From Streptomyces sp. NBC_00239 (GTDB lineage: Bacteria; Actinomycetota; Actinomycetes; Streptomycetales; Streptomycetaceae): DNA of 64,000 nt. The stretch spans positions 7,192,001-7,256,000 of the forward strand of contig NZ_CP108095.1 in assembly GCF_036194065.1 (NCBI RefSeq). Direction: 5' to 3'. The notes below the pieces were generated by a model. That model was not told where the DNA came from. It saw only the letters and a program-made list of their open reading frames with translations, and searched no databases. Each line of letters starts with the position of its first letter. Within the stretch, counting starts at the first letter, position 1. Below are positions 1 through 64,000 of this stretch, piece after piece. The position numbers and the translations under genes are program-made.

Positions 1-116
1 CCCGGGGCGAGCCCGGCCCGCCGCAGATGGAAGGCGCCGGACAGGCCCGCCTGCCCGGCGCCGATCACGGCCACGTCCACGTCCTGCCCGGCGCCCTGCC
101 CCAAAGAATTGTTCAC
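1..116 (-). CDS. N-terminal fragment of an FAD/NAD(P)-binding oxidoreductase
   Basis: Only about 38 codons are inside the window; the gene continues past the left edge. Read leftwards from a GTG at 116 the product contains DVAVIGAGQAGLSGAFHL, a dinucleotide-binding GxGxxG motif at the very N-terminus, as in flavin-containing monooxygenases and related NAD(P)/FAD oxidoreductases. The substrate cannot be inferred from this fragment. No clear ribosome binding site precedes the GTG at 116, and in-frame GTG codons 12 and 14 codons further in are possible alternative starts. It is divergent from the cobalamin uptake operon and separated from it by a region containing the riboswitch. Confidence 0.75.
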   Translation of the reverse strand, partial: MNNSLGQGAGQDVDVAVIGAGQAGLSGAFHLRRAGLAP

Positions 117-390
117 GGTTCTACTAACCGGCGGGCGGTGCCGCTTCTTCCCGCCGCCCGGCCGCCTCGGCCGATCCATCCGCCACCGACCCCGGCCCCG
201 GGCCTCCGCCTCGGCCGCGGCCCCGGTCCCCGCTTCAGGCTCTGTTTCGTGGAACGCCTCCTGTAGGAGTCGTGAGGTCGTCGTGCGCGAACTTGCCCGG
301 CTGACGCATCGTCAAAAGACGGCAGGCGGCTGCAGTTTCGTTGTGCGCGGCGAACGGGGGCCCGGCGGCGCGGGACCCGTCCGAGCGGGG

Positions 391-515
391 TCTGGCAGAC
401 TGGCACCCATTGCCCAGGCGGCGCAGGCCAGGAAACCGGTGAGAACCCGGTGCGGTCCCGCCACTGTGACCGGTACCCGCCGTGCGGGGGCCGGGAGTCA
501 GACACTGACGCGCCG
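391..515 (+). promoter_or_regulatory. Cobalamin (adenosylcobalamin) riboswitch
   Basis: The stretch contains the conserved core of the B12 riboswitch: GGAAACCGGTGAGAA near 431, then a second CCGG-containing arm, then the B12 box GTCCCGCCACTGTGAC around 455-470, and a closing arm GGGAGTCAGACAC near 492-504. It lies in the leader of the importer operon, ending about 45 nt before the ribosome binding site of the first gene, so cobalamin binding should repress translation or transcription of the operon. The boundaries are approximate. The sequence between 117 and 390 shows no gene I can support. Confidence 0.88.
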
Positions 516-561
516 CCTTTCCGTACCGACCAGGGGACGAGGATCCCCCGGAGAGGCCGCC

Positions 562-1593
562 ATGCCGCGAATTCGCGCTGCCCTGCGCACGCTCCTGTGC
601 GCCGCCCTGCTGACCCCGCTCGCCGCCTGCGGCGGCTCAGAAGGCTCATCAGGCACCCCCGCTCCCGGCGGAAGCGGGCGCTCCGGCGCCGCCGCCGCGG
701 GCTTCCCGTACACCGTCGACAACTGCGGTGTGAAGACCACGTTCAAGGCCGCCCCGGCCCGTGCGGTCACCATGAACCAGCACGCCACCGAGCTGCTGCT
801 GGCCCTCGGCCTCCAGGACCGGATCGTCGGCACCGCCTACCTCGACGACTCCGTGCAGCCCCGCTTCCGGGCCGCCTACGACGGGATCAAGGTGCTGGCC
901 GAGGAGTACCCCTCCAAGGAGGTGCTCCTCGGCGCCAACCCCGACTTCGTGTACGGCGGTTACTCCTCGGCCTTCGACAAGGGCGCGGGCCGCGACCGCG
1001 CCGGCCTCCAGGACATCGGCGTCAACACTCGCCTCAGCACCGAGTACTGCACCGAGGGCCCGGTCGGCGTCGGCCGGCTCAGGGCGGAGATCACAGAGGT
1101 GGCCCGCACCTTCGGCGTCCCCGACCGCGGGGAACGGCTGATCCGCGACGAGGAGCGCCGGATCGCCGCCGTCCGCGACCGGGTGCGGGCGGCGAAACGC
1201 CCCTCGGTCTTCGTCTACGACTCCGGCGAGGGCTCCGCCTTCACCTCCGGCGGCAACGGCATCGGCAACGAGATCATCTCCCTGGCCGGCGGCACCAACG
1301 CCTTCGCCGACCTGCCCAAGACCTTCGCGGACGTGTCCTGGGAGCAGGTCATCGCCCGCAAGCCCGAGGTCGTGCTCATCTACGACTACGGCGGCACCGG
1401 CGTCGCCGCCAAGAAGGCGCGCCTGCTGAACGACCCGGCGCTCGCGCAGGTGCCGGCCGTGCGCAACCGGCGGTTCGTCGTGCTCCCGCTCTCCTCGGCG
1501 GTGCTCGGCGTCCGCGTCGCCGACGCCGTCGAGAGCCTCGCCGCACAGCTCCACCCCGGATCGAAGTCCGGCGACACCCCCGCACCCCGGTGA
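562..1593 (+). CDS. ABC transporter substrate-binding lipoprotein, cobalamin/siderophore (BtuF/FecB) type
   Basis: 343-residue lipoprotein that should capture cobalamin outside the membrane and hand it to the permease encoded next. A signal sequence ends in the lipobox LAAC, with the lipidated Cys at residue 23, followed by a Gly/Ser/Pro-rich linker. The body (from about residue 55) is a type III periplasmic binding fold with features of the BtuF/FhuD/TroA group: an NQHATELLLALGL segment, a GANPDFVYGG segment, and a C-terminal RFVVLPLS strand. The ATG at 562 is preceded by GGAGAGG. The upstream B12 riboswitch makes cobalamin, or a cobinamide-like corrinoid, a much better substrate guess than a ferric siderophore. 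The TGA stop overlaps the GTG of the next gene, indicating translational coupling. Confidence 0.9.
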   Translation: MPRIRAALRTLLCAALLTPLAACGGSEGSSGTPAPGGSGRSGAAAAGFPYTVDNCGVKTTFKAAPARAVTMNQHATELLLALGLQDRIVGTAYLDDSVQPRFRAAYDGIKVLAEEYPSKEVLLGANPDFVYGGYSSAFDKGAGRDRAGLQDIGVNTRLSTEYCTEGPVGVGRLRAEITEVARTFGVPDRGERLIRDEERRIAAVRDRVRAAKRPSVFVYDSGEGSAFTSGGNGIGNEIISLAGGTNAFADLPKTFADVSWEQVIARKPEVVLIYDYGGTGVAAKKARLLNDPALAQVPAVRNRRFVVLPLSSAVLGVRVADAVESLAAQLHPGSKSGDTPAPR

Positions 1594-2627
1594 GGCCCCG
1601 CCTCCCCGCCACCCTCCCGCTGCCCGCCGTCCTGCTCCTGCTCGCCGCCGCCCTCGCCGGGTCCGCCGTCGCGGGCCTGGCGCTGGGCCCGGTGCGGATG
1701 GCCCCCGGAGAGGTCCTGCGGATCGTCGTGGACGGCGAACGGACCGGCGCCTACGCCGCGATCGTGTGGGACGTACGGATGCCCCGGGTGCTGCTCGGCG
1801 CGGTGGTCGGGGCCGGGCTCGCGGTCGCGGGCACCGTCCTGCAGGCCCTGGTGCGCAACCAGCTCGCCGACCCCTTCCTGCTGGGCGCCTCCTCCGGCGC
1901 CTCGGCGGGCGCCGTCGCGGTGATCGTGCTCGGCGCCGGCGCGGGCATCGCCACCAGCGTCGCCCTGCCCGCGGCGGCGTTCGCCGGCTCCACTTTCGCC
2001 CTGGTGGCGGTCTACGCGCTGGCCCGGCGCGGCGGCACGATGACCACCGGCCGGCTGATCCTCGCCGGGGTGTGCGTGCAGTACATCCTGTCGGCGCTCA
2101 CCAGCCTGGTCCTCGTCATGGCCGCGCAGGCCGAACACCTGCGGTCGATCATGTTCTGGACGCTGGGCGGCCTCGGCGGCGCGCGCTGGAGCGAACTCGG
2201 CCTGCCCGCCGCCGCCCTGGCGCTCGGCACCGGCCTGCTGCTCGCCCTGGCCCGCCCCCTCGACCTGCTCCTCGCGGGCGAGGAGGGCGCCCACACCCTG
2301 GGCCTGGACACCGGCCGCTTCCGGGCCGCCGTCTTCGTCCTGACCTCCCTGGTCGTCGGCATCCTCGTGGCGGCCAGCGGAGCCATCGGCTTCGTCGGCC
2401 TGATGGTCCCGCACGCAGCCCGGATGGCCGTCGGGTCCGCCCACCGCAGGCTGCTCCCGGTCGCCGCGCTCGGCGGCGCGCTCTTCCTGACCCTGGCCGA
2501 CCTGGCCGCACGCACCGTCGCCGCCCCCGAGGAAATCCCCGTCGGCGTCGTCACCGCGCTGGCCGGCGGCCCGTTCTTCCTGTGGCTGCTGCGGCGGTCC
2601 CAGCGCGCCGAGGGGCTGACGGGATGA
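1590..2627 (+). CDS. FecCD-family ABC transporter permease (cobalamin import)
   Basis: 345-residue polytopic membrane protein of the BtuC/FecCD family, forming the translocation channel of the importer. It has about ten hydrophobic segments; the family landmarks DVRMPRVLLG (about residue 61) and a GTVLQALVRNQLADPFLLG segment (about 81-99) are present, and a late GFVGLMVPHAAR motif marks the cytoplasmic coupling region that contacts the ATPase. The GTG start at 1590 overlaps the previous stop in a GTGA arrangement, and its own TGA overlaps the next ATG, so all three importer genes are tightly coupled. Control is expected from the riboswitch in the common leader. Confidence 0.92.
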   Translation: MRPRLPATLPLPAVLLLLAAALAGSAVAGLALGPVRMAPGEVLRIVVDGERTGAYAAIVWDVRMPRVLLGAVVGAGLAVAGTVLQALVRNQLADPFLLGASSGASAGAVAVIVLGAGAGIATSVALPAAAFAGSTFALVAVYALARRGGTMTTGRLILAGVCVQYILSALTSLVLVMAAQAEHLRSIMFWTLGGLGGARWSELGLPAAALALGTGLLLALARPLDLLLAGEEGAHTLGLDTGRFRAAVFVLTSLVVGILVAASGAIGFVGLMVPHAARMAVGSAHRRLLPVAALGGALFLTLADLAARTVAAPEEIPVGVVTALAGGPFFLWLLRRSQRAEGLTG

Positions 2628-3517
2628 ACGCGCCGGACGGACTCGGCGGGCTCGGCGGACGACAGGGACTCGACGGGCTCGACGGACGCCACGGGCTCGA
2701 CGGGGCCGACAACACGGCCGGGGCGGCCGGGGCGGCCGGGCCCGTCCCGGTGGCCCTGGCCGTCGAGGGCCTGCGCTACGAGACCGGCGGCCGCACCCTC
2801 CTCGACGGGGTGGACCTGCGGGCCGGCCCCGGGGAGACCGTCGGCGTGGTCGGGCCCAACGGCAGCGGCAAGACCACGCTGCTGCGCTGTGTGTACGGCA
2901 CCCTGCGGCCGACCGCCGGCCGGATCCTCCTCGACGGCACGGACACGGCCGCCCTCGGCGTCAAGGAACGCGCCCGCCGGGTCGCGGTCGTCCCACAGGA
3001 CGCGACCGGCACGCTCGGGCTGACCGTCCGCGAGGTCGTCGCGATGGGCCGCAGCCCCCACAAGCGGTTCTGGGAGCAGGACGGCGCGGGGGACCGCACC
3101 CGGGTCACGGCGGCGCTGAACCGGGTCGGCGTGACGGACCTCGCCGGACGGCCCTTCGACGAACTCTCCGGCGGCGAGCGCCAGCGCGCGCTGGTGGCCC
3201 GCGCGCTGGTCCAGGACCCGGGGCTGCTCGCCCTCGACGAGCCGACCAACCACCTCGACATCCGGCACCAGCTGGAGGTCCTCGCGCTGGTGCGGCGGCT
3301 GCCCGCCACCGGTCTGCTCGTGCTGCACGACCTCAACCTGGCGGCGGCGCACTGCGACCGGCTGTACGTCCTGGACCGCGGCAGGGTCGTGGCCGGCGGG
3401 CCGCCGGCAGAGGTGCTCACCGAGGGGCTGCTCGCGGAGGTCTACGGGGTGCGCGCCATGATCGGCGTCCACCCCGTCACAGGCGGCCCCACCCTCCTCT
3501 ACCTCCCCCCGACCTGA
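2624..3517 (+). CDS. ABC transporter ATP-binding protein (cobalamin import)
   Basis: 297-residue nucleotide-binding subunit of the importer. It has Walker A GPNGSGKT (residues 77-84), a Q-loop (VVPQD), the ABC signature LSGGERQR near 182, Walker B LLALDEP near 202 and the switch His in LLVLHDLNLAAAHCD. The start overlaps the permease stop (ATGA at 2624). The N-terminal 40 residues are an odd Gly/Leu/Asp-rich repeat (GLGGLGG, GLDGLDG, GLDG) that is not part of the ABC fold; the DNA there is a short-unit repeat, so this leader may have grown by slippage. It ends shortly before a repeat-bearing convergent intergenic gap. Confidence 0.93.
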   Translation: MNAPDGLGGLGGRQGLDGLDGRHGLDGADNTAGAAGAAGPVPVALAVEGLRYETGGRTLLDGVDLRAGPGETVGVVGPNGSGKTTLLRCVYGTLRPTAGRILLDGTDTAALGVKERARRVAVVPQDATGTLGLTVREVVAMGRSPHKRFWEQDGAGDRTRVTAALNRVGVTDLAGRPFDELSGGERQRALVARALVQDPGLLALDEPTNHLDIRHQLEVLALVRRLPATGLLVLHDLNLAAAHCDRLYVLDRGRVVAGGPPAEVLTEGLLAEVYGVRAMIGVHPVTGGPTLLYLPPT

Positions 3518-3559
3518 CCGCCCCCAGCCTTGCCGGTGCCCTGGCGGCCGATTCCGGCC

Positions 3560-3585
3560 GCGCCTCAAACGCCGGCGAGGCTGGG
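3560..3585 (+). repeat. Solitary copy of the dispersed intergenic REP-like repeat
   Basis: Contains CGCCTCAAACGCCGGCGAGG followed by CTGG, the same half-element that forms the right end of the composite repeats at 15906-16018 and 49884-49994. It sits between the convergent ends of the importer ATPase and the HAD phosphatase. Confidence 0.75.
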
Positions 3586-3644
3586 TTACCGCCAGGCTGA
3601 ATCGTGGCCTCGTGGCCTCGGCGGGGTCGGAAGGGGCGTCGGAG

Positions 3645-4352
3645 TCAGCCGGCGGATGCCGTGCGGCGGGTTGCCGTGGCCGACGCGCGGGTCTGCAGCC
3701 AGGCGTACGCCGTGGCCGCGTCGAATTGCGACTGCCCGGCGGGGAACACCAGGTCCGCGGTGGCGAAGGCCGGGTCGTCGGCGCCCAGCGCCACGTACGG
3801 GACCGCCACGCAGCCCATCCCCGCCGCGTGCGCGGCCCGCACGCCCGGCGCCGCGTCCTCCAGGACCACGCAGTCCGCCGGCTGCGTGCCCAGCCGCCGC
3901 GCCGCCTCCAGGAACACGTCCGGCGCCGGCTTTCCGTGCGGCACCTCCTCCGCGGAGACCGCCGTGGTCAGCAGCGCGTCCAGGCCGGTCCCCGCCAGCA
4001 CCGCGTCGATGGCCGCGCGCGAGGAGCCGGACGCCACGGCCATCGGCACGCCGTCCGCGTGCAGCCGCGCCACGAAGGCGCGCATCTGCGGGAAGACCTC
4101 GGTGGCGGCACCCGCCAGCTCCAGGTAGACCGCGTTCTGCTCGTCCAGCAGCTGCCCCACCGGGGCGGCGATGCCGTACCGCTCGCGCAGGATCTCCAGC
4201 GTCTCCCGGGTGCCGATCCCGATGAAGGCGGCGTGATCCTCCCACCCGAAGTCGGCGACCCCGTGGCGCTCCAGGGTCCGGCGCCCGGACTCGTAGTAGT
4301 TCGGCTCGCTGTCCACGAGAGTGCCATCGAGATCGAATATGACGGAAATCAT
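3645..4352 (-). CDS. HAD-superfamily phosphatase (beta-phosphoglucomutase/Gph-like)
   Basis: 235-residue soluble hydrolase of the HAD subfamily IA with an alpha-helical cap. The nucleophile motif DLDGT (D7, D9) is at the N-terminus, motif II SGSS at 108-111, motif III Lys in GKPAPD (K141), and motif IV ED at 165-166, so all catalytic groups are present. Substrate is not predictable from sequence; members dephosphorylate sugar phosphates or phosphoglycolate. The start ATG at 4352 is followed directly by the catalytic motif, leaving no room for a later start. It lies 65 nt downstream of the Lrp/AsnC regulator on the same strand and may be cotranscribed with it. Confidence 0.88.
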   Translation of the reverse strand: MISVIFDLDGTLVDSEPNYYESGRRTLERHGVADFGWEDHAAFIGIGTRETLEILRERYGIAAPVGQLLDEQNAVYLELAGAATEVFPQMRAFVARLHADGVPMAVASGSSRAAIDAVLAGTGLDALLTTAVSAEEVPHGKPAPDVFLEAARRLGTQPADCVVLEDAAPGVRAAHAAGMGCVAVPYVALGADDPAFATADLVFPAGQSQFDAATAYAWLQTRASATATRRTASAG

Positions 4353-4417
4353 TCGGTTCGCCCGTCCTGCCGGTTCTGTGATGCCGCTTCGGACATGCGC
4401 TTCCCCGCTCCAGGATC

Positions 4418-4897
4418 TCAGGGTGTGCGGGCGGCCCGGCCCACGGCCTCCACCAGCGGCAGCAGCCGGTGCGGCACCCGCTCGCGCAGAGCGACCTCGG
4501 TCCGCGTGCGCACCACGCCCGGCAGCCGGATGAGGTGCTGGATGACGTCCTCCAGGTGCGCGTTGTCCCGGGCCGCCACCCGGGTCAGCAGGTCGCCGCC
4601 CCCGGTGATCGAGAAGGCCTCGATGATCTCGGGCACCGCCGCCAGCGCGTCGCCGACCTCGTCCAGGTACCCCTGCGTGACTTCGATGTGCACGAAGGCC
4701 AGCACCGGGTGGCCGAGGGCCGCCGGGGACAGCGCCGGACCCGTACCGGTGATCACCCCGGTGCGCTCCAGCCGGTCCAGGCGCGCCTGCAGCGTGCCGC
4801 GAGCGATGCCGAGCAGCCGCGCGTACTCGCGCACGCTCGTGCGCGGCTGCTCGATGAGCAGCCGCAGGATCCGCGTGTCGAGCTCGTCCACCGCCAT
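4418..4897 (-). CDS. Lrp/AsnC-family transcriptional regulator
   Basis: 159-residue feast/famine-type regulator. The N-terminal helix-turn-helix (about residues 3-55, with TSVREYARLLGIARGTLQAR as the recognition region) is followed by a RAM ligand-binding domain (FVHIEVTQGYLDEVGDAL, then GGGDLLTRVAARDNAHL) that normally binds an amino acid and drives oligomerisation. The ATG at 4897 is preceded by AGGAGG at a good distance. It is transcribed away from the FUSC-type exporter; inverted repeats in the 252-bp gap are plausible binding sites, so control of the exporter and of itself is likely. Confidence 0.92.
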   Translation of the reverse strand: MAVDELDTRILRLLIEQPRTSVREYARLLGIARGTLQARLDRLERTGVITGTGPALSPAALGHPVLAFVHIEVTQGYLDEVGDALAAVPEIIEAFSITGGGDLLTRVAARDNAHLEDVIQHLIRLPGVVRTRTEVALRERVPHRLLPLVEAVGRAARTP

Positions 4898-4999
4898 GGT
4901 CCGTTGGCCTCCTCCTGGACGAAGATCACGGTCGATTGCTGTACCAATGGCCCAGTCATCCTGCGGCCGGTTGAGCCAACCGGCCTCCGGATGTTTATC

Positions 5000-5018
5000 T
5001 GTGCAGTATCCATGCACA
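5000..5018. promoter_or_regulatory. Candidate Lrp-type operator in the divergent promoter region
   Basis: TGTGCA-N7-TGCACA is a perfect 6-bp inverted repeat in an unusually AT-rich patch between the divergent Lrp regulator and the exporter gene. A second weaker repeat, ATTG-N6-CAAT, lies at 4935-4948 beside the regulator start. Lrp/AsnC proteins bind such AT-rich 13-15 bp dyads. Confidence 0.5.
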
Positions 5019-5149
5019 ATCGGCGCCGCGCAGCGCCGGACGGCGACGAGGCCGTTCCGGACCGCGGTGCCTTCGTCGTGCCCGGACCGCCCCCACCCCG
5101 GGCGGCACGGCGCGGTGACCCAAGCACCACAAGGGGGCGGCCGAGCGCC

Positions 5150-6673
5150 GTGAAGAGGATGTTCGTGGCTCCGGATCCGGGGCATTTCAGGCTCAGAAAC
5201 TCGCTTCGCGCCGTCGTCGGCGTGGGGCTGGCCGTCATCGTGGCGGAGCTCTGCGGGCTCTCCCTCACCGCGTCCATCACCGGCGGGCTGGCCGCGCTGC
5301 TCGCCCTGTTCACCGTGCTCGACGCGAGTGTCCCCGCGCAGCGCCTCACCACCGCCCTGCTGCCCGCGGCGGGTTTCCCCGTGCTGGCCCTGGCCACCAC
5401 GCTGCACGGCGTCCCGGTCGCCCGCGACGCAGCCTTCCTCGCCGTGGTCTGCTGCGGCGTCTACGCCCGCCGCTGGGGGGCGCGCGGGCACGCGCTCGGC
5501 GTCTTCGCGTTCATGATGTTCTTCGTCACCCAGTTCCTGCACGCGGTGCCCGGGCAGCTGCCCGAGCTGTACTCCGCGGTCGGCATCGCGCTGGCCGCCG
5601 CCGGCGCCGTCCGCTTCCTGCTGTGGCCGATCGAGCGCCGCAACCCGCCCGCCGCCGCGCCGCCCCCGCTGCCCGGCCGCGGCCTGGCCCGGCCCACCAC
5701 CCGGCAGGCCGTCCAGGCCACCGCCGCCTGCGCCTTCGCCCTCGCGGTCGGCCAGGCCCTGTCCGAGGACCGCTGGTACTGGGCCGTCGGCACCGCCTGG
5801 TGGATCTTCGTGAACACCGCCTCCCGCGGCGAGACCCTGGTCCGCGGCTTCCGCCGGGTGCTCGGCACGCTCGTGGGCATCGCCGCCGGACTGCTCATCG
5901 CCGTCCCGCTGCACGGCGCACCCGCCCCTACCGCATTTCTCGTCGCCGTGTGCGTGTTCGGCATTTTCTACACGGCCGCCCCCTCGTACAGCTGGATGAT
6001 GTTCTTCGTGACCGTCATGGCCGGACTTCTGTACGGGCTGCTCGGGGTGCTCCACCCCGGGCTGCTCCTGCTGCGCTTCGAGGAGACTGCGGTGGGTGCG
6101 ATCGGCGCGGCCCTCGCCGTCGCCCTCGTGCTCCCCGTGACCACCCACGCGGCGAACGACGCCTGGATCCAGCGCGCACTGCACTGCGTGCGCAACTGCA
6201 CGGCCGCCAGCGCCCGCCGGCTCGCCGGCGATCCCGAGGCCGACCCCGCCCCGCACGCGGCGGAGCTCGAACTCCTGCTGGCCCGTGTCCGGATGGCGCT
6301 CGCGCCGCTCGTGCACCCGCTCAGCCCGCTGCGCGCCCGCAAGGCGCGCGCCCGCCAGGTGCTCGGACTCCTCGACGCGTGCGCCCGTCAGGTCCGCGGA
6401 CTGGTCGCGGTCGCCGCCGACCCGGACGCGTCGCACGACGACCGCCTCGCCCTGGCGTGCGCGCGGGTGGAGGACGCGGTGGAGGCGCTCGTGGCCCGGC
6501 GCGCGGTCCCGATGGAGCGCGAGGTGATCCACTGGCGGCCCGAGCCGGCGCCGCGCGAGGACCTCGCGCAGAGCGACACCGCCCTGGTCCATCTCGCCGA
6601 TCTGGAACGGGCGCTAGCCGAACTCGCGACACCGCTGCACACGAATCCGGGTGCGCCCCTCGTGGCCGCCTGA
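5150..6673 (+). CDS. FUSC-family integral membrane transporter
   Basis: 507-residue membrane protein with two repeated blocks, each of several transmembrane helices followed by a cytoplasmic stretch. This is the architecture of the FUSC/aromatic-acid exporter family (PF13515-like). Block one covers about residues 15-150 (GLAVIVAELCGL, GGLAALLALFTVLDA, FAFMMFFVTQFL); block two covers about 180-330 (YWAVGTAWWIFV, then GTLVGIAAGLLIAVPLHG, MMFFVTVMAGLLYGLLG). The C-terminal 170 residues are soluble and helical. The GTG at 5150 has a GGGGG box 5-9 nt upstream; the ATG three codons later is too close to its purine run. Divergent Lrp/AsnC regulation suggests export of an amino acid or aromatic metabolite, which is inference. 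Confidence 0.85.
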   Translation: MKRMFVAPDPGHFRLRNSLRAVVGVGLAVIVAELCGLSLTASITGGLAALLALFTVLDASVPAQRLTTALLPAAGFPVLALATTLHGVPVARDAAFLAVVCCGVYARRWGARGHALGVFAFMMFFVTQFLHAVPGQLPELYSAVGIALAAAGAVRFLLWPIERRNPPAAAPPPLPGRGLARPTTRQAVQATAACAFALAVGQALSEDRWYWAVGTAWWIFVNTASRGETLVRGFRRVLGTLVGIAAGLLIAVPLHGAPAPTAFLVAVCVFGIFYTAAPSYSWMMFFVTVMAGLLYGLLGVLHPGLLLLRFEETAVGAIGAALAVALVLPVTTHAANDAWIQRALHCVRNCTAASARRLAGDPEADPAPHAAELELLLARVRMALAPLVHPLSPLRARKARARQVLGLLDACARQVRGLVAVAADPDASHDDRLALACARVEDAVEALVARRAVPMEREVIHWRPEPAPREDLAQSDTALVHLADLERALAELATPLHTNPGAPLVAA

Positions 6674-6763
6674 CCCCGGACATGTGCGACGGGTCCTTGT
6701 TCTCAGCACATTCACCCGGCACGTGCAGGGTGGATCTGGCCGGACAGGGGGTAACCGACCGGA

Positions 6764-8137
6764 ATGGAAACACTGCAACAGCGGTCGACGACCGAGCAGG
6801 TGTGGGCAGCGGCCGAGGAGTTCATCAGACTCCACCACCGTGAGAATCCGGAAGCCGGGGACGTGGCGGCGCGGCTCGGCGACGTCCGGGACGAGATACA
6901 CGTGCTGGGGACCTACCGGCACACGCCGGAGGAGCTCGCCCACGGCGCCAGGGTCGCCTGGCGCAACAGCAACCGCTGTATCGGCAGGCTCTACTGGCAG
7001 TCGCTGCGGGTCCGGGACCTGCGGGGCCTCACGGGCGCGGACGAGATAGCCGCGGCCTGCGTCGACCACCTGCGCGAGGCGACCCACGGCGGCCGGATCC
7101 GCCCGACCATCACCGTCTTCGCCCCGGACATCCCCGGCCGCCCCGGCCCGGTCATCTGGAACGAGCAGCTGATCCGGTACGCGGGCTACGGAAGCGGCGG
7201 GGGCGCCGGCGGCCGGGACGGCGCGTCGGCCTGGGGGCAGCCGGGGAAGCCGGTCGGGGACCCGCGGAACGAGGCCTTCACCGAGGGGGTGCAGCGGCTG
7301 GGCTGGCCGGGCGGCCCCGGCACCCCGTTCGACATCCTCCCGCTGGTCGTCCAGGGCTGCGACGACAAGCCGCGCTGGTTCGAACTCCCCGAGGACGCCG
7401 TGCTGGAGGTGCCCATCGAGCACCCCGAGGGCGACCGGTGGGCGGACTGGGGGCTCCGCTGGCACGCGGTGCCGGCCATCTCGAACATGACGCTGGAGAT
7501 CGGCGGCGTGCGCTACCCGGCGGCCCCCTTCAACGGCTGGTACATGGGCACCGAGATCGGCGCCCGCAACCTCGCCGACCACGACCGCTACGACCTCCTC
7601 CCCGCGGTCGCCCGCAGACTCGGGCTCGACACCTCCAGCGACCGCTCGCTCTGGAAGGACCGGGCCCTGGTCGAACTGAACCGGGCGGTCCTCGACTCCT
7701 TCGACCGGGCCGGCGTCACCATCGCCGACCACCACACCGAGTCCCGGCGCTTCCTGTCGCACCTGGAGCGCGAGGAGCGCAAGGGCCGCGAGGTCGGCGC
7801 GGACTGGTCGTGGATCGTGCCGCCCATGTCCGGCGCGGCGACACCGGTGTTCCACCGCACGTACGACACGACGGAGCGGACCCCGGCGTACGTCCACCAC
7901 CCGGGGGCCGAGGCGCGGGCCCGGGGGGTCGGGCTCGGCGAACCGGCGGCCGCGGACCCGGCGGCCGGCCCGCCCGAGCCGCCGGCGGGCGGGCGCTGCC
8001 CGGTCACGGGGGCGGTACCGGCGCAGCCGGGCCCACCGGGACCGGGACCGGGGTCGCACCCGCGACCGGGGGCGGAACCGGGGGAGACGTCGAAGGAGAC
8101 GTCGGGGGAGGGCGTGCGCGTGGCGGAAGCGAGATAA
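6764..8137 (+). CDS. nos: Bacterial nitric oxide synthase oxygenase with a Pro-rich C-terminal extension
   Basis: 457-residue haem-thiolate enzyme that makes NO and citrulline from arginine using electrons from a separate reductase. The proximal haem ligand lies in WRNSNRCIGRLYW (C72). The substrate-binding block NGWYMGTEIGARNL, with the Glu that holds the guanidinium, is near residue 260, and the pterin-side WSWIVPPMSG near 350. Bacterial NOS proteins normally end shortly after the YVHHP segment (here residue 380). This one continues for 77 residues of Pro/Gly/Ala-rich sequence containing GRCPVTG (C412). There is also a Gly-rich insertion after RYAGYG near residue 145. No reductase gene is adjacent; the FprA at 16-17.5 kb is a possible partner, by inference only. 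The ATG at 6764 is the only sensible start. Confidence 0.95.
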   Translation: METLQQRSTTEQVWAAAEEFIRLHHRENPEAGDVAARLGDVRDEIHVLGTYRHTPEELAHGARVAWRNSNRCIGRLYWQSLRVRDLRGLTGADEIAAACVDHLREATHGGRIRPTITVFAPDIPGRPGPVIWNEQLIRYAGYGSGGGAGGRDGASAWGQPGKPVGDPRNEAFTEGVQRLGWPGGPGTPFDILPLVVQGCDDKPRWFELPEDAVLEVPIEHPEGDRWADWGLRWHAVPAISNMTLEIGGVRYPAAPFNGWYMGTEIGARNLADHDRYDLLPAVARRLGLDTSSDRSLWKDRALVELNRAVLDSFDRAGVTIADHHTESRRFLSHLEREERKGREVGADWSWIVPPMSGAATPVFHRTYDTTERTPAYVHHPGAEARARGVGLGEPAAADPAAGPPEPPAGGRCPVTGAVPAQPGPPGPGPGSHPRPGAEPGETSKETSGEGVRVAEAR

Positions 8138-8147
8138 CCACTCTGCT

Positions 8148-8163
8148 GGTGGTCTAGACCTGC
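8148..8163. promoter_or_regulatory. DasR-like (GntR/HutC) operator
   Basis: The core TGGTCTAGACC (8150-8160) is a palindrome identical to the centre of the DasR responsive element, whose consensus is close to ACTGGTCTAGACCACT. The outer positions match poorly (T instead of A after the core). It lies just after the NOS stop and 52 bp before the lactonase start; TACGGT at 8164-8169 could be the -10 box of a promoter it would block. Confidence 0.6.
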
Positions 8164-8214
8164 TACGGTCGGCCCGGGGCCGGCAGAACGGCCGGCGGGA
8201 GAGGGGAAAACCCC

Positions 8215-9267
8215 GTGCAGGACCACGACCACAGGGCGTACATCGGCTCGTTCACCTCGGCGGGCGGCCGCGGCATCACCACCGCGGCCGTCGACCCGAA
8301 GACGGGCGCGCTGACGCTGCTCGGCGCCACCGATGCCGTCGCAGACCCCTCCTACCTCGTGCTGGACCCGCGGCGCGAGGTGCTCTACGCGGTCAGCGAG
8401 GTGACGGCGGGGGCGGTCGGCGCGTTCGCGCTCACCGCCGACGGGCCGCGCCCGCTCGGCGCGGCCGTCCCGGTCGACGGCGACGGCCCCACCCACCTCT
8501 GCGTGGCAGGGCCTTGGCTGCTCACCGCCAACTACGGCTCCGGCAGCGTCAGCGCGCTGGCCATCGGGGCGGACGGCGCCCCGGCCGGGCCGGCCGGGGT
8601 GCTGGTGCACGAGGGTTCCGGCCCCGACGCCGGGCGGCAGCGCGGGCCGCACGCCCACCAGGTCGTCGCCGCGCCCGGCGGTCGCTGGGTGCTCAGCGTC
8701 GACCTCGGCACCGACTCGCTGCGGATCTGCACGGTGGACCCCGACGCGGGGGCGCCGCGGCTGCACGCCGAGACCGCGCTGCGCGCCGGCTCCGGCCCCC
8801 GGCACCTGGCCTTCCACCCCGGCGGCCGGGTGCTCTACGTCCTGAACGAGCTGACGCCCACGGTGACCGTCTGCCGGTGGGACGGGGAGTCGGGGGCAGT
8901 GGAAGCGGTCGAAGAGGTTCCGGTGGCGCTGGAGGGGCCTTCAGGGGCCGTACGGGGCTATCCCTCGGCGATCGTGGCCTCACCCGACGGGCGTCACCTG
9001 TGGGCGGCCGTCCGCGGGCACGACACGATCGCGGTGCTCGCGCTCGACCGGGGCGGTGAGGGGGTGCGGGTGGTCGGGACGGTCGGCTGTGGCGGGGAGT
9101 GGCCCCGCGATCTGGCGCTCGACCCGTCGGGGCGGTGGCTCTACGCGGCCAATGAGCGCTCCGGTGACGTCACGTGGTTCGACGTCGACCCGTCGACGGG
9201 TATCCCCACCCCCACCGGCACCGTCGCCCTCCCGGCCCCGTCCTGCATCGTCTTCACCCGCCCCTGA
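8215..9267 (+). CDS. Lactonase-family seven-bladed beta-propeller (6-phosphogluconolactonase-like)
   Basis: 350-residue cytoplasmic beta-propeller of the Lactonase_7 (YbhE/Pgl type) family. Typical blade signatures recur: SYLVLDPRREVLYAVSE, PTHLCVAGPWLLTANYGSG, GPHAHQVVAAPGGRWVLSVD, GPRHLAFHPGGRVLYVLNE, and near the C-terminus WPRDLALDPSGRWLYAANE with its family-typical RS/GDVTWF continuation. The family hydrolyses 6-phosphogluconolactone in some bacteria, but many members have other lactone substrates, so the pathway is left open. The GTG at 8215 follows a GGGAGAGG box. A DasR-like operator upstream hints at control by aminosugar metabolism. Confidence 0.88.
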   Translation: MQDHDHRAYIGSFTSAGGRGITTAAVDPKTGALTLLGATDAVADPSYLVLDPRREVLYAVSEVTAGAVGAFALTADGPRPLGAAVPVDGDGPTHLCVAGPWLLTANYGSGSVSALAIGADGAPAGPAGVLVHEGSGPDAGRQRGPHAHQVVAAPGGRWVLSVDLGTDSLRICTVDPDAGAPRLHAETALRAGSGPRHLAFHPGGRVLYVLNELTPTVTVCRWDGESGAVEAVEEVPVALEGPSGAVRGYPSAIVASPDGRHLWAAVRGHDTIAVLALDRGGEGVRVVGTVGCGGEWPRDLALDPSGRWLYAANERSGDVTWFDVDPSTGIPTPTGTVALPAPSCIVFTRP

Positions 9268-9417
9268 CCCGCCCGGGCCGGCCGGACCTCAACCTGAGCG
9301 GGCCGATCCGGCCTCGCTGGTTCCCTGGGGCGCAACCCCCGGGCTTGCGGTGCCCAGGCGGCGCATCCCGCCTGGGCTGCAACCTCCAGCCCCTCCGGCG
9401 CCCTGTGGGGCAACCTC

Positions 9418-9529
9418 CAGCCTCGCCGGCGTTTGAGGCGCGGGGTTTGGGGCGGAGCCCCAAGGCAACCCGGCTGACGCCGGGCACCGGGCTCCGCCCA
9501 GACCCGCTCCTCAAGCGCCGGAGGGGCTG
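9418..9529 (-). repeat. Composite intergenic repeat (REPIN/MITE-like), copy 1, reverse orientation
   Basis: A 112-bp element bounded by CAGCC and GGCTG, with inverted ends built on CCGGCGTTTGAGG at the left and TCAAGCGCCGG at the right. Its interior has two small palindromes, TTGGGGCGGAGCCCCAA and CCGGGCTCCGCC-type. It is nearly identical, in reverse complement, to 15906-16018 and 49884-49994. It lies between the convergent ends of the lactonase and CbiX-like genes. Confidence 0.8.
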
Positions 9530-9660
9530 GAAAGTGCGCGGGGTTGCCGGGCTCCGCCCGGACCTGCGCCTCAAGCGCCGGAGGGGCTGGAAAGTGCGCG
9601 GGGTTGCCGGGCTCCGCCCGGACCCGCTCCTCAAACGCCGGAGGGGCTGGAAGTTGCCCC
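9481..9660. repeat. Three tandem 60-bp repeats derived from the composite element
   Basis: Three consecutive 60-bp units (9481-9540, 9541-9600, 9601-9660) share GGGCTCCGCCC, CTCAAGCGCCGGAGG and GGCTGGAA at the same offsets. The second and third also share GGGGTTGCC and differ at only a few positions before their divergent tails. The whole convergent gap 9268-9804 is occupied by this and related repeat material, and I see no gene in it. Confidence 0.85.
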
Positions 9661-9804
9661 GGGCCAGGCTGCTGGAGCCCGGGCGTCGGGCGAGGCCGGG
9701 ACGGCCCCGGCCAGGTTGGCAAGGCCCCGCCCCGGCCAGGCCGGAGGTTGCTGCTCAAGGGGTTCCGGGCTGGGCCCGGAGGGCGAGCGGCGGCGGGGTG
9801 TGGG

Positions 9805-10731
9805 TCAGCGGGCCGGGGTGGGGTGGGGGAGGCCGAGGGCGGCCGCGTACTTCTCGACGGCGAGCTTCCCGATCGCGGGGTACGCGCCGAGCGCCTCCGC
9901 GGCAGCACAGTCCGCCTCCTTGCACGCCGTGTCCAGCAGCCCCTCGGCCGCCTCCGGCCCGACCACGTACGGCGCCAGAGCCAACTGCACCGAGCCCGAG
10001 CCGCGCAGCTGCTCGGCGATCGCGGCCACCGACCCCTCCTGGTCGAGGGCGGCCGCCATCACCGGCACCGCGAGCCGCGCGGCGAGCAGCATGCCGGTGA
10101 TCCCGGCGGTCTGCACGGCCTCCTCGCCGCCGACCGTGCCCAGGATGATGCCGTCCGCGGCGGTCGCCACGGTGAACAGGCGGGCGCGGTCCGCACGGGC
10201 CAGGCCCGCCTCGGACAGGCGGACGTGCAGGGCCTCGGCGAGCAGCGGGTGCGGGCCGAGCACCTCGGTCAGCTCGGCGGCGGCCGGGCTGTCCATCAGC
10301 GCCTGGCGGATCCGGCGCAGCAGGCCGTTGTCGGGTCCGGCGAGCAGCGGGACCACGACCGCGTCCGGGCCCTGCGGCGCGGCGACCTCCTGGCCGGCCG
10401 CACGCGCGAACTCGATCCGGGCGGTGCGCTCGGCGACGACGGCGCCGAGCACCGCCTGCAGGGTCGGGAACTGCGCGGACACGTCCGCGACGTCGGAATC
10501 ACCGTCGAGGAAGCCGATCCGGGCGTCGAGGCCCGGCAGCTCGGAACGGGCGATGCTCAGGGTCTCCTCCGCCAGCGAGCGAGACGCGGCCGTGGGGGCA
10601 CCCGGCACGGCCAGCACCAGCGCGGGCGCACCCTCGGGAGCCACCGCAGGCTCGGGGCGGCGGTGCCGTCCGGTCTGGCGGGGTCGCGGCATTCGTACGG
10701 GCAGGCCAGCGGGCCCAGTGGGGGAGCTCAT
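9805..10731 (-). CDS. CbiX/SirB-like protein lacking the usual chelatase histidines
   Basis: 308-residue protein whose overall pattern matches the class II chelatase fold used for sirohydrochlorin and cobalt chelation: paired halves with strands such as ALVLAVPGAP (37-46), DAVVVPLLAGPD (123-134), DGIILGTVG and SVQLALAPYVVGP. In catalytic members the first strand ends in a GHGS-type histidine and the second half carries another metal-binding His. Here these places read PGAP and GPDN, so iron or cobalt insertion looks unlikely. A basic, Pro/Arg-rich N-terminal 30 residues is also unusual. It lies 97 nt downstream of the uracil-DNA glycosylase start region's opposite end, with no porphyrin genes nearby. 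The name is a fold assignment, not a function. Confidence 0.65.
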   Translation of the reverse strand: MSSPTGPAGLPVRMPRPRQTGRHRRPEPAVAPEGAPALVLAVPGAPTAASRSLAEETLSIARSELPGLDARIGFLDGDSDVADVSAQFPTLQAVLGAVVAERTARIEFARAAGQEVAAPQGPDAVVVPLLAGPDNGLLRRIRQALMDSPAAAELTEVLGPHPLLAEALHVRLSEAGLARADRARLFTVATAADGIILGTVGGEEAVQTAGITGMLLAARLAVPVMAAALDQEGSVAAIAEQLRGSGSVQLALAPYVVGPEAAEGLLDTACKEADCAAAEALGAYPAIGKLAVEKYAAALGLPHPTPAR

Positions 10732-10828
10732 GGCGCCGCATGCTACTGGCTTTCCCGGGCCGCCTGTTCGGGCAGGGGGGAGTCGAGCGGCATCTGTCCG
10801 TATTTATCCGCTGAATGTCAGATACGCT

Positions 10829-11512
10829 TCAACTAACTGACGGCAAGCGCCAGTCCACGGGCTGTGCGCCCTGGCGCGCCAGCAGGTCGTTGGTCCGGCT
10901 GAAGGGGCGCGAGCCGAAGAAGCCCCGGTCCGCAGACATGGGCGAGGGGTGCGAGGACTCGACCGCGGGCAGGTCGCCGAGCAGCGGCCGCAGATTGCGG
11001 GCGTCGCGCCCCCACAGCACCGAGACCAGCGGCTTGCCGCGGCCGGCCAGGGCCCGGATGGCCTGCTCCGTCACGGCCTCCCAGCCCTTGCCGCGGTGCG
11101 CGGCGGGCTTGCGCGGGGCCGTGGTCAGGGCGCGGTTGAGCAACAGCACGCCCTGCCGGGTCCACGGGGTCAGGTCCCCGTTGGCCGGCCGGGGCATCCC
11201 GAGGTCGGTGTGCAGCTCGCGGAAGATGTTGTCGAGGCTGCCCGGCACCGGCTGCACCTCGGGCGCGACCGAGAAGGACAGGCCGACCGCGTGCCCGGGG
11301 GTCGGGTACGGGTCCTGCCCGACGATCAGCACTCTGACCTCGTCGAAGGGCTGCTGGAACGCGCGCAGCACGTTCGCCCCCGCGGGCAGGTACGTGCGCC
11401 CCGCCGCGATCTCGGCGCGCAGGAAGTCACCCATCGCGGCGATCTGCCCCGCCACCGGTTCCAGCGCCTGCGCCCAGCCTGCTTCGACGATTTCGCTCAA
11501 AGGTCGTGCCAC
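10829..11512 (-). CDS. ung: Uracil-DNA glycosylase (family 1)
   Basis: 227-residue base excision repair enzyme removing uracil from DNA. The catalytic water-activating loop GQDPYP is at 65-70 (D67), the uracil-specificity Asn in GVLLLNRAL at about 126, and the minor-groove intercalation loop HPSPMS at 188-193 with its essential His. Length and all motifs fit active family 1 Ung. The ATG at 11512 starts [13 protein letters not shown], giving the usual N-terminus length. It ends near an AT-rich spacer upstream of the CbiX-like gene and starts 11 nt downstream of the propeller gene, so it may be cotranscribed with that gene. Confidence 0.95.
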
Positions 11513-11523
11513 GCCGCATCACT

Positions 11524-12612
11524 CTACTGGTCGATCACCGCCGCCCGTACACAGAGGACGTCCGGCAGGTGGGAGGCGAGGAGCTGCCAGGTGTCGCCGT
11601 CGTCCGCGCTCGCGTACAGCTCGCCGTTGCGGTTGCCGAAGTAGACGCCCGCGGGGTCGGCGTCGTCGGTGCACAGGGCGTCGCGGAGCACCGTGCCGTA
11701 GTGGTCGCCGTCCGGCAGGCCGGCGGACAGCTGCTGCCAGCTGCGGCCGGCGTCCGGGGTGCGGTAGACGTGGCAGCGGCGCCCGGCCGGGACCCGGTCG
11801 GAGTCCGCGTTGAGCGGGAAGACGTACGCCGTGTCCGGCCGGTGCGGGTGCGCGGCCACCGCGAACCCGAAGTCCGAGGGGAGCCCGCCGCCGATGTCGG
11901 TCCACTTCCCGCCGGCGTCGTCGCTGCGGTACACGCCCCAGTGGTTCTGCAGGTACAGCCGGTCCGAGTCCGCCGCGTCCTGGGCGATCTTGTGCACGCA
12001 CTGGCCGAACTCCGGGTTCGGGTCGGGGAGGAACACCGCGGACACCCCTTCGTTCGACGGGGACCAGCTCGCCCCGCCGTCGCGGCTGCGGAAGACGCCC
12101 GCGGTCGACACGGCCACCGTGACCAGGTCGGGGTCGGCCGGGTCCGTGATCACCGTGTGCACGGCCTCACCGCCGCCACCCGGCATCCACCGGTCCCGGG
12201 TCGGGTGCTCCCACAGCGGCCTGACCAGCTCGAAGGACTCGCCGCCGTCCTCGGACCGGAACAGCGCCGCCGGTTCGGTGCCCGCGTAGACCACGCCCGG
12301 GGCCGCCGGGCCGGCCGGGTGCAGCTGCCAGACCCGCTCCAGGGAGGCGCCGGTGTCGGCCGGGAACTTCACCGCGGGCCGGGCCGGTTCGGTCCACGTC
12401 GCGCCCATGTCGTCCGAGTGGAACACCGACGGGCCCCAGTGCGTGCTGTCCCCCGCGGCCAGCAGGCGGGGGGCGGGCCCGCGCCGGTCGATGGCGACCG
12501 CGTACACGGCCTGGGCGTTGAAGTGCGGGCCGTCGAACTCCCAGCGGCCGCCGCTCCTGCGGCCGAGGAAGAGCCCCTTGCGGGTACCCACGGTGAGCAG
12601 CACGTCGGACAT
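11524..12612 (-). CDS. BNR/sialidase-like beta-propeller (VPS10/exo-alpha-sialidase fold)
   Basis: 362-residue protein built from Asp-box (BNR) repeats: SDDMGATWTE, SEDGGESFEL, SRDGGASWSP, SDDAGGKWTD, TPDAGRSWQQ and SADDGDTWQL are spread evenly, which marks a six- or seven-bladed propeller. It begins MSDVLLTVGTRKGLFLG and has no signal peptide, so it is probably cytoplasmic. Sialidase catalytic arginines cannot be confirmed, and no glycosidase activity should be assumed; this family is usually annotated only by fold. The ATG at 12612 is preceded by GGAGG at 9 nt. It is divergent from the WS/DGAT gene and 11 nt upstream of ung. Confidence 0.85.
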   Translation of the reverse strand: MSDVLLTVGTRKGLFLGRRSGGRWEFDGPHFNAQAVYAVAIDRRGPAPRLLAAGDSTHWGPSVFHSDDMGATWTEPARPAVKFPADTGASLERVWQLHPAGPAAPGVVYAGTEPAALFRSEDGGESFELVRPLWEHPTRDRWMPGGGGEAVHTVITDPADPDLVTVAVSTAGVFRSRDGGASWSPSNEGVSAVFLPDPNPEFGQCVHKIAQDAADSDRLYLQNHWGVYRSDDAGGKWTDIGGGLPSDFGFAVAAHPHRPDTAYVFPLNADSDRVPAGRRCHVYRTPDAGRSWQQLSAGLPDGDHYGTVLRDALCTDDADPAGVYFGNRNGELYASADDGDTWQLLASHLPDVLCVRAAVIDQ

Positions 12613-12813
12613 CGCCGACACCTCCGGACGTCGTTGTCCCGAAACCGGTCTGAACCCGCGCTCCCGCGGCTTCAGCGTCCACTCTGCACCCGGGCACCGA
12701 CAGCGGCCCGGCGGGCGGGGCGGTGGCCGGGCCGCCAGTCCGCAATTGATCGATGATGACCATTCACATGGGGTTACTTGATCGTAAGCGGCGCAGCCGA
12801 TTGACTTCGGAGC

Positions 12814-14193
12814 GTGGCCACCGAACACCTCTCCCCGCTCGACCTCGCCTTCTGGCGGATCGAGTCCTCAGGGCATCCGATGCACCTCGGTGCACTCGCG
12901 GTGTTCACCGCCGACCGCCCCGGCGCCGCCGCCCGCGCCGCGGCGCAGCTCACCGCCCGCTGTGCCGGCGTTCCCCGGCTGCGCCACCGCATCCAGGACG
13001 TACTCCTGCCGGTCGGCGCCGCCGCCTGGGTGCCCGACCCGGATTTCGACCCGTCCCGGCACGTGTTCCTCGCACCGGGCAACGGCCCCGGCCCGCACGA
13101 GGCCGCCGGGGCGCTGATGGCCCGGCCGCTGGACCGGGAGCGGCCGCCGTGGGCGGCGCACGTGCTCCCGGGGCCCGGCGGGCCGGACGACGGTTCCTTC
13201 GCGGTGCTGTTCAAGTTCCACCACGCCCTGGCCGACGGGCTCGGGGCGCTGGCGCTGGCCGCCGCGCTCTTCGACGGGCCCGCGGACGGCGGGCCGGGCG
13301 CCGGCGGGCCGGGCGGGGCGGTGCCGCGTACCCGGCGCAGGTCCGCGAGCGCCGCCGCGGAACGCGACCGTCCGCTGCTCACCCGGCTGCCGGGCGTGCT
13401 GGCCGCCCGGGTCCAGGACCTCGGCCAGGCCCTGGAGATCGGCGCCGCGGTGGCCCGGGCGGGGCTGCCCTTCGGCGTCCCGGACGGCCTGACCAGCACC
13501 GGCGCCGACCCGGGCCGCCGGGCGGTCGCCGGGGCCACGCTCGGCCTGGAGCAGGTCAACCGGATCCGCCGGGCGGCCGGCGGCACCGTCAACGACGTCC
13601 TGATCACGCTGGTCGCGGGCGGACTGCGGCGCTGGCTGGAGGCGCGCGGCGAGCGGCTGGACGGATCCGGCACCCGGGCCCTGGTCCCCGTCTCGCGCCG
13701 GCGCCGGGCCGGCCGCGCCGCCGACGGCAACCGGCTCTCCGGCTACCTCGTGAGCCTGCCGCTCGCGGAGCCCGACCCGCTGGCCCGGCTGGACGCCGTA
13801 CGCGCCGAGATGGACCGCAACAAGGAGGCCGGGCCGAACCGGGGCGCCGGGGCCGTCGCGCTGCTCGCCGACCACGTCCACCCGCTCGGCCACCGGCTCG
13901 GCGGCCCGCTCGTGGCCCGGGCGGCCCAACTGCTCTTCGACATCCTGGTCACGAGCGTGCCGCTGCCCGGGCTCGCCTTCACCCTGGCGGGCAGCGCGCT
14001 GCGCGAGGTGTACCCGCTGGCGCCGCTGGCCTGCGGCCAGTCCCTCGCGGTCGCCGTCTCCACCTACCGGGACGCCGTGCACTTCGGCCTGGTCGCCGAC
14101 GCCGCCTCGGTCCCGGACCTCGCCGACCTGGCGTCCGCCCTGCACGCGGAACTCGACGCCCTGCTGGCCGCGGCCACGGAGCCGGCGCGGTAG
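12814..14193 (+). CDS. Wax ester synthase/diacylglycerol acyltransferase (WS/DGAT)
   Basis: 459-residue acyltransferase that transfers acyl-CoA to diacylglycerol or a fatty alcohol, making triacylglycerol or wax esters at the membrane face. The active-site motif HHxxxDG is HHALADG (136-142) in the context FKFHHALADG. The supporting PPWAAHV block (about 111-117) and the C-terminal-half NDVLIT and TSVPLPG segments are in the expected order. The N-terminus EHLSPLDLAFWRIES is typical. The GTG at 12814 has only a nearby GGAG, so the leader may be very short. It is divergent from the BNR propeller across a relatively AT-rich 200-bp gap. Confidence 0.93.
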   Translation: MATEHLSPLDLAFWRIESSGHPMHLGALAVFTADRPGAAARAAAQLTARCAGVPRLRHRIQDVLLPVGAAAWVPDPDFDPSRHVFLAPGNGPGPHEAAGALMARPLDRERPPWAAHVLPGPGGPDDGSFAVLFKFHHALADGLGALALAAALFDGPADGGPGAGGPGGAVPRTRRRSASAAAERDRPLLTRLPGVLAARVQDLGQALEIGAAVARAGLPFGVPDGLTSTGADPGRRAVAGATLGLEQVNRIRRAAGGTVNDVLITLVAGGLRRWLEARGERLDGSGTRALVPVSRRRRAGRAADGNRLSGYLVSLPLAEPDPLARLDAVRAEMDRNKEAGPNRGAGAVALLADHVHPLGHRLGGPLVARAAQLLFDILVTSVPLPGLAFTLAGSALREVYPLAPLACGQSLAVAVSTYRDAVHFGLVADAASVPDLADLASALHAELDALLAAATEPAR

Positions 14194-14248
14194 CCGGCCC
14201 CGGGCGGCCGGGTCGGGTCCGCGCCGGTGCGGTCGGATGCCGGTGCGG

Positions 14249-15325
14249 TCAGCTGCGGCTGTACGGGGCCGGGGTACGGATCTCCGCGCCGAGTTCGCGG
14301 GCGGCGCGGCGGGCCCAGTACGGGTCGCGCAGCAGCTCGCGGCCGAGCAGGACCACGTCCGCCTCGCCGTTGTCGAGGATCTTCTCGGCCTGCTGGGGAT
14401 CGGTGATCAGGCCCACGGCGCCCACCGGCAGGGCGGTCTCCCGCTTGACCCGCGCGGCGAAGGGCACCTGGTAGCCGGGGCCGACCGGGATCGCCGCGCG
14501 CGGGACGTTGCCGCCCGTCGAGACGTCCAGCAGGTCCACCCCGTGCGCCCGGAGCAGCGCGGCGAGGCGCACCGTGTCTCCGGCGTCCCAGCCGCCGTCC
14601 GCCAGCCAGTCGGTGGCGGACACCCGGAACAGGAGGGGGAGCTCCTCGGGCCACACCGCCCGCACGGCGTCCACCACTTCGAGGGCGAAGCGCGTGCGGT
14701 TCTCGAAGGAGCCGCCGTACGCGTCGGTACGCCGGTTGCTGTGCGGGGAGAGGAACTCGCCGATCAGGTAGCCGTGCGCGCCGTGCACCTCGGCCACCTG
14801 GAACCCGGCGGCGAGGGCGCGCCGGGCCGCCGCCGCGAACTGGCCGACGATGTCGCGGATCTCACCGGTCGTCAGCTCGTGCGGCACCTGGTGGCCCTCG
14901 TCGAAGGCCACCGGGCTCGGGCCGACCGGCCGCCAGCCGTGCTCCGCGGGTCCGACCGGGCGGGAGCCCTTCCACATGCGGTCGGTGGACGCCTTGCGCC
15001 CCGCATGTGCGAGCTGGATGCCGGGGACGGTGCCCTGCTCCCGCAGGAAGCCGGTGATCCGGCGGAGCGCCTGGACCTGGGTGTCGTTCCAGATGCCGAG
15101 GTCGTACGGGGAGATGCGGCCCTCGGGGGAGACCGCGGTGGCCTCCTGGAGTATCAGGCCGGTGCCGCCGGCGGCGCGGGCCGCGTAGTGGGCGAAGTGC
15201 CAGTCGCCGGCCACGCCGGCGCCGGGGCCGTCGGGGGCCGCGGAGTACTGGCACATGGGCGCCATCCACACGCGGTTGGGCGCGGTGACCGAGCGCAGGG
15301 TGTAGGGCTCGAAGAGGGTGCTCAT
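14249..15325 (-). CDS. NADH:flavin oxidoreductase, Old Yellow Enzyme family (YqjM/NamA type)
   Basis: 358-residue FMN ene-reductase that reduces activated C=C bonds at NAD(P)H cost. The YqjM-class marker Cys is in APMCQYS (C25, Y27), and the substrate-anchoring pair plus proton donor lie in VHGAHGYLIGEFLSPHSNRR (H181, H184, Y186). FMN phosphate contacts appear in the C-terminal GAVGLITDP and ADVVLLGRELLRDPYWARR blocks. Start ATG at 15325 is standard for the class (STLFEPYTLR). It is divergent from an ArsR regulator across a 147-bp gap containing a perfect palindrome, so redox or electrophile-responsive control is likely. Confidence 0.95.
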   Translation of the reverse strand: MSTLFEPYTLRSVTAPNRVWMAPMCQYSAAPDGPGAGVAGDWHFAHYAARAAGGTGLILQEATAVSPEGRISPYDLGIWNDTQVQALRRITGFLREQGTVPGIQLAHAGRKASTDRMWKGSRPVGPAEHGWRPVGPSPVAFDEGHQVPHELTTGEIRDIVGQFAAAARRALAAGFQVAEVHGAHGYLIGEFLSPHSNRRTDAYGGSFENRTRFALEVVDAVRAVWPEELPLLFRVSATDWLADGGWDAGDTVRLAALLRAHGVDLLDVSTGGNVPRAAIPVGPGYQVPFAARVKRETALPVGAVGLITDPQQAEKILDNGEADVVLLGRELLRDPYWARRAARELGAEIRTPAPYSRS

Positions 15326-15410
15326 CCGTCGGACTCCGTTCTCGCCCGGCGCTGGACGCGCCGGGGCGGCGGCTAAGTTCGAGGGTCATCGTACTACGAC
15401 GTTCATCGAA

Positions 15411-15428
15411 GTACGAGAGTTCTCGTAC
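15411..15428. promoter_or_regulatory. ArsR operator in the OYE/ArsR divergent promoter
   Basis: GTACGAGA-GT-TCTCGTAC, a perfect dyad with 8-bp arms, 82 bp before the ene-reductase start and 44 bp before the ArsR start. Partial repeats of the same word (ATCGTAC at 15388 and GTACGAT at 15425) suggest a second, overlapping site. Confidence 0.75.
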
Positions 15429-15472
15429 GATGGGGTTCCGGAGGACCGGGTACGAGCGAGCGGAGCGCGCGC

Positions 15473-15817
15473 ATGACGGAACAGGCCACCCCTCGCAGGC
15501 TCGCCCATCCCGGGCCGGACGAGATCCTGCTGGAGGGCGTGCTGCACGCCCTGTCCGACCCGGTGCGGCTGGCGATCGTGCGCCGGCTGGCGGCCGCGCC
15601 GGACGCGTTGGCCTGCTCGGCCTTCGACCTGCCGGTCACCAAGTCGACGACGACCCATCACTTCCGGGTGCTGCGGGAGAGTGGCGTGGTGCGTCAGACG
15701 TACCGGGGCACGGCGAAGCTGAACGCACTGCGTGCGGATGAACTGGAGCGGCTCTTTCCCGGGTTGCTCGACCGGGTGCTGCACGCCGCGGCGGCCGAGG
15801 AAGCCAGACGGGGCTGA
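15473..15817 (+). CDS. ArsR-family winged-helix repressor
   Basis: 114-residue DNA-binding protein. The order ALSDPVRLAIVRRLAA, TKSTTTHHFRVLRESGVVRQ and a short beta-wing YRGTAKLNALR is the standard ArsR winged helix; the recognition helix is at about residues 55-75. There is one Cys (in LACSAFDLP), so a classical metal-binding CxC site is absent; sensing could be by thiol oxidation or by a small electrophile. It is divergent from the ene-reductase and very likely represses it and itself through the palindrome at 15411-15428. ATG at 15473. Confidence 0.92.
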   Translation: MTEQATPRRLAHPGPDEILLEGVLHALSDPVRLAIVRRLAAAPDALACSAFDLPVTKSTTTHHFRVLRESGVVRQTYRGTAKLNALRADELERLFPGLLDRVLHAAAAEEARRG

Positions 15818-15905
15818 CGCCCCGGACCTCCCCGCCCGCCTGCGACGCCCCTCAGCCCCCCAGTCGACGCCCCCGGGGGCATTCCCCCTGCCTCGGCGGA
15901 CCTTT

Positions 15906-16018
15906 CAGCCCCTCCGGCGTTTGAGGAGCGGGTTCGGGCGGAGCCCGGTGCTCGGCGCCAGCCGGGTTGGTCTTGGGGCTCCGCCCCAAACCCCGCGCCT
16001 CAAACGCCGGCGAGGCTG
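15906..16018 (+). repeat. Composite intergenic repeat (REPIN/MITE-like), copy 2
   Basis: 113-bp copy starting CAGCCCCTCCGGCGTTTGAG and ending GCCGGCGAGGCTG, so the two ends are inverted copies of one another. The centre carries GGGCGGAGCCC and TTGGGGCTCCGCCCCAA palindromes. Nearly identical to 49884-49994 and to the reverse complement of 9418-9529. A further half-copy (CTCAAGCGCCGG) follows at about 16038-16049 and again near 16094. It fills most of the convergent gap 15818-16134, which has no gene. Confidence 0.8.
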
Positions 16019-16134
16019 CAATTGCTCGAGGTCCGCCTCAAGCGCCGGCCCGGCGGGAGGCGCCGCCCGGGCGCCGGCGGCGCTGAGGTTCGCTCAAGCG
16101 CCGGCCGGGCCGGTGGTGCCCCGGGGGGAGGGCG

Positions 16135-17517
16135 TCACGGCTGGGGTGGGGGGTTGGCGGCGGCGGTCAGGAGGCCGGGCCAGTCGGGGATCTTCACCGA
16201 GCGGCGGCCGAGGGCGCGGCCCAGCGCGGCCTCCGCGGCCTCGATCCCGAGCCACCCCGTCCATTCCACCGGCGCGAGCCCGGCCGCCCGCAACCCGTCG
16301 GCCGGGTCCCCGGCCAGCACGCGCCGGGCCAGCACCCCGGCGTCCGCGAGCAGCGAGCCCGCCGTCTCCTTCGCGCAGGGCCGGTTCGTGCCGATGACCC
16401 CCGTGGGGCCCCGCTTGATCCACCCGGCCACGTACTCGCCCTCGGAGGGCGTGCCGTTGCGCAGGACCCGCCCCGCCGCGTGCGGGACCGTACAGGTGTG
16501 CTCGTCGAAGGGCAGCCCGTCGAGCGGCACCCCCTGGTAGCCGACCGAGCGCAGCACGAGCTGGGCGGGGATCTCCTCGTACCGCCCGGTGCCGGTCACG
16601 CCGCCGAGGCCGTCTGGCTCCGTGCGTTCGAAGCGGACGCCCGCCACCCGGCCGGTGCCGTCGCCCAGCACCTCCACCGGGCGCAGGAAGAACCGCAGGC
16701 CGATCCGGCGGCCGCCGGGCGCCTCGGGCACGGCCGGGGCCGGGGGCGCCGTCGCCCAGCCGCGGAGCACCTCCACATTGCGCCGGTTCACGGCGGGCAG
16801 CGCCGCGCCGGGGTCCGCGTACGCCGGGTCCAGGGCCAGCTCGGCCGGGTCCACGACCACGTCCACGCCGGGCAGCCCGCCCAGTTCGCGCAGCTCCTTC
16901 GTGGTGAACTTGCCGTGCGAGGGGCCGCGCCGGGCCACCATGTGCACCGCCCGCACACCGCTCGCGGCGAGCGCGTCGAGGGCCGGGTGCGGCATGTCGG
17001 TGGGGCTCAGCTCGGCGGCGCCGCGGGCCAGGATGCGCGTCACGTCCACCGCGACGTTCCCGGCCCCGATCACCACCGCGGACGTGACCGCGCCGAGCCC
17101 GAAGGCGTCGCCGGCCGCGTCCGGATGGGCGCTGTACCAGGACACGAAAGCGGTGGCGGAGCGCACGCCCGCCAGGTCCTCGCCGGGGATGCCCAGCCGG
17201 CGGTCGCGGGCCGCGCCGACGCAGTACACCACCGCGTGGTAGAGCTCCAGCAGCCTGCCGGTGCCCAGCCGCGGGCCGCCCACCTCGACGTTGCCGAGGA
17301 AGCGGATCCGCTCGTCCTCCAGCACCGTGCGCAGGTTGCCCTGCAAGGACTTGATCCTCTCGTGATCGGGGGCCACCCCGTACCGCACGAGCCCGTACGG
17401 GCACGGCAGCCGGTCGAGCACGTCGACCCGCACGTCCGGCACCTCACGCTGCTGGACGAGCGTCTGGGCGGTGTAGACCCCGCTCGGGCCCGAACCGACG
17501 ACGGCCACACGAAGCAC
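16135..17517 (-). CDS. FprA-type ferredoxin/adrenodoxin NADP+ reductase
   Basis: 460-residue FAD protein that passes electrons between NADPH and ferredoxin, the usual supplier for cytochromes P450. The FAD motif GSGPSG is at residues 8-13, the family block DRLPCPYGLVRYGVAPDH follows at about 40, and the NADP domain motif VVIGAGNVAVDVTRIL near 155. The C-terminal GWIKRGPTGVIGTNRPCAKE segment is a hallmark of this reductase class. Length matches mycobacterial FprA. The GTG at 17517 was chosen because AAGGAG precedes it by 9 nt; an in-frame ATG at 17550 would add 11 residues with no such site. No ferredoxin or P450 gene is next to it. Confidence 0.93.
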   Translation of the reverse strand: MLRVAVVGSGPSGVYTAQTLVQQREVPDVRVDVLDRLPCPYGLVRYGVAPDHERIKSLQGNLRTVLEDERIRFLGNVEVGGPRLGTGRLLELYHAVVYCVGAARDRRLGIPGEDLAGVRSATAFVSWYSAHPDAAGDAFGLGAVTSAVVIGAGNVAVDVTRILARGAAELSPTDMPHPALDALAASGVRAVHMVARRGPSHGKFTTKELRELGGLPGVDVVVDPAELALDPAYADPGAALPAVNRRNVEVLRGWATAPPAPAVPEAPGGRRIGLRFFLRPVEVLGDGTGRVAGVRFERTEPDGLGGVTGTGRYEEIPAQLVLRSVGYQGVPLDGLPFDEHTCTVPHAAGRVLRNGTPSEGEYVAGWIKRGPTGVIGTNRPCAKETAGSLLADAGVLARRVLAGDPADGLRAAGLAPVEWTGWLGIEAAEAALGRALGRRSVKIPDWPGLLTAAANPPPQP

Positions 17518-17570
17518 GGCGGTGCTCCTTCCGCAGGGTGACTTCAGCATGCCACCGGGGGCCGGGCGCG

Positions 17571-18221
17571 TCAGCCCATGGCGCGCATCCGGCTGATCTC
17601 GGCGGTCTGCTGGGCGAGCACATCGGTCGCCATCTCCTCGACCGCCACGTTGTTCCCGCCGGAGAGGGCCTCGCCGGCCATGGTGAGCGCCCCCGTGTGA
17701 TGGCTGATCATCAACGCCAGGAACTGCCGGTCGAACTCCTTGCCGCGGGCGGCCCGCAGCCGGTCGAGCTGCTGCCCGGTGGCCATGCCCGGCATCGCCG
17801 CGTGGTCGTGGCCGGCGCCCGGGCCCGGCACGCCCGGGTGGGCCGCCAGCCATCCCTCCATGGCTCCGATCTCCGGCTTCTGGGCCGCGGAGATCCGTTC
17901 GGCGAGCCGTTTGACCTGCGCGGACGCGGCCCGGTCCGGTGCCAGTGCGCTCATCGTCAGGGCCTGCCGGTGGTGCTCGATCATGCGGCGCACGTAGGCG
18001 TGGTCGGCGGCGTTGGGGGAGTCGTCCGGCAGTTCCGCGGCTGCCTCCTGCGGGGTGAGGGTCCGGGCCGTCTCGCCGGGCTTGCCCGGGGCGATCACCT
18101 TGGCTCCGCCGGCCGCGGCCCGCCCGTCCGCCCGCTGTCCGCCGTCGTCGCAGCCGGTGAGGGCGAGGGCCAGCAGGGCCGCCGCCGACAGGGTGCGCGC
18201 AAGGTGACGAAAAGTCAGCAA
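17571..18221 (-). CDS. DUF305 lipoprotein
   Basis: 216-residue secreted lipoprotein. A signal peptide ends in LTGC (lipidated C24), followed by a Gly/Ala-rich linker. The DUF305 body is a ferritin-like four-helix arrangement in two halves marked by MIEHHRQALTMSALA and MISHHTGALTMAGEAL, each with an HH pair, plus a central GHDHAAMPGM His/Met cluster, all suggesting metal (often copper) binding. The start is taken as TTG at 18221 because GAGGAGG lies 5 nt before it; no ATG or GTG is suitably placed. It is divergent from the LVIVD protein, a pairing that suggests joint cell-surface function. Confidence 0.85.
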   Translation of the reverse strand: MLTFRHLARTLSAAALLALALTGCDDGGQRADGRAAAGGAKVIAPGKPGETARTLTPQEAAAELPDDSPNAADHAYVRRMIEHHRQALTMSALAPDRAASAQVKRLAERISAAQKPEIGAMEGWLAAHPGVPGPGAGHDHAAMPGMATGQQLDRLRAARGKEFDRQFLALMISHHTGALTMAGEALSGGNNVAVEEMATDVLAQQTAEISRMRAMG

Positions 18222-18366
18222 GGTGTCCTCCTCAAGGAGTCGGCGTTCCGTCGTCCGGCGGCCGGCGCGGTCAGACCTCTGTTGCCATGAGCATGACCGG
18301 GACGATACTCCCTTGGTCATGCTTCGCGTTCCGTTCCCACCACGAACGGATTCAAGGGAGGGCACA

Positions 18367-19851
18367 GTGACTTCGTTGCACAACACCCCGGTGCGGCGCA
18401 GGCGCCTGGGGGTGGCCGCGGTCGCGGCCGGACTCCTCGCCACGTTCCTCGTCGCCGCCCCCGCCGCGGCCACCCCGGATCCCGGCGACGCCCCCACCCG
18501 CAGCGCGGTGAGCCGTGAGGCGGCCGCCGCGGCGCGGGCCGCGGTCGCCGCCGGAGACATCCCGGGCCAGGACGAGATCGTGCACAGCGCCAACATCGAG
18601 CATGTCGCCGCCATGCCCAAGGGCGCACTGACGGGCATCAACACCGACCTCGCCTTCCAGGGCCGGTACGCGTACGCGGGCAACTACGACGGCTTCACCA
18701 TCTACGACATCAGCCGCCCCAGGACCCCGAAGATCGTCAGCGAGGTCCTGTGCCCGGGCGGCCAGAACGACATCTCGGTCTCCGGCGACCTGCTGTTCCT
18801 GTCGACCGACTCCTCGCGCAGCGACAACTCCTGCGCCAGCGTCTCGCAGCCCGCCACCGAGAAGTCCTCGTGGGAGGGCATCAAGGTCTTCGACATCAGC
18901 GACAAGAAGAACCCGAAGTACGTCGCCGCCGTCGAGACCAACTGCGGTTCCCACACCCACACCCTGGTGCCGGGCGGCCGTGACGTCTACCTGTACGTCT
19001 CCTCGTACGGGCCCAACGCCGCCTTCCCCGACTGCCAGCCGCCGCACGACGGCATCTCGGTCGTCAAGGTCCCGCGGCACGCGCCCGAGAAGGCGGCCCT
19101 GGTCGGCTTCCCCGTGCTCTTCCCGGACGGCGGCAACCCGGGCGGGCCCACCAACCCGGGTGTCAGCAAGACCACCGGCTGCCACGACATCACCGTGTTC
19201 CCGTCGAAGCGGCTCGCGGCCGGAGCCTGCATGGGTGACGGCATCATCTTCGACATCAGCCGGCCCGAGCGGCCGCGGGTGATCGACCGGGTCCAGGACA
19301 ACGTCAACTTCGCGTTCTGGCACTCCGCGACCTTCAGCGAGGACGGCCGCAAGGTCGTCTTCACCGACGAGCTCGGCGGCGGCGTCGGCGCCACCTGCAA
19401 CGAGGCGACCGGGCCGAACCGCGGCGCGGACGGCATCTACGACATCACGGGCCGCGGTGACGCCCGCAAGCTCGTCTTCCGCAGCTACTTCAAGATCGAC
19501 CGCCACCAGGCGGACACCGAGAACTGCGTCGCCCACAACGGCTCGCTGATACCCGTCGGCGGCGGCCGCGACATCATGGTCCAGGCCTGGTACCAGGGCG
19601 GCGTCTCCGTCTGGGACTTCACCGACTCGGCCAGGCCCAAGGAGATCGGCTACTTCGAGCGCGGCCCGATCAGCACCGACACCATGTCCCTCGGCGGCTC
19701 CTGGTCCGCGTACTACTACAACGGCTACATCTACTCGAACGACATCGCCAAGGGCTTCGACGTCCTGAAGATCGACGACCGGCGCACCGACAGCGCCCGG
19801 CACGTGTGGCTCGACCGCCTCAACGCGCAGACGCAGCCCGACTACCGCTGA
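18367..19851 (+). CDS. Secreted LVIVD-repeat beta-propeller protein
   Basis: 494-residue exported protein. An Arg-rich N-region (VRRRRLGVAA) leads a signal peptide ending in APAAA; the RRRR stretch could also permit Tat export. The body consists of LVIVD-type blades: YAYAGNYDGFTIYDISRPRT, GIKVFDISDKKNPKYVA, GIIFDISRPERPRVID and VSVWDFTDSARPKEIG. The GTG at 18367 is preceded by GGGAGGG. Biochemical role is unknown; partner genes of this type often encode DUF305 lipoproteins, as here. Its stop lies 10 bp inside the end of the convergent TetR gene. Confidence 0.88.
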   Translation: MTSLHNTPVRRRRLGVAAVAAGLLATFLVAAPAAATPDPGDAPTRSAVSREAAAAARAAVAAGDIPGQDEIVHSANIEHVAAMPKGALTGINTDLAFQGRYAYAGNYDGFTIYDISRPRTPKIVSEVLCPGGQNDISVSGDLLFLSTDSSRSDNSCASVSQPATEKSSWEGIKVFDISDKKNPKYVAAVETNCGSHTHTLVPGGRDVYLYVSSYGPNAAFPDCQPPHDGISVVKVPRHAPEKAALVGFPVLFPDGGNPGGPTNPGVSKTTGCHDITVFPSKRLAAGACMGDGIIFDISRPERPRVIDRVQDNVNFAFWHSATFSEDGRKVVFTDELGGGVGATCNEATGPNRGADGIYDITGRGDARKLVFRSYFKIDRHQADTENCVAHNGSLIPVGGGRDIMVQAWYQGGVSVWDFTDSARPKEIGYFERGPISTDTMSLGGSWSAYYYNGYIYSNDIAKGFDVLKIDDRRTDSARHVWLDRLNAQTQPDYR

Positions 19852-20489
19852 CCCCGGCCCGGCGCGGCCCGCACCACCGGCCCGCCGGGCGGTTCGCCGC
19901 CCGGCGGGTCACCCAGCTCCCAGTCCAGCCCGTACCGCTGGAACAGCTCGGCCCGCAGCTTCACCGCCGGCATCGCGGCCCCCGGCAGCAGCACCGCGAA
20001 CACCGCCCCCATCAACAGGGCCCGCAGCAGCGGGTAGTCGGTGTCCACGTCCGCCGAGCCGTACCGCTCCACGGTGTCCCGCAGCAGCTCCGCCAGCCGC
20101 TGCTGCTCGGGGCACTGCACGAAACCCTCCGCCGCCAGGATCCCCGCCATGTGCGTGCGCATCAGCAGCGGATGGTCCACGGCGAGCCCGAGCACCGCGT
20201 CGACGGCCCGCGCCAGCCGCTCCCGCCCGTCGGCCGTACGCGGCTCCCGCTCCAGCGCCTCGTGCAGCGTGCGGTGCATCAGCCGGTGAACGGCGGACTG
20301 CAGCAGCTGGCGCTTGCCGGGGAAGTAGTACGAGACGAGTCCGCGGGCCGCGCCCGCACGGTCCGCGATGTCCGCGAGCGTCGTCGCCTCGTACCCACGC
20401 TCGGCCACCAGTTCGACCGTGGCCTGGAGAAGTCGCTCCCGGGAGCGTCTCCGCAATTCTTCATTGACCGATGCGCTGCGCGGGGACAT
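19842..20489 (-). CDS. TetR-family transcriptional regulator
   Basis: 215-residue repressor. The N-terminal helix-turn-helix runs through ATTLADIADRAGAARGLVSYYFPGKRQLL (HTH at about residues 33-52), followed by an all-helical ligand-binding and dimer domain and a Gly/Pro-rich tail. ATG at 20489 has AGGAG 6-10 nt upstream. The promoter region contains nested inverted repeats that suggest autoregulation. The likely target cannot be fixed: neighbours are the LVIVD gene (convergent, overlapping by 10 bp) and a PAP2 phosphatase upstream on the same strand but behind a terminator-like hairpin. Confidence 0.9.
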   Translation of the reverse strand: MSPRSASVNEELRRRSRERLLQATVELVAERGYEATTLADIADRAGAARGLVSYYFPGKRQLLQSAVHRLMHRTLHEALEREPRTADGRERLARAVDAVLGLAVDHPLLMRTHMAGILAAEGFVQCPEQQRLAELLRDTVERYGSADVDTDYPLLRALLMGAVFAVLLPGAAMPAVKLRAELFQRYGLDWELGDPPGGEPPGGPVVRAAPGRGQR

Positions 20490-20499
20490 GCTTACTCCT

Positions 20500-20533
20500 G
20501 CGTTGACTGGCTCCCAGCCAATATACTCAACGC
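20500..20533. promoter_or_regulatory. Nested inverted repeats upstream of the TetR gene
   Basis: Outer dyad GCGTTGA (20500-20506) with TCAACGC (20527-20533); inner dyad TGGCT-CCC-AGCCA within the spacer, next to an AT-rich ATATACT. The position, 11-44 bp before the TetR start, suits an autoregulatory operator. Confidence 0.6.
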
Positions 20534-20578
20534 ACTCCGCAGGGATGCTCGCGAGTGCCCCGCAGCGGCCGGTCGCCA

Positions 20579-20609
20579 GTGGTGGGTGACGCGGGGGATC
20601 ACCCACCAC
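20579..20609. terminator. Strong hairpin, likely terminator of the PAP2 gene
   Basis: GTGGTGGGTGA and TCACCCACCAC form a perfect 11-bp stem around a 9-nt G-rich loop. It lies 110 bp beyond the PAP2 phosphatase stop and upstream of the TetR gene, which would separate their transcription. No T-run follows, as is common in these genomes. Confidence 0.6.
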
Positions 20610-20718
20610 CGGCCCCACCGGCACATGGTGCGACCAGCACCGCGCACGGCATCGGCCGCGGCATCGGAAGGGACGTCGGCAGCGGTGGGGGACGCGCGCC
20701 GCCCGCGCCCCGCCGCGA

Positions 20719-21378
20719 TCAGGATCCCCGGTGTGTCGTGCCCGGAGAGCGCGGCGGTTCCGGGCGGGTCCGCGTGCACCACGCGATGGTTCCGGCCGCC
20801 AGCGCCACCCCCAGCAGCCAGCCGCCCAGCACGTCCGAGAACCAGTGCACCCCCAGGTACAGGCGGGTCCAGCCGACCCCCAGCACCGAGACGGCCGCCA
20901 CCGCCCAGCCCGTCCGGCCGGGCCGCCCCACCACCCACAGCAGCAGCCCGCACACCACGGCCGCGGTCATGGCGTGACCCGACGGGAACGCCGCGAACCA
21001 TGCCGAATCCACCGGATCCGGCCACGTCGGCCGCTCCCGGCCCAGCAGTACCTTCAGCCCGTGCTGCACCGCCGAGGCCACCACGGTCGCGACCGCCACG
21101 CACAGCGCGCGCCGCCGGTTCCCGCGCCACAGCAGCCACCCGGCGGCCAGCGCCGCCAGCGTCCGCATCGTCCACGGGTCCCAGACCCAGTCGCTCAGCA
21201 CCCGGTTGAGCCGCGTCACCGCCGGATGGGCGACCGCGTGGCGGTGCAGGGCGGCCGCCAGCCACCGGTCGAACCGCAGCAGCGGTGGCCACTGCGCCAC
21301 GAGCAGGACGGTCAGCACGAGCGCCGCCGCGGCGCACCCGGAAGCCGTCCGCCAGAGCACCGTCGTCGCAGGTCGCAT
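20719..21378 (-). CDS. PAP2-family membrane phosphatase
   Basis: 219-residue membrane protein with five or six transmembrane helices and the three catalytic motifs of the phosphatidic acid phosphatase type 2 superfamily: KVLLGRERP (109-117), PSGH (132-135) and RLYLGVHWFSD (R172, H178, D182). It should dephosphorylate a lipid phosphate such as phosphatidate, undecaprenyl pyrophosphate or a prenyl phosphate at the outer membrane face. Which one is not visible from sequence. It ends with a short basic tail and is followed by a stable hairpin. Confidence 0.92.
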   Translation of the reverse strand: MRPATTVLWRTASGCAAAALVLTVLLVAQWPPLLRFDRWLAAALHRHAVAHPAVTRLNRVLSDWVWDPWTMRTLAALAAGWLLWRGNRRRALCVAVATVVASAVQHGLKVLLGRERPTWPDPVDSAWFAAFPSGHAMTAAVVCGLLLWVVGRPGRTGWAVAAVSVLGVGWTRLYLGVHWFSDVLGGWLLGVALAAGTIAWCTRTRPEPPRSPGTTHRGS

Positions 21379-21460
21379 GCCGGGGATCCTGGCACATCCG
21401 GCGCGCGGACCGGGTCAGCCCGGTGGTCGGGCCGGCGCGCGGACCGGGTCGGCGCCGGGG

Positions 21461-22396
21461 TCAGGCCAGCGCGCTCAGCCCCGGCACGAAGGCGACCAGC
21501 AGCGGCACCGCGGGGATCAGGGCGGCCGCCGCCGTCAGCCGCAGCCGGCGGGTCGCGGTCAGTCGGCCGGGCGCGGACAGCAGCCGCCGCACCCGCTGGT
21601 GCACATGGTCCTGCGGATGCGCGCCGGGCCCGAACGCCCCGCGGTCCTCGTTGAGTTCGACCAGTGCGAGCGCGATCGTGAGCCGCCCGTACCGCCGGGA
21701 CGCGGCGTCGTCGGCCGCGAGCTCCACCAGCCGGTGCACCTCGCTGCGGAACGCCTCGAACACCGGCACCTGCGGAAACCCGCCGGCCAGCGCCCGCGAA
21801 CAGTGCAGCAGCCAGTCGTGCCGGGCCACCGCGTGCCCCTGCTCGTGCGCCAGCACGGCATCCAACTGGTGCCCCTTCAGGCGGCGCAGCGCGGCCGTGG
21901 TCACCACCAGCCGTGGCGCCGGACCCGACAGCCACCACGCGCCGGGCCGCGGCGCCTCCAGCACCACCAGCCCGTCGCCGCCGGGCTCCTCCCCGGGCAG
22001 CAGCGGAGCCCGTACGAGGAGTTCCGCGTGCCGCTGGCGGTGCCGGGCACGGGCCCGCAGCACCTCGCCGGTCAGCATCGCCCCGGTCCACACCGCACCC
22101 CCGGCCAGCACCAGCGCGGTGCCCGCTGCCCAAGGACCGCCCGGGCCGAGCCCGTACGCCTCGACCACGCCGTGCGGCGCGGGGGCGAACAGCCGGCCGC
22201 GCACCGCCTGCCAGGCCGCGGCCGCGCTCAGCAGCATCGACAGCGCGAAGCACAGCAGCACCGCGCCCACCACGCACTGCCACACCCACAGCGCCACCAC
22301 CGGTTCGCGGTCCGGCCAGTCGGCCCGGGCGAGCAGACGGGGGGCCGCGAGAGCGGTCAGGACGCCGAGCAGCAGCAGTGCGGCGGGGACCATCAT
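21461..22396 (-). CDS. M56-family membrane metallopeptidase (BlaR1/HtpX-like)
   Basis: 311-residue membrane protein with hydrophobic segments at about 4-20, 36-60, 88-108 and 290-310, and a cytoplasmic zinc protease domain. The active site HEQGH is at 184-188, with the third zinc ligand probably Glu in VELAADDAASRR near 225. BlaR1 proteins carry an extracellular sensor domain; this one is short and lacks it. A BlaI-type repressor gene is not adjacent, only the DUF5134 gene upstream on the same strand, so the substrate is unknown. Start ATG at 22396 (a second Met follows directly). Confidence 0.9.
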   Translation of the reverse strand: MMVPAALLLLGVLTALAAPRLLARADWPDREPVVALWVWQCVVGAVLLCFALSMLLSAAAAWQAVRGRLFAPAPHGVVEAYGLGPGGPWAAGTALVLAGGAVWTGAMLTGEVLRARARHRQRHAELLVRAPLLPGEEPGGDGLVVLEAPRPGAWWLSGPAPRLVVTTAALRRLKGHQLDAVLAHEQGHAVARHDWLLHCSRALAGGFPQVPVFEAFRSEVHRLVELAADDAASRRYGRLTIALALVELNEDRGAFGPGAHPQDHVHQRVRRLLSAPGRLTATRRLRLTAAAALIPAVPLLVAFVPGLSALA

Positions 22397-22505
22397 GTAC
22401 GCCAGCCTATGAGCGGGCGCCCGCCCGCGGGTACGGCCGCGGACGCCAAGTGACCGAGGACACGTCGGCGCCGGGCCGCCGCGGCGCCCGGGCCGCCGGG
22501 GCCGC

Positions 22506-23240
22506 TCACATCGTCAGCAGCATGGCGAACATGCCCAGCCCCGTGGCCAGTCGGCAGGCCCGCGCCAGATCGGCCGCCGGTCCGCCGGTGCCCCCGGGCA
22601 GGTGGCCGCCGCCCCCGGGTGCGCCGGTGGCGCCGAAGGCTCCCCCGGTGCCCCGCCCGGGTCCGCCGTCGGCGGCTGCTCCGTCGCCGACGCCGCACCC
22701 GGCCGCCCCACTCACCTCGGCCGCCCCACCCACCCCGGCCGTCACACCCACGCCCACCGGCACTCCCGCCACCGTCGCGGCCCGTACCGGTACCGGTACG
22801 GGCGCCAGGCGTACTCCGGCGAGCAGCGCGTACGCCGCGTAGTAGAGGAGCAGCGCCCCGGTGAGCAGCGGGATGCCGGGCGTGCCGTGGCCGCCCGCCA
22901 TCACCAGCGCCATGTAGAGCATCGCGAGGGAGCCCACCAGATGGTGGGCGAGATGGCCGGAACCCGGCGCCGCGGACCACACGGCCCGGCCCGTGTGCCA
23001 CAGCGCGTGCAGCGCCGCCCCGCCGAACACGGTGCCCAGCAGCCACGCCCGCCCGGCGCCGCCGCCCGCCGCCACCGGCGCCGCCATGGCCGCCATCCCG
23101 AAACTCATCAGCGCCTCGCCGGCCGCGGCCGCCCGGTCCTGAGCCGGTCCCGCCCGCAGCCGCAGCCGCATCAGGCACGCTATGCCGCTCACCGTGCAGA
23201 GCGCCACGAGCAGCCAGGCGGGGGTCGCGGGTCCGTGCAC
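22506..23240 (-). CDS. DUF5134 membrane protein
   Basis: 244-residue polytopic protein. The N-terminal 150 residues hold five or six transmembrane helices with conserved His residues (ALHALWHTGRAVW, HLAHHLVGSLAMLYMALVMAG), which is the DUF5134 pattern. A long Gly/Ala-rich loop (about 165-215) precedes a final helix. Function is unknown; the membrane histidines could bind metal. GTG at 23240 follows GGGGAGG. It lies 109 bp upstream of the M56 protease gene on the same strand, and the two plausibly form one transcript. Confidence 0.8.
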   Translation of the reverse strand: MHGPATPAWLLVALCTVSGIACLMRLRLRAGPAQDRAAAAGEALMSFGMAAMAAPVAAGGGAGRAWLLGTVFGGAALHALWHTGRAVWSAAPGSGHLAHHLVGSLAMLYMALVMAGGHGTPGIPLLTGALLLYYAAYALLAGVRLAPVPVPVRAATVAGVPVGVGVTAGVGGAAEVSGAAGCGVGDGAAADGGPGRGTGGAFGATGAPGGGGHLPGGTGGPAADLARACRLATGLGMFAMLLTM

Positions 23241-23389
23241 GGGGGCCTCCCCTTCCGCGGGGTTCCGGGGGTCCGGGGGTCCGGGGGTCCGGGACCCGGG
23301 ATGTTCCAGGGGAGAGATGCCCGCACGGCGACCGGGTTAGGCTCTGGGTGCGCCACCGCACCACGGACCGGATCGGAGACTGCTGACCC

Positions 23390-23932
23390 ATGGAGACCCG
23401 CACGCAGGACGGACTGACGTTCCGTGCCGCCGTCGAGGCCGACATCCCCGTCCTCGTCGCACTCGTGGAGTCGGCGTACAGGGGCGACGCCAGCCGGGCG
23501 GGCTGGACCACCGAGGCCGACTACCTGGAGGGCCAGCGCACCGACGAGCGGGGCGTCCGCGGGATCGTCGAGAGCCCGGACAGCACCCTGCTGGTGGTCG
23601 AGCGCGAGGACGAGATCGTCGCCTGCTGCCACCTCCAGCACCGGGGCGACCACGCGTACTTCGGCATGTTCGCCGTCCGCCCGGAGCTGCAGGGCGAAGG
23701 CCTCGGCAAGGTGATCATCGCCGAGGCCGAGCGCCGGGTACGCGCAGCGTGGGACGCGACGCAGATGCGGATGACCGTGGTCAACCTGCGCGCCGAGCTG
23801 ATCGCCTGGTACGAGCGGCGCGGCTACCGGCTCACCGGCGACACCAGCCCGTTCCCGTACGGCGACCAGCGTTTCGGGGTGCCGCTCCGCGACGACCTGG
23901 AATTCGTCCTGCTGGTCAAGGACCTCGGCTAG
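23390..23932 (+). CDS. GNAT-family N-acetyltransferase
   Basis: 180-residue acetyl-CoA-dependent transferase. The acetyl-CoA pyrophosphate-binding motif A is FAVRPELQGEGLGKVIIAEAE (key Q/RxxGxG: QGEGLGK), followed by motif B NLRAELIAWYERRGYRLTG, with Tyr in the usual general acid place. Substrate unknown; relatives act on small amines or amino acids. ATG at 23390. A short run of GGGGGTCC repeats lies between it and the divergent DUF5134 start. Confidence 0.9.
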   Translation: METRTQDGLTFRAAVEADIPVLVALVESAYRGDASRAGWTTEADYLEGQRTDERGVRGIVESPDSTLLVVEREDEIVACCHLQHRGDHAYFGMFAVRPELQGEGLGKVIIAEAERRVRAAWDATQMRMTVVNLRAELIAWYERRGYRLTGDTSPFPYGDQRFGVPLRDDLEFVLLVKDLG

Positions 23933-23986
23933 CCGCCGTCAGGCGCCGGCACTGCCGCGGTCGCGCCGTGGAAGGTCCGGGGTGGG

Positions 23987-24670
23987 TCAGGCCGTGAAGC
24001 GGCCCGTCCGCCGGATCTCCGGGAGGTCGGTGGTCGCCCCGTCCAGTTCCAGCGCGCGCACCAGCCGCAGGTGTTCCTGGGTGTTGACCACCCAGCCGAT
24101 CACCCGCAGTCCGGCGGCGTGCGCCGACTCCACCGTCTCCACGGTCAGCCGCCGGATGTTCAGCGACAGCGTCTGCGCACCCGCGGCCAGGGCGCGGTCC
24201 ACCACGTCCTCGCCGTAGCGGCCCGCGATCAGGGTGGTCCGTACGCCCGGTACCAGCCGGGCGGCCTCGGAGACCGCGGCGTCGTGGAACGAGGAGACCT
24301 CCACCCGGCCGGTGAGGTCCCGGCGCCGCATCACCTCGGCCAGCGCCCGGGCCACGGCCACGTCCTTGACGTCGGCCAGCAGTGGCGCCCGGACGGCGTC
24401 GAGCACCTCCTCGAAGACCGGGACGTGCTCGCCCTGCCCGGCATCGAGCTCCCGGAGTTCCGCGAGGGTCAGATCGGCGACGGCGCCCGAGCCGTCCGTG
24501 GTCCGGTCGACCTCCGCGTCGTGCATCACGACGAGGGCGCCGTCCTTGCTCAGCTGGAGGTCGAGTTCGACGACGTCCATGCCGGATCGCTCCGCACGGA
24601 CGAAGGACCGCAGCGTGTTCTCGGGCTCCACGCCCATGACCCCGCGGTGACCGATGGTGAGGAAAGTCAA
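23987..24670 (-). CDS. Glycerophosphodiester phosphodiesterase
   Basis: 227-residue TIM-barrel GDPD that hydrolyses glycerophosphodiesters to glycerol-3-phosphate and an alcohol. Catalytic GHRG is at residues 7-10, PENT follows (metal Glu), then VELDLQLSKDGALVVMHD with the second metal-binding Glu/Asp pair and catalytic His. No signal peptide, so a cytoplasmic role in phospholipid head-group recycling is likely. The start is probably TTG at 24670 (GAGAG upstream) because the catalytic strand begins only three residues later; longer in-frame starts would add a Pro/Arg-rich leader. Confidence 0.9.
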   Translation of the reverse strand: MTFLTIGHRGVMGVEPENTLRSFVRAERSGMDVVELDLQLSKDGALVVMHDAEVDRTTDGSGAVADLTLAELRELDAGQGEHVPVFEEVLDAVRAPLLADVKDVAVARALAEVMRRRDLTGRVEVSSFHDAAVSEAARLVPGVRTTLIAGRYGEDVVDRALAAGAQTLSLNIRRLTVETVESAHAAGLRVIGWVVNTQEHLRLVRALELDGATTDLPEIRRTGRFTA

Positions 24671-24916
24671 GGTTCTCTCGCTTCCGTCGACGGCGGCTCC
24701 CGCGCGCCGGCCCTGACCGGCCACGCGGCAAAGAGGGAGCCTAGTGCTCCGCCCGTGGAATGGAACCGTGCGTGCAGGGGCCGTACGGGGCACGCCGACC
24801 GTATCCGGCCTGTCCCCGTACGGACCGGCCGCCCCGCGCGCGTCACCCGGGCGTGGGCGAGTCCTGCGCGCCTTGACGGGCGCCCGCGGGCCGCGTCGCG
24901 ACGCCGCGGAGATCCG

Positions 24917-25501
24917 TCAGACACCCCCTAGGTCGGCGAGCAGCGCCCGGGCGAGCTCCAGCTCCGCCAGGTGCTGCCGCTCGCTCCATTTGAGGACCAG
25001 CTCCGGAAACGCCCACTGCGGCACGTCCCGGCTCTGCTCCTGCGCCGCCCGCACCTGCGCCAGTTCGCCGAGGGTGCGCTCCGCGTGCTCCGCGACCAGC
25101 TCCCGCAGCCGGTCCGGGTCGGCGAGGTGGCCCAGCCAGACGCGCAGCAGCAGGCTGTGCTTGAGCACCGGCGGCCCGGACTCGCCGGTGTCGGCGGCCC
25201 AGCGGGCCAGCGCCGCCCTGCCCCGCGGGGTGATGGCGTAGCGCCGTTTCGCGCGCGCCTCCTCGGGGCCCGAGCGCCGCGAGCCGGCGTACCCGAGCTC
25301 CTCGAGGCGGCGCAGCTCGGCGTAGATCTGGCTGATCGCCGGCGACCAGTAGAAGAAGCGGAGTGAGGAGTCGGCCCACTTCTTCAGCTCGTACCCGGTC
25401 CGCTCGCCGGGGAACGAGAGCAGCCCCAGCACCGCCCACGCGGTGGCCGGCAGATCGTCCGGCCGTCGCTCTTGCTTCTTCGAGGTCTGACTATTAGTCA
25501 T
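24917..25501 (-). CDS. PadR-family transcriptional regulator
   Basis: 194-residue repressor. The winged helix (about 18-95) reads LPATAWAVLGLLSFPGERTGYEL, then SPAISQIYAELRRLEELGYAG and RRYAITPRGRAALARW; the C-terminal half is a helical dimerisation domain (PadR C-terminal type). ATG at 25501 lacks a recognisable Shine-Dalgarno sequence, and the start codon overlaps a perfect dyad, so autorepression at its own start is likely. It is divergent from the luciferase-like monooxygenase operon and is its probable regulator, responding perhaps to a phenolic or ketone ligand as in other PadR proteins. Confidence 0.92.
   Translation of the reverse strand: MTNSQTSKKQERRPDDLPATAWAVLGLLSFPGERTGYELKKWADSSLRFFYWSPAISQIYAELRRLEELGYAGSRRSGPEEARAKRRYAITPRGRAALARWAADTGESGPPVLKHSLLLRVWLGHLADPDRLRELVAEHAERTLGELAQVRAAQEQSRDVPQWAFPELVLKWSERQHLAELELARALLADLGGV
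25488..25500. promoter_or_regulatory. PadR operator overlapping the PadR start codon
   Basis: TGACTA-T-TAGTCA is a perfect dyad abutting the regulator's ATG and about 50 bp before the divergent monooxygenase GTG. PadR regulators bind such short AT-containing dyads. Confidence 0.65.
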
Positions 25502-25550
25502 ATTCCGAATTGAAGTAAGGCCCGGCACGGAACGCAACCCTGGAGGCACC

Positions 25551-26672
25551 GTGAAATTCTCCGTGATCTTCGAGGCACAGCTCGCCGACCCCACCGTGGA
25601 ACGCGAGCACCAGGTCATCCGCGACTGCGTCGAACAGGCGGTGTTCGCCGAGGAGATGGGCTTCGACCGGATCTGGGCGGTGGAGCACCACTCCCTGCGC
25701 TGGTACGCGCACATGAGCGCTCCGGAGATCTTCCTGACCTTCGTGGCGGCCCGGACCAAGACCATCCGCATCGGCCACGGCGTGGTGTGCATGCCCTTCA
25801 ACTTCAACCACCCCGTCCGCGTCGCCGAACGCGCCGCCATGCTCGACCTGCTCTCCGGCGGCCGGCTCGACCTCGGCGCCGGCCGCGGCGGCACCCGGCA
25901 GGAGACCTCCCTGTGCGGAGTCGACCCCGACCGCACCACCCAGGAGGTCGAGGAGGCCCTGCGGATCATCGGGAAGGCCTGGCAGGAGGACGAGCTGGAG
26001 TACCACGGCGAGCTGATCGACATCGACCCGCACCCGATCCTGCCGCGCCCCCGCCAGCACCCGCACCCGCCGCTCTTCCTGGCCTGCTCACGCGCCGAGA
26101 CCCTCGTCCAGGCCGCCGAGCTGGGCATCGGCGCCCTGGTGATGGGCTTCGCCGGACCCGGGCCCATCGCCGCGATGCGGGAGGCGTACGACGCGGCGAT
26201 CGCGGCCCGGGACGGCGGCCGGTTCGTGTCGACCGCGGTCAACGACCACTTCTCGGTGCTCTGCCCCACCATCGTCCTCGACGACCGCGCGGAGGCGCAG
26301 CGCATCGGGATCCGCGGCCAGCGCTTCTTCGCGCAGTCCATCGGGCACTGGTACGGCGGCGCCGGCATCCCCGACGAGGCGGTCACCGAGGGCGCCGACG
26401 AGGCGGCCGAGCTGCGCCGCGCCGCCGAGCAGGTGGTGGCCCGGCTGCACGAGCAGGACATCCCGGTCCGCCCCACCTCCACCGCCACCTTCAACGCCGA
26501 CCACGCCTACGGCACGGCCGACGACGCCATCGCGTACGTCGAACGTCTCGGGGCGGCCGGGGCCGACGAGGTCATGTGCCTGATCCAGATGGGCACCGTC
26601 CCGCAGGAGGCCTGCATGGAGACCCTGCGGCAGTGGGGCGAGAAGGTCATCCCGCACTTCCGCGCGGCCTGA
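25551..26672 (+). CDS. LLM-class flavin-dependent monooxygenase
   Basis: 373-residue bacterial luciferase-like TIM-barrel enzyme using reduced FMN and O2. Landmarks: AEEMGFDRIWAVEHHSL near the N-terminus, HPVRVAERAAMLDLLSGGRLDLGAGRG as the flavin-phosphate region, and LFLACSRAETLVQAAELGIGAL in the second half. GTG at 25551 follows GGAGG. It forms an operon with an HSL-type esterase 13 nt downstream. A Baeyer-Villiger or related oxygenation giving an ester that the esterase then cleaves would fit, but the substrate is unknown. Reduced flavin would have to come from elsewhere (for example the flavin reductase at 34.9 kb). Confidence 0.92.
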   Translation: MKFSVIFEAQLADPTVEREHQVIRDCVEQAVFAEEMGFDRIWAVEHHSLRWYAHMSAPEIFLTFVAARTKTIRIGHGVVCMPFNFNHPVRVAERAAMLDLLSGGRLDLGAGRGGTRQETSLCGVDPDRTTQEVEEALRIIGKAWQEDELEYHGELIDIDPHPILPRPRQHPHPPLFLACSRAETLVQAAELGIGALVMGFAGPGPIAAMREAYDAAIAARDGGRFVSTAVNDHFSVLCPTIVLDDRAEAQRIGIRGQRFFAQSIGHWYGGAGIPDEAVTEGADEAAELRRAAEQVVARLHEQDIPVRPTSTATFNADHAYGTADDAIAYVERLGAAGADEVMCLIQMGTVPQEACMETLRQWGEKVIPHFRAA

Positions 26673-26685
26673 GCGGACACCGACC

Positions 26686-27807
26686 ATGACCGGCCGCCCC
26701 GACCCCGAGCGCCCCGACCCCGTGCGCACCTCCGCTCCCTCGGCCCCGCCCGACCCCGTGCCCCCCGCCGACACCCCCGACCGCACCGCCCGCCCGGGCC
26801 GCCCCGGCCCCGCCCGCGGGCTCGACCCCGAGGCGCGCCCGTACGCCGAAGCCCTCGCCGCCGTCTTCCCCGACCTCGGCGGCGCCGTCACCGACGCCGC
26901 CGAGGCCCGCCGGCTGCTGGCCGCCGCGTCCCGCCCGGCCGGCCCGCCCCCGGCGGTCGGCGCCGTGAACGACCGGACCGTCCCCGGCCCGGCCGGGGCG
27001 CCGCCCGTGCCCGTACGGGTCTACCGGCCCGACCCGGCGCGGTGGCCCGGCCCGCGGCCGACCGTGGTCTTCTGCCACGGCGGCGGCTTCGTGCTCTGCG
27101 ACCTCGACACCCACGACCGCACCGTCCGCAACCTGTGCCGGGCGGCGGGCGCCGTCGTCGTGTCCGTCGACTACCGGCGGGCCCCCGAGCACCCGTACCC
27201 GGCCGCGCTGCTCGACGCGTACGCCGCCCTGTGCTGGGCCGGGGAGCGGGTGGCGGAGCTCGGCGGGGACCCCGGCGCCCTCGTCGTGGCCGGCGACAGC
27301 GCCGGCGGCAACCTCGCCACCGCCTCGCTGCTGCTCGCGGCCCGGCGGGGCGGTCCGCCGGTGGCGCTCCAGGTGCTGGCGTACCCCATGCTCTCGGCCG
27401 CCATGGACCTGGACGCGTACCGGCGCCACGCGCACGGGCCCTACCTCACCACCGTGCACCTGCGCTGGTTCTGGGAGCAGTACCTCGGTCCCGGCGGCGA
27501 CCGCCGGGACCCCCTGGCCGCCCCGCTTGAGGCCGGCGCCGAGGCCCTCGCGGCCCTGCCGCCGGCCCATCTGGTGCTCGCGGGTCGCGATCCGCTGTGT
27601 GATGACGGACACGTGTACGCCCGGCTGCGGCGCTCGCGCGGTGCCCCCGTGACGGTGGACCTGTACCCCGGGATGTTCCACGGATTCCTCGCGCTGTCCG
27701 CTCAACTCCCGCAAGCCGGCCGGGCTCTGGCAATTCTGGGCGAAGTCGTCGCCGCCACCCTGGATCGCGGGAAGAATTCCGGTGGATCAGGGGTGGCCGC
27801 AGGATAA
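26686..27807 (+). CDS. Alpha/beta-hydrolase esterase, hormone-sensitive lipase family
   Basis: 373-residue hydrolase. The oxyanion motif HGGGF is at 131-135 and the nucleophile elbow GDSAGG at 203-208 (S205); the acid residue is probably Asp in AGRDPLCDDG near 303, and the His in GMFHGF near 334. The N-terminal 45 residues are Pro/Asp/Arg-rich and disordered. It begins 13 nt after the LLM monooxygenase stop, so the two are cotranscribed and presumably act in sequence on one substrate, under the divergent PadR regulator. Confidence 0.92.
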   Translation: MTGRPDPERPDPVRTSAPSAPPDPVPPADTPDRTARPGRPGPARGLDPEARPYAEALAAVFPDLGGAVTDAAEARRLLAAASRPAGPPPAVGAVNDRTVPGPAGAPPVPVRVYRPDPARWPGPRPTVVFCHGGGFVLCDLDTHDRTVRNLCRAAGAVVVSVDYRRAPEHPYPAALLDAYAALCWAGERVAELGGDPGALVVAGDSAGGNLATASLLLAARRGGPPVALQVLAYPMLSAAMDLDAYRRHAHGPYLTTVHLRWFWEQYLGPGGDRRDPLAAPLEAGAEALAALPPAHLVLAGRDPLCDDGHVYARLRRSRGAPVTVDLYPGMFHGFLALSAQLPQAGRALAILGEVVAATLDRGKNSGGSGVAAG

Positions 27808-27823
27808 TTTCCTGGATCCCCTC

Positions 27824-27872
27824 TTGAGCGGGAGAGCCTCACATGCCTACGCTGTCTTTACGTGAGGTTCTC
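27824..27872 (+). promoter_or_regulatory. Promoter of the DUF6421 operon enclosed by an inverted repeat
   Basis: -35 TTGAGC (27824-27829), 18-nt spacer, -10 TACGCT (27848-27853). GAGAGCCTCAC (27832-27842) and GTGAGGTTCTC (27862-27872) form an 11-bp dyad with one mismatch, placed over the spacer and the start region, as expected for a repressor operator. Confidence 0.6.
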
Positions 27873-27888
27873 CTGTGGAGGAAGTGAC

Positions 27889-29286
27889 ATGACGGAAACT
27901 CTTGTGCAGGGTGCCACCGGTGGCGCCATAACCGCCGGTGCCCGGGTGGTGGACCACCCGGCATGGCCCGTGCTCAAGGCCGCCGTGGAAGAGATCCGCC
28001 CTTGGCAGTCCAAGGACGGTTCGATCGACTTCGAGGCCGAGGGCGCCCCCGCCCCCGCCGCCGTCGAGGCCGCGGTGGAGCGCGTCGTCGCGTCCGTCGA
28101 GGAGCTCTCCCCGCTGCTGCCGCACGCCACCGCCTACCACCGGGCCGTCGTGGCCGACCTGCGCAAGTGGGTCGCGGACGGCTTCAAGGTGCCGGACTTC
28201 CTGGACTCCCTGCTGGCCTTCCACCCGGCCGCCGAGCGCGCCGACGGGCTCCAGCACCTGGTCGTCTTCCCGATGTACACCCAGAACGGCAACCTCGACC
28301 GCAACTTCGAGGCCGTCGTCCTGAAGATGGTGTGGCCCGAGTGGCTCGCCGAGCTCGAGCGCACCCGGTACGACAACCCGCTCTTCCTCGGCATCACCTT
28401 CGAGGACTTCACCCCGGGTTACGACACCCACTCCGCGGTGCTGTTCCCGGAGACCATCGCCGTGCGCGAGGCCCCCGAGCGCTTCACCTGGGGCGGCATC
28501 TTCTGCGACCGCGAGGCCGCCCGCTACCGCAAGGTCACCGCGGCCGCCGTCGACGTCCTGGGCATCGAGCTGCCCGAGGACATCGCCGCGATGGTCCAGG
28601 ACCAGGGCCGCTGCGAGAAGGCGTTCGTCCTGTGGGACATGGTCCACGACCGCACCCACAGCCACGGCGACCTGCCGTTCGACCCCTTCATGATCAAGCA
28701 GCGCCAGCCGTTCTGGATGTACGGCCTGGAGGAGCTGCGCTGCGACCTCACCGCCTTCAAGGAGGCCGTGAAGCTGGAGTCCGAGGGCAACGAGCACGGC
28801 CGTGACGTGCAGTACGCCGTCCTGTTCGACCGGATGTTCCGCTTCCCGGTCTCCGGTGACCGCAACCGCAACTACGACGGTCTCGGCGGCCAGCTGCTCT
28901 TCGCGTACCTGCACAAGCACGACGTGGTGCGCTGGACCGACAACAAGCTGAAGATCGACTGGATGCGCGCCCCGCAGGTCACCAACCAGCTGTGCGCCGA
29001 GATCGAGGACCTGTACCGGGCCGGCATCGACCGCCCCAAGCTCGTCCACTGGTTCAAGGCGTACGAGCTCGTCTCCACCTACCTGGCCCCGCACCCGGGC
29101 TCCAAGTGGGCCAAGGGTCCCGACGCCCTCGACCTGACGCAGCCGCCGCGCAAGCTCGTGGACGACGTGCTCGCGGACGAGTTTCCGCTCAGCATGTTCT
29201 ATGAGGCGCTCGCCAAGAAGCTCAAGTCCGTGATCGCCTCCACCGAGGGCATCACCGCGGCGAACGCCGAGCAGGTCGCCGCGTGA
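27889..29286 (+). CDS. DUF6421 protein, possible metallopeptidase-like fold
   Basis: 465-residue soluble protein of a conserved actinobacterial family without assigned function. No signal peptide or membrane helix. The most striking part is VLWDMVHDRTHSHGDL (HDRTH at 253-257) followed 24 residues later by EELRCD (281-286). This spacing and wording resemble the zinc site of M49-type peptidases (an HExxxH or HExxH motif, then EExxAD/E), with Asp in place of the catalytic Glu. Other dense conserved-looking blocks are GITFEDFTPGYDTHS, GGIFCDREAARYRKV and NKLKIDWMR. ATG at 27889 has GGAGG upstream. It is the first gene of an operon with an SDR and a threonine aldolase. Confidence 0.8.
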   Translation: MTETLVQGATGGAITAGARVVDHPAWPVLKAAVEEIRPWQSKDGSIDFEAEGAPAPAAVEAAVERVVASVEELSPLLPHATAYHRAVVADLRKWVADGFKVPDFLDSLLAFHPAAERADGLQHLVVFPMYTQNGNLDRNFEAVVLKMVWPEWLAELERTRYDNPLFLGITFEDFTPGYDTHSAVLFPETIAVREAPERFTWGGIFCDREAARYRKVTAAAVDVLGIELPEDIAAMVQDQGRCEKAFVLWDMVHDRTHSHGDLPFDPFMIKQRQPFWMYGLEELRCDLTAFKEAVKLESEGNEHGRDVQYAVLFDRMFRFPVSGDRNRNYDGLGGQLLFAYLHKHDVVRWTDNKLKIDWMRAPQVTNQLCAEIEDLYRAGIDRPKLVHWFKAYELVSTYLAPHPGSKWAKGPDALDLTQPPRKLVDDVLADEFPLSMFYEALAKKLKSVIASTEGITAANAEQVAA

Positions 29287-29312
29287 ACGACCGCGCACAG
29301 GAGGCAGCAGTC

Positions 29313-30074
29313 ATGAACGGCTCCGGGAACGGCAACGGCAAGCTGAGCGGCGCGGTCGTCGCGGTGGCCGGGGCCGGCGGCCCCGCCGGCAAGGCGGCCG
29401 TGCTCCGCCTCGCCGAGGCGGGCGCGATCGTGGTGGCGTCCGACGCCGACGCGACACGGCTCGCCGAGTCCGTGGACGCGGCGCGCTACGCGCACGGCGG
29501 CGCCACCGTCATCGGCGACACCGTCGACCTGCTCGACCTCGACGCCACCAAGGAGTGGGCGGCGCGGACCGAGAAGGAATTCGGCCGCGTCGACGGCCTG
29601 GTCCACCTCGTCGGCGGCTGGCGCGGCAGCAAGACCTTCACCGACGTCGACCTCGCGGACTGGGACTTCCTGGAGAAGCTCCTCATCCGCACGGTCCAGC
29701 ACACCTCGCTGGCCTTCCACGACGGCCTGCTGCGCAGCGACCTCGGCCGGTACGTGCTGATCAGCCAGTCCGGCGCGCACAAGCCGGTCGCGAACAACGC
29801 CGCCTACAACGCGGGCAAGGCGGCCGCCGAGGCCTGGACCCTCGCGCTCGCCGACTCCTTCCGCAAGGCCGGGGGCGAGGACGGCCCGCAGGCCGCGGCT
29901 GCGATCCTGGTCATCAAGGCACTGGTGCACGACGCGATGCGCGCCGAGCGCCCCAATGCGAAGTTCGCGGGCTTTACCGACGTCAAGGAGCTGGCCGAGG
30001 CCATCGCCGCCGTCTGGGACCGGCCCGCCTCGGAAGTGAACGGACAGCGTCTGTGGCTCACCCCGCAACCCTGA
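29313..30074 (+). CDS. SDR-family NAD(P)-dependent oxidoreductase
   Basis: 253-residue short-chain dehydrogenase. The cofactor loop reads AVAGAGGPAGKA, a variant of TGxxxGxG; the active site has Ser in LISQSGAHKP and the Tyr-Lys pair in AAYNAGKAAAEAW. An in-frame GTG at 29283 overlaps the previous stop, but AGGAGG just before the ATG at 29313 favours the latter. The gene follows DUF6421 by 26 nt and overlaps the start of the threonine aldolase gene, so all three are coupled. The substrate is unknown; hydroxy-amino-acid-related chemistry would suit the aldolase neighbour. Confidence 0.9.
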   Translation: MNGSGNGNGKLSGAVVAVAGAGGPAGKAAVLRLAEAGAIVVASDADATRLAESVDAARYAHGGATVIGDTVDLLDLDATKEWAARTEKEFGRVDGLVHLVGGWRGSKTFTDVDLADWDFLEKLLIRTVQHTSLAFHDGLLRSDLGRYVLISQSGAHKPVANNAAYNAGKAAAEAWTLALADSFRKAGGEDGPQAAAAILVIKALVHDAMRAERPNAKFAGFTDVKELAEAIAAVWDRPASEVNGQRLWLTPQP

Positions 30075-31132
30075 GGACCGACGCCCGCCGCCACCATGAC
30101 CCGGCGGTGCGCGGGTTCGCCAGCGACAACTACGCCGGCGTCCACCCGGAGATCCTCGAGGCGATAGCCCTCGCCAACGGCGGCCACCAGGTCTCCTACG
30201 GCGAGGACGAGTACACCGAACACCTGCAGAAGATCATCCGCAGCCACTTCGGCCCGTACGCGGAGGCCTTCCCGGTCTTCAACGGCACGGGTGCGAACGT
30301 CACCGCGCTGCAGGCGATGACCGACCGCTGGGGTGCGGTGATCTGCGCCAAGACCGCCCACATCAACGTGGACGAGGGCGGCGCGCCGGAGCGGATGGCG
30401 GGCATCAAGCTGCTCGCCGTCCCCACCCCGGACGGCAAGCTCACCCCCGAGCTGATCGACCAGGAGGCCTGGGGCTTCGAGGACGAGCACCGGGCGATGC
30501 CGCAGGTCGTGTCGATCACCCAGAACACCGAGCTGGGCACGGTCTACACCCCGGACGAGATCCGGGCCATCTGCGAGCACGCGCACGGGCTCGGCATGAA
30601 GGTCCACCTCGACGGGGCGCGGATAGCCAACGCCGCGGCCTCGCTGGACGTCCCGATGCGGGCGTTCACCAACGCCGTGGGCGTCGACGTGCTGTCCTAC
30701 GGCGGCACGAAGAACGGCATGATGTTCGGCGAGGCCATCGTGGTGCTGAACCCCGACGCGGTCCGCCAGATGAAGCACATCCGCAAGATGTCCATGCAGC
30801 TGGCGTCGAAGATGCGTTTCGTCTCGGTGCAGCTGGAGGCCCTGCTGGCCAAGGACCTGTGGCTGCGCAACGCCCGCCAGGGCAACGAGATGGCCCAGCG
30901 GCTCGCCGCCGGCGTCCGCCAGGTCGACGGGGTGGAGATCCTCTACCCGGTGCAGGCCAACGCGGTCTTCGCGCGGCTGCCGCACGAGGTGACCCGTCGC
31001 CTGCAGAAGCGTTTCCGCTTCTACTTCTGGGACGAGGCCGCGGGTGACGTCCGCTGGATGTGCGGATTCGACACGCAGCCGGAGGACGTGGACGCCTTCC
31101 TCCAGGCCCTCAAGGAAGAAATGGCCCGCTGA
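30053..31132 (+). CDS. Low-specificity threonine aldolase (beta-eliminating lyase family)
   Basis: 359-residue PLP enzyme of fold type I that splits L-threonine/allo-threonine or similar beta-hydroxy amino acids to glycine and an aldehyde. The family N-terminus FASDNYAGVHPEILEAI, the PLP-stacking region AKTAHINVDEGG, Asp in VHLDGARI, and the Schiff-base lysine in LSYGGTKNG are all present. The GTG at 30053 lies 22 nt inside the SDR gene; its ribosome binding site is weak, which fits translational coupling. The gene closes the DUF6421 operon; the next gene has its own promoter signals. Confidence 0.92.
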   Translation: MAHPATLRTDARRHHDPAVRGFASDNYAGVHPEILEAIALANGGHQVSYGEDEYTEHLQKIIRSHFGPYAEAFPVFNGTGANVTALQAMTDRWGAVICAKTAHINVDEGGAPERMAGIKLLAVPTPDGKLTPELIDQEAWGFEDEHRAMPQVVSITQNTELGTVYTPDEIRAICEHAHGLGMKVHLDGARIANAAASLDVPMRAFTNAVGVDVLSYGGTKNGMMFGEAIVVLNPDAVRQMKHIRKMSMQLASKMRFVSVQLEALLAKDLWLRNARQGNEMAQRLAAGVRQVDGVEILYPVQANAVFARLPHEVTRRLQKRFRFYFWDEAAGDVRWMCGFDTQPEDVDAFLQALKEEMAR

Positions 31133-31164
31133 TTCGATAGTCATGCGGACTGGCGTATAGGTAT

Positions 31165-31194
31165 GCTCCTGGATCATGGAATTGATCCAGGAGC
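31165..31194. promoter_or_regulatory. Perfect 12-bp inverted repeat across the transglutaminase-like start codon
   Basis: GCTCCTGGATCA (31165-31176) and TGATCCAGGAGC (31183-31194) are exact complements around a 6-nt loop. The A of the ATG is the last base of the left arm. TATGCT at 31163-31168 resembles a -10 box that would start transcription at or just before the ATG. It could be an operator or an RNA hairpin that hides the start. Confidence 0.75.
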
Positions 31195-31817
31195 AGCCTG
31201 ACGTTTCCGCCTATCTGGCGGCTGATGACGCGATCGACCACGGCCATCCGCTGGTCCGCCGGACGGCGGCCGCCCTGCGTGCCGCCGTCACCCCCGATCC
31301 GGCCGGCGGTGCCGACGGCGGCGGGTCCGCGTGCGCCCGCGTCTACGCCGAGGCGGCCTTCGACTTCGTCCGCGACACGATCCCGCACTCGGCCGACGCG
31401 GGGGACCCGCGCGTCACCTGGCGCGCCTCCGACGTGCTCGCCCTGCGGACGGGCATCTGCTACGCCAAGTCCCACGCCCTCGCCGCCCTGTTGCGGGCCG
31501 AGGGCATCCCGACCGCCCTCTGCTACCAGCGCCTGGCGGACGACGACGGGACGAACCCGGTCGTCCACGGCCTGGTCGCTGTCCTGCTGCCCGGCCGGGG
31601 AGCCTGGGCGCGGCAGGACCCGCGCGGCAACAGGCCCGGCGTCGACGCCCGGTTCGCGCTCGACCGGGAGCAACTGGCCTTCCCGGTCCGCCCGGAGCTG
31701 GGGGAGGTCGACTATCCCGTGCTCCATGCCGCCCCGCACCCGGCGCCGCTCGCGGCGCTCCGGCAATCGCCCGACCGCCCCGCCCTCTGGAAAGCCCTTC
31801 CGACCGCGCTCGCGTAG
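31176..31817 (+). CDS. Transglutaminase-like cysteine protease-fold protein
   Basis: 213-residue protein of the transglutaminase-like superfamily. The triad is visible: Cys in GICYAKSHALAALLRAEG (C95), His in NPVVHGLVAVLL (H131), and Asp in WARQDPRGN (D148). Members act as proteases, amidases or transglutaminases; the small size and absence of a signal peptide suggest a cytoplasmic hydrolase. No Shine-Dalgarno sequence lies before the ATG, which sits in a perfect inverted repeat, so the message may be leaderless. It follows the threonine aldolase by 43 nt on the same strand but probably has its own promoter. Confidence 0.88.
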   Translation: MELIQEQPDVSAYLAADDAIDHGHPLVRRTAAALRAAVTPDPAGGADGGGSACARVYAEAAFDFVRDTIPHSADAGDPRVTWRASDVLALRTGICYAKSHALAALLRAEGIPTALCYQRLADDDGTNPVVHGLVAVLLPGRGAWARQDPRGNRPGVDARFALDREQLAFPVRPELGEVDYPVLHAAPHPAPLAALRQSPDRPALWKALPTALA

Positions 31818-31867
31818 GCCCACCGACCGGTCGGCAGGGGACCCCTGCGTGCCGCGGGGCAGGCGAT

Positions 31868-31920
31868 AGGAAAGTTTCCTGTCGATAACGTTGTCACGTT
31901 GACATGGGCATGAGTATGTT
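31868..31920 (+). promoter_or_regulatory. Alginate lyase promoter with two operators
   Basis: Dyad 1: AGGAAA-G-TTTCCT (31868-31880), perfect. Dyad 2: GATAACGTTGTC (31884-31895), a LacI-family-type operator with one mismatch. -35 TTGTCA (31891-31896) overlaps dyad 2; 18 nt on, -10 TATGTT (31915-31920). Dyad 2 differs by one base from the perfect GACAACGTTGTC upstream of the LacI gene at 40 kb. Confidence 0.7.
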
Positions 31921-31959
31921 CGGCCGCAGGAATCCCTCCCTCCGACAGGAAGGCGCTCC

Positions 31960-33174
31960 ATGCGTTACGGACTCCCCGCCGGGGTCGCGGCCCTCGCCCT
32001 CGGCCTGGCCGCAGCCCTGACCCTCACCCCCGCCGCGCACGCCGGACCGACGGGAGCGGCCGGGCCCGCCGCGGCGGCCGCCCCCGCCGCCTTCGCCCAC
32101 CCCGGCGTGCTGAACAGCCGGGCGCAGCTGGACTTCGTACGGACCCAGGTGCAGGCGGGCCGGCAGCCGTGGAAGTCGGCGTTCGACCAGATGCTCGGCA
32201 GCAAGTACGGCTCGCTCGCGCGCACGCCCAGGCCGCGCGCGATCGTGGAGTGCGGCTCCTACTCCAACCCGAACAACGGCTGTACGGAGGAGCGCGAGGA
32301 CGCCATCGCCGCGTACAGCCACGGGCTCGCCTGGTACGTCACCCGGGACGCGCGCCACGCGCGGAAGGCGATCGAACTGATGGACGCCTGGTCCGCCACG
32401 ATCAAGGACCACACCAACAGCAACGCGCCGCTCCAGAGCGGCTGGTCGGGTTCGAGCTGGGCACGCGCCGCGGAACTCGTCAAGCACACGTACACCGGCG
32501 GCTGGCCGAACCAGGGGCGCTTCGCCACCATGCTGCGGAACGTCTACCTGCCCGAGGTGGTGGACGGCCGGCCGAGCAGCAACGGCAACTGGGAACTCAT
32601 CATGACGGACGCCGCGATCGGCATCGCCGTCCACCTCGACGACAAGGCCGCCTACGACAAGGCCATGGCGATCTACCTCGGCCGGGTCCCCGCGTACTTC
32701 TACCTGAAGACCGACGGCGCGCAGCCCGCGTACCCGCCGCGCTCGCACATCGACACGCCCGCCGAGCTCGTCGACTACTGGCACGGCCAGAGCACCTTCG
32801 TCGACGGCCTCGCCCAGGAGACCTGCCGGGACTTCGGGCACACCGGCATGGGCATCGCGGCGGCCATGCACGTCGCCGAGACCTCACGCATCCAAGGACG
32901 CGACCTCTACCCGCAGTTCAAGGACCGCTTCCGGCACGCGCTCGGCTTCCACGCCCGCTACGAACTCGGCGAGGCCGTGCCGTCCTGGCTGTGCCGCGGG
33001 AGCGTGACCAAGGGCCTCGGCCCGGCCACCGAGGTCGGGTACAACGCCCTGCACACGCGGCTCGGCGTCACCATGGAGAAGACCCGCACCCTCACCGAGG
33101 GCCGCCGCCCGGCCGGCACCGACAACCACTTCGAGGCGTGGGAGACCCTCACGCACGCCGACAACCCGAACTGA
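31960..33174 (+). CDS. Secreted alginate lyase-family protein
   Basis: 404-residue exported enzyme. A signal peptide with cleavage after AHA (residue 28) precedes an (alpha/alpha)-barrel of the alginate lyase family (PF05426-like). Conserved segments include SSNGNWELIMTDAAIGIAV and FVDGLAQETCRDFGHTGMG, whose Asn, His and Arg are candidates for uronate neutralisation and catalysis. The natural substrate may be alginate or another polyuronate. ATG at 31960 follows AGGAAGG. The promoter carries a LacI-type operator, so induction by a breakdown sugar is likely. The 3' end is tandemly duplicated past the stop. Confidence 0.88.
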   Translation: MRYGLPAGVAALALGLAAALTLTPAAHAGPTGAAGPAAAAAPAAFAHPGVLNSRAQLDFVRTQVQAGRQPWKSAFDQMLGSKYGSLARTPRPRAIVECGSYSNPNNGCTEEREDAIAAYSHGLAWYVTRDARHARKAIELMDAWSATIKDHTNSNAPLQSGWSGSSWARAAELVKHTYTGGWPNQGRFATMLRNVYLPEVVDGRPSSNGNWELIMTDAAIGIAVHLDDKAAYDKAMAIYLGRVPAYFYLKTDGAQPAYPPRSHIDTPAELVDYWHGQSTFVDGLAQETCRDFGHTGMGIAAAMHVAETSRIQGRDLYPQFKDRFRHALGFHARYELGEAVPSWLCRGSVTKGLGPATEVGYNALHTRLGVTMEKTRTLTEGRRPAGTDNHFEAWETLTHADNPN

Positions 33175-33195
33175 CGCACGCCGACAACCGGACTG
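33151..33195 (+). repeat. Tandem duplication of the alginate lyase gene 3' end
   Basis: ACGCACGCCGACAACC occurs at 33151 (coding) and again at 33174, directly after the stop, each followed by a variant of GAACTGACG. A third, partial copy (CCGAACTGACGGG) appears near 33211. The duplicated tail reads THADN in both copies. Confidence 0.8.
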
Positions 33196-33277
33196 ACGGG
33201 CGCCCACGGCCCGAACTGACGGGCCGGCGGCGGAACGGCAGCCGCCCCGGGCCGCCCGGACCGCCGGGCCGGGCGGC

Positions 33278-34000
33278 TCAGCCCGCGTCGCGGACCTCGG
33301 CCGGAGTCGGCGCGGTGCCGCCGAGGTGGGCCGGCAGCCACCAGGAGTCCTCGGTGCCCTTGGGCTTGGCCGGGTAGGCGCGCTGCGCAGCGTCCAGCAG
33401 CTCCTGGACCCGCTCGCGCAGCCGGCGGGTGATCGCGCCCGCGTACTGGTCGGCGGGCGCCTCCATGGGCTCGCCGACCCGCATGGTCACGGGGATGTGG
33501 CTGCGGCGCAGGTCCTTCGGGCGGCCCTTGGTCCACAGCCGCTGGGTACCCCACAGCGCCATCGGGATCAGCGGGACGCCGGCCTCCTGGGCCATGCGCG
33601 CGGCACCCGACTTGAAGCTCTTCAGCGTGAACGACTGGGAGATCGTCGCCTCCGGGAAGACGCCGATGATCTCGCCCGACCGCAGCGCGCGCAGCGCCTC
33701 CTGGTAGGCCGCCTCACCCTGGGTCCGGTCCACCGGGATGTGCTTCATCGCGCGCATCAGGGGACCCGACACCTTGTGCCGGAACACCGACTCCTTCGCC
33801 ATGAAGCGCACCAGCCGCTTCGAGGGCCGGGCGGTCAGGCCGGTGAAGATGAAGTCGAGGTAGCCGATGTGGTTGGAGACCAGCACGGCCCCGCCCTGGC
33901 GCGGGATGTTCTCGGTGCCCTTCATGTCGATGCGGATGTCCAGCGCACGGAACAGGGAGTGCGCGGCACCGACGACCGGGGGGTAGACGAGCTCTGCCAT
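33278..34000 (-). CDS. Lysophospholipid acyltransferase (PlsC family)
   Basis: 240-residue membrane-associated acyltransferase that adds an acyl chain to lysophosphatidate or a related lysolipid. The catalytic HX4D motif is NHIGYLD (H44, D49), and the second motif, normally FPEGTRS, is FPEATIS near 114, a Gly-to-Ala and Arg-to-Ile variant that may reflect a different acceptor. Further blocks are VPLIPMALWGTQRLW and a basic C-terminal region. ATG at 34000 gives the standard N-terminus. It is divergent from the thioredoxin-like gene. Confidence 0.92.
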   Translation of the reverse strand: MAELVYPPVVGAAHSLFRALDIRIDMKGTENIPRQGGAVLVSNHIGYLDFIFTGLTARPSKRLVRFMAKESVFRHKVSGPLMRAMKHIPVDRTQGEAAYQEALRALRSGEIIGVFPEATISQSFTLKSFKSGAARMAQEAGVPLIPMALWGTQRLWTKGRPKDLRRSHIPVTMRVGEPMEAPADQYAGAITRRLRERVQELLDAAQRAYPAKPKGTEDSWWLPAHLGGTAPTPAEVRDAG

Positions 34001-34213
34001 GCGGGGAGACCCCTTCTTTCTGCCTGGGAGGTTCTCCCGTGGAAGTTACGCCATCGTAGGTACGTGGCAAGGGGATCGTGCCCCATGGCGGCCCTGCTGG
34101 CCAGTTGAGAGGCATGTGCCCGGAGAGATTCTCGTCACGCCGGGAATGCGGCGGGTCACGGGGGCGCTCGGAACTGCGTACGGGCCGGAACGAGCGGGTG
34201 CAGGGGAGTGCGG

Positions 34214-34540
34214 GTGCGCGGGCAGGACGAGGGCAGGCGGCTGGGGGCCGCGGAACTGGGCGCGGAGCCGGGGGAGCGGGCGACGCTGGTCCAGTTCTCC
34301 AGCGCCTTCTGCCAGCCGTGCCGCGCCACCCGGCGGATCCTCGCGGAGGTCGCCGCGCTGGTCCCGGGGGTCGCGCACATCGAGATCGACGCGGAGGAGC
34401 ACCTCGGCCTGGTCCGGGAGCTGGGCATCGAGAAGACCCCGACCGTCCTCGTCCTCGACGCGGCCGGGGCGATCGTGCGGCGCGCGGCGGGCATGCCGCG
34501 CAAGGCGGACGTGATCGCCGCACTCGGCGCGGCGATCTGA
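34214..34540 (+). CDS. Thioredoxin-like protein
   Basis: 108-residue thioredoxin fold protein with the redox centre CQPC (C33, C36) in QFSSAFCQPCRATRR and the cis-Pro in IEKTPTVLVLD. No signal peptide, so a cytoplasmic disulphide reductase or redox partner is expected. The GTG at 34214 is chosen because AGGGGAG precedes it; a GTG at 34208 would lie on top of that site. The coding end is copied as an inverted repeat beyond the stop (arms 34504-34531 and 34569-34596). Confidence 0.88.
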   Translation: MRGQDEGRRLGAAELGAEPGERATLVQFSSAFCQPCRATRRILAEVAALVPGVAHIEIDAEEHLGLVRELGIEKTPTVLVLDAAGAIVRRAAGMPRKADVIAALGAAI

Positions 34541-34596
34541 CCGGTCGGCCGCCGGGCGTCGGCCGTCGCGCGCCGAGTGCGGCGATCACGTCCGCC
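34504..34596. repeat. 28-bp perfect inverted repeat including the thioredoxin gene 3' end
   Basis: Arms 34504-34531 and 34569-34596 are exact complements over 28 bp, spaced by 37 bp that hold the last codons and the stop. The left arm is coding (it encodes ADVIAALGA), so the right arm is an inverted copy of coding sequence. It would also fold as a very stable transcript end. The rest of 34597-34874 has small GC dyads and the leader of the flavin reductase gene, with no other gene. Confidence 0.88.
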
Positions 34597-34874
34597 GATC
34601 GCCGGCCGGTCGGCGGACCTCCTCCTCGGGCATCCCGGGCCCCTCGTCCGTGCGTTCGGGCCCCGGTCCGTGCTTCCGTCCGGGCCGTGACCCCGCTCGC
34701 ATCTCGCCGTAGTGGCTTGACTGCACCCGCTCACCGTCGACAGGCTGACCGCATGCGGTCTGAACTCCTTCTTTACGGACGGATCCACGTCGATCTCGTC
34801 CGCCACGCGAGCGCGCGCTGTCAGGGTTCGTGAACAGCCCTCACCCGCAGCAGACGACTCCGAAGGACATTCGC

Positions 34875-35399
34875 ATGACGGCTCAGACCGCATTCCCCGC
34901 CACCCCCCTCCAGGGCTCGCCCGAACTCCTGCGCTCCGTCTTCCGGCAGCACGCCGCCGGCGTCGCGGTGATCACCGCTGCCCGGGGCGACCGGCCGGTG
35001 GGCTTCACCGCCACCTCGCTCAGCTCGGTCGCCGCCGAGCCGCCGCTGCTGTCGTTCTCCATGGGCACCGGCTCCTCCAGCTGGCCCGTGATCGCCGAGA
35101 CGGAACACATCGGCGTCCACATACTCGGCGAGCACCAGGCCGAGCTGGCCGGGCTGTTCGCCCGCAGCGGCGCCGACCGGTTCGGGCCGGGCACCGACTG
35201 GCACACCGGGCCCGAGGGCGTGCCGGTGCTGGACGGCGTACCGGCCTGGCTGGTGTGCCGGGTGGTCGCCCGCGTGCCGGCCGGCACGCACCGGCTGGTG
35301 CTCGCCGAGGTGGTCGCGGGCGAGCCCGCGGCGCAGGTCGCGGAGCGGGCCCGGCCGCTGCTCTACCACCAGGGCCGCTTCAACGCGCTGCGCGACTGA
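34875..35399 (+). CDS. Flavin reductase-family protein (FMN-binding split barrel)
   Basis: 174-residue flavin reductase of the HpaC/DIM6 type, which uses NAD(P)H to supply free reduced flavin to monooxygenases. Family segments: RQHAAGVAVITAARGDRPVGFTATSL, PLLSFSMGTGSSSWPVI, LLYHQGRFNAL. ATG at 34875 has AAGGA 7 nt upstream; an in-frame GTG at 34830 lacks one. It stands alone before the etf genes with a small terminator after it. A role supplying FMNH2 to the luciferase-like monooxygenase at 25.5 kb is possible but unproven. Confidence 0.9.
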   Translation: MTAQTAFPATPLQGSPELLRSVFRQHAAGVAVITAARGDRPVGFTATSLSSVAAEPPLLSFSMGTGSSSWPVIAETEHIGVHILGEHQAELAGLFARSGADRFGPGTDWHTGPEGVPVLDGVPAWLVCRVVARVPAGTHRLVLAEVVAGEPAAQVAERARPLLYHQGRFNALRD

Positions 35400-35402
35400 G
35401 TC

Positions 35403-35424
35403 GTGCCTGTTGGCGGGCACTTTT
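35403..35424 (+). terminator. Rho-independent-like terminator after the flavin reductase gene
   Basis: GTGCC (35403-35407) pairs with GGCAC (35416-35420), followed by TTTT. It begins 3 nt after the stop codon region. The stem is short, so efficiency is uncertain. Confidence 0.5.
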
Positions 35425-35555
35425 CGGCCGCGCCGGGCGTTGGCAAGGTCACAGTTCCCCGAGCTTGATTCCTGGCGGGACGCACGGTGTACTGACGAGT
35501 AACATTTCGTTCGGAGCGCGGGTCGCCCCGACCGGGATCCGCCCAGTAAGGCGCC

Positions 35556-35577
35556 TATGCTGCCCTCACAGGGCAGC
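35556..35577 (+). promoter_or_regulatory. Putative -10 box and perfect dyad upstream of etfB
   Basis: TATGCT (35556-35561) resembles a -10 hexamer. GCTGCCCT-CAC-AGGGCAGC (35559-35577) is a perfect 8-bp dyad over the expected transcript start, 33 bp before the GTG. It may be an operator or a 5' hairpin. Confidence 0.5.
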
Positions 35578-35610
35578 AGCCAGAAAAGACGATGCAGTAG
35601 GAGAGCCGGC

Positions 35611-36396
35611 GTGAGCTTGAGGATCGTTGTCTGTGTGAAGTACGTGCCCGACGCCACCGGCGACCGGCACTTCGCCGATGACCTGACCGTCGACCGCGAC
35701 GACGTCGACGGCCTGCTGTCGGAGCTCGACGAGTACGCCGTCGAGCAGGCGCTGCAGATCGCCGACGAGGCGGACGACGCCGAGGTGACCGTCCTGACGG
35801 TCGGCCCCGAGGACGCCAAGGACGCGCTGCGCAAGGCGCTGTCGATGGGTGCCGACAAGGCCATCCACGTCGAGGACGACGACCTGCACGGCACCGACGT
35901 CATGGGCACCTCGCTGGTGCTCGCCAAGGCGATCGAGAAGGCCGGCTATGACCTGGTCGTCACCGGCATGGCCTCCACCGACGGCACCATGGGCGTGCTG
36001 CCGGCGATCCTGGCCGAGCGCCTGGGCGTCCCGCAGGTCACCCTGCTCTCCGAGGTCAAGGTCGAGGACGGCACCGTCACCGGCCGCCGCGACGGCGACA
36101 GCGCCAGCGAGCAGCTCGAGGCCTCCCTGCCGGCCGTCGTCTCCGTGACCGACCAGTCCGGCGAGGCCCGCTACCCCTCCTTCAAGGGCATCATGGCCGC
36201 CAAGAAGAAGCCGGTTCAGGCCTGGGACCTGGAGGAGCTGGACATCGAGGCGGACGAGGTCGGCCTTGAGGGCGCGTGGACCGCGGTCGACTCCGCGGCG
36301 CAGCGCCCGGCCCGCACCGCGGGCAAGATCGTGACGGACGAGGGCGAGGGCGGCAAGCAGCTGGCCGCCTTCCTTGCGGAGCAGAAGTTCATCTAG
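35611..36396 (+). CDS. etfB: Electron transfer flavoprotein subunit beta
   Basis: 261-residue AMP-binding subunit of ETF, which accepts electrons from acyl-CoA and other dehydrogenases. The N-terminus SLRIVVCVKYVPDATG, the block GADKAIHVEDD and the recognition region EQLEASLPAVVSVTDQ, then a YPSFKGIMAAKKKP segment, are typical of EtfB. GTG at 35611 follows AGGAGA. EtfA follows after 88 nt on the same strand, making a conventional etfBA operon, with a palindrome over the likely transcript start. Confidence 0.96.
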   Translation: MSLRIVVCVKYVPDATGDRHFADDLTVDRDDVDGLLSELDEYAVEQALQIADEADDAEVTVLTVGPEDAKDALRKALSMGADKAIHVEDDDLHGTDVMGTSLVLAKAIEKAGYDLVVTGMASTDGTMGVLPAILAERLGVPQVTLLSEVKVEDGTVTGRRDGDSASEQLEASLPAVVSVTDQSGEARYPSFKGIMAAKKKPVQAWDLEELDIEADEVGLEGAWTAVDSAAQRPARTAGKIVTDEGEGGKQLAAFLAEQKFI

Positions 36397-36484
36397 AGCT
36401 GCCTGCCCGGCCGGAAGCCCATCCGAGCTCCGGCCGCTTCCTCAACCGCCCCCCGACATCCCGTAACAGCAGGAGAGCAGTCCC

Positions 36485-37447
36485 ATGGCTGAAGTTCTCG
36501 TCTACGTCGACCACGTGGACGGCGCCGTCCGCAAGCCCACCCTTGAGCTGCTGACCCTGGCCCGCCGCATCGGCGAGCCGGTCGCGGTCGCCCTCGGCGC
36601 CGGCGCCGAGGCCACCGCCGCCACCCTCGCCGAGCACGGCGCGGTCAAGGTACTCACCGCCGACGCCCCGGAGTTCGCCGACTACCTCGTCGTGCCGAAG
36701 GTGGACGCGCTGCAGGCCGCCTACGACGCCGTTTCGCCGGCCGCCGTGCTGGTCCCGTCCTCCGCCGAGGGCAAGGAGATCGCGGCCCGCCTCGCGGTCC
36801 GCATCGGCTCCGGCATCATCACCGACGCCATCGACCTGGAGGCCGGTGACGAGGGCCCGGTCGCGACGCAGTCCGCGTTCGCCGCCTCCTTCACCACCAA
36901 GTCCCGTGTCTCCAAGGGCACTCCGGTCGTCACCGTCAAGCCGAACTCGGCTCCGGTCGAGGCCGCCCCGGCCGCGGGCGCCGTCGAGGCGCTGGCCGTC
37001 ACCTTCGGTGCGCTGGCCACCGGCACCAAGGTCGTCGCCCGCACCCCGCGCGAGTCCACCGGCCGCCCCGAGCTGACCGAGGCCGCGATCGTGGTCTCCG
37101 GCGGCCGCGGCGTCAACGGTGCCGAGAACTTCGCGATCATCGAGGGGCTGGCCGACTCGCTCGGTGCCGCCGTCGGCGCCTCCCGCGCCGCCGTCGACGC
37201 CGGCTGGTACCCGCACTCCAACCAGGTCGGCCAGACCGGCAAGTCGGTCTCCCCGCAGCTGTACATCGCCTCGGGCATCTCCGGCGCGATCCAGCACCGG
37301 GCCGGCATGCAGACCTCGAAGACCATCGTGGCCATCAACAAGGACTCCGAGGCCCCGATCTTCGACCTGGTCGACTACGGCGTGGTCGGCGACCTGTTCC
37401 AGGTCGTCCCGCAGCTGACCGAGGAGATCCAGGCGCGCAAGGGCTAG
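36485..37447 (+). CDS. etfA: Electron transfer flavoprotein subunit alpha
   Basis: 320-residue FAD-binding subunit of ETF. The N-terminal domain ([13 protein letters not shown] through [21 protein letters not shown]) pairs with EtfB; the C-terminal FAD domain shows [63 protein letters not shown] and [12 protein letters not shown], the standard FAD contacts. ATG at 36485 follows AGGAGA. A strong terminator hairpin lies 27 nt after the stop, ending the operon. Confidence 0.97.
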
Positions 37448-37473
37448 TCCTGACCTGGGCATACTCCGTCTCC

Positions 37474-37506
37474 GGGGCCGTGTGGTGATTGTCACCGCAC
37501 GGCCCC
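37474..37506 (+). terminator. Terminator after etfA
   Basis: GGGGCCGTG (37474-37482) pairs with CACGGCCCC (37498-37506), extended internally by a T-G wobble and GGTGA with TCACC around a 3-nt loop. It is a nearly continuous 15-bp stem placed just after the etfBA operon. Confidence 0.8.
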
Positions 37507-37537
37507 GAGTCGTTCCCACGAGTCGGACGGGAGACCA

Positions 37538-37600
37538 TTGACGGAGCGGAATGCCCTGGCTAAATTCTGCTATGCGGATCAATGCTTCCGTGAAGCGGAA
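37538..37600 (+). promoter_or_regulatory. Promoter and IclR-like dyad of the DUF6986 gene
   Basis: -35 TTGACG (37538-37543), 17-nt spacer, -10 TAAATT (37561-37566): one of the best sigma-70-like promoters in the window. TTCCG-TGAAG-CGGAA (37586-37600) lies just downstream of the expected start, where a bound repressor would block elongation. The half-site resembles those of IclR-family regulators such as those of glyoxylate and allantoin genes. Confidence 0.65.
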
Positions 37601-37616
37601 AAGAGGAGTGTGCAGG

Positions 37617-38915
37617 ATGGGTCAGCAGGAGAAGGTGGCAACGAGCCTCGCCGGCGCGGTCAGCGAGGGCATCAGCGCTTCCCTCGCGCCGGTGGACGCG
37701 GAACTCGCGCGCCGCTACCCGGGCGACCCCGGCACCCGCCAGCCCATCCACACCGTCTACGTCCCCGGTGACGTGTTCGCCGCCGACACCATCCGCTCCT
37801 GGGGCGACCAGGCCCTCGCGGCCCTCGACGAGCACGCCCCGGACGCGGACACCTTCGCCAAGGTCCTCGGCATCTCCGACGAGCTGGCCGGCCCGGTCTA
37901 CGACCGCGTACGCGCCAAGCTGGAGCGCGAGCCCATCGAGGACCTGCGCGTCGACTTCGAGGACGGCTTCGGCGTCCGCTCCGACGAGGAGGAGGACCAG
38001 GCGGCCGCCCGCGCCGCCCGGCTCGTCTCCGAGGCCTTCTCCAACGGCACCAACGCCCCCTACATGGGCATCCGCATGAAGTGCATGGAGTCCAACGTCC
38101 GCGACCGCGGCATCCGGACCACCGACGTGTTCCTGTCCGGCCTGCTCGAGCACGGCGGCCTCCCCGACGGCCTCGTGCTGACCCTGCCCAAGGTCACCTA
38201 CGCCGAGCAGGTCTCCGCCTTCGTCGAGCTCCTGGAGGCCTTCGAGTCCTCCCGCGGCCTGCGCCCCGGCCGGATCGGCTTCGAGATCCAGATCGAGACC
38301 AGCCAGTCCATCGTGGCCTCCGACGGCACCGCCACCGTCGCCCGCATGATCGACGCCGCGAAGGGCCGCGCCACCGGGCTGCACTACGGCACCTTCGACT
38401 ACAGCGCCTGCGTCGGCGTCTCCGCCGCCTACCAGTCCAGCGACCACCCGGCCGCCGACCACGCCAAGGCGATCATGCAGGTCGCGGCCGCGGGCACCGG
38501 CGTACGCGTCTCGGACGGCTCCACCAACGTCCTGCCGATCGGCTCGACGGAGCACGTCCACGAGGCCTGGAAGCTGCACTACGGCCTGACCCGCCGGGCC
38601 CTGGCCCGCGCCTACTACCAGGGCTGGGACATGCACCCGGCGCACCTGCCCACCCGTTACGCGGCCGTCTTCACCTTCTACCGCGAGGGCCTCGACGCCG
38701 CCGCGGCCCGGCTGAAGGCGTACGTCGCCAAGATCGAGGGCGACGTCATGGACGAGCCCGCCACCGCCAAGGCGCTGGCCGGCTACCTCGTACGCGGCCT
38801 CGACTGCGGCGCCGTCGGCGCCGAGGAGGTCACCGCCCTGACCGGCCTGACCCGCGCCGAACTGGACGCCTTCGCCATCCCGCGGCGCTCGGCGACCCTG
38901 ACGGCAACCGCCTGA
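37617..38915 (+). CDS. DUF6986 protein, HpcH/HpaI aldolase-like
   Basis: 432-residue enzyme of the phosphoenolpyruvate/pyruvate TIM-barrel superfamily that includes citramalyl-CoA and malyl-CoA lyases. LRVDFEDGFG and the acidic FEIQIETSQSIV segment (metal-binding Glu) are consistent with a Mg2+-dependent aldolase or lyase; GLHYGTFDYSACVG resembles the region that binds the oxoacid in malyl-CoA lyase and malate synthase relatives. ATG at 37617 has GAGGAG 8 nt upstream. It is monocistronic between two hairpins. A function in glyoxylate-type metabolism is suggested by fold and by the promoter dyad, not established. Confidence 0.82.
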   Translation: MGQQEKVATSLAGAVSEGISASLAPVDAELARRYPGDPGTRQPIHTVYVPGDVFAADTIRSWGDQALAALDEHAPDADTFAKVLGISDELAGPVYDRVRAKLEREPIEDLRVDFEDGFGVRSDEEEDQAAARAARLVSEAFSNGTNAPYMGIRMKCMESNVRDRGIRTTDVFLSGLLEHGGLPDGLVLTLPKVTYAEQVSAFVELLEAFESSRGLRPGRIGFEIQIETSQSIVASDGTATVARMIDAAKGRATGLHYGTFDYSACVGVSAAYQSSDHPAADHAKAIMQVAAAGTGVRVSDGSTNVLPIGSTEHVHEAWKLHYGLTRRALARAYYQGWDMHPAHLPTRYAAVFTFYREGLDAAAARLKAYVAKIEGDVMDEPATAKALAGYLVRGLDCGAVGAEEVTALTGLTRAELDAFAIPRRSATLTATA

Positions 38916-38927
38916 TCGTCGTCTCGC

Positions 38928-38964
38928 ACGCCGCGCGGGCCGGAAGATCCAGCCCGCGCGGCGT
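38928..38964. terminator. Bidirectional terminator between DUF6986 and LacI genes
   Basis: ACGCCGCGCGGGC and GCCCGCGCGGCGT form a perfect 13-bp stem around an 11-nt loop, between two convergent genes whose stops are 12 and 38 bp away. Confidence 0.85.
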
Positions 38965-39001
38965 TCTGAGCGCACCGGCGCGGATCGCCGGTCCGGGTCC
39001 G

Positions 39002-40039
39002 CTACGGATGCGGCGGCAGCTCGCCCGAGCCCCGGGCGATGAGCCGGGTCGGGAGCACGATCCGCTCCGGCGCGGGACGCGCCCCCGCCAGCCGGTCGAA
39101 GAGCCGCTCGGTGGCCACCCGCCCCAGTGCCGCCGCGTCCTGCGCGACCACCGTGACCGCGGGCCGCAGCAGATCGGCCAGCTCGAAGTCGTCGAATCCG
39201 ACCAGCGCCACCGGCGGGACGCGGTCGGCCAGCACCCGTACCAGCGTCACCGTCACCCGGTTGTTCCCGGCGAACAGCGCGGTCACCGGTTCGCTGCCGG
39301 CCAGCATCGCCTCGGCCGCCCCGGCCACCCGGCCGGGCGCCGTCGAACCCGGTGCGACCCACGCGTCGTGCACCGGCAGCCCGGCCCGAGCCATCGCCTC
39401 CCGGTAGCCGCGCAGGCGCTCCGTCGCGGTGTGGATGCGGGGGTGGTCGCCGATGAAACCGATCCTGCTGTGCCCGTGCGCGATCAGGTGCGCGACCCCG
39501 TCGCGGGCCCCGCCGAAGCTGTCGGAGAGGACCACGTCCGCGTCGATCAGGCCGGCCGGGCGGTCCACGAACACCGTGGCCATGCCCGCCCGGATCTCCG
39601 GCTCCAGATAGCGGTGGTCGTCCCCGGCCGGGATGACCACCAGCCCTTCCACCCGGCGCGCGCACAGCGCCAGCGCCAGTTCCCGCTCCCGGTCCGGGTC
39701 CTCCGCGCTGGAACCGTTGATCAGCAGCGCGCCGTGCGCCCGCGCGACCTCTTCCACCGCGCGGTTCAGCGGACCGTAGAAGGGGTCGGCCAGGTCCTCC
39801 AGCACCAGGCCGATGCTCGCCGTGCGCCCCTTGCGGAGCACCCGTGCGCTGTCGTTGCGCCGGAAGCCGAGCGTGTCGATCGAGGCCTGCACCCTCCGCT
39901 CGGTTTCCGGGGTGACGCCCGCCTCGGCGTTGACGACCCGCGAGACCGTCTTGAGGCCGACCCCGGCGTGCGCGGCGACGTCCTTCATGGTCGGACGGCT
40001 GCCGTAGCGGGGCTCGGACGGGCGGGGCGGCATGGACAC
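39002..40039 (-). CDS. LacI-family transcriptional regulator
   Basis: 345-residue repressor. The HTH TMKDVAAHAGVGLKTVSRVVN lies at residues 17-37 with the LacI hinge region after it (RRNDSARVLRKGRTASIG), then a periplasmic-binding-protein-like sensor domain (LVLEDLADPFYGPLNRAVEE, ending VALVGFDDFELADLLRPAVT). The GTG at 40039 is preferred over the ATG two codons later because GGAGG is 9 nt before the GTG. A perfect LacI-type dyad lies 97 bp upstream, so it is autoregulated. The similar dyad in the alginate lyase promoter at 31.9 kb is a candidate second target. Confidence 0.93.
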   Translation of the reverse strand: MSMPPRPSEPRYGSRPTMKDVAAHAGVGLKTVSRVVNAEAGVTPETERRVQASIDTLGFRRNDSARVLRKGRTASIGLVLEDLADPFYGPLNRAVEEVARAHGALLINGSSAEDPDRERELALALCARRVEGLVVIPAGDDHRYLEPEIRAGMATVFVDRPAGLIDADVVLSDSFGGARDGVAHLIAHGHSRIGFIGDHPRIHTATERLRGYREAMARAGLPVHDAWVAPGSTAPGRVAGAAEAMLAGSEPVTALFAGNNRVTVTLVRVLADRVPPVALVGFDDFELADLLRPAVTVVAQDAAALGRVATERLFDRLAGARPAPERIVLPTRLIARGSGELPPHP

Positions 40040-40135
40040 GGGCGGGGTCCTCCGGACTGTCGCGGGCGGCTGCGGGCGGTGCGGGCGGGCGCGGGGCGGG
40101 CCGAAAGCCGCCCCGGATTCCAGGGTAGGGCCTAG

Positions 40136-40147
40136 GACAACGTTGTC
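40136..40147. promoter_or_regulatory. LacI-family operator
   Basis: GACAACGTTGTC is a perfect 12-bp palindrome with the CG centre typical of LacI/GalR operators. It lies between the LacI gene and the divergent P-loop/Nudix gene, 97 bp from the LacI start and 81 bp from the other start. Confidence 0.75.
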
Positions 40148-40228
40148 AGGGCCGAGATGGCCGGTAACCGCGTTTCCGTGACAGGGTGTTGCGGGCAAGC
40201 CACTGGGGGCTTCGGAAGAGGGGGATAC

Positions 40229-41269
40229 GTGATTGTCTGGATCAACGGCACCTTCAGCGCCGGCAAGACCAGCACGGCACGCGAGCTGACCGGCCTGATA
40301 CCGAACAGCACCCTGTACGACCCCGAGGTGATCGGCGGTGCCCTGCGCCATCTGCTGCCGCAGAAGCGCCTGGACGAGGTGACGGACTACCAGGACCTGC
40401 CCATCTGGCGCCGGCTGGTCGTCGACGGCGCCGCGGCGATGCTCGCCGAGCTGGGCGGAGTGCTCGTCGTGCCGATGACCCTGCTGCGCCAGGAGTACCG
40501 GGACGAGATCTTCGGCGGTCTCGCGTCGCGCCGGATCCCGGTGTGCCACGTGCTGCTCACCCCGGAGGAAACGATCCTGCGGGAGCGGATCGCGACCCGC
40601 GAGGACACCGACGTCCCGGAGGCGGAACGGGACGAGCGCGTCCGGCAGTGGGCCTACGACCACATCCCGGCCTACCTCGACGCCCTCGGCTGGCTGACCG
40701 CCGACGCCTTCGCCGTCGACAACAGCACGCTCACGCCCCGTGCGACCGCCGAACTCATCGCCGAGGCGGTGCGCGGCGGTCGGGCCGGCGCCTGCGAGAT
40801 CGTGCAGACGCCCGAGCCGACCGGGGAGACCCTCGCCTCGGGGGTGCTGCTCTTCGACGAACAGGACCGGGTCCTGCTCGTGGACCCCACGTACAAGCCG
40901 GGCTGGGAGTTCCCGGGCGGCGTGGTCGAATCCGGCGAGGCGCCCGCCGAGGCCGGGATGCGCGAGGTCGCCGAGGAGCTCGGCCTCACCCTCGACGAGG
41001 TGCCGAAGCTGCTCGTCGTCGACTGGGAACCGCCGCGCGGCCCCTCGTACGGCGGGCTGCGGCTGCTGTTCGACGGCGGCCGGCTCGGGCCGGAACAGAC
41101 CGGGCGGCTGCGACTGCCGGGGCCCGAGCTGCGCGCGTGGCGGTTCGTCTCCGAGGCCGAGGCGGCGGGCCTGCTGCCGCAGGTCCGCTTCGAGCGCCTG
41201 CGCTGGGCCCTGCGGGCACGCGAACGCGCCACCGTCCTGAACCTGGAGGCGGGCATCCCCGTCGGCTGA
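40229..41269 (+). CDS. P-loop kinase-like domain fused to a Nudix hydrolase
   Basis: 346-residue two-domain protein. Residues 1-185: small ATPase/kinase-like domain beginning VIVWINGTFSAGKTSTA (Walker A 7-14), with LVVPMTLLRQEYRDEIFGGL and HVLLTPEETILRERI as later core elements, resembling adenylate/chloramphenicol-phosphotransferase-like kinases. Residues about 200-335: Nudix domain with the box GGVVESGEAPAEAGMREVAEELGL (G, REVAEE and closing G in place). GTG at 40229 follows GAGGGGG. Each half looks catalytically intact; the joint substrate is unknown. The stop codon lies in a CTGAC pentamer repeat. Confidence 0.88.
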   Translation: MIVWINGTFSAGKTSTARELTGLIPNSTLYDPEVIGGALRHLLPQKRLDEVTDYQDLPIWRRLVVDGAAAMLAELGGVLVVPMTLLRQEYRDEIFGGLASRRIPVCHVLLTPEETILRERIATREDTDVPEAERDERVRQWAYDHIPAYLDALGWLTADAFAVDNSTLTPRATAELIAEAVRGGRAGACEIVQTPEPTGETLASGVLLFDEQDRVLLVDPTYKPGWEFPGGVVESGEAPAEAGMREVAEELGLTLDEVPKLLVVDWEPPRGPSYGGLRLLFDGGRLGPEQTGRLRLPGPELRAWRFVSEAEAAGLLPQVRFERLRWALRARERATVLNLEAGIPVG

Positions 41270-41295
41270 CCTGACCTGACCTGACCTGGCCTGGC
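41266..41295 (+). repeat. CTGAC pentamer tandem repeat overlapping a stop codon
   Basis: Four CTGAC units (41266-41285) followed by two CTGGC units. The first unit contains the TGA stop of the P-loop/Nudix gene. Confidence 0.9.
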
Positions 41296-41371
41296 CGGGG
41301 GGTCGGGGACGGGGCGCACGGGTCTGCCGGGGCGGCCGGACCGGGCCGGCCGCATCGGCCGGGGGGGGGTA

Positions 41372-41469
41372 CCGTCAGCCGTCAGCCGTCAGCCGTCAGC
41401 CGTCAGCCGTCAGCCGTCAGCCGTCAGCCGTCAGCCGTCAGCCGTCAGCCGTCAGCCGTCAGCCGTCAG
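41372..41469. repeat. Heptanucleotide tandem repeat, CCGTCAG x14
   Basis: 98 bp made of 14 perfect CCGTCAG units, following a run of nine G (41361-41369). The right end runs into the stop codon of the convergent MBL hydrolase gene (TCA at 41466-41468). No variant units are seen, suggesting recent expansion and likely strain-to-strain length variation. Confidence 0.95.
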
Positions 41470-42176
41470 CCGGCCGACGAGTCGCGGGCAGCGGCCTCCG
41501 CGAGCACCTTCGCCGTGTCCCGCGTCAGCGGATCGCCGTGGCCGAAGCAGGCGGTCGCCGGATCCAGGGCCGCGAGCCGGCGGAAGGAGGCCAGCGCCCG
41601 CTCCCGGTCGGTGTTGAACACGCCGACCATCACCAGCTGCACGCCGGCCACGCAGTCACCCGTGAACAGCACGCCGTGGCGCGGCAGATGGACGGCGATG
41701 CTGCCGTCGGTGTGGCCGGGGGAGTGCACCGCGTACGCGCCGTCCCCGAAGCCGAGGTCGTCGCCGTCCTCCACCTCCCGGTCCACCCGGGTCGGCGGCG
41801 CCTCGGGCACCGTCAGCCCGTGCGCGTGCAGCGGGCGCTCCCAGTCCAGCAACACCGGCTCCGGGACGGGCCGTTCGCCTCGGATGACGGGCGCCTCCAG
41901 TCGGTGGGCCACCACCTCGGCCCCGTACCGCCCGGCGAGTTCCCCGGCCGCGCCGACGTGGTCGCGGTGGCAGTGGGTGAGCACGATGCGGCGGATGTCC
42001 TCGGGACGCAGCCCGAGGGAGCGTATCGCCGCCTCGATCTCCGGGCCGGAGGTGACGTTCCCGGCGTCCACGAGCGTCAGCTCGGTGCCGGACGCGGTGT
42101 CGTCACGCCAGAGGTAGGCCTGGCCGATGGGGAAGCGGAACATGTGCAGGCGCGGAGTGACTTCGACAAGATCCAT
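41466..42176 (-). CDS. Metallo-beta-lactamase-fold hydrolase
   Basis: 236-residue MBL-fold enzyme. The metal motif HCHRDH is at 68-73 (HxHxDH), with further ligands in VHSPGHTDGS, FTGDCVAG (Asp) and FGHGDPL (His). Glyoxalase II, lactonase or quorum-quenching-type activities are all possible; the full ligand set implies two metals and an active hydrolase. ATG at 42176 gives DLVEVTPRLHMFRF, a normal start for this group. Its stop codon is embedded in the heptamer repeat array, but the repeat does not enter the coding frame. Confidence 0.92.
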   Translation of the reverse strand: MDLVEVTPRLHMFRFPIGQAYLWRDDTASGTELTLVDAGNVTSGPEIEAAIRSLGLRPEDIRRIVLTHCHRDHVGAAGELAGRYGAEVVAHRLEAPVIRGERPVPEPVLLDWERPLHAHGLTVPEAPPTRVDREVEDGDDLGFGDGAYAVHSPGHTDGSIAVHLPRHGVLFTGDCVAGVQLVMVGVFNTDRERALASFRRLAALDPATACFGHGDPLTRDTAKVLAEAAARDSSAG

Positions 42177-42330
42177 GCCTCGAACGTACGACGCCGGCCC
42201 CGCCCGTGGGAGCGGGCAAGCCGTGGGCGTACTACGCGCTCGGCGCAGTACGCCCACGGCGGATCCGGGAACCCGCCTACGGGAGTCGGGAACGTCCGTA
42301 CGGGGGACCAGGTAACCAGCAGACGGTGCG

Positions 42331-43695
42331 TCAGACCTGCTTGGACGCCGCGTAGTTGACGAGGAACAGGGCCTCGGCGACCGACAGCCGCTCCAACTCC
42401 TGCGGGGACACGCTCTCGTTCACCGCGTGGATCTGCGCCTCCGGCTCGCTCAGGCCGATCAGCAGGATCTCGGCCTCCGGGTACAGCCCCTGGAGGGTGT
42501 TGCACAGCGGGATCGAGCCGCCCATGCCGGCGGCCTGCATCTCCTCACCCGGGTACGCGACCTTCATCGCGGCGGACATCGACGCGTACGCGGGGCTCGC
42601 GGTGTCGGCCAGGAACGGCTGGCCCTGGCCGACCTGCTCAGCCGTCACCCGCGCGTTCCAGGGGGTGTTCGACTCCAGGTGCGCGACGAGCAGCTTGTTG
42701 GCCTCGACGGTGTCCATGCCCGGCGGCACCCGCAGGCTGACCAGGGCGCGGGCGCTCGCGTGGACGGACGGGGTGGCGCCGACCACCGGCGGGCAGTCGA
42801 TGCCGAGCACGGTCACGGCGGGCCGCGACCACAGGCGGTCGGAGACCGAGCCGTCGCCGATCAGGTCCACGCCGTCCAGCACCCGGGCGTCCGTGCGGAA
42901 CTGCTCCTCCGGGTACTGCAGGCCGTCCCACTCCGCGCCGGCCGCGAGCCCGTCGACGGTCGTCGAACCGTCCTCGGAGCGCAGCGAGTCGAGTACGCGG
43001 ATCAGCGCGGCCAGGGCGTCCGGGGCGGCGCCGCCGAACATGCCGGAGTGCAGGTTGCCCTCCAGGGTGTCGACCTGCACGCGGACCAGGGTCATGCCGC
43101 GCAGGGTCGCGGTGACGGTGGGCAGGCCGAGGCGGAAGTTGCCGGCGTCGCCGATGACGATGCTGTCGGCGGTCAGCAGCTCCGGGTGCGCCTCCGCGTA
43201 CTGCTGGAGACCGCCGGTGCCCATCTCCTCCGAACCCTCGACGATCACCTTGATGCCGACCGGGACACCGCCGTTGGCCTTCAGCGCCCGCAGCGCGAGC
43301 AGGTGCATGATGAACCCGCCCTTGCAGTCCGCCGCGCCGCGCCCGTACCAGCGGCCGTCGCGCTCGGTCAGCTCGAACGGCGGGGAGATCCACGCCGCCT
43401 CGTCCAGCGGCGGCTGCACGTCGTAGTGCGCGTACAGGAGTACGGTCGGAGCGCCTTCGGGGCCGGGCAGGTACCCGTACACCGACTGCGTGTCGTCCGG
43501 GGTGTCCAGGAGGGCCACGTCGACGAAACCCTCGGCGCGCAGCGCGGCGGCCACCCAGTTCGCGGCGCCCTCGCTCTCGCTCTTGGGGAACTGCGCCCAG
43601 TCCGCCACCGACCGGAAGGCCACCAGTTCTGCCAGCTCCGACTTGGCCCTCGGCATGAGGGCGGCGACGGTCTCGGCGATCGGGTGGGACGGCAT
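42331..43695 (-). CDS. M20-family zinc dipeptidase
   Basis: 454-residue metallopeptidase of the M20 (carnosinase/DapE-like) family. Metal and catalytic sites are recognisable: LLYAHYDVQPP (His and Asp), GRGAADCKGG (bridging Asp), IVEGSEEMGTGG (catalytic Glu pair), and GGSIPLCNTLQ near the C-terminus with a later His in IHAVNES. The central lid/dimerisation domain has NLHSGMFGGAAPDALAALI. ATG at 43695 follows AAGGAGC. It likely splits dipeptides in the cytosol. It is divergent from the geranylgeranyl-reductase-like gene. Confidence 0.95.
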   Translation of the reverse strand: MPSHPIAETVAALMPRAKSELAELVAFRSVADWAQFPKSESEGAANWVAAALRAEGFVDVALLDTPDDTQSVYGYLPGPEGAPTVLLYAHYDVQPPLDEAAWISPPFELTERDGRWYGRGAADCKGGFIMHLLALRALKANGGVPVGIKVIVEGSEEMGTGGLQQYAEAHPELLTADSIVIGDAGNFRLGLPTVTATLRGMTLVRVQVDTLEGNLHSGMFGGAAPDALAALIRVLDSLRSEDGSTTVDGLAAGAEWDGLQYPEEQFRTDARVLDGVDLIGDGSVSDRLWSRPAVTVLGIDCPPVVGATPSVHASARALVSLRVPPGMDTVEANKLLVAHLESNTPWNARVTAEQVGQGQPFLADTASPAYASMSAAMKVAYPGEEMQAAGMGGSIPLCNTLQGLYPEAEILLIGLSEPEAQIHAVNESVSPQELERLSVAEALFLVNYAASKQV

Positions 43696-43875
43696 GGGCA
43701 CGCTCCTTGTGGGTGCGACGTTGTTGGATGTGTACGCCGGGCACCGTACGCATCGTGTGCGTACCGGAGGTACGGCGGGGACAGGGCCGATCTTCCCATA
43801 GCGGGGCCGGAGCGGCTCCGCCCGTAGGATGCGCTCGGCACCGGAGCACCAGGGGATCAGGAGCAGCAGGACATC

Positions 43876-45465
43876 GTGAGCGAGCACGGGGACAACGGCC
43901 GAGCCGAGGGCGCCGAGGGCGCCGAGGGTACGAAGACGGCGGGCAGCGTCGAGGGCGCCGACAGCGTGGCGGCGGGCGGGACGGCCGGGGTGGCCGGGAC
44001 CGCGGACACCGGCGACGGCGTGGCGACGGACGAGGCGGCCCGGGCCGCGGAGACGGCCGGCACGGGCAGAACGGCCGGAACTCCGGAGGCTGCTGGGACC
44101 GGGCCCGAGGCCGCGACTGCGACTGGGGCCGGGGCCGGGGATCCGGCCGGGGACGCGGAGCCCGCGGCCGAGGCCGGTGGGACGGCTGCCCCCGCGGCGG
44201 AGGCCGGGCCCGGCGTGGTCGCGGAGCGTGCGGTGGCCGCCGAGGACGGCGGGCCGGCGGGCGCGGACGAGATCTGGGACGTGGTCGTGGTCGGCGCCGG
44301 GCCCGCGGGAGCCTCCGCGGCACACGCCGCCGCGGCCGCCGGCCGCCGGGTCCTGCTGCTGGAGAAGGCCGAGCTGCCGCGGTACAAGACCTGTGGCGGC
44401 GGCATCATCGGCCCGTCGCGCGACGCCCTGCCGCCGGGCTTCGTGCTGCCGTTCCAGGACCGCATCCACGCCGTCACCTTCTCGCTGAACGGCCGGCTGA
44501 CCCGGACCCGGCGCTCCCGCCAGATGCTCTTCGGGCTCGTCAACCGGGCGGAGTTCGACGCCGGTCTGGTGGCCGCGGCGGAGAAGGCTGGGGCCGAGGT
44601 GCGCACCGGGGTCTCCGTGGCCCGGGTCGAGCAGCACGGCGCGGCGGTGCCGGACCGGCGGACCGTGGCCGTGGTGCTCGCCGACGGCGAGACGGTGCTG
44701 GCCCGCGCCGTGGTCGGCGCGGACGGCAGTGCCGGCCGGATCGGCGCCCACGTGGGGGTGAAGATGCGGCAGGTGGACCTGGGCCTGGAAGCGGAGATCC
44801 CGGTGCCGGCGACGGTGGCCGAGGACTGGCGGGGCCGGGTGCTCATCGACTGGGGCCCGATGCCGGGCAGTTACGGCTGGGTGTTCCCCAAGGGCGACAC
44901 CCTCACCGTCGGCGTGATCTCGGCGCGCGGCGAAGGCGCGGCGACCAAGCGGTACCTGGAGGACTTCATCGGGCGGCTGGGGCTCGCCGGCTTCGAGCCG
45001 GAACTCTCCTCCGGTCACCTGACGCGCTGCCGCGCCGACGACTCGCCGCTGTCGCGCGGCCGCGTGCTGGTGGCGGGCGACGCGGCCGGGCTGCTGGAGC
45101 CGTGGACCCGGGAGGGCATCTCCTTCGCGCTGCGCTCCGGGCGGCTGGCGGGCGAGTGGGCGGTGCGCATCGCGGAGTCCCAGGACGCGGTGGACACCCG
45201 CCGGCAGGCCCTGAACTACGCGTTCGCCATCAAGGCGGGCCTCGGGGTGGAGATGGCGGTCGGCAGCCGGATGCTCGCCCTGTTCGAGAGCAAGCCGGGG
45301 CTGCTGCACGCGGCCATCACCGGTTTCCGGCCTGCCTGGCGGGCCTTCGCCCGGATCACCCGCGGATCCACTTCGCTGGGCGAGATGGTGCGGACGTATC
45401 CGCTGGCGCGCCGGGCGCTGAACGCGGTGGACCGCAGGCAGGGGCCGGTCACTCCGACACCGTGA
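43876..45465 (+). CDS. Geranylgeranyl reductase-family FAD protein with a long low-complexity N-terminus
   Basis: 529 residues as read from GTG 43876. The FAD domain starts near residue 136 (VVVVGAGPAGASAA), followed by ELPRYKTCGGGI, the family PxYxxC-like signature, then GADGSAGRIGAHV and VAGDAAGLLEPWTREGISFALRSG. These proteins reduce isoprenoid double bonds (menaquinone or archaeal-type lipid side chains) or related substrates. Residues 1-130 are Ala/Gly/Glu/Thr repeats absent from normal relatives, with codon use that still looks coding. A GTG at 44233 with GGAG 6 nt before it would give a conventional 410-residue protein. It overlaps the convergent deazaflavin reductase gene by 17 bp. 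Confidence 0.88.
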   Translation: MSEHGDNGRAEGAEGAEGTKTAGSVEGADSVAAGGTAGVAGTADTGDGVATDEAARAAETAGTGRTAGTPEAAGTGPEAATATGAGAGDPAGDAEPAAEAGGTAAPAAEAGPGVVAERAVAAEDGGPAGADEIWDVVVVGAGPAGASAAHAAAAAGRRVLLLEKAELPRYKTCGGGIIGPSRDALPPGFVLPFQDRIHAVTFSLNGRLTRTRRSRQMLFGLVNRAEFDAGLVAAAEKAGAEVRTGVSVARVEQHGAAVPDRRTVAVVLADGETVLARAVVGADGSAGRIGAHVGVKMRQVDLGLEAEIPVPATVAEDWRGRVLIDWGPMPGSYGWVFPKGDTLTVGVISARGEGAATKRYLEDFIGRLGLAGFEPELSSGHLTRCRADDSPLSRGRVLVAGDAAGLLEPWTREGISFALRSGRLAGEWAVRIAESQDAVDTRRQALNYAFAIKAGLGVEMAVGSRMLALFESKPGLLHAAITGFRPAWRAFARITRGSTSLGEMVRTYPLARRALNAVDRRQGPVTPTP

Positions 45466-45910
45466 TGCGGAAGACGGGGTGGTCCTGCGCGGCCGCGAGG
45501 AGCTCCTCCGGGGAGGACTTCGCGGTCACGCCCTGGAAGAAGGCGTTGACCTCCCAGCCCCACTTCTGGAGGTAGCCGCGCAGGATCTCCGGCTTGTCGG
45601 CGTCGACGAGCTCCGTGGCCGTGAAGGTGCGCACCTTGCGGCCGACCCGGAGTTCGCCGCCGCCGGCGACGCGCATGTTGCGGACCCAGTGCGAGTGGCC
45701 GCGGGCGGAGACCAGGTACTGGACGCCGTCGTGGACGTACGGGTTGACGGGGATCCGCTGCATTCGGCCGGACGTGCGGCCGCGGACGGAGAGTTCGGCC
45801 GAGCCGGCGATGCTGATGCCGATGCGGGCCAGCTTCCCGAAGAGCGAGTTGAACAGGGTCGCGGAACGGCCGGCGCGGGCGTAGTACGGGGTGGGGGTGT
45901 TGCTGCTCAT
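45449..45910 (-). CDS. F420-dependent nitroreductase/quinone reductase-family protein (Ddn-like)
   Basis: 153-residue split-barrel protein of the deazaflavin-dependent family. Core segments: ELSVRGRTSGRMQRIPVNPYVHDG, YLVSARGHSHWVRNMRVAGGGEL and a C-terminal AAQDHPVFRITVSE. The F420-binding residues are in the SARG...WVRN region. Members reduce quinones and nitro-compounds with F420H2. It is divergent from a TetR gene across two near-identical operators, and is the likely regulated target. Confidence 0.9.
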   Translation of the reverse strand: MSSNTPTPYYARAGRSATLFNSLFGKLARIGISIAGSAELSVRGRTSGRMQRIPVNPYVHDGVQYLVSARGHSHWVRNMRVAGGGELRVGRKVRTFTATELVDADKPEILRGYLQKWGWEVNAFFQGVTAKSSPEELLAAAQDHPVFRITVSE

Positions 45911-45932
45911 CGTGGCCTCCGTGACCCAAATG

Positions 45933-45998
45933 GAGAGCGGTGCTCTCGCTTGAGATCAGTGTGCACGGATCACCGCACCGAATCAAGAGCAGTGCTCT
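45933..45998. promoter_or_regulatory. Two TetR operators in the reductase/TetR divergent promoter
   Basis: GAGAGC-GGT-GCTCTC (45933-45947) and AGAGCA-G-TGCTCT (45986-45998) are perfect dyads sharing the GAGC..GCTC word, about 52 bp centre to centre. One lies 22 bp before the reductase start and the other 42 bp before the TetR start. Confidence 0.75.
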
Positions 45999-46040
45999 CG
46001 ATTTTGGTCAGTGCTCCGATTGCGTGGCAGACTGGGGCTC

Positions 46041-46733
46041 ATGACTACGGTCCGAGGGGCCCGCGAGCGCGCCCGCATCGAAATCACCGCCGCGATCAAG
46101 GACGAGGCGCGCCGGCAGCTCGCCGCCGAGGGCGCCGCGAAGCTGTCCCTGCGGGCCGTGGCGCGCGAACTGGGCATGGTGTCCTCCGCCCTCTACCGCT
46201 ACTTCCCCAGCCGGGACGACCTGCTCACCGCCTTGATCATCGACGCGTACGACAGCGTCGGCGCGGCCGCCGAGGCCGCCCACGCGGGAAGCGCGGACGC
46301 ACCGCCGCGCGAGCGCTGGCTGGCCGTGTGCCGGGCCGTACGCGCCTGGGCGCTGGCCCGCCCGCACGAGTACGCGCTGATCTACGGCTCGCCCGTGCCC
46401 GGATACACCGCCCCGCAGGACACGATCGCCCCCGCCTCCCGGGTCGGCAACACCCTCATCGCCGTCGTCCGCGAGGCCCACGCCGGCCGCGGACTGGCCC
46501 TGCCCCCGCTGCCTGCCGACCTGCGCCCCGAGGCGGACCGGATGACCGCGGACTTCGCGCCGGGGCTGCCGCCGGCGGTGACCGCCGCACTGGTCGCCGC
46601 CTGGGCCCAGCTGATCGGGCTGCTCTCCTTCGAACTGTTCGGCCAGTTCAACCGGGTGGTCGAGGACCGCGACACGTTCTTCGCCCACGCCGCCACCCAA
46701 CTCGCCCTCCACGTGGGCCTCCAAGCCGACTGA
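46041..46733 (+). CDS. TetR-family regulator with WHG-type C-terminal domain
   Basis: 230-residue repressor. The HTH is in LSLRAVARELGMVSSALYRYFPSRDDLL (about residues 35-65); the C-terminal domain RWLAVCRAVRAWALARPHEYALIYGSPVPGY is the WHG-type ligand/dimer domain. ATG at 46041 has a GGGG box upstream. It is divergent from the Ddn-like reductase, and two matched palindromes between them indicate that it represses both. Confidence 0.92.
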   Translation: MTTVRGARERARIEITAAIKDEARRQLAAEGAAKLSLRAVARELGMVSSALYRYFPSRDDLLTALIIDAYDSVGAAAEAAHAGSADAPPRERWLAVCRAVRAWALARPHEYALIYGSPVPGYTAPQDTIAPASRVGNTLIAVVREAHAGRGLALPPLPADLRPEADRMTADFAPGLPPAVTAALVAAWAQLIGLLSFELFGQFNRVVEDRDTFFAHAATQLALHVGLQAD

Positions 46734-46845
46734 AGCGGCCACCGGCCACCGGCGCCCGGCCGCCGGCTCCGGCCACCTGCTCCCGTCTGTCGGCTCCCGG
46801 CCACCGGCCGGTATCCGTGCGACGGGCCGGCGCCGCCGCACGCGC

Positions 46846-46965
46846 GTACCCCGCGGCCGTACCCCGTGCCCGCACCCCGCGGCCGTACCCCGTGCCCGCA
46901 CCCCTGGCCGTACCCCGTGCCCACGCAACCCCGTGCCCACGCCCCTGGCCGTACCCAGCGCACGC
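46846..46965. repeat. 26-bp GC-rich tandem repeat
   Basis: Two 26-bp units (46853-46878 and 46879-46904) of the type GCGGCCGTACCCCGTGCC plus GCACCCC, followed by degenerate copies (TGGCCGTACCC). They fill most of the gap between the TetR gene and the spherulation-like gene (46734-47187), along with the spherulin leader; no other gene is seen. Confidence 0.8.
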
Positions 46966-47187
46966 GCGCCGTGTCGGGTGCCTGCGCTCGTGGGGCGTTG
47001 GCTGTGGGGGAGCGGGGGCCGGCTTGATTCTCCCGACAAGGTGACTGTTCGCTGATCTGTTCGTCGTACCGAAGTTGGCGGCTTCTGCCTCTCGGAGGGG
47101 TGGGCGCGTTCTACGCTGCCTGCCTGTCCGACGGGTCGGCGGTGCCTGCGCCGCCGGGCCGGTCCGCGCCTTCCCGAGGAGACGCCC

Positions 47188-48132
47188 ATGGGCCGCGCAG
47201 CGAAGTGCCTTGCCGCCGTCGCGCTCACCGCACTGCTGGCCGCCCCGGCGCCCTCGGTGGCGACCGCCGAACCGGCACCCTCGCCCGCCCGCACCGCGGC
47301 CCCGAGCCCGGCCCCGACCCCGTCGCACGCCTCGGTCCGCGGACTGGAGATAGCCGTACCCGCGTACGGGCACGCGGACGACCCCATGCTGGCCGCGCTC
47401 ACGGGAACGGGCCCCGCGGCTTCCGTGGTGGTCCTCAACCCGGGCAACGGGGACGCCCCGTTCGACGCCGGCTGGCAGGCCCGCGCCGACGCGCTGCGTC
47501 GCGGTGTCACCGCCACCGGCGAACACACCAAGGTCCTCGGCTACGTCCACACCGACCACGGCCAGCGCGACCGGGCCGCCGTCGAGGCGTCCATCGACAA
47601 CTACCTGCGGACCGCCGACGGCCGGCTGCACGTCGACGGCATCTTCTTCGACGTGGTCAGCCGGGACTGCGGTCCGGGGGACCGGACCCGCGACCACTAC
47701 CTCGCGCTCCGCCGCCACGTCCAGGACGTCATGCACGACGTGGACCCGGCCGTCCCGGACCTGGTCGTCGACAACCCGGGCACCGCCATCGCCGACTGCT
47801 ACCTGGCGCCGGGCCGCCGCACAGCCGACGTCTTCGTCACGTACGAGGACACGTACGCCGCCTACACGGGCGGCGGCTGGTCCGGCGGCAACGTCTTCAA
47901 CGCCACCGAGGGCTACCACTCGGGTGCCGCGCTCGACCCGAGCGGCACCGCCTTCTGGCACCTCGTCCACGGCGTCCCCGACCAGGCCGCCATGCGCGCC
48001 ACCCTGCGGACGGCCTTCGGCCGCGGCGCCGGATACGCGTACGCCGCCTCGGCCGGCATGCCCAACCCGTGGGACACCACGCCCGTTTGGGGCTTCGGCC
48101 CGATGACGGGCTACGCGGCCACGCTCGGCTGA
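47188..48132 (+). CDS. Secreted spherulation-specific family 4 protein
   Basis: 314-residue exported protein. A signal peptide (cleavage near ATA/EPA, about residue 27) and a Pro/Ala-rich linker to about 50 precede a TIM-barrel domain of the spherulation-specific family 4 type: GLEIAVPAYG, VVVLNPGNGD, KVLGYVHTDHG, VDGIFFDVVSRD, DLVVDNPG, DVFVTYEDTYAAY. This domain is related to GH114-type endo-alpha-galactosaminidases; the Asp/Glu residues DGIFFD and YED are candidates for catalysis. A cell-wall or exopolysaccharide glycosidase role is inferred. ATG at 47188. Confidence 0.88.
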   Translation: MGRAAKCLAAVALTALLAAPAPSVATAEPAPSPARTAAPSPAPTPSHASVRGLEIAVPAYGHADDPMLAALTGTGPAASVVVLNPGNGDAPFDAGWQARADALRRGVTATGEHTKVLGYVHTDHGQRDRAAVEASIDNYLRTADGRLHVDGIFFDVVSRDCGPGDRTRDHYLALRRHVQDVMHDVDPAVPDLVVDNPGTAIADCYLAPGRRTADVFVTYEDTYAAYTGGGWSGGNVFNATEGYHSGAALDPSGTAFWHLVHGVPDQAAMRATLRTAFGRGAGYAYAASAGMPNPWDTTPVWGFGPMTGYAATLG

Positions 48133-48248
48133 CGCCCCTTCGGCCCGTAGCCGGCGGGTCGGCCATCGGCCGTCGGGCGCGCTCGGACGGTCGGCCGACA
48201 GGCGGCCACACGGGCCTTACGGGGTTCGCCCGGCGGCCACGGGACCGG

Positions 48249-48500
48249 TCAGTCGCCCGTGCGCTCCTGCCGGTGGGGAAACCGCCACAGCACGTACGTG
48301 ACCCGCAGCAGGAACACGGCCATGGCCAGCACCCCGCCGACACCGGCGAGAAGCGACTCCACCCGGGACCCCAGCGAGAAGAACAGCGCGGGTCCGGCCA
48401 CCGCGCCGAACACCAGCGCGGCGGCGAACACCGCGCTGAACAACGCGTATCCGATCTCCACCGTGATCGCGTCCCGCTCGGCCTGCGTACGTCTCCCCAT
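48249..48500 (-). CDS. Small DUF6332-like membrane protein
   Basis: 83-residue protein with an acidic-basic N-terminus (GRRTQAERDAITVEIGYA) followed by two hydrophobic segments (about 17-42 and 48-70) and a basic tail. The N-terminal ERDAxTVEIxYA wording and size match the small DUF6332 membrane proteins of Streptomyces. Function unknown. ATG at 48500. It stands alone, between the secreted spherulation-like gene (convergent) and a repeat-rich gap. Confidence 0.7.
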   Translation of the reverse strand: MGRRTQAERDAITVEIGYALFSAVFAAALVFGAVAGPALFFSLGSRVESLLAGVGGVLAMAVFLLRVTYVLWRFPHRQERTGD

Positions 48501-48732
48501 GCGCGCACCCCACCATGTGCCCGTGGGGCGGGCAAGGGGGCGCGAGGGGCGCAGCGGGCGCGCCGGAGCGTACGGGGGCCGGCAGCGCAGGGCAGCGCGC
48601 GCCGGGTCGCCGAACGCGCCTCACCGCCGCGAGCCACCTTCGACCAGGGCCCGACCGAATCCGGACCGCCTGCCTACCGTGCGGGTGCCCGACCCGGCCC
48701 GACGGGAACCGGATCGCCTCCCCGCCTCCCCG

Positions 48733-48752
48733 CCTTGCCTTGCCTTGCCTTG
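48733..48752. repeat. CCTTG pentamer repeat, x4
   Basis: Four CCTTG units followed by one CCCTG, in the non-coding gap 48501-49025. Similar pentamer tracts occur at 41266 and 51733. Confidence 0.85.
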
Positions 48753-48810
48753 CCCTGCCTCGGCCGGACGGGTGACCGGCGCGCCGACCGGCCGGGCCGG
48801 ACGAGGCAGG

Positions 48811-49005
48811 GCGAGGCCGGGTCGGGCGAGGCCGGGTCGGAGCGGGCTGGACCGGAGCGGGCCGGACCAGGGCGGGCCGGACCAGGGCGGGCCGGACCAG
48901 GGCGGGCCGGACCAGGGCGGGCTGGACCAGGGCGGGCTGGACCGGAGCGGGTCGGACCGGAGCGGGTCGGACGAGAGCGGGCTGGACCGGGGCGGGCCGG
49001 TTCCG
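48811..49005. repeat. 15-bp tandem repeat (about 13 units)
   Basis: Units such as GGCGGGCCGGACCAG and AGCGGGCTGGACCGG are arrayed head to tail from 48841 to 49005 (11 units), with two related units GCGAGGCCGGGTCGG before them (48811-48840). Several neighbouring units are identical, so the array is probably length-variable. It ends 20 bp from the stop of the MDMPI-family gene. The 525-bp gap around it contains no gene I can support. Confidence 0.9.
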
Positions 49006-49025
49006 GGCCCGTCCGGCGGGTGGGG

Positions 49026-49769
49026 TCAGATGCCCGAGGTGTCGCGCCACAGGCGGGCCAGTGACAGGTCGCCGGTGACCTGGGGGCCCGTCAGGGGAAG
49101 GCGGTTCCAGAGGGCGGGGTACAGCCAGTCGGCCGTCCCCGTGATCTCGCAGTCCGCCGGGCCCGCGTCGTCGAGTACCGTTCGGGCCGGTTCCGCCGAC
49201 AGGTGCACCGACCACACCGCGCCGGTGTCGGCGGCCCGTACCCGTAGTACCTTCGGCTCCCCCGCCGTCCGCACCCGGCTGCGCGGGCGCGCGTGGAAAC
49301 CGGTCAGCAGCTCGTCCACGCCGTCCTCCGCGAACCGGGGCTCGACCGCCGTGAACTCCCGGCCCAGCGCGGCCTCCGCGTCCATCCGGTGGATGGTCGT
49401 CTCGTGAGCCTGCCGCCTGGCCCAGAACGCCAGCGGCGACGGGGGAGCGGTGGGCAGGAACGTCCAGCACTGCCGGTCGGCCGGAGTGGTGGAGAGCAGC
49501 TCCGTCAGTGCGCCGCTCTGCTCCCGGTACCAGGCGACCAGCTCGGCACCGTCCAGTTCCGGCCCGTCCAGCAGCGGCACCGCGTCCGGGAGGCCGTCCG
49601 CGACGAAGCGTGCCGCCCAGCGGTGCACCGCCCCGGTGTGGCGCAGCAGTTCCGCGACCCGCCAGCCGGGACAGACCGGGACGGGCGCGTCCGTCCCGGC
49701 CTGATCGGCCGTGTCGGCCAGGAGTGCGCTCTCCCGCGCGAGGACTTCGATGAATTCGGTGATCTCCAT
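49026..49769 (-). CDS. Maleylpyruvate isomerase-family (mycothiol-dependent, DinB-fold) protein
   Basis: 247-residue protein of the MDMPI/DinB-like superfamily. The N-terminal four-helix bundle contains VPVCPGWRVAELLRHTGAVHRW and RRQAHETTIHRMDAEAAL, whose spaced histidines (in the HTGAVHRW and HETTIHRMD segments) form the metal site; the second domain (about 155-245) is the MDMPI C-terminal fold ending SLARLWRDTSGI. Family members use mycothiol, the actinobacterial thiol, as cofactor or substrate. ATG at 49769 has a weak ribosome site. The actual substrate is unknown. Confidence 0.85.
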   Translation of the reverse strand: MEITEFIEVLARESALLADTADQAGTDAPVPVCPGWRVAELLRHTGAVHRWAARFVADGLPDAVPLLDGPELDGAELVAWYREQSGALTELLSTTPADRQCWTFLPTAPPSPLAFWARRQAHETTIHRMDAEAALGREFTAVEPRFAEDGVDELLTGFHARPRSRVRTAGEPKVLRVRAADTGAVWSVHLSAEPARTVLDDAGPADCEITGTADWLYPALWNRLPLTGPQVTGDLSLARLWRDTSGI

Positions 49770-49883
49770 GATCCGGGAGTCTGCCAGGGGCGGGCGGTGC
49801 GCCCGCAGGGTGCCTGGGCGGCTGCCGCCTGGCCGGGCGACGGGGAGCGGGTCCGGGCGGAGCCCGGCAACCCTGCGCATCTT

Positions 49884-49994
49884 CAGCCCCTCCGGCGCTT
49901 GAGGAGCGGGTCCGGGCGGAGCCCGGTGCCCGGCGCCAGCCGGGTTGCTTGGGGCTCCGCCCCAAACCCCGCGCCTCAAACGCCGGCGAGGCTG
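49884..49994 (+). repeat. Composite intergenic repeat (REPIN/MITE-like), copy 3
   Basis: 111-bp copy with the same inverted ends (CAGCCCCTCCGGCGCTTGAG at the left, GCCGGCGAGGCTG at the right) and the central GGGCGGAGCCC and TTGGGGCTCCGCCCCAA palindromes. It lies in the divergent gap 49770-50476, 115 bp before the MDMPI gene start; the copies at 9.4 and 15.9 kb are in convergent gaps. Confidence 0.8.
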
Positions 49995-50039
49995 GGATCT
50001 GCCCGCCTGGGCACCGGCGAGGCTGGGGTGGGCCCTGCC

Positions 50040-50290
50040 CGGGCCCGCGCCTCAAACGCCGGCGAGGCTGGATGTTGCCGGCCGGGCGGGGTTCGCCGCC
50101 GGGCGCGAGCGAGGCTGGGACTTGCCCCCAGGGCACCGGCGAATCCGGAGCGGGCTCCGCCCCAACCCCGCGCCTCAAACGCCCGCGAGGCTGGATGTTG
50201 CCGGCCGGGCGGGGTTCGCCGCCGGGCACTGGCGAGGCTGGGATTTGCCCGCCTGGGCGCCGGCGAGGTTGGAAGTCGCACCCCGCAGTG
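50040..50290 (+). repeat. Array of solitary half-copies of the intergenic repeat
   Basis: CGCCTCAAACGCC followed by CGAGGCTGGATGTTGCC occurs at about 50049 and again at about 50171, with degenerate GGCGAGGCTGGG copies at about 50017, 50112, 50232 and 50262. The blocks ATGTTGCCGGCCGGGCGGGG at 50072 and 50194 are identical, showing segmental duplication of roughly 122 bp. No gene is seen here. Confidence 0.75.
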
Positions 50291-50476
50291 CCGTCAAGGC
50301 TGGAGGTGTGGTTGCGTCGCGGGTGACCCTGACGGACGTCGGGGCGGCCGCGCCCCGGACCAGTACACCCCGTACGACCCCTACGGCATCGGCCTGATCG
50401 ACTTTGTGGCGCCCCGGCCAGCCCCGCGGTGGGCGCGGATGCGGAGCCGGATCGAGATCGTGCGAGGATCGGCTCC

Positions 50477-51730
50477 ATGAACGGCAACGCGGCCCCGCGG
50501 CGGGTGGGGGATGTGTCCACGCGGACCCGGCTGGAGCGAGGCCGCGGTGCGCTCGGACCGGCTCTCGAACTCGTCCACACCGGCCGGGCGCCGACGCGCG
50601 CGGTGCTGACCGCCGAGCTCGGCGTCACCCGCGCCACCGCCGGCGCCGTCGCCGCCGAGCTGGAGGCGCTGGGCCTGATCCGCGTCGACTCCCGGCCCGG
50701 GGGCGTGGGCGGCACGCAGGGCCGCCCCTCGCACCGGCTGTCCATCGAAGAGAACGGCCCGGTCGCCCTCGCGGCCCAGGTGCACCCGGACGGCTTCCGG
50801 GCGGCGCTCGTCGGGCTCGGCGGCCGCATCGTGGCCACCGCCCCCGGCAAGGTCACCGTCTCCGCGGACCCCGCGCAGGTGCTCGGCGAGGTCGTCGACG
50901 CGGGCGCGGCCCTGCTCAAGGACAGCGGCCGGCGCTGCATCGGCGCGGGACTCGCCGTCCCCTCGGCCGTCGCCGAACCCGAGGGCACCGCCCTCAACCC
51001 GCTGCACCTGGCCTGGCCGCCCGGCTCACCGGTCCGCGCGATCTTCGCCGAGCGGGTCCGGGCCGCGGGCATCGACGGGCCCGCGCTCACCGGCAACGAC
51101 GTCAACCTCGCGGCCCTCGCAGAGCACCGGCACGGCGCCGGGCGCAGCGCCCAGCACCTGCTGTGCGTGGCCACCGGCCATCGCGGGGTCGGCGGCGCGC
51201 TCGTCCTCGACGGCCGTCTGCACAGCGGCAGTTCCGGCCTGGCCCTGGAGGTCGGCCACCTGACGGTGAACCCGGAGGGGCGGGCCTGCCACTGCGGCGG
51301 GCGCGGCTGCCTGGACGTCGAGGCGGACCCGCTGGCCTTCCTCACCGCCGCGGGCCGCACCCCCGGCCCGGAGGTCTCGCTGCTCCAGCAGGCCCGCGAC
51401 CTGCTGCGCAGCGAGTACGCCCGACCCGCCGACCCGGCCGTCCGGCACGCGGCGGAGGAACTCATCGACCGGCTGGGCCTGGGCCTGGCCGGCCTCGTGA
51501 ACATCCTCAACCCCGACCGGATCATCCTCGGCGGGCTGCATCGCGAACTGCTGGACGCGGACCCCGAACGGCTGCGCGCCGTCGTGGCGGACCGCAGCCT
51601 GTGGGGGCGCAGCGGGGGAGTGCCGATCCTGCCGTGCACGCTCGACCACAACAGCCTGGTGGGAGCCGCCGAACTGGCCTGGCAGCCGGTCCTCGACGAC
51701 CCCCTCGGCACGCTGGGCTCGGCAGCGTAA
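50477..51730 (+). CDS. ROK-family transcriptional repressor
   Basis: 417-residue NagC/XylR-type regulator. An N-terminal winged helix (RAVLTAELGVTRATAGAVAAEL, about residues 40-65) precedes an ROK sugar-kinase-like domain with GNDVNLAALAEHRHGAG and the zinc motif CHCGGRGCLD (about 272-281). A GHLTVNPEGRACHCGG segment supplies the zinc His. ATG at 50477 has CGAGGA upstream; a GTG 16 codons earlier lacks one. ROK repressors of Streptomyces often control secreted glycosidases through AGGAAA-N-TTTCCT dyads, and such a dyad is in the alginate lyase promoter. That link is speculation. Confidence 0.92.
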   Translation: MNGNAAPRRVGDVSTRTRLERGRGALGPALELVHTGRAPTRAVLTAELGVTRATAGAVAAELEALGLIRVDSRPGGVGGTQGRPSHRLSIEENGPVALAAQVHPDGFRAALVGLGGRIVATAPGKVTVSADPAQVLGEVVDAGAALLKDSGRRCIGAGLAVPSAVAEPEGTALNPLHLAWPPGSPVRAIFAERVRAAGIDGPALTGNDVNLAALAEHRHGAGRSAQHLLCVATGHRGVGGALVLDGRLHSGSSGLALEVGHLTVNPEGRACHCGGRGCLDVEADPLAFLTAAGRTPGPEVSLLQQARDLLRSEYARPADPAVRHAAEELIDRLGLGLAGLVNILNPDRIILGGLHRELLDADPERLRAVVADRSLWGRSGGVPILPCTLDHNSLVGAAELAWQPVLDDPLGTLGSAA

Positions 51731-51732
51731 CG

Positions 51733-51752
51733 CCCTGCCCTGCCCTGCCCTG
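51733..51752 (+). repeat. CCCTG pentamer repeat, x4, after the ROK stop codon
   Basis: Four CCCTG units begin 3 bp after the TAA of the ROK gene. A degenerate half-copy of the intergenic REP-like repeat (CCCCGCGCCTCAAA) follows at about 51786-51799, in the convergent gap before the ATPase gene. Confidence 0.85.
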
Positions 51753-51885
51753 CGGGGCCGGGGTGTCCTCGGGGATCCGCCCCGAACCCCGCGCCTCAAA
51801 CCCCCAGACGGAGTCTGAGTGGCTCCCGGCCGGGCCGCGGCCCCGGTCGAGGTGACGGAACCCGGCAACAGCCCCGGCGACGCGC

Positions 51886-52386
51886 TCAGCCCGCCGCCAC
51901 GACCGCCGGCGGCAGCGCGGCCACGCGGATCGGGGCCGGGCGGATCCGTACCGCCGTGGGGTGCGGCGGGGGCGGGGCCGCGACCGCGGCTTCGAGGGTG
52001 AACCACACCACCTTGCCGACGCCGCCCGCACCCTCCCGGGGCCGCGCGCCCCAGCTCTCGCTCATCGCCGCCACCAGCGCGAGCCCGCGCCCGCACGTCT
52101 CCAGCGGGTCGGCCGTGCGCACCACGGGCAGCCGGGGGTCGTGGTCGTGGACCGAGACGGTGAGCCGGCCGCGCAGCAGCCGCATCTCCACCGTGCACAG
52201 CTTGTCGGGCTGCGCGTGCCGGTGGACGTTGCTCAGCAGTTCGGTCACTCCGAGCGCGGCCTGCTCTATGAGCGGGTCCAGCTGCCAGTAGCGGAGTTGT
52301 GCAGAAACGATTCTGCGAATCTGTCCCATGCGAACCGGCAGAGCGTCCAGCTCCACCGCGCAGTGCCTGCTTCGATGACTGATCAC
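51886..52386 (-). CDS. Anti-sigma-type histidine kinase-like ATPase (HATPase_c_2)
   Basis: 166-residue protein with a single GHKL ATPase domain of the RsbW/SpoIIAB kind, abundant in Streptomyces. N-box ALGVTELLSNVHRHA, G1 region DHDPRLPVVR with ADPLETCGRGLALVAAMSESWG (G2), and GKVVWFTLE as the last strand. There is no kinase dimerisation or sensor domain. A Pro/Ala-rich tail closes it. It presumably binds or phosphorylates an anti-sigma antagonist; no partner gene is adjacent. The GTG at 52386 has GGGGAG upstream. Confidence 0.88.
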   Translation of the reverse strand: MISHRSRHCAVELDALPVRMGQIRRIVSAQLRYWQLDPLIEQAALGVTELLSNVHRHAQPDKLCTVEMRLLRGRLTVSVHDHDPRLPVVRTADPLETCGRGLALVAAMSESWGARPREGAGGVGKVVWFTLEAAVAAPPPPHPTAVRIRPAPIRVAALPPAVVAAG

Positions 52387-52543
52387 GGCTGCGACTCCCC
52401 GAAATGAGGTCCGGAAGAAGACGACGATCCGATCCAGCGCGCGCTGACTGTACGTCCGGAAGGGTGCACCCTGAGTGACGCCCCTTCAGCGTCACCTGCC
52501 GCCGCCCAGCACGCAACTCGCGGCGGAACGCTCCCGGGGCCCC

Positions 52544-52828
52544 TCAGTCCACGGCGGTGCGGGCCCGCCGTACCGCCTCCAGGAACCGGCCGGCCGGGAT
52601 CCGCAGCCGATAGCGGGTCCCGTTCATCCGCGCCACCGTGGCGGCGCGCCCCGGCAGCCAGGACCTGGCCGCGCTGACGGCGCCCAGCGGGGCGCTGTCG
52701 ATCTCGCGGTCGCTGCTGGTCAGCAGGTGCAGCCTGCCGTCGCGGATCAGCACCTTGCCGGCCCTGGTCAGCGCCCGCGGCCAGCGGTCGATGCGTACGC
52801 CCGTCGCGGTGAACTCGGGATCGCTCAT
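52544..52828 (-). CDS. Small PH-like-domain protein of unknown function
   Basis: 94-residue protein, MSDPEFTATGVRID onwards, predicted to be mainly beta strands followed by a C-terminal helix (PAGRFLEAVRRARTAVD). The strand order GKVLIRDGRLHLLTSSDREIDSAPLGAVSAARSW resembles bacterial PH/GRAM-like domains. No catalytic motif, signal peptide or membrane segment. ATG at 52828 follows GGGGG. It is divergent from the cysteine-desulfhydrase-like gene. I do not recognise a specific function. Confidence 0.65.
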   Translation of the reverse strand: MSDPEFTATGVRIDRWPRALTRAGKVLIRDGRLHLLTSSDREIDSAPLGAVSAARSWLPGRAATVARMNGTRYRLRIPAGRFLEAVRRARTAVD

Positions 52829-53010
52829 GGTCGACAGCCCCCTTCGACCCGGCCCAGTGTGCCCCGGCGGAGCCGCCCGCACCAGGGGGTGTGCACCCTC
52901 GCACATCTGTTCCCAAAGCAAATCCGAGAGACCCCCAAAGTAAGCGTTTGTGCAGGTGAGAGAGGTACATTGCGATTCAGGGGGACCGCACGAAGCAAGG
53001 AGCAAGGCAC

Positions 53011-54153
53011 ATGAGTACGACCGCACAGCCGGGCGCAGTCGGCCCGTCGGCCACCGTCGACGTCGACCGCAGCGACGCCGGCTACCGGGCCTGGCTCAAG
53101 GAGGCGGTCCGCAAGGTGCAGGCCGACGCGAACCGCTCCGCGGACACGCATCTGCTGCGCTTCCCGCTGCCCGAGGCGTGGGGCATCGACCTGTACCTGA
53201 AGGACGAGTCCACGCACCCGACCGGCTCCCTCAAGCACCGGCTGGCCCGCTCGCTCTTCCTGTACGCGCTCTGCAACGGCTGGATCCGCCCCGGCCGCCC
53301 GGTCATCGAGGCGTCCAGCGGCTCCACCGCCGTCTCCGAGGCGTACTTCGCGAAGCTGATCGGGGTCCCGTTCATCGCGGTCATGCCGCGCACGACGAGC
53401 CCGGAGAAGTGCCGGCTCATCGAATTCCACGGCGGCGAGTGCCACTTCGTGGACGACCCGATGAAGATGTACGACGAGTCCGCCTCGCTCGCGGCCGAGA
53501 CCGGCGGCCACTACATGGACCAGTTCACGTACGCCGAGCGGGCCACCGACTGGCGCGGGAACAACAACATCGCCGAGTCGATGTACCAGCAGCTGAAGTT
53601 GGAGCGCTACCCGGAGCCGGCGTGGATCGTCGCCACCGCGGGCACCGGCGGCACCTCCGCGACCATCGCCCGCTACGTGCACTACATGCAGCACGACACC
53701 CGGATCTGCGTCCCCGACCCGGAGAACTCCTGCTTCTTCGACGGCTGGATGCAGGGCGACCCGCTTGCCAGCAGCGACTGCGGCTCGCGCATCGAGGGCA
53801 TCGGACGGCCGCGCATGGAGCCGAGCTTCGTGCCGGGGGCCATAGACCGCATGATGAAGGTCCCGGACGCGGCGAGCGTCGCCGCGTGCCGCGCGCTGGA
53901 GCGGGCGATCGGCCGCAAGGCGGGCGGCTCGACCGGCACCGGCCTGTGGAGCGCCCTGAAGATCGTCGCGGAGATGGTCGCCGAGGGCCGCAAGGGCAGT
54001 GTCGTGACCCTCCTGTGCGACCCGGGCGACCGCTACCTCGACAAGTACTACTCCGACGCGTGGGTGGCCGCGCAGGGCCTGGACCTCGCGCCGTACGCGC
54101 AGACCATCGAGACGCTGCTGACGACCGGCGCCTGGCGGGAACCGGCGGCCTGA
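53011..54153 (+). CDS. PLP-dependent cysteine synthase-family protein, Cds1 (cysteine desulfhydrase) type
   Basis: 380-residue fold type II PLP enzyme. The Schiff-base lysine is K75 in [17 protein letters not shown]; the substrate Asn-loop equivalent is [17 protein letters not shown], and the phosphate loop is [16 protein letters not shown] near 210. This [11 protein letters not shown] wording, rather than the PTGSxKDR of O-acetylserine sulfhydrylases, matches the mycobacterial Cds1 group that releases H2S, pyruvate and ammonia from cysteine. ATG at 53011 with AAGGAG upstream. The role could be cysteine catabolism or H2S production; assignment within the family is moderate. Confidence 0.88.
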
Positions 54154-54185
54154 CGGGAGCCGGCGGCCCGATGGCGTCCGGCGGG

Positions 54186-54893
54186 TCAGGCGGGCAGCCG
54201 GTTGCCGTGCGAGAGGCGGCGGGCGGCGGCGAACAGGCCGTGGATGCGCGGGCCCGCCTGGTCGATGTCCGTCAGCGGGCTCGCGAACGGGAGCGGGACG
54301 TCGTCGTGCCCGAGCGCGTACTCCAGGCGCAGGGTGATCCCGTAGCGGTCCATCGCCACCGGCAGGGCGCGGAGCAGGCCGGTGGTGCGGAGGTCCGGGA
54401 CGAGCCGCAGCAGCAGCGGGACCAGTTCGGCGTGGTCGTCCACCAGGTGGGTGAGCATCGACGCCTCGGCGGTGGCCAGCGGATCGGCGCTGGCGGCCTC
54501 CAGCTCGTCGAGCGTGACGTACGCGCGCCCCGCCGCGTCCTCGATGACCGCCTGCCCGAATTCCACGTGGGTGATCTCCGTGGCGTCGGGGCGGTACGGG
54601 CCGGTGAGCAGGCCGGTGACGGTGACGCGGGCGCGCACCCGGTCCCGTACCGCGGTCGGGGCGATGTCGGTGAACTCCATCCGGACCGGCACCCGTTCGC
54701 CCGCGGTGGCCTGCGCCTCGTCGCCGGGGGCGTGCAGGCGCATGTGCCCCATGACGCCGACGGGTTCGAGGCGCCGGACCTCCTCGCGGCGCCCGTCGGT
54801 GACGACCGACATCGAGTGGGCGGCGAGGAGGACCGACCGGACGCGCTCGGCGCGGGTCGGCCGCTGCGGGGCGGGGGTGCTGAACGGGCGCAT
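54186..54893 (-). CDS. DUF2470-domain protein (HugZ-like C-terminus), iron-regulated
   Basis: 235-residue protein. The N-terminal half is a split-barrel-like beta domain (VLLAAHSMSVVT, MGHMRLHAPGDEAQ, FTDIAPTAVRDRVRARVTVTG); the C-terminal half from about 140 is DUF2470, with MLTHLVDDHAELVPLLLRLVPD and the paired His typical of haem-iron utilisation proteins such as HugZ. It may bind or degrade haem, or transfer iron. The ATG at 54893 is chosen because GGAG lies 6-9 nt before it; a TTG at 54914 would add 7 residues. An excellent iron-box lies 50 bp upstream, so it should be induced by iron limitation. Confidence 0.82.
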   Translation of the reverse strand: MRPFSTPAPQRPTRAERVRSVLLAAHSMSVVTDGRREEVRRLEPVGVMGHMRLHAPGDEAQATAGERVPVRMEFTDIAPTAVRDRVRARVTVTGLLTGPYRPDATEITHVEFGQAVIEDAAGRAYVTLDELEAASADPLATAEASMLTHLVDDHAELVPLLLRLVPDLRTTGLLRALPVAMDRYGITLRLEYALGHDDVPLPFASPLTDIDQAGPRIHGLFAAARRLSHGNRLPA

Positions 54894-54942
54894 CCGGAAC
54901 TCCAGGGTCGGCAACGGGAACCCAAGCAGCCGTTCGGGCTAC

Positions 54943-54961
54943 TTAGGCATGCCTAACCTAA
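54943..54961. promoter_or_regulatory. Iron box (DmdR1/IdeR-type operator)
   Basis: On the gene's strand the 19-mer TTAGGTTAGGCATGCCTAA matches the iron-box consensus TTAGGTTAGGCTAACCTAA at 16 of 19 positions and contains a perfect 14-bp palindrome. It lies 50 bp before the DUF2470 start codon. Confidence 0.85.
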
Positions 54962-55014
54962 CTTATGAAGTGGTGTGGGGGTAGCCCGCCCCGCCGCCCT
55001 CGGCGGGCCCCCGG

Positions 55015-55503
55015 TCAGACCGTGTCGGCCCGGGTACCCGTCAGGCGGCGGTCCAGGGTGTGGACCGCGTCGCGGAAGGCGCGGGCCAGCCCCGGCCGGG
55101 CGGCACGCAGGGCGAGCCGGAAGGGCCGCGGGCCCGCCGCCGCGAAGGTCCACTGCACCCGGGTGCCCCCGCCCGACGGATACAGCCGCCACTCCTCCAG
55201 CAGGGCCTGCATGCCGGGGGCGTTGGTGCTGTCGACCCGGTACGCGTACCGCTGCTCCGGATCGGCGGACATGATCGTCTCCTGGAAGCGGATGCCGCCC
55301 AGCAGGCCTATCTCGCGGCCGGCGCCGCCGTGCGTCGGCCGGGCCAGCGTCACCGCGCGGAACCAGGAAGGCCAGCCGGTGACCTCCTCGGCCAGGGCCC
55401 GGTAGACGGCTTCCGGCGGGGCGTGCGTCACCGCCGCGAAGACCAGGCGCACGGGCGCGGACTCGACGAAGTCGAGCCCGACGGAGCGGAGTCGGCGTGC
55501 CAT
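55015..55503 (-). CDS. SRPBCC-family protein
   Basis: 162-residue START/Bet v1-fold protein. Segments RLVFAAVTHAPPEAVYRALAEEVTGWPSWF, GAGREIGLLGGIRFQETIMSADP, YRVDSTNAPGMQALLEEWRLYP and GTRVQWTF are typical of the polyketide-cyclase-like SRPBCC family, which binds hydrophobic ligands. No catalytic residues can be assigned. ATG at 55503 follows AGGGGG. It is separate from the iron-regulated gene downstream by more than 100 nt and divergent from the membrane lipase-like gene. Confidence 0.85.
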   Translation of the reverse strand: MARRLRSVGLDFVESAPVRLVFAAVTHAPPEAVYRALAEEVTGWPSWFRAVTLARPTHGGAGREIGLLGGIRFQETIMSADPEQRYAYRVDSTNAPGMQALLEEWRLYPSGGGTRVQWTFAAAGPRPFRLALRAARPGLARAFRDAVHTLDRRLTGTRADTV

Positions 55504-55695
55504 GGCGGTACCCCCTGGATGCTGCGACGGTGACGGTGACCGGACCGCGGGGCCCGGCGGTGCGCGCCGCCACCCTAACTGGCGGGCCGTCAGAAGTCTT
55601 GGCCCATATGGCCGCTGGGCGGACGGGCCGCGACACGGGATGCTGTACCGGTCACGACCGCGGGCCCGGGAGCAGGGGCCGCGCGCAGGACCGCA

Positions 55696-58086
55696 GTGAG
55701 AGGTGCCGCCGTGCCCGAATCCCCGCTCTCCCTCGAACTCCTCGTGCACGGCGTGGCCGGGTCCGGCCCCGACGACCTGCTCGGCGACCCCCGCACCGTA
55801 CGCGTCACCGGCGACGCCACCGCCGCCGTCTTCCGCCGCGCCGACGACGCCGACGCCGAGGCCCACCCGGAGCGCTACGCGGGCCGGCCGGTGCCCGAGG
55901 CGTACTGCTGGTCGCGGCTCACCTCCGGCAACGGCGCCCGCGCGCTGTGGCTGCTGCTCCTGCCCTTCATGGTGGCCAACCTCGCCCACTGGAACCGGCC
56001 CGCCGCGGCCGGCGCCCCGCGCACCGTCCGCACGTACGGGGTTTTGGTGCGCCTGCTCGCGCTCAGCCTCACCGTGCTCCTCGTCGCCGCCGCCTGCGAG
56101 GTGGCCCTCGACCTGGTCGCCTGGCAGTGCGCCGGCTCCGCGCACTGCGCCGCCTCCCGTTCCTGGCTCGCCGCCTTCGCCCCGGGCAACCCGCCCGGCA
56201 GCGGCGGCTGGTGGGCCCAGCCCGGGCGCCGGCTGGCCGTCGCCGCCCTGGTGCCCGCCGCGCTGACCGGACTGCTCTGGTACCTCTCCCACCACACGTG
56301 GGGCGCCTACGAGTCCCAGCCCCCGCCGCCCGCGGCAGCGCCGCCGGGGGAGACCCGGCCCGTGGGAGCGCACCCCGCGACAGCGCCGGCCGGGGGTGTG
56401 GGCGCGGACACCGACCCGCTGGGCCGGCCCGGCTTCTGGTTCGGGCGGCGCCTGGTCGCCCGGCTGCGCGCCGCCCACACCGCCGCCGGCCTGCTCACCG
56501 TCGGCGCCGCGGTGGCGACCGCCGCCGCCCGCCACGACCGCGCACCCGGCGGCCCGGCCGCGCTCGCGGCCGCCGGCTGGACCGTCGAGGCGCTGCTGGC
56601 GGCCGGGTTCGCCGCCGTCGTCTGGGTGGTGTGCCGCCGCGGGCGCGCCGAGCACCGCACCGACGAAACGGCGGACCGGGTCGTCGTCCTGCTGCCCGCG
56701 GGGGCGCTCGCCCTGCTGCTCCTCTGCCTCGGGTACGCGGCCTGGTCCCGGCCCGGCTGGACGGCCGCCGGCCGGCTGCCCGGCGATCCGGCCTTCGGCG
56801 CCCTCGTGCTCGTCCAGGGGCTGCTGGTCCTCGCGCTCGCGGGGACCGCCGCCCGGCTGCACCGCCGGGCCCCCGACCCGGACGCGGCACTGCGCGGGCT
56901 CGGCGGACCGGCCGTCGCCATGCTGGCCTGCGCGCTGGGCGGGGTGATGTCCGGAGGGGTCGCGCAGCGGGTCGCCGACTGGCTCGACGGGGGAGCCACG
57001 CCCGGCATGGCGGGCGCCCCGCTGCCCGGCCCGCCCGTCCTGCTGTCCTGGCAGGCCTCGGTGCTGCCGCCGTTGCTCGTCGTCCTGCTGCTCCTGGCCC
57101 TCTGGTTCGCCGTCCGCGGCGCCCGCCACCGGCGCCGCCTGGCCGCCGGCGTCGCCGCCGAGTACCCGGGGCAGGGCGAGGACCCGGCGCGCAGCCGGGC
57201 GGTGGCCGGCGCCCGGGCCGCGGCCGCGCTCACCGACTCGACTCCCTGGTTCGTGGCGGCCGTTGCCGGGCTGACCCTGCTGCTCGGGGCCGCCGCCGTC
57301 GCCGGTGCCTGGGCCACCGGCCGGGTGCCCGGCGAGGCCGCGCGCGGCGCGCACCCCCTCCTGGAGCGCGCCGCGCAGGGCGCGCAGGGGCTCGGCTCCT
57401 GGCTGACCGGTTTCGGCTTCCTGCTCTTCGTGACCTGGGGCCGCCGCGCCTACCGCGACGCCTCCGCCCGCCGCACCATCGGCATCCTGTGGGACGTGGG
57501 CACCTTCTGGCCGCGGGCCGCCCACCCCTTCGCCCCGCCCTGCTACGCCGAGCGCGCGGTCCCCGACCTGACGTGGCGGATGACCACGTGGACGGCGCGC
57601 ACCGGCGGCCGGCTGGTGATCTCCGGGCATTCGCAGGGCAGCGTGCTCGCGGCCGCCGCCGTCCGCCAGCTGCCGCCCGAAGTCCGGTCCCGCGTCGCGC
57701 TGTTGACGTACGGATCGCCGCTGCGCCGGCTGTACGGGCGCTGGTTCCCCGCGTACTTCGGGCCCGGGCCGCTCGCCGCGCTGCACCGGGACGTGGACTG
57801 CTGGCGGAACCTGTGGCGGTCCACGGACCCCATCGGCGGGCCGGTCCTCGGACCCGCCGACGGCGTGGACCGCGGCCCGCTCGCCGACCCCCTCGCGTAC
57901 GGGCGCACCTGCGAACACCCGCTGCCCGCACCGATCCTGGGGCACAACCTGTACCAGGAGGACCCGGTGTTCGCCGCGGAGCGCGACGCGCTGCTGGCCC
58001 GGCTGGCGGCGGACCCGGCCGCGCTGCCCGGACCCCGGGCCGCCGTCAGGAGGGCTGCGGCAGATCCTCCGGGAACAGCAGGGTGA
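55696..58086 (+). CDS. Large membrane protein with a lipase-like serine motif
   Basis: 796-residue integral membrane protein. An N-terminal strand [20 protein letters not shown] resembles the first strand of alpha/beta hydrolases; then come about ten hydrophobic segments between residues 75 and 600, with charged loops. The C-terminal soluble region contains [17 protein letters not shown], a lipase-type nucleophile elbow GHSQG (S646). A likely acid is Asp in STDPIGGPV, and a His lies in [10 protein letters not shown]. It may act on a membrane lipid, with the N- and C-terminal parts forming one hydrolase. GTG at 55696 (AGGA upstream); a GTG five codons on is also possible. Its end overlaps the convergent AAA+ gene by 41 bp. 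Family unnamed here. Confidence 0.75.
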
Positions 58087-60499
58087 GCTGGTCGGTGTCC
58101 GGCTCCGGCAGCTGTGCCACCCGCCCCGCGTGCCGTTCGACCATCGACTCGAAGGTCTGCCGGGCCGTGCGGCCGTTGCCGAAGGCCGGACCCCTGGGCA
58201 GCTCGGCGAAGTAGCCGAGCAGCGCGTCGGAGGTGCCCAGGCCGAGCCGGTACTCGTGCTCGTCGGCCTGCTGCTCCACGATCCGCAGCAGCTCGTCGGG
58301 GCCGTAGTCGCCGAAGGTGATGGTCCGTGAGAAACGTGACGCCACGCCCGGGTTGACGGTCAGGAAGCGTTCCATCTCGGCCGTGTACCCGGCGACGATC
58401 ACCACCACCGCGTCCCGGTGGTCCTCCATCAGTTTGACCAGGGTGTCGATGGCCTCCCGGCCGAAGTCCCGGCCCGAGTCCTCGGGTGCCAGCGCGTACG
58501 CCTCGTCGATGAACAGCACGCCGCCCCGGGCCCGTTCGAAGGCCTCCTGGGTGCGGATCGCGGTCGACCCGATGTGCTCGCCGACCAGGTCCACCCGGGA
58601 CACCTCGACCAGGTGGCCCCTCTCCAGCACCCCGAGGGAGGCGAGGATCTCCCCGTACAGCCGGGCCACGGTGGTCTTGCCGGTGCCGGGGGAGCCCGTG
58701 AAGACGAGGTGCCGGCGCACCGAGGCGGCCTTCAGCCCGGCCTGCTGCCGGCGCCGCCCCACCTCGATCATGTCGGTGAGCGCGCGGACCTCGCGCTTGA
58801 CGCTGTCCAGCCCCACCAACGCGTCGAGGGCGCCCAGCACTTCGACCGAACCGCGCGCCGCGGGCACCCGCGCCGGTACGGACCCGGCCGCGGAGGCCGA
58901 CGCCGTCCCGGTGTGGGGCGCCACCGCGGCGCCCGCCACCGTGCCCGGCGCGTGGGCGACCGGGCCGGGGGCGGCCGGCAGCCCCGTGGTCTGGAGCAGC
59001 GGTGTGCGGGTCACGCCCTCGGCGCGGCGCGGACCGCTGTCGTCGCTCGTGCAGTCGTGCGCGACGGGCCCCTCCTCCGGGAACTCGTAGCCCCCGCGCG
59101 CGCAGCGCTCGGTGCGGCAGCCGGTCAGCGTCGTACGGCAGCCGTCCAGGACGTGGAAGCCGAACCCGTCGCTGCCGGTGACCCGGCAGTCCCGGAAGGT
59201 GCCGCGGCCCTCGGCGGACACGTAGAACCCCGCCTCCGCGGAGGAGCTGACGGTGCAGCGCTCCACCTGCGGGTCGGCGCCCTTGGTGACGATCACCCCG
59301 GTCTGCACGCCGTCCACGGTGCATCCGGCCAGGGTGCCGCCGCTGCCGTGGTCGCGGAACCAGGCACCGGTGCCGGCCTCCCGGATCCGGCAGTCGTCGA
59401 GTTCGGCCACCGCCCCGTCGCTCACCGACACGGCCGTGTTGCGGATCTGGCTGAGATCGCTGTCCACGACCTCCGCGCGCGAGCCGCGGTCCAGGACGAA
59501 CACCGCGTCCGGCACGTCGTGCACCCGGCAGGAGACCAGGGACACCGAGGCGCCGTCGCTGATCCACACCGCCGGGTAGTCGCCGGTGCTGTCGTGGATC
59601 TCGCAGGACTCGGCGGTGGCCCGGGTCCCCGGGTCCCACACCGACAGGCCGTTGCGCCCGAACCGGCGCACGGTGGTGCGGTGCAGCGTCAGCACCGAAC
59701 GCGCCCGCAGGTCCAGCGCGTTCTCCGGGATGTCGTGGATGTCGCAGCCGGACAGTGCCAGGACCGCGTCCGTGTCGAGGGTGACCCCGTCCGCGGACGT
59801 GCGGTGCACCGTGCAGTCGGTGAGCCGGGCCGCCCCGCGGGCCGCGATCTGCACCCCGGTGCCCTTGATCTCGTAGATCTCGCAGCCGAGCGCCTCCAGG
59901 CCGGAGCCCTCGCCGGTCACCATCAGCCCGGCGCCCGCCGTGTGGTGGACCCGGCAGCGCTCCAGCCTCGGGTGCCCGCCGCCGCGCACGGCGATCCCGG
60001 ACTGGCCGGCGGCGACCACCTCGCAGTCCTCGAACACCCCGCCGGCGCCGTCGGTCACGGAGATGCCGACACCGGCCGGATTGTCGACGGTGCAGCGGCG
60101 GACCACCGGCCGCCCGCCGCCGCGCACCTCGATGCCCGCCGAGGAACGCGTCACCACGCGCAGGTCGGTGAGTTCGGGCGCGCCGTCCTCGATCAGCACG
60201 GCGGGCGCGGCCGCGTCCTGGCCCTCCAGGTGCAGGTCCTGCACCACGGCGGAGGCGTGCACGGTGAGCGCCACCCCGTCCGCGGGCGCGATCCGCACCG
60301 ACCCGACCGACCCCTCGGGGCCGCGCAGGGTGACGGCGTGGCGGAGCACCAGGTTCTCCCGGTAGGTGCCGGGGGCGATGGACAGGACATCGCCGTCGCC
60401 CGCCGCCGCGAGGGCGGCGGTCAGGGTGGGGTATTCACCGGTACGGCGCCGCCATCGCGAGGCGCTGCCGTGCGTGACCTGGACCGTTCCCTGTGCCAT
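58046..60499 (-). CDS. Right-handed beta-helix protein fused to a CbbX/EccA-type AAA+ ATPase
   Basis: 817-residue two-part protein. Residues about 20-470: a right-handed parallel beta-helix of more than 15 coils, opening with a surface-repeat start ([31 protein letters not shown]) and recurring GxxVxDCxV words such as [19 protein letters not shown] and [16 protein letters not shown]. Residues about 475-550: Pro/Ala-rich linker. Residues about 555-810: AAA+ module of the CbxX/CfxQ class with Walker A GSPGTGKT near 600, Walker [12 protein letters not shown] near 661, arginine-finger region [17 protein letters not shown]. This ATPase class remodels protein complexes (Rubisco activation, type VII secretion). 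The helix part may bind polysaccharide or protein. No secretion partner is adjacent. ATG at 60499. Confidence 0.92.
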
Positions 60500-60577
60500 G
60501 GTGCTGAGGTGCCCCCGCCTGTGCCGACCGAACTGGTCGCTCCACCGTAGCGCGCGCGGAGCGGGGGAGTTGACCGC

Positions 60578-61189
60578 TCAGCTGCCCGCGTCCGCACGGC
60601 CCCAGTCGGGCCCGGCCGCGGCCCAGGCCCGGTCCAGTCGCGCGTACCGCCGGTGCATGAGCCTTCGTACGACCAGTCGCCGGACCGTGTCCACCAGCGT
60701 CGCCAGCGCCACGGCAGCGGCCAGCCCGGCCAGTGCGGCGTACGAGGCGGCCGTGGCCGAGTCCAGCGGGCGGGGCACCAGGCGGCCGTGGGCGTCGGTC
60801 CAGATCCGCAGCCGGTCCCCGGGCCGGGGAGTCTCCTGCACGGCGGCCACCGCACCGGTGTGCGCGCTGCCGTCCGGTGCGGTCCACTCCGCGAACACCT
60901 GCGGATACGGCCCGGACTCCTGCCGGGCGGCGGGCTCGGCACCCGGGGCCGCGGGCGGTTCCTTCGCGGGACGGACCACGACCGCGGCCACCATCCGGCG
61001 CTCCTCGTGCTGCCGGCGGGAGGCCTGCTGGAGGGTGTCGCCGACCCGGGACCCGGTCACCCAGCCGACGGCCGGCGCAGCCACGAACAGGCAGACCACG
61101 GCGGCCAACGCCACCCACGCCTCCACCAAATCCGTCCTCCGGCGCAGCGGATTGCGCCGCCAACGCCACACACCCACAGCCGTCCGCAC
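60578..61189 (-). CDS. Membrane protein, Rv1733c-like family
   Basis: 203-residue protein with two transmembrane helices (about 22-45 and 146-165) enclosing an extracytoplasmic loop of about 100 residues that contains a beta-rich segment (VFAEWTAPDGSAHTGAVAAV, GDRLRIWTDAHGRLVPRP). This layout matches the Rv1733c-like proteins common in actinobacteria. The Arg-rich N-terminus (WRWRRNPLRRRTDL) sets topology. No enzymatic motif; function unknown. The GTG at 61189 has only a weak ribosome site. It is on the same strand as, and downstream of, the MOSC gene. Confidence 0.8.
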   Translation of the reverse strand: MRTAVGVWRWRRNPLRRRTDLVEAWVALAAVVCLFVAAPAVGWVTGSRVGDTLQQASRRQHEERRMVAAVVVRPAKEPPAAPGAEPAARQESGPYPQVFAEWTAPDGSAHTGAVAAVQETPRPGDRLRIWTDAHGRLVPRPLDSATAASYAALAGLAAAVALATLVDTVRRLVVRRLMHRRYARLDRAWAAAGPDWGRADAGS

Positions 61190-61354
61190 GAGTCCGGCAC
61201 CCCCTTTGCCTCCGCCCCAGCCTCCCCCATGCCCGGCACCCGCGCACCACGACCCGCGGAGACGTGCATCACCGACACAACGTCCCCACAGGGCGCGCGG
61301 GTTCCCCCTGCCGCGGCGTCGGGCCGGCTGTCGGGCGAGCCGGCGGCGGAGCCG

Positions 61355-62251
61355 TCAGCCCGACTGCTCCTGCAACCCTTCGTGCAACTGCTCCTGCTGC
61401 GGTGCTTCTTGCCGCCCGTCCGGCACCGACTCCAGGATCCGCACCTCGTCGCCGACGCGCACCGTGCCGAGGGTCACCGGCACCAGGAGTTGGCCGAAGA
61501 CCAGCTGCTTGCCGAAGCGCCGGTGCACCCCCAGCGTGCGCAGCGGCTCCTTGCCGCGTTCCGCGGTCCGCTGGTCGGTGGTCGTGATGATGCAGCGCCC
61601 GCACGCCCTCGCGACCCGGAACTCCACCTCGCCGACCGCGATCCGCCGCCAGCGGTCCTCGCCCCACGGCTGGGCCCCGGCCACCACCACGTTCGGCCGG
61701 AACCGGTCCATCGGGAGCGGCCCCTCAGCGGCGTGCGGGCCCTGCGCGATCAGCGCGTTGAGCGCATCGAGCGAGGCGGTCGTCGCGACCATCAGGGGAT
61801 AGCCGTCGGCCAGGCTGACGGTCTCGCCCGGCAGCGCGTACGCGGGGTCGACGGGCCGCCGGTGCTCCGGCGCGTCGAGGTGGACCAGCCGCGCCCCGGT
61901 GCCGAGGTAGGCGCTGAGCCAGCGGTGCGCGGAGTCGTCCGCGAGCACCGCCTCGACCTGCTTGCCGAAGAGCGTCACCGTGATCGTTTCGCCCGCACCG
62001 GGCACGGCCACGGTCAGCGGCGCGAGTCCCGGTGCGGACAGTGCCACTCCGCCGCCCCCCAGCGGCAGAGCAGAAGCCAACGCCAGCCGCGGCTGTTCGC
62101 GTTGGGTGAGGACCGCGCCGTCGGGCGCGACGAGCGCCCACCGGCGGTCCCCGGACAGACCCCAGGGCTCCACGGCCGCCTCTTCGGGGGCGGTGCCCCC
62201 GAGCGACTTGACGGGATGGACGTGGAGCGCCTGGACATACATGTTCGCCAT
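61355..62251 (-). CDS. MOSC-domain protein (MOSC_N + MOSC)
   Basis: 298-residue protein with the N-terminal MOSC beta-barrel domain (VQALHVHPVKSLGGTAPEEAAVEPWGLSGDRRWALV) and the C-terminal MOSC domain containing DRFRPNVVV and FRVARACGRCIITTTDQRT, whose Cys is the expected sulfur or molybdenum-cofactor ligand. Relatives (YiiM/YcbX, mARC) bind molybdenum cofactor and reduce N-hydroxylated compounds. No partner electron carrier is visible nearby. The ATG at 62251 was chosen; the ribosome site is weak. The C-terminal tail is Gln/Glu-rich. Confidence 0.9.
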   Translation of the reverse strand: MANMYVQALHVHPVKSLGGTAPEEAAVEPWGLSGDRRWALVAPDGAVLTQREQPRLALASALPLGGGGVALSAPGLAPLTVAVPGAGETITVTLFGKQVEAVLADDSAHRWLSAYLGTGARLVHLDAPEHRRPVDPAYALPGETVSLADGYPLMVATTASLDALNALIAQGPHAAEGPLPMDRFRPNVVVAGAQPWGEDRWRRIAVGEVEFRVARACGRCIITTTDQRTAERGKEPLRTLGVHRRFGKQLVFGQLLVPVTLGTVRVGDEVRILESVPDGRQEAPQQEQLHEGLQEQSG

Positions 62252-62319
62252 GGGGGCATCGTGCCAGGCCGGACCTCTCGGCCCGGCACCCCCACCTGTG
62301 ACCTGCGACCCGCGGACGG

Positions 62320-62805
62320 TCAGTAGCCGCGCCCCTGGTACTGGCGGCTGTAGGGGTCCTCGTACGGAGACTGCGCGGGGACCGGCGCCTGCATCGGACG
62401 CGGGGCGGCCGGGCGCATCGCCTCGTACCCGGTGGTCGCCACCGGCCGCGGCTGCTGCTGGGCGTACCCGCGGGCCGCCACGGGCTGCGGCGGGATGTAC
62501 GGGGCCGGCGCGTGCTGCAGCGGGACCGGCTGGGCGGCCTGCTGCTGGTACGGGTACCCGTACGCCGGGGTGTGCTGCTGTTGGTGCTGGTACGCCGGGA
62601 CCGGAGCGGCCGGGAGGGCCGGCAGGGCGGCGGGAAGAGCGGGCAGGTAGCTGTTGCTCACCGCGGGCTCGTAGGCGGCGGGAACCCGGATCGGGGCGAT
62701 CTGCGGGGTGCCACGCTCGGCGACGAGGGAGTCGTAGATGGGAGTGTCCGTGAAGGACGGCGCGGAGTAGTAACCGCCGCCGTAAGAGGCGCGGGGGGAG
62801 GTCAT
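62320..62805 (-). CDS. Gln/Pro/Tyr-rich low-complexity protein, DUF6643-like
   Basis: 161-residue protein with no globular domain: SYGGGYYSAPSFTDTPIYDS at the N-terminus, then Pro/Gln/Tyr/Ala-rich sequence with QHQQQH, QQQAAQPVP and a C-terminal YEDPYSRQYQGRGY. This composition and the SFTDTPIYDSLVAERGTPQIAPIRVP block match the DUF6643 proteins of Streptomyces, whose role is unknown. The Tyr/Gln richness suggests self-association or a cell-division/cell-surface scaffold, but that is inference. ATG at 62805. The 200-bp gap upstream has no gene. Confidence 0.7.
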   Translation of the reverse strand: MTSPRASYGGGYYSAPSFTDTPIYDSLVAERGTPQIAPIRVPAAYEPAVSNSYLPALPAALPALPAAPVPAYQHQQQHTPAYGYPYQQQAAQPVPLQHAPAPYIPPQPVAARGYAQQQPRPVATTGYEAMRPAAPRPMQAPVPAQSPYEDPYSRQYQGRGY

Positions 62806-63011
62806 GTGACATAAGTTAAGCCCACGGGTCCACCGGGTCTATAGCGAGGTTCCGTCAACCCCGCGCTGACCTGCTTCTTCCCAGGTCAGGGCCACGGCTT
62901 TCACTCGGCGCACACGCGAACGGTTCGTCACTTGTGCCCGTTTATGCGGCTACTCGTACCGGCGGTAAGGCGCATGATCCTGACCCTTTGTCAAATCAGT
63001 ATCGCCGTGGG

Positions 63012-64000
63012 TCACACTCCGTCCGGTTCGCCGGATTGGCTCGAAGTGCCCGGTGTGGCACGGGTCCGGGCGTACGTGCGGCCCTTCCACGCGGCGCCCC
63101 GCCCGCGGTGGTGCTGCATCGCCGAGTCCACCGTCATCAGCAGGTACAGGAACGCGGTCAGCGGCAGCAGCGGCGCCAGCCACACCGGCTGCCGGTAGTA
63201 GCGCAGCATCGGCACGTACGTCCCCGCCATCACCAGCCAGGCGAGGCCGCCCGCCCAGGCGGCCGCCGGACGCCCGCCGGCCGCCCCGACGACGAGCGCG
63301 AGCGGCGGCACCAGGTACACCAGGGTCAGCCCGGCCACCGTGCCCGCCAGCAGCGGGAGGCTGTGCCGCAGTTGCGTGTACGCGCTGCGCGAGACCATCC
63401 GCCACAGCTCCCCGAGCCCCGGGTACGGGCGCACACTGTCGACCCGGTCGGCCAGCCCCAGCCAGATCCGGCCGCCGGAGCGCTGCACCGCGCCGGCGAG
63501 CGAGACGTCGTCGATCACCGCCTGCCGGATCGAGTCGGGCACCCCGGCGCGGACGGCCGCCCGGGTGCGCAGCAGTACGCAGCCGCCGGCGGCCGCGGCG
63601 GTGCGGGCGCCGGGCCGGTTGATCCAGCGGAACGGGTACAACTGGGCGAAGAAGTAGACGAATGCGGGCACCAGGAGGCGCTCCCAACCGGTGGTCACCC
63701 GCAACCGGGCCATCTGTGACACCAGGTCGAGATCGGCCGAGCAGGCCGCGGCGACCAGCTCGCGCAGACTGTCCGGTTCGTGCGCGATGTCCGCGTCGGT
63801 GAGGAGCAGGAACTCCGGCTCCGCCGGGCCCGCGGTGCGGGCCAGCGCGATGCCGTGCCGCAGCGCCCACAGCTTGCCGGTCCAGCCGGGTGCCGGATCC
63901 CCCGGCGAGGTCACCGTCAGCGGCAGCCCGCCGAGGCGCCCTGCGAGGTCCTGCGCGGTGTCCGCGGTGCCGTCGGTGCTGCCGTCGTCGACGAGGACGA
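63012..64000 (-). CDS. HpnB-type (hopene-associated) family 2 glycosyltransferase, N-terminus beyond the window
   Basis: Edge-truncated gene; the coding frame remains open to the right end. The partial 329-residue product starts within VLVDDGSTDGTADTAQ (GT2 nucleotide-sugar motif, Asp-Asp), then the HpnB-type PGWTGKLWALRHGI, FLLLTDADIAHEPDSL (DxD region) and DSIRQAVIDDVSLAGAVQ, followed by hydrophobic segments that anchor it (LPLLAGTVAGLTLVYLVPPL, AGTYVPMLRYY, WLAPLLPLTAFLYLLM). This group is linked to hopanoid modification. The acceptor is inferred from family only; hopanoid genes are probably beyond the window edge. Confidence 0.88.
   Translation of the reverse strand, partial: VLVDDGSTDGTADTAQDLAGRLGGLPLTVTSPGDPAPGWTGKLWALRHGIALARTAGPAEPEFLLLTDADIAHEPDSLRELVAAACSADLDLVSQMARLRVTTGWERLLVPAFVYFFAQLYPFRWINRPGARTAAAAGGCVLLRTRAAVRAGVPDSIRQAVIDDVSLAGAVQRSGGRIWLGLADRVDSVRPYPGLGELWRMVSRSAYTQLRHSLPLLAGTVAGLTLVYLVPPLALVVGAAGGRPAAAWAGGLAWLVMAGTYVPMLRYYRQPVWLAPLLPLTAFLYLLMTVDSAMQHHRGRGAAWKGRTYARTRATPGTSSQSGEPDGV

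Follow-up and report, generated by a model that had tools for sequence, protein, structure and literature searches.

The stretch of DNA examined here (the window: 64,000 nucleotides of Streptomyces sp. NBC_00239, positions 7,192,001 to 7,256,000 of contig NZ_CP108095.1) carries three near-identical copies of a short intergenic element, and the question that they raise is what kind of repeat this is and by what means it has come to occupy its sites. The original prediction had located the copies and their CAGCC...GGCTG bounds correctly: they are 112, 113 and 111 bp long, they show pairwise identities of 93.8, 97.3 and 95.6%, and the first is in reverse orientation with respect to the other two. 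Its description of two central palindromes holds for the presence of structure in the spacer, but not for the number, as three hairpins can be read from the sequence between the arms. Each copy belongs to a larger cluster of units and sits within a mosaic array; the parts are located as follows.

3564-3583, plus strand: solitary half-unit, with convergent genes on either side
9418-9529, minus strand: dimer copy 1, 112 bp
9530-9649, plus strand: tandem pair of 60-bp units, adjoining copy 1 on its hairpin-1 side, with half-units at 9570-9589 and 9630-9649
15906-16018, plus strand: focal dimer (REPIN-like core), 113 bp
15906-15932, minus strand: left half-unit arm, A type, with its local stem CTCC/GGAG on the minus strand
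15936-15946, plus strand: spacer hairpin 1, GGGC-GGA-GCCC, partly read from the sequence
15951-15966, plus strand: spacer hairpin 2, CTCGGC..GCCGGG
15973-15989, plus strand: spacer hairpin 3, TTGGGGC-TCC-GCCCCAA, which forms with the half folded alone
15992-16018, plus strand: right half-unit arm, B type, with stem CGCC (15996-15999) / GGCG (16009-16012) and loop TCAAACGCC
16037-16056, plus strand: degenerate half-unit, 2 mismatches, past the focal dimer
16093-16112, plus strand: degenerate half-unit, 2 mismatches, past the focal dimer
49884-49994, plus strand: dimer copy 3, 111 bp, flanked by divergently transcribed genes
50051-50070, plus strand: single half-unit past copy 3
50174-50193, plus strand: single half-unit past copy 3, 1 mismatch

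With up to 3 mismatches allowed, the half-unit pattern CTCAARCGCCGGNGNGGCTG turns up 13 times in the window; the expectation from 100 dinucleotide shuffles is 0.69, and no shuffle gives as many as 13. The inner word GGGCGGAGCCC by itself, at up to 1 mismatch, barely exceeds chance (22 matches against 14.8 expected, with three shuffles as high). The focal 113-mer folds as RNA at -85.7 kcal/mol, compared with -56.3 kcal/mol for shuffles (z -8.3), and the whole dimer folded as DNA gives z -6.4; the half-unit folded alone (z -0.5) and the tandem units after 9529 (z -0.25) fold no better than shuffles. A search with the Rfam covariance models gave no relevant match to the repeat at gathering score. 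Elsewhere in the window, a cobalamin riboswitch at 429-507 scores above the Rfam gathering score.

Far from being limited to a single-digit number of copies, the repeat recurs throughout the 9.3-Mb genome: when up to 2 mismatches are allowed, 812 half-units are counted, and a reversed-pattern control gives 10. In a BLAST search of the genome with the 113-mer, all 40 matches that were scored, among 368 candidates, are full-length (one of them from base 2) and at least 95% identical; three dimers are located on a separate 304-kb contig, C3. No replication-strand bias was seen by eye among the listed BLAST places, relative to a guessed origin.

The anatomy of the element has been compared in a sample of 864 kb, consisting of four 200-kb stretches of the genome and the window, which contains 57 clusters and 43 core dimers of 110-115 bp. 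The architecture proposed at the outset, two inverted half-elements around a spacer, recurs throughout: all 43 dimers consist of inverted half-units that are 90-95 bp apart, with no other offset in a search from 75 to 110 bp. By eye, the parts of the 43 listed dimers follow the same order, i.e. half-unit, hairpin 1, hairpin 2, hairpin 3 and inverted half-unit, and the element therefore has a direction. This direction is also visible around the dimers: the 60-bp tandem units occur on the hairpin-1 side of 14 dimers and on the opposite side of none of the 43 (the script that assigned sides misoriented one array-free dimer, at 4698821), while a further unit of ~31 bp, with 135 matches against 8 in one mononucleotide shuffle and with 121 of the 135 near dimers, is found on the hairpin-3 side in 33/43 dimers and on the hairpin-1 side in 13/43. 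At up to 2 mismatches, the units of 55/57 clusters either face away from a single central pair or share one direction; the two clusters that break this rule start at 4571722 and 6116447. This regularity distinguishes the element from BIMEs (PMC2817692), which likewise combine REP-like units of differing orientation into mosaics. We asked whether the outer arms form another inverted repeat within the element and rejected the idea, as left-versus-right identity is 0.372 within elements and 0.426 between them. A separate arrangement, at G000:C1:6199913-6200232, consists of eleven half-units head-to-tail with an exact 30 bp period, between convergent genes.

Each half-unit is a hairpin of its own, NNCC-TCAARCGCC-GGNN, whose stem varies in a compensated manner (CGCC/GGCG, CTCC/GGAG, GTCC/GGAC, GCCC/GGGC). 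Among 223 half-units from the focal genome and other Streptomyces, the stem is fully paired around the loop TCAARCGCC in 201, in the forms CGCC/GGCG (104), CTCC/GGAG (72), GTCC/GGAC (19), TGCC/GGCG (3), GCCC/GGGC (2) and GTCC/GGGC (1). In an alignment of 75 sequences, changes on both sides occur in 46 pair cells, compared with 14.8 in shuffles, and none of 500 shuffles reaches either the covariation score of the local stem or its share of paired cells; as sequences from one genome are not independent, these shuffle counts are not probabilities. Two other measures from the same alignment are not outstanding, namely the pairs that vary on both sides (3, compared with 2.9 in shuffles) and the further pair types (9, compared with 7.5, with 52/500 shuffles as high), and the pair directly outside the four stem pairs is unpaired in 53 of the 75 sequences. 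Since the two halves carry different stem forms in at least 26 of the 43 dimers, the compensation is local to each half.

This last observation bears on the reading of the element as a MITE of a DDE transposon, with the CAGCC...GGCTG arms as its terminal inverted repeats. Imperfect inverted ends, small size and many copies are what such an element would display; terminal repeats, however, do not need a stem that is compensated within each half, and in the sampled species half-units are also found singly and as tandem units. In addition, the flanks of 18 isolated dimers, inspected by eye around ends whose true position is uncertain, display no obvious duplication. We regard this reading as highly improbable.

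The half-unit is widespread in the genus: at up to 1 mismatch it is present in 223 of 295 Streptomyces genomes and in none of the other 72, with counts from 0 to 733 per genome, the focal genome being the highest. A covariance-model survey of the order, with strict filters and 22 candidates scored per genome, has matches in 156/245 genomes, all within one of eight genera. The dimer is more restricted. With three candidates scored per genome, full-length matches of 82-92% were found in nine other genomes (G188, G227, G269, G173, G199, G257, G039, G167 and G042), along with a weak full-length match of 75% in G168; the half-unit pattern confirms the inverted pair in eight of the nine, the exception being G167. 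Each of these nine genomes also ranks in the top 29 by match to the focal region, which makes them close relatives; we take G188 to be S. bambusae T110. There is no match to the repeat in 50,697 phage records, while among 72,556 plasmid records five, from Streptomyces, match, each covering 39-52% of the query. No paper on the repeat was found in the open-access literature, which was the scope of the search (subscription papers and preprints lie outside it), and the six of its words that were looked up occur in five papers, which seem to deal with other topics. The locus L055:5826-5948, which the half-unit pattern misses, has several matches of ~74-91% in relatives, partly in tandem, and is perhaps a second repeat family.

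Comparison with these relatives reveals that the occupied sites differ between species rather than being conserved. At the focal site, where the flanking genes are 317 bp apart, no unit is present in the locus retrieved from any of the 29 relatives; the same neighbouring gene is located within 200 bp in 21 of them and farther away in 3, and it was not seen in 5, in one of which (G332) the locus ends just past the gene. Likewise, none of 80 named loci has a unit within 600 bp downstream of the focal ortholog (3 of these loci being shortened by a contig end), and a relative of the neighbour occurs within 700 bp of this ortholog in 45 of the 80. In S. bambusae, the sites at 9418 and 15906 are both short and unit-free, the comparison for the former being drawn from S. 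bambusae and G278, while the site at 49884 has 830 bp of other, gene-like sequence instead of the repeats (window 49788-50427).

On a larger scale, we have compared the syntenic gaps covered by the S. bambusae contigs C85, C96 and part of C106, 24 of which contain units in the focal genome or in S. bambusae. A dimer in the focal genome faces a unit-free gap in 7 cases, in 6 of which the S. bambusae gap is the shorter one; units occur only in S. bambusae in 8 (one of them a dimer), and a single unit occurs only in the focal genome in 2. Both species have units in the remaining 7 gaps, as a dimer in the focal genome and singles in S. bambusae (5) or as singles in both (2); the script had sorted these as 4 and 3, and the gap at 4597690 was re-read by hand as a dimer in the focal genome, the left half of which falls within the adjacent aligned block. 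The units that are found in both species indicate that part of the population is inherited, and it may be remodelled in place. The dimers in these gaps number 12 in the focal genome, whose compared stretches contain 21 in all (the others have no comparable gap), and one in S. bambusae; none is common to both, which suggests that the dimers are young when set against the ~15% by which the genes have diverged. The spread that the original prediction had deduced from near-identity is thus supported as a spread that differs between related species, with empty sites compared in the relatives; transposition would be its cause. No target-site duplication could be made out against the nearest relative found, which is only ~85% identical, and neither an excision product nor an exact empty-site boundary was observed.

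Two further observations concern S. bambusae. The called genes at 12814-14193, 32107-33174 and 47188-48132, the last of which encodes a Spherulin4-like protein, fall in stretches that the colinear contig lacks. In addition, repeat matches are located at the starts of contigs C85, C116, C123, C125, C126, C129, C135, C154 and C155 of G188, as if the repeats break short-read assembly.

The position of the repeats relative to genes introduces a different reading, in which they are selected gene-end hairpins, i.e. terminators or 3' mRNA stabilisers, whose multiplication and homogenisation would be due to recombination and gene conversion instead of transposition. Genes were called with a simple script based on codon-position G+C (9 of the 10 window proteins tested had Pfam matches). 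At 70 loci of 35 other Streptomyces genomes, clusters are located between convergent genes in 28 cases, between genes of the same direction in 38 and between divergent genes in none; the absence of divergent gaps from these 66 intergenic clusters compares with 40/181 in background gaps (binomial p 1e-7), with the reservation that some of these sites may be orthologous and are thus not all independent. Moreover, 28 of the 38 same-direction clusters are nearer to the upstream 3' end, the six bases past GGCTG are AT-rich in these genomes (0.45-0.85, compared with 0.10-0.21 in the next bases), and the compensation of the stems is also what a selected hairpin would retain. Convergent gaps are enriched in the focal genome as well (20 convergent, 24 same-direction and 12 divergent clusters against 115, 280 and 151 background gaps; odds 2.3, p 0.0085), the clusters per base (20 in 20 kb, 24 in 73 kb and 12 in 62 kb, respectively) being about five times as frequent in convergent as in divergent gaps.

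The resemblance extends to the intrinsic terminators of Streptomyces, which (PMC8269248, PMC12207403) share a GC-rich hairpin, a weak T-rich tail and a location at the gene 3' end; the element differs from them in being one dispersed sequence family without orientation preference. Despite its one-sided AT tail, the one-direction clusters of the 35 other genomes are oriented with transcription in 12 cases and against it in 17, which argues against a strand-specific terminator. Furthermore, 12/56 clusters of the focal genome, including the copy at 49884, lie between divergent genes, compared with 0/66 in the other genomes (p 4e-5), and gene conversion alone makes no new site where the S. bambusae gap is 16 bp. 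The ordinary units, then, are located at gene ends, and the repeats of the focal genome have also entered divergent regions. The reading as selected gene-end hairpins seems unlikely to us; given the lack of divergent clusters in the other genomes, it stays a live rival.

If the repeats are moved, one candidate named by the original prediction was a RAYT-like transposase; RAYTs have been proposed to move REPINs (PMC3116915). This candidate is not supported: PF01797 (Y1 transposase) has no match in the focal genome, which has the highest copy number of the 295, and the RAYT model NF047646 matches none of the 10 dimer-bearing genomes, while control genomes, including E. coli, do match. These zero hits are in line with a survey whose Actinobacteridae carry only the IS200-type subclass and no RAYT-type enzyme (PMC6006769). 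PF01797 is present in 98 of the 295 Streptomyces genomes, and half-unit copies are somewhat more numerous in the genomes that have it (median 14, compared with 4 in the negative ones, p 3.6e-4), a difference that would accommodate an IS200-type helper in some species; this link is weak, as of the 21 genomes in which 100 or more copies occur, 9 carry Y1_Tnp and 12 do not, and 7 of the 10 dimer-bearing genomes are without any. We have also considered a repeat-flanked gene as the mobiliser and rejected it, since no transposase was recognised by eye among 21 predicted proteins from six tight cluster intervals.

An ordinary REPIN, whose RAYT or IS200-type Y1 transposase has been lost or resides on an unsequenced replicon, would account for the architecture, which matches that of REPINs, and for the copy numbers of the Y1_Tnp-positive genomes; against the results of these searches, and with the tag sequence described below absent as well, we hold it to be improbable.

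The REPINs of Pseudomonas and E. coli (PMC3116915) are like the element in several respects: a pair of REP-like hairpins lies in inverted orientation about a spacer, the copies are intergenic, number in the hundreds and form tandem clusters, and the doublets are better conserved than other units. Here, 79/86 units in dimers are free of mismatches, compared with 55/90 elsewhere (Fisher p 1.2e-6), although a dimer call needs two detected halves and may slightly favour clean units. Presence/absence variation between related genomes, another REPIN property, is found as well. The differences are the lack of any RAYT hit in the 10 dimer-bearing genomes, the asymmetric spacer with three hairpins and the one-sided 60-bp arrays. 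REPs have been defined by GTAG or GTGG located 0-2 nt 5' of the stem (PMC6006769), a tag that none of the three window copies has on either strand. The CGTC-tagged REP families (PMC3733652) resemble the element in forming dimers without an associated transposase gene and in being located mostly between convergent or same-direction genes; their stems are 8-9 bp long, the first two pairs being AT, and their loops have 4-5 nt, while the GC-rich stem of the element measures 4-7 bp and carries a loop of 9 nt, outside the CGTC definition. We therefore describe the element as a RAYT-less, REPIN-like repeat, resembling REP/REPIN in architecture and behaviour, and have not filed it as a REPIN because neither the RAYT link nor the GTAG/GTGG tag was found. 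We see it as a novel form within the REP/REPIN kind.

The explanation that we favour, and consider probable, is a non-autonomous, REPIN-like dispersed repeat that is moved in trans by machinery other than RAYT and grows by tandem addition. Its basic unit would be the small REP-like hairpin that occurs widely in the genus; within the focal lineage, two such hairpins, heading outward from a structured spacer, would make the dimer of 110-115 bp, which would come to occupy fresh intergenic sites and disappear from earlier ones. After its arrival at a site, the dimer would grow by 60-bp units at one end only and by ~31-bp units mainly at the other, presumably through slippage or unequal recombination. 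More tentatively, we suggest that there may be a genus-wide REP/REPIN-like population of RAYT-independent origin, in which non-Y1 machinery would act on the TCAARCGCC-loop hairpin and one-ended array growth would be its signature.

A repeat with hundreds of REPIN-like copies, at sites that differ between species and with no RAYT hit, makes spread by means other than RAYT testable. For the main antibiotic-producing genus, it adds a dispersed hairpin whose loop is fixed, whose stems are compensated and which is located at gene ends, where its units may affect the ends of transcripts; they may also break short-read assemblies, as the matches at the ends of several S. bambusae contigs suggest, and could serve as strain markers.
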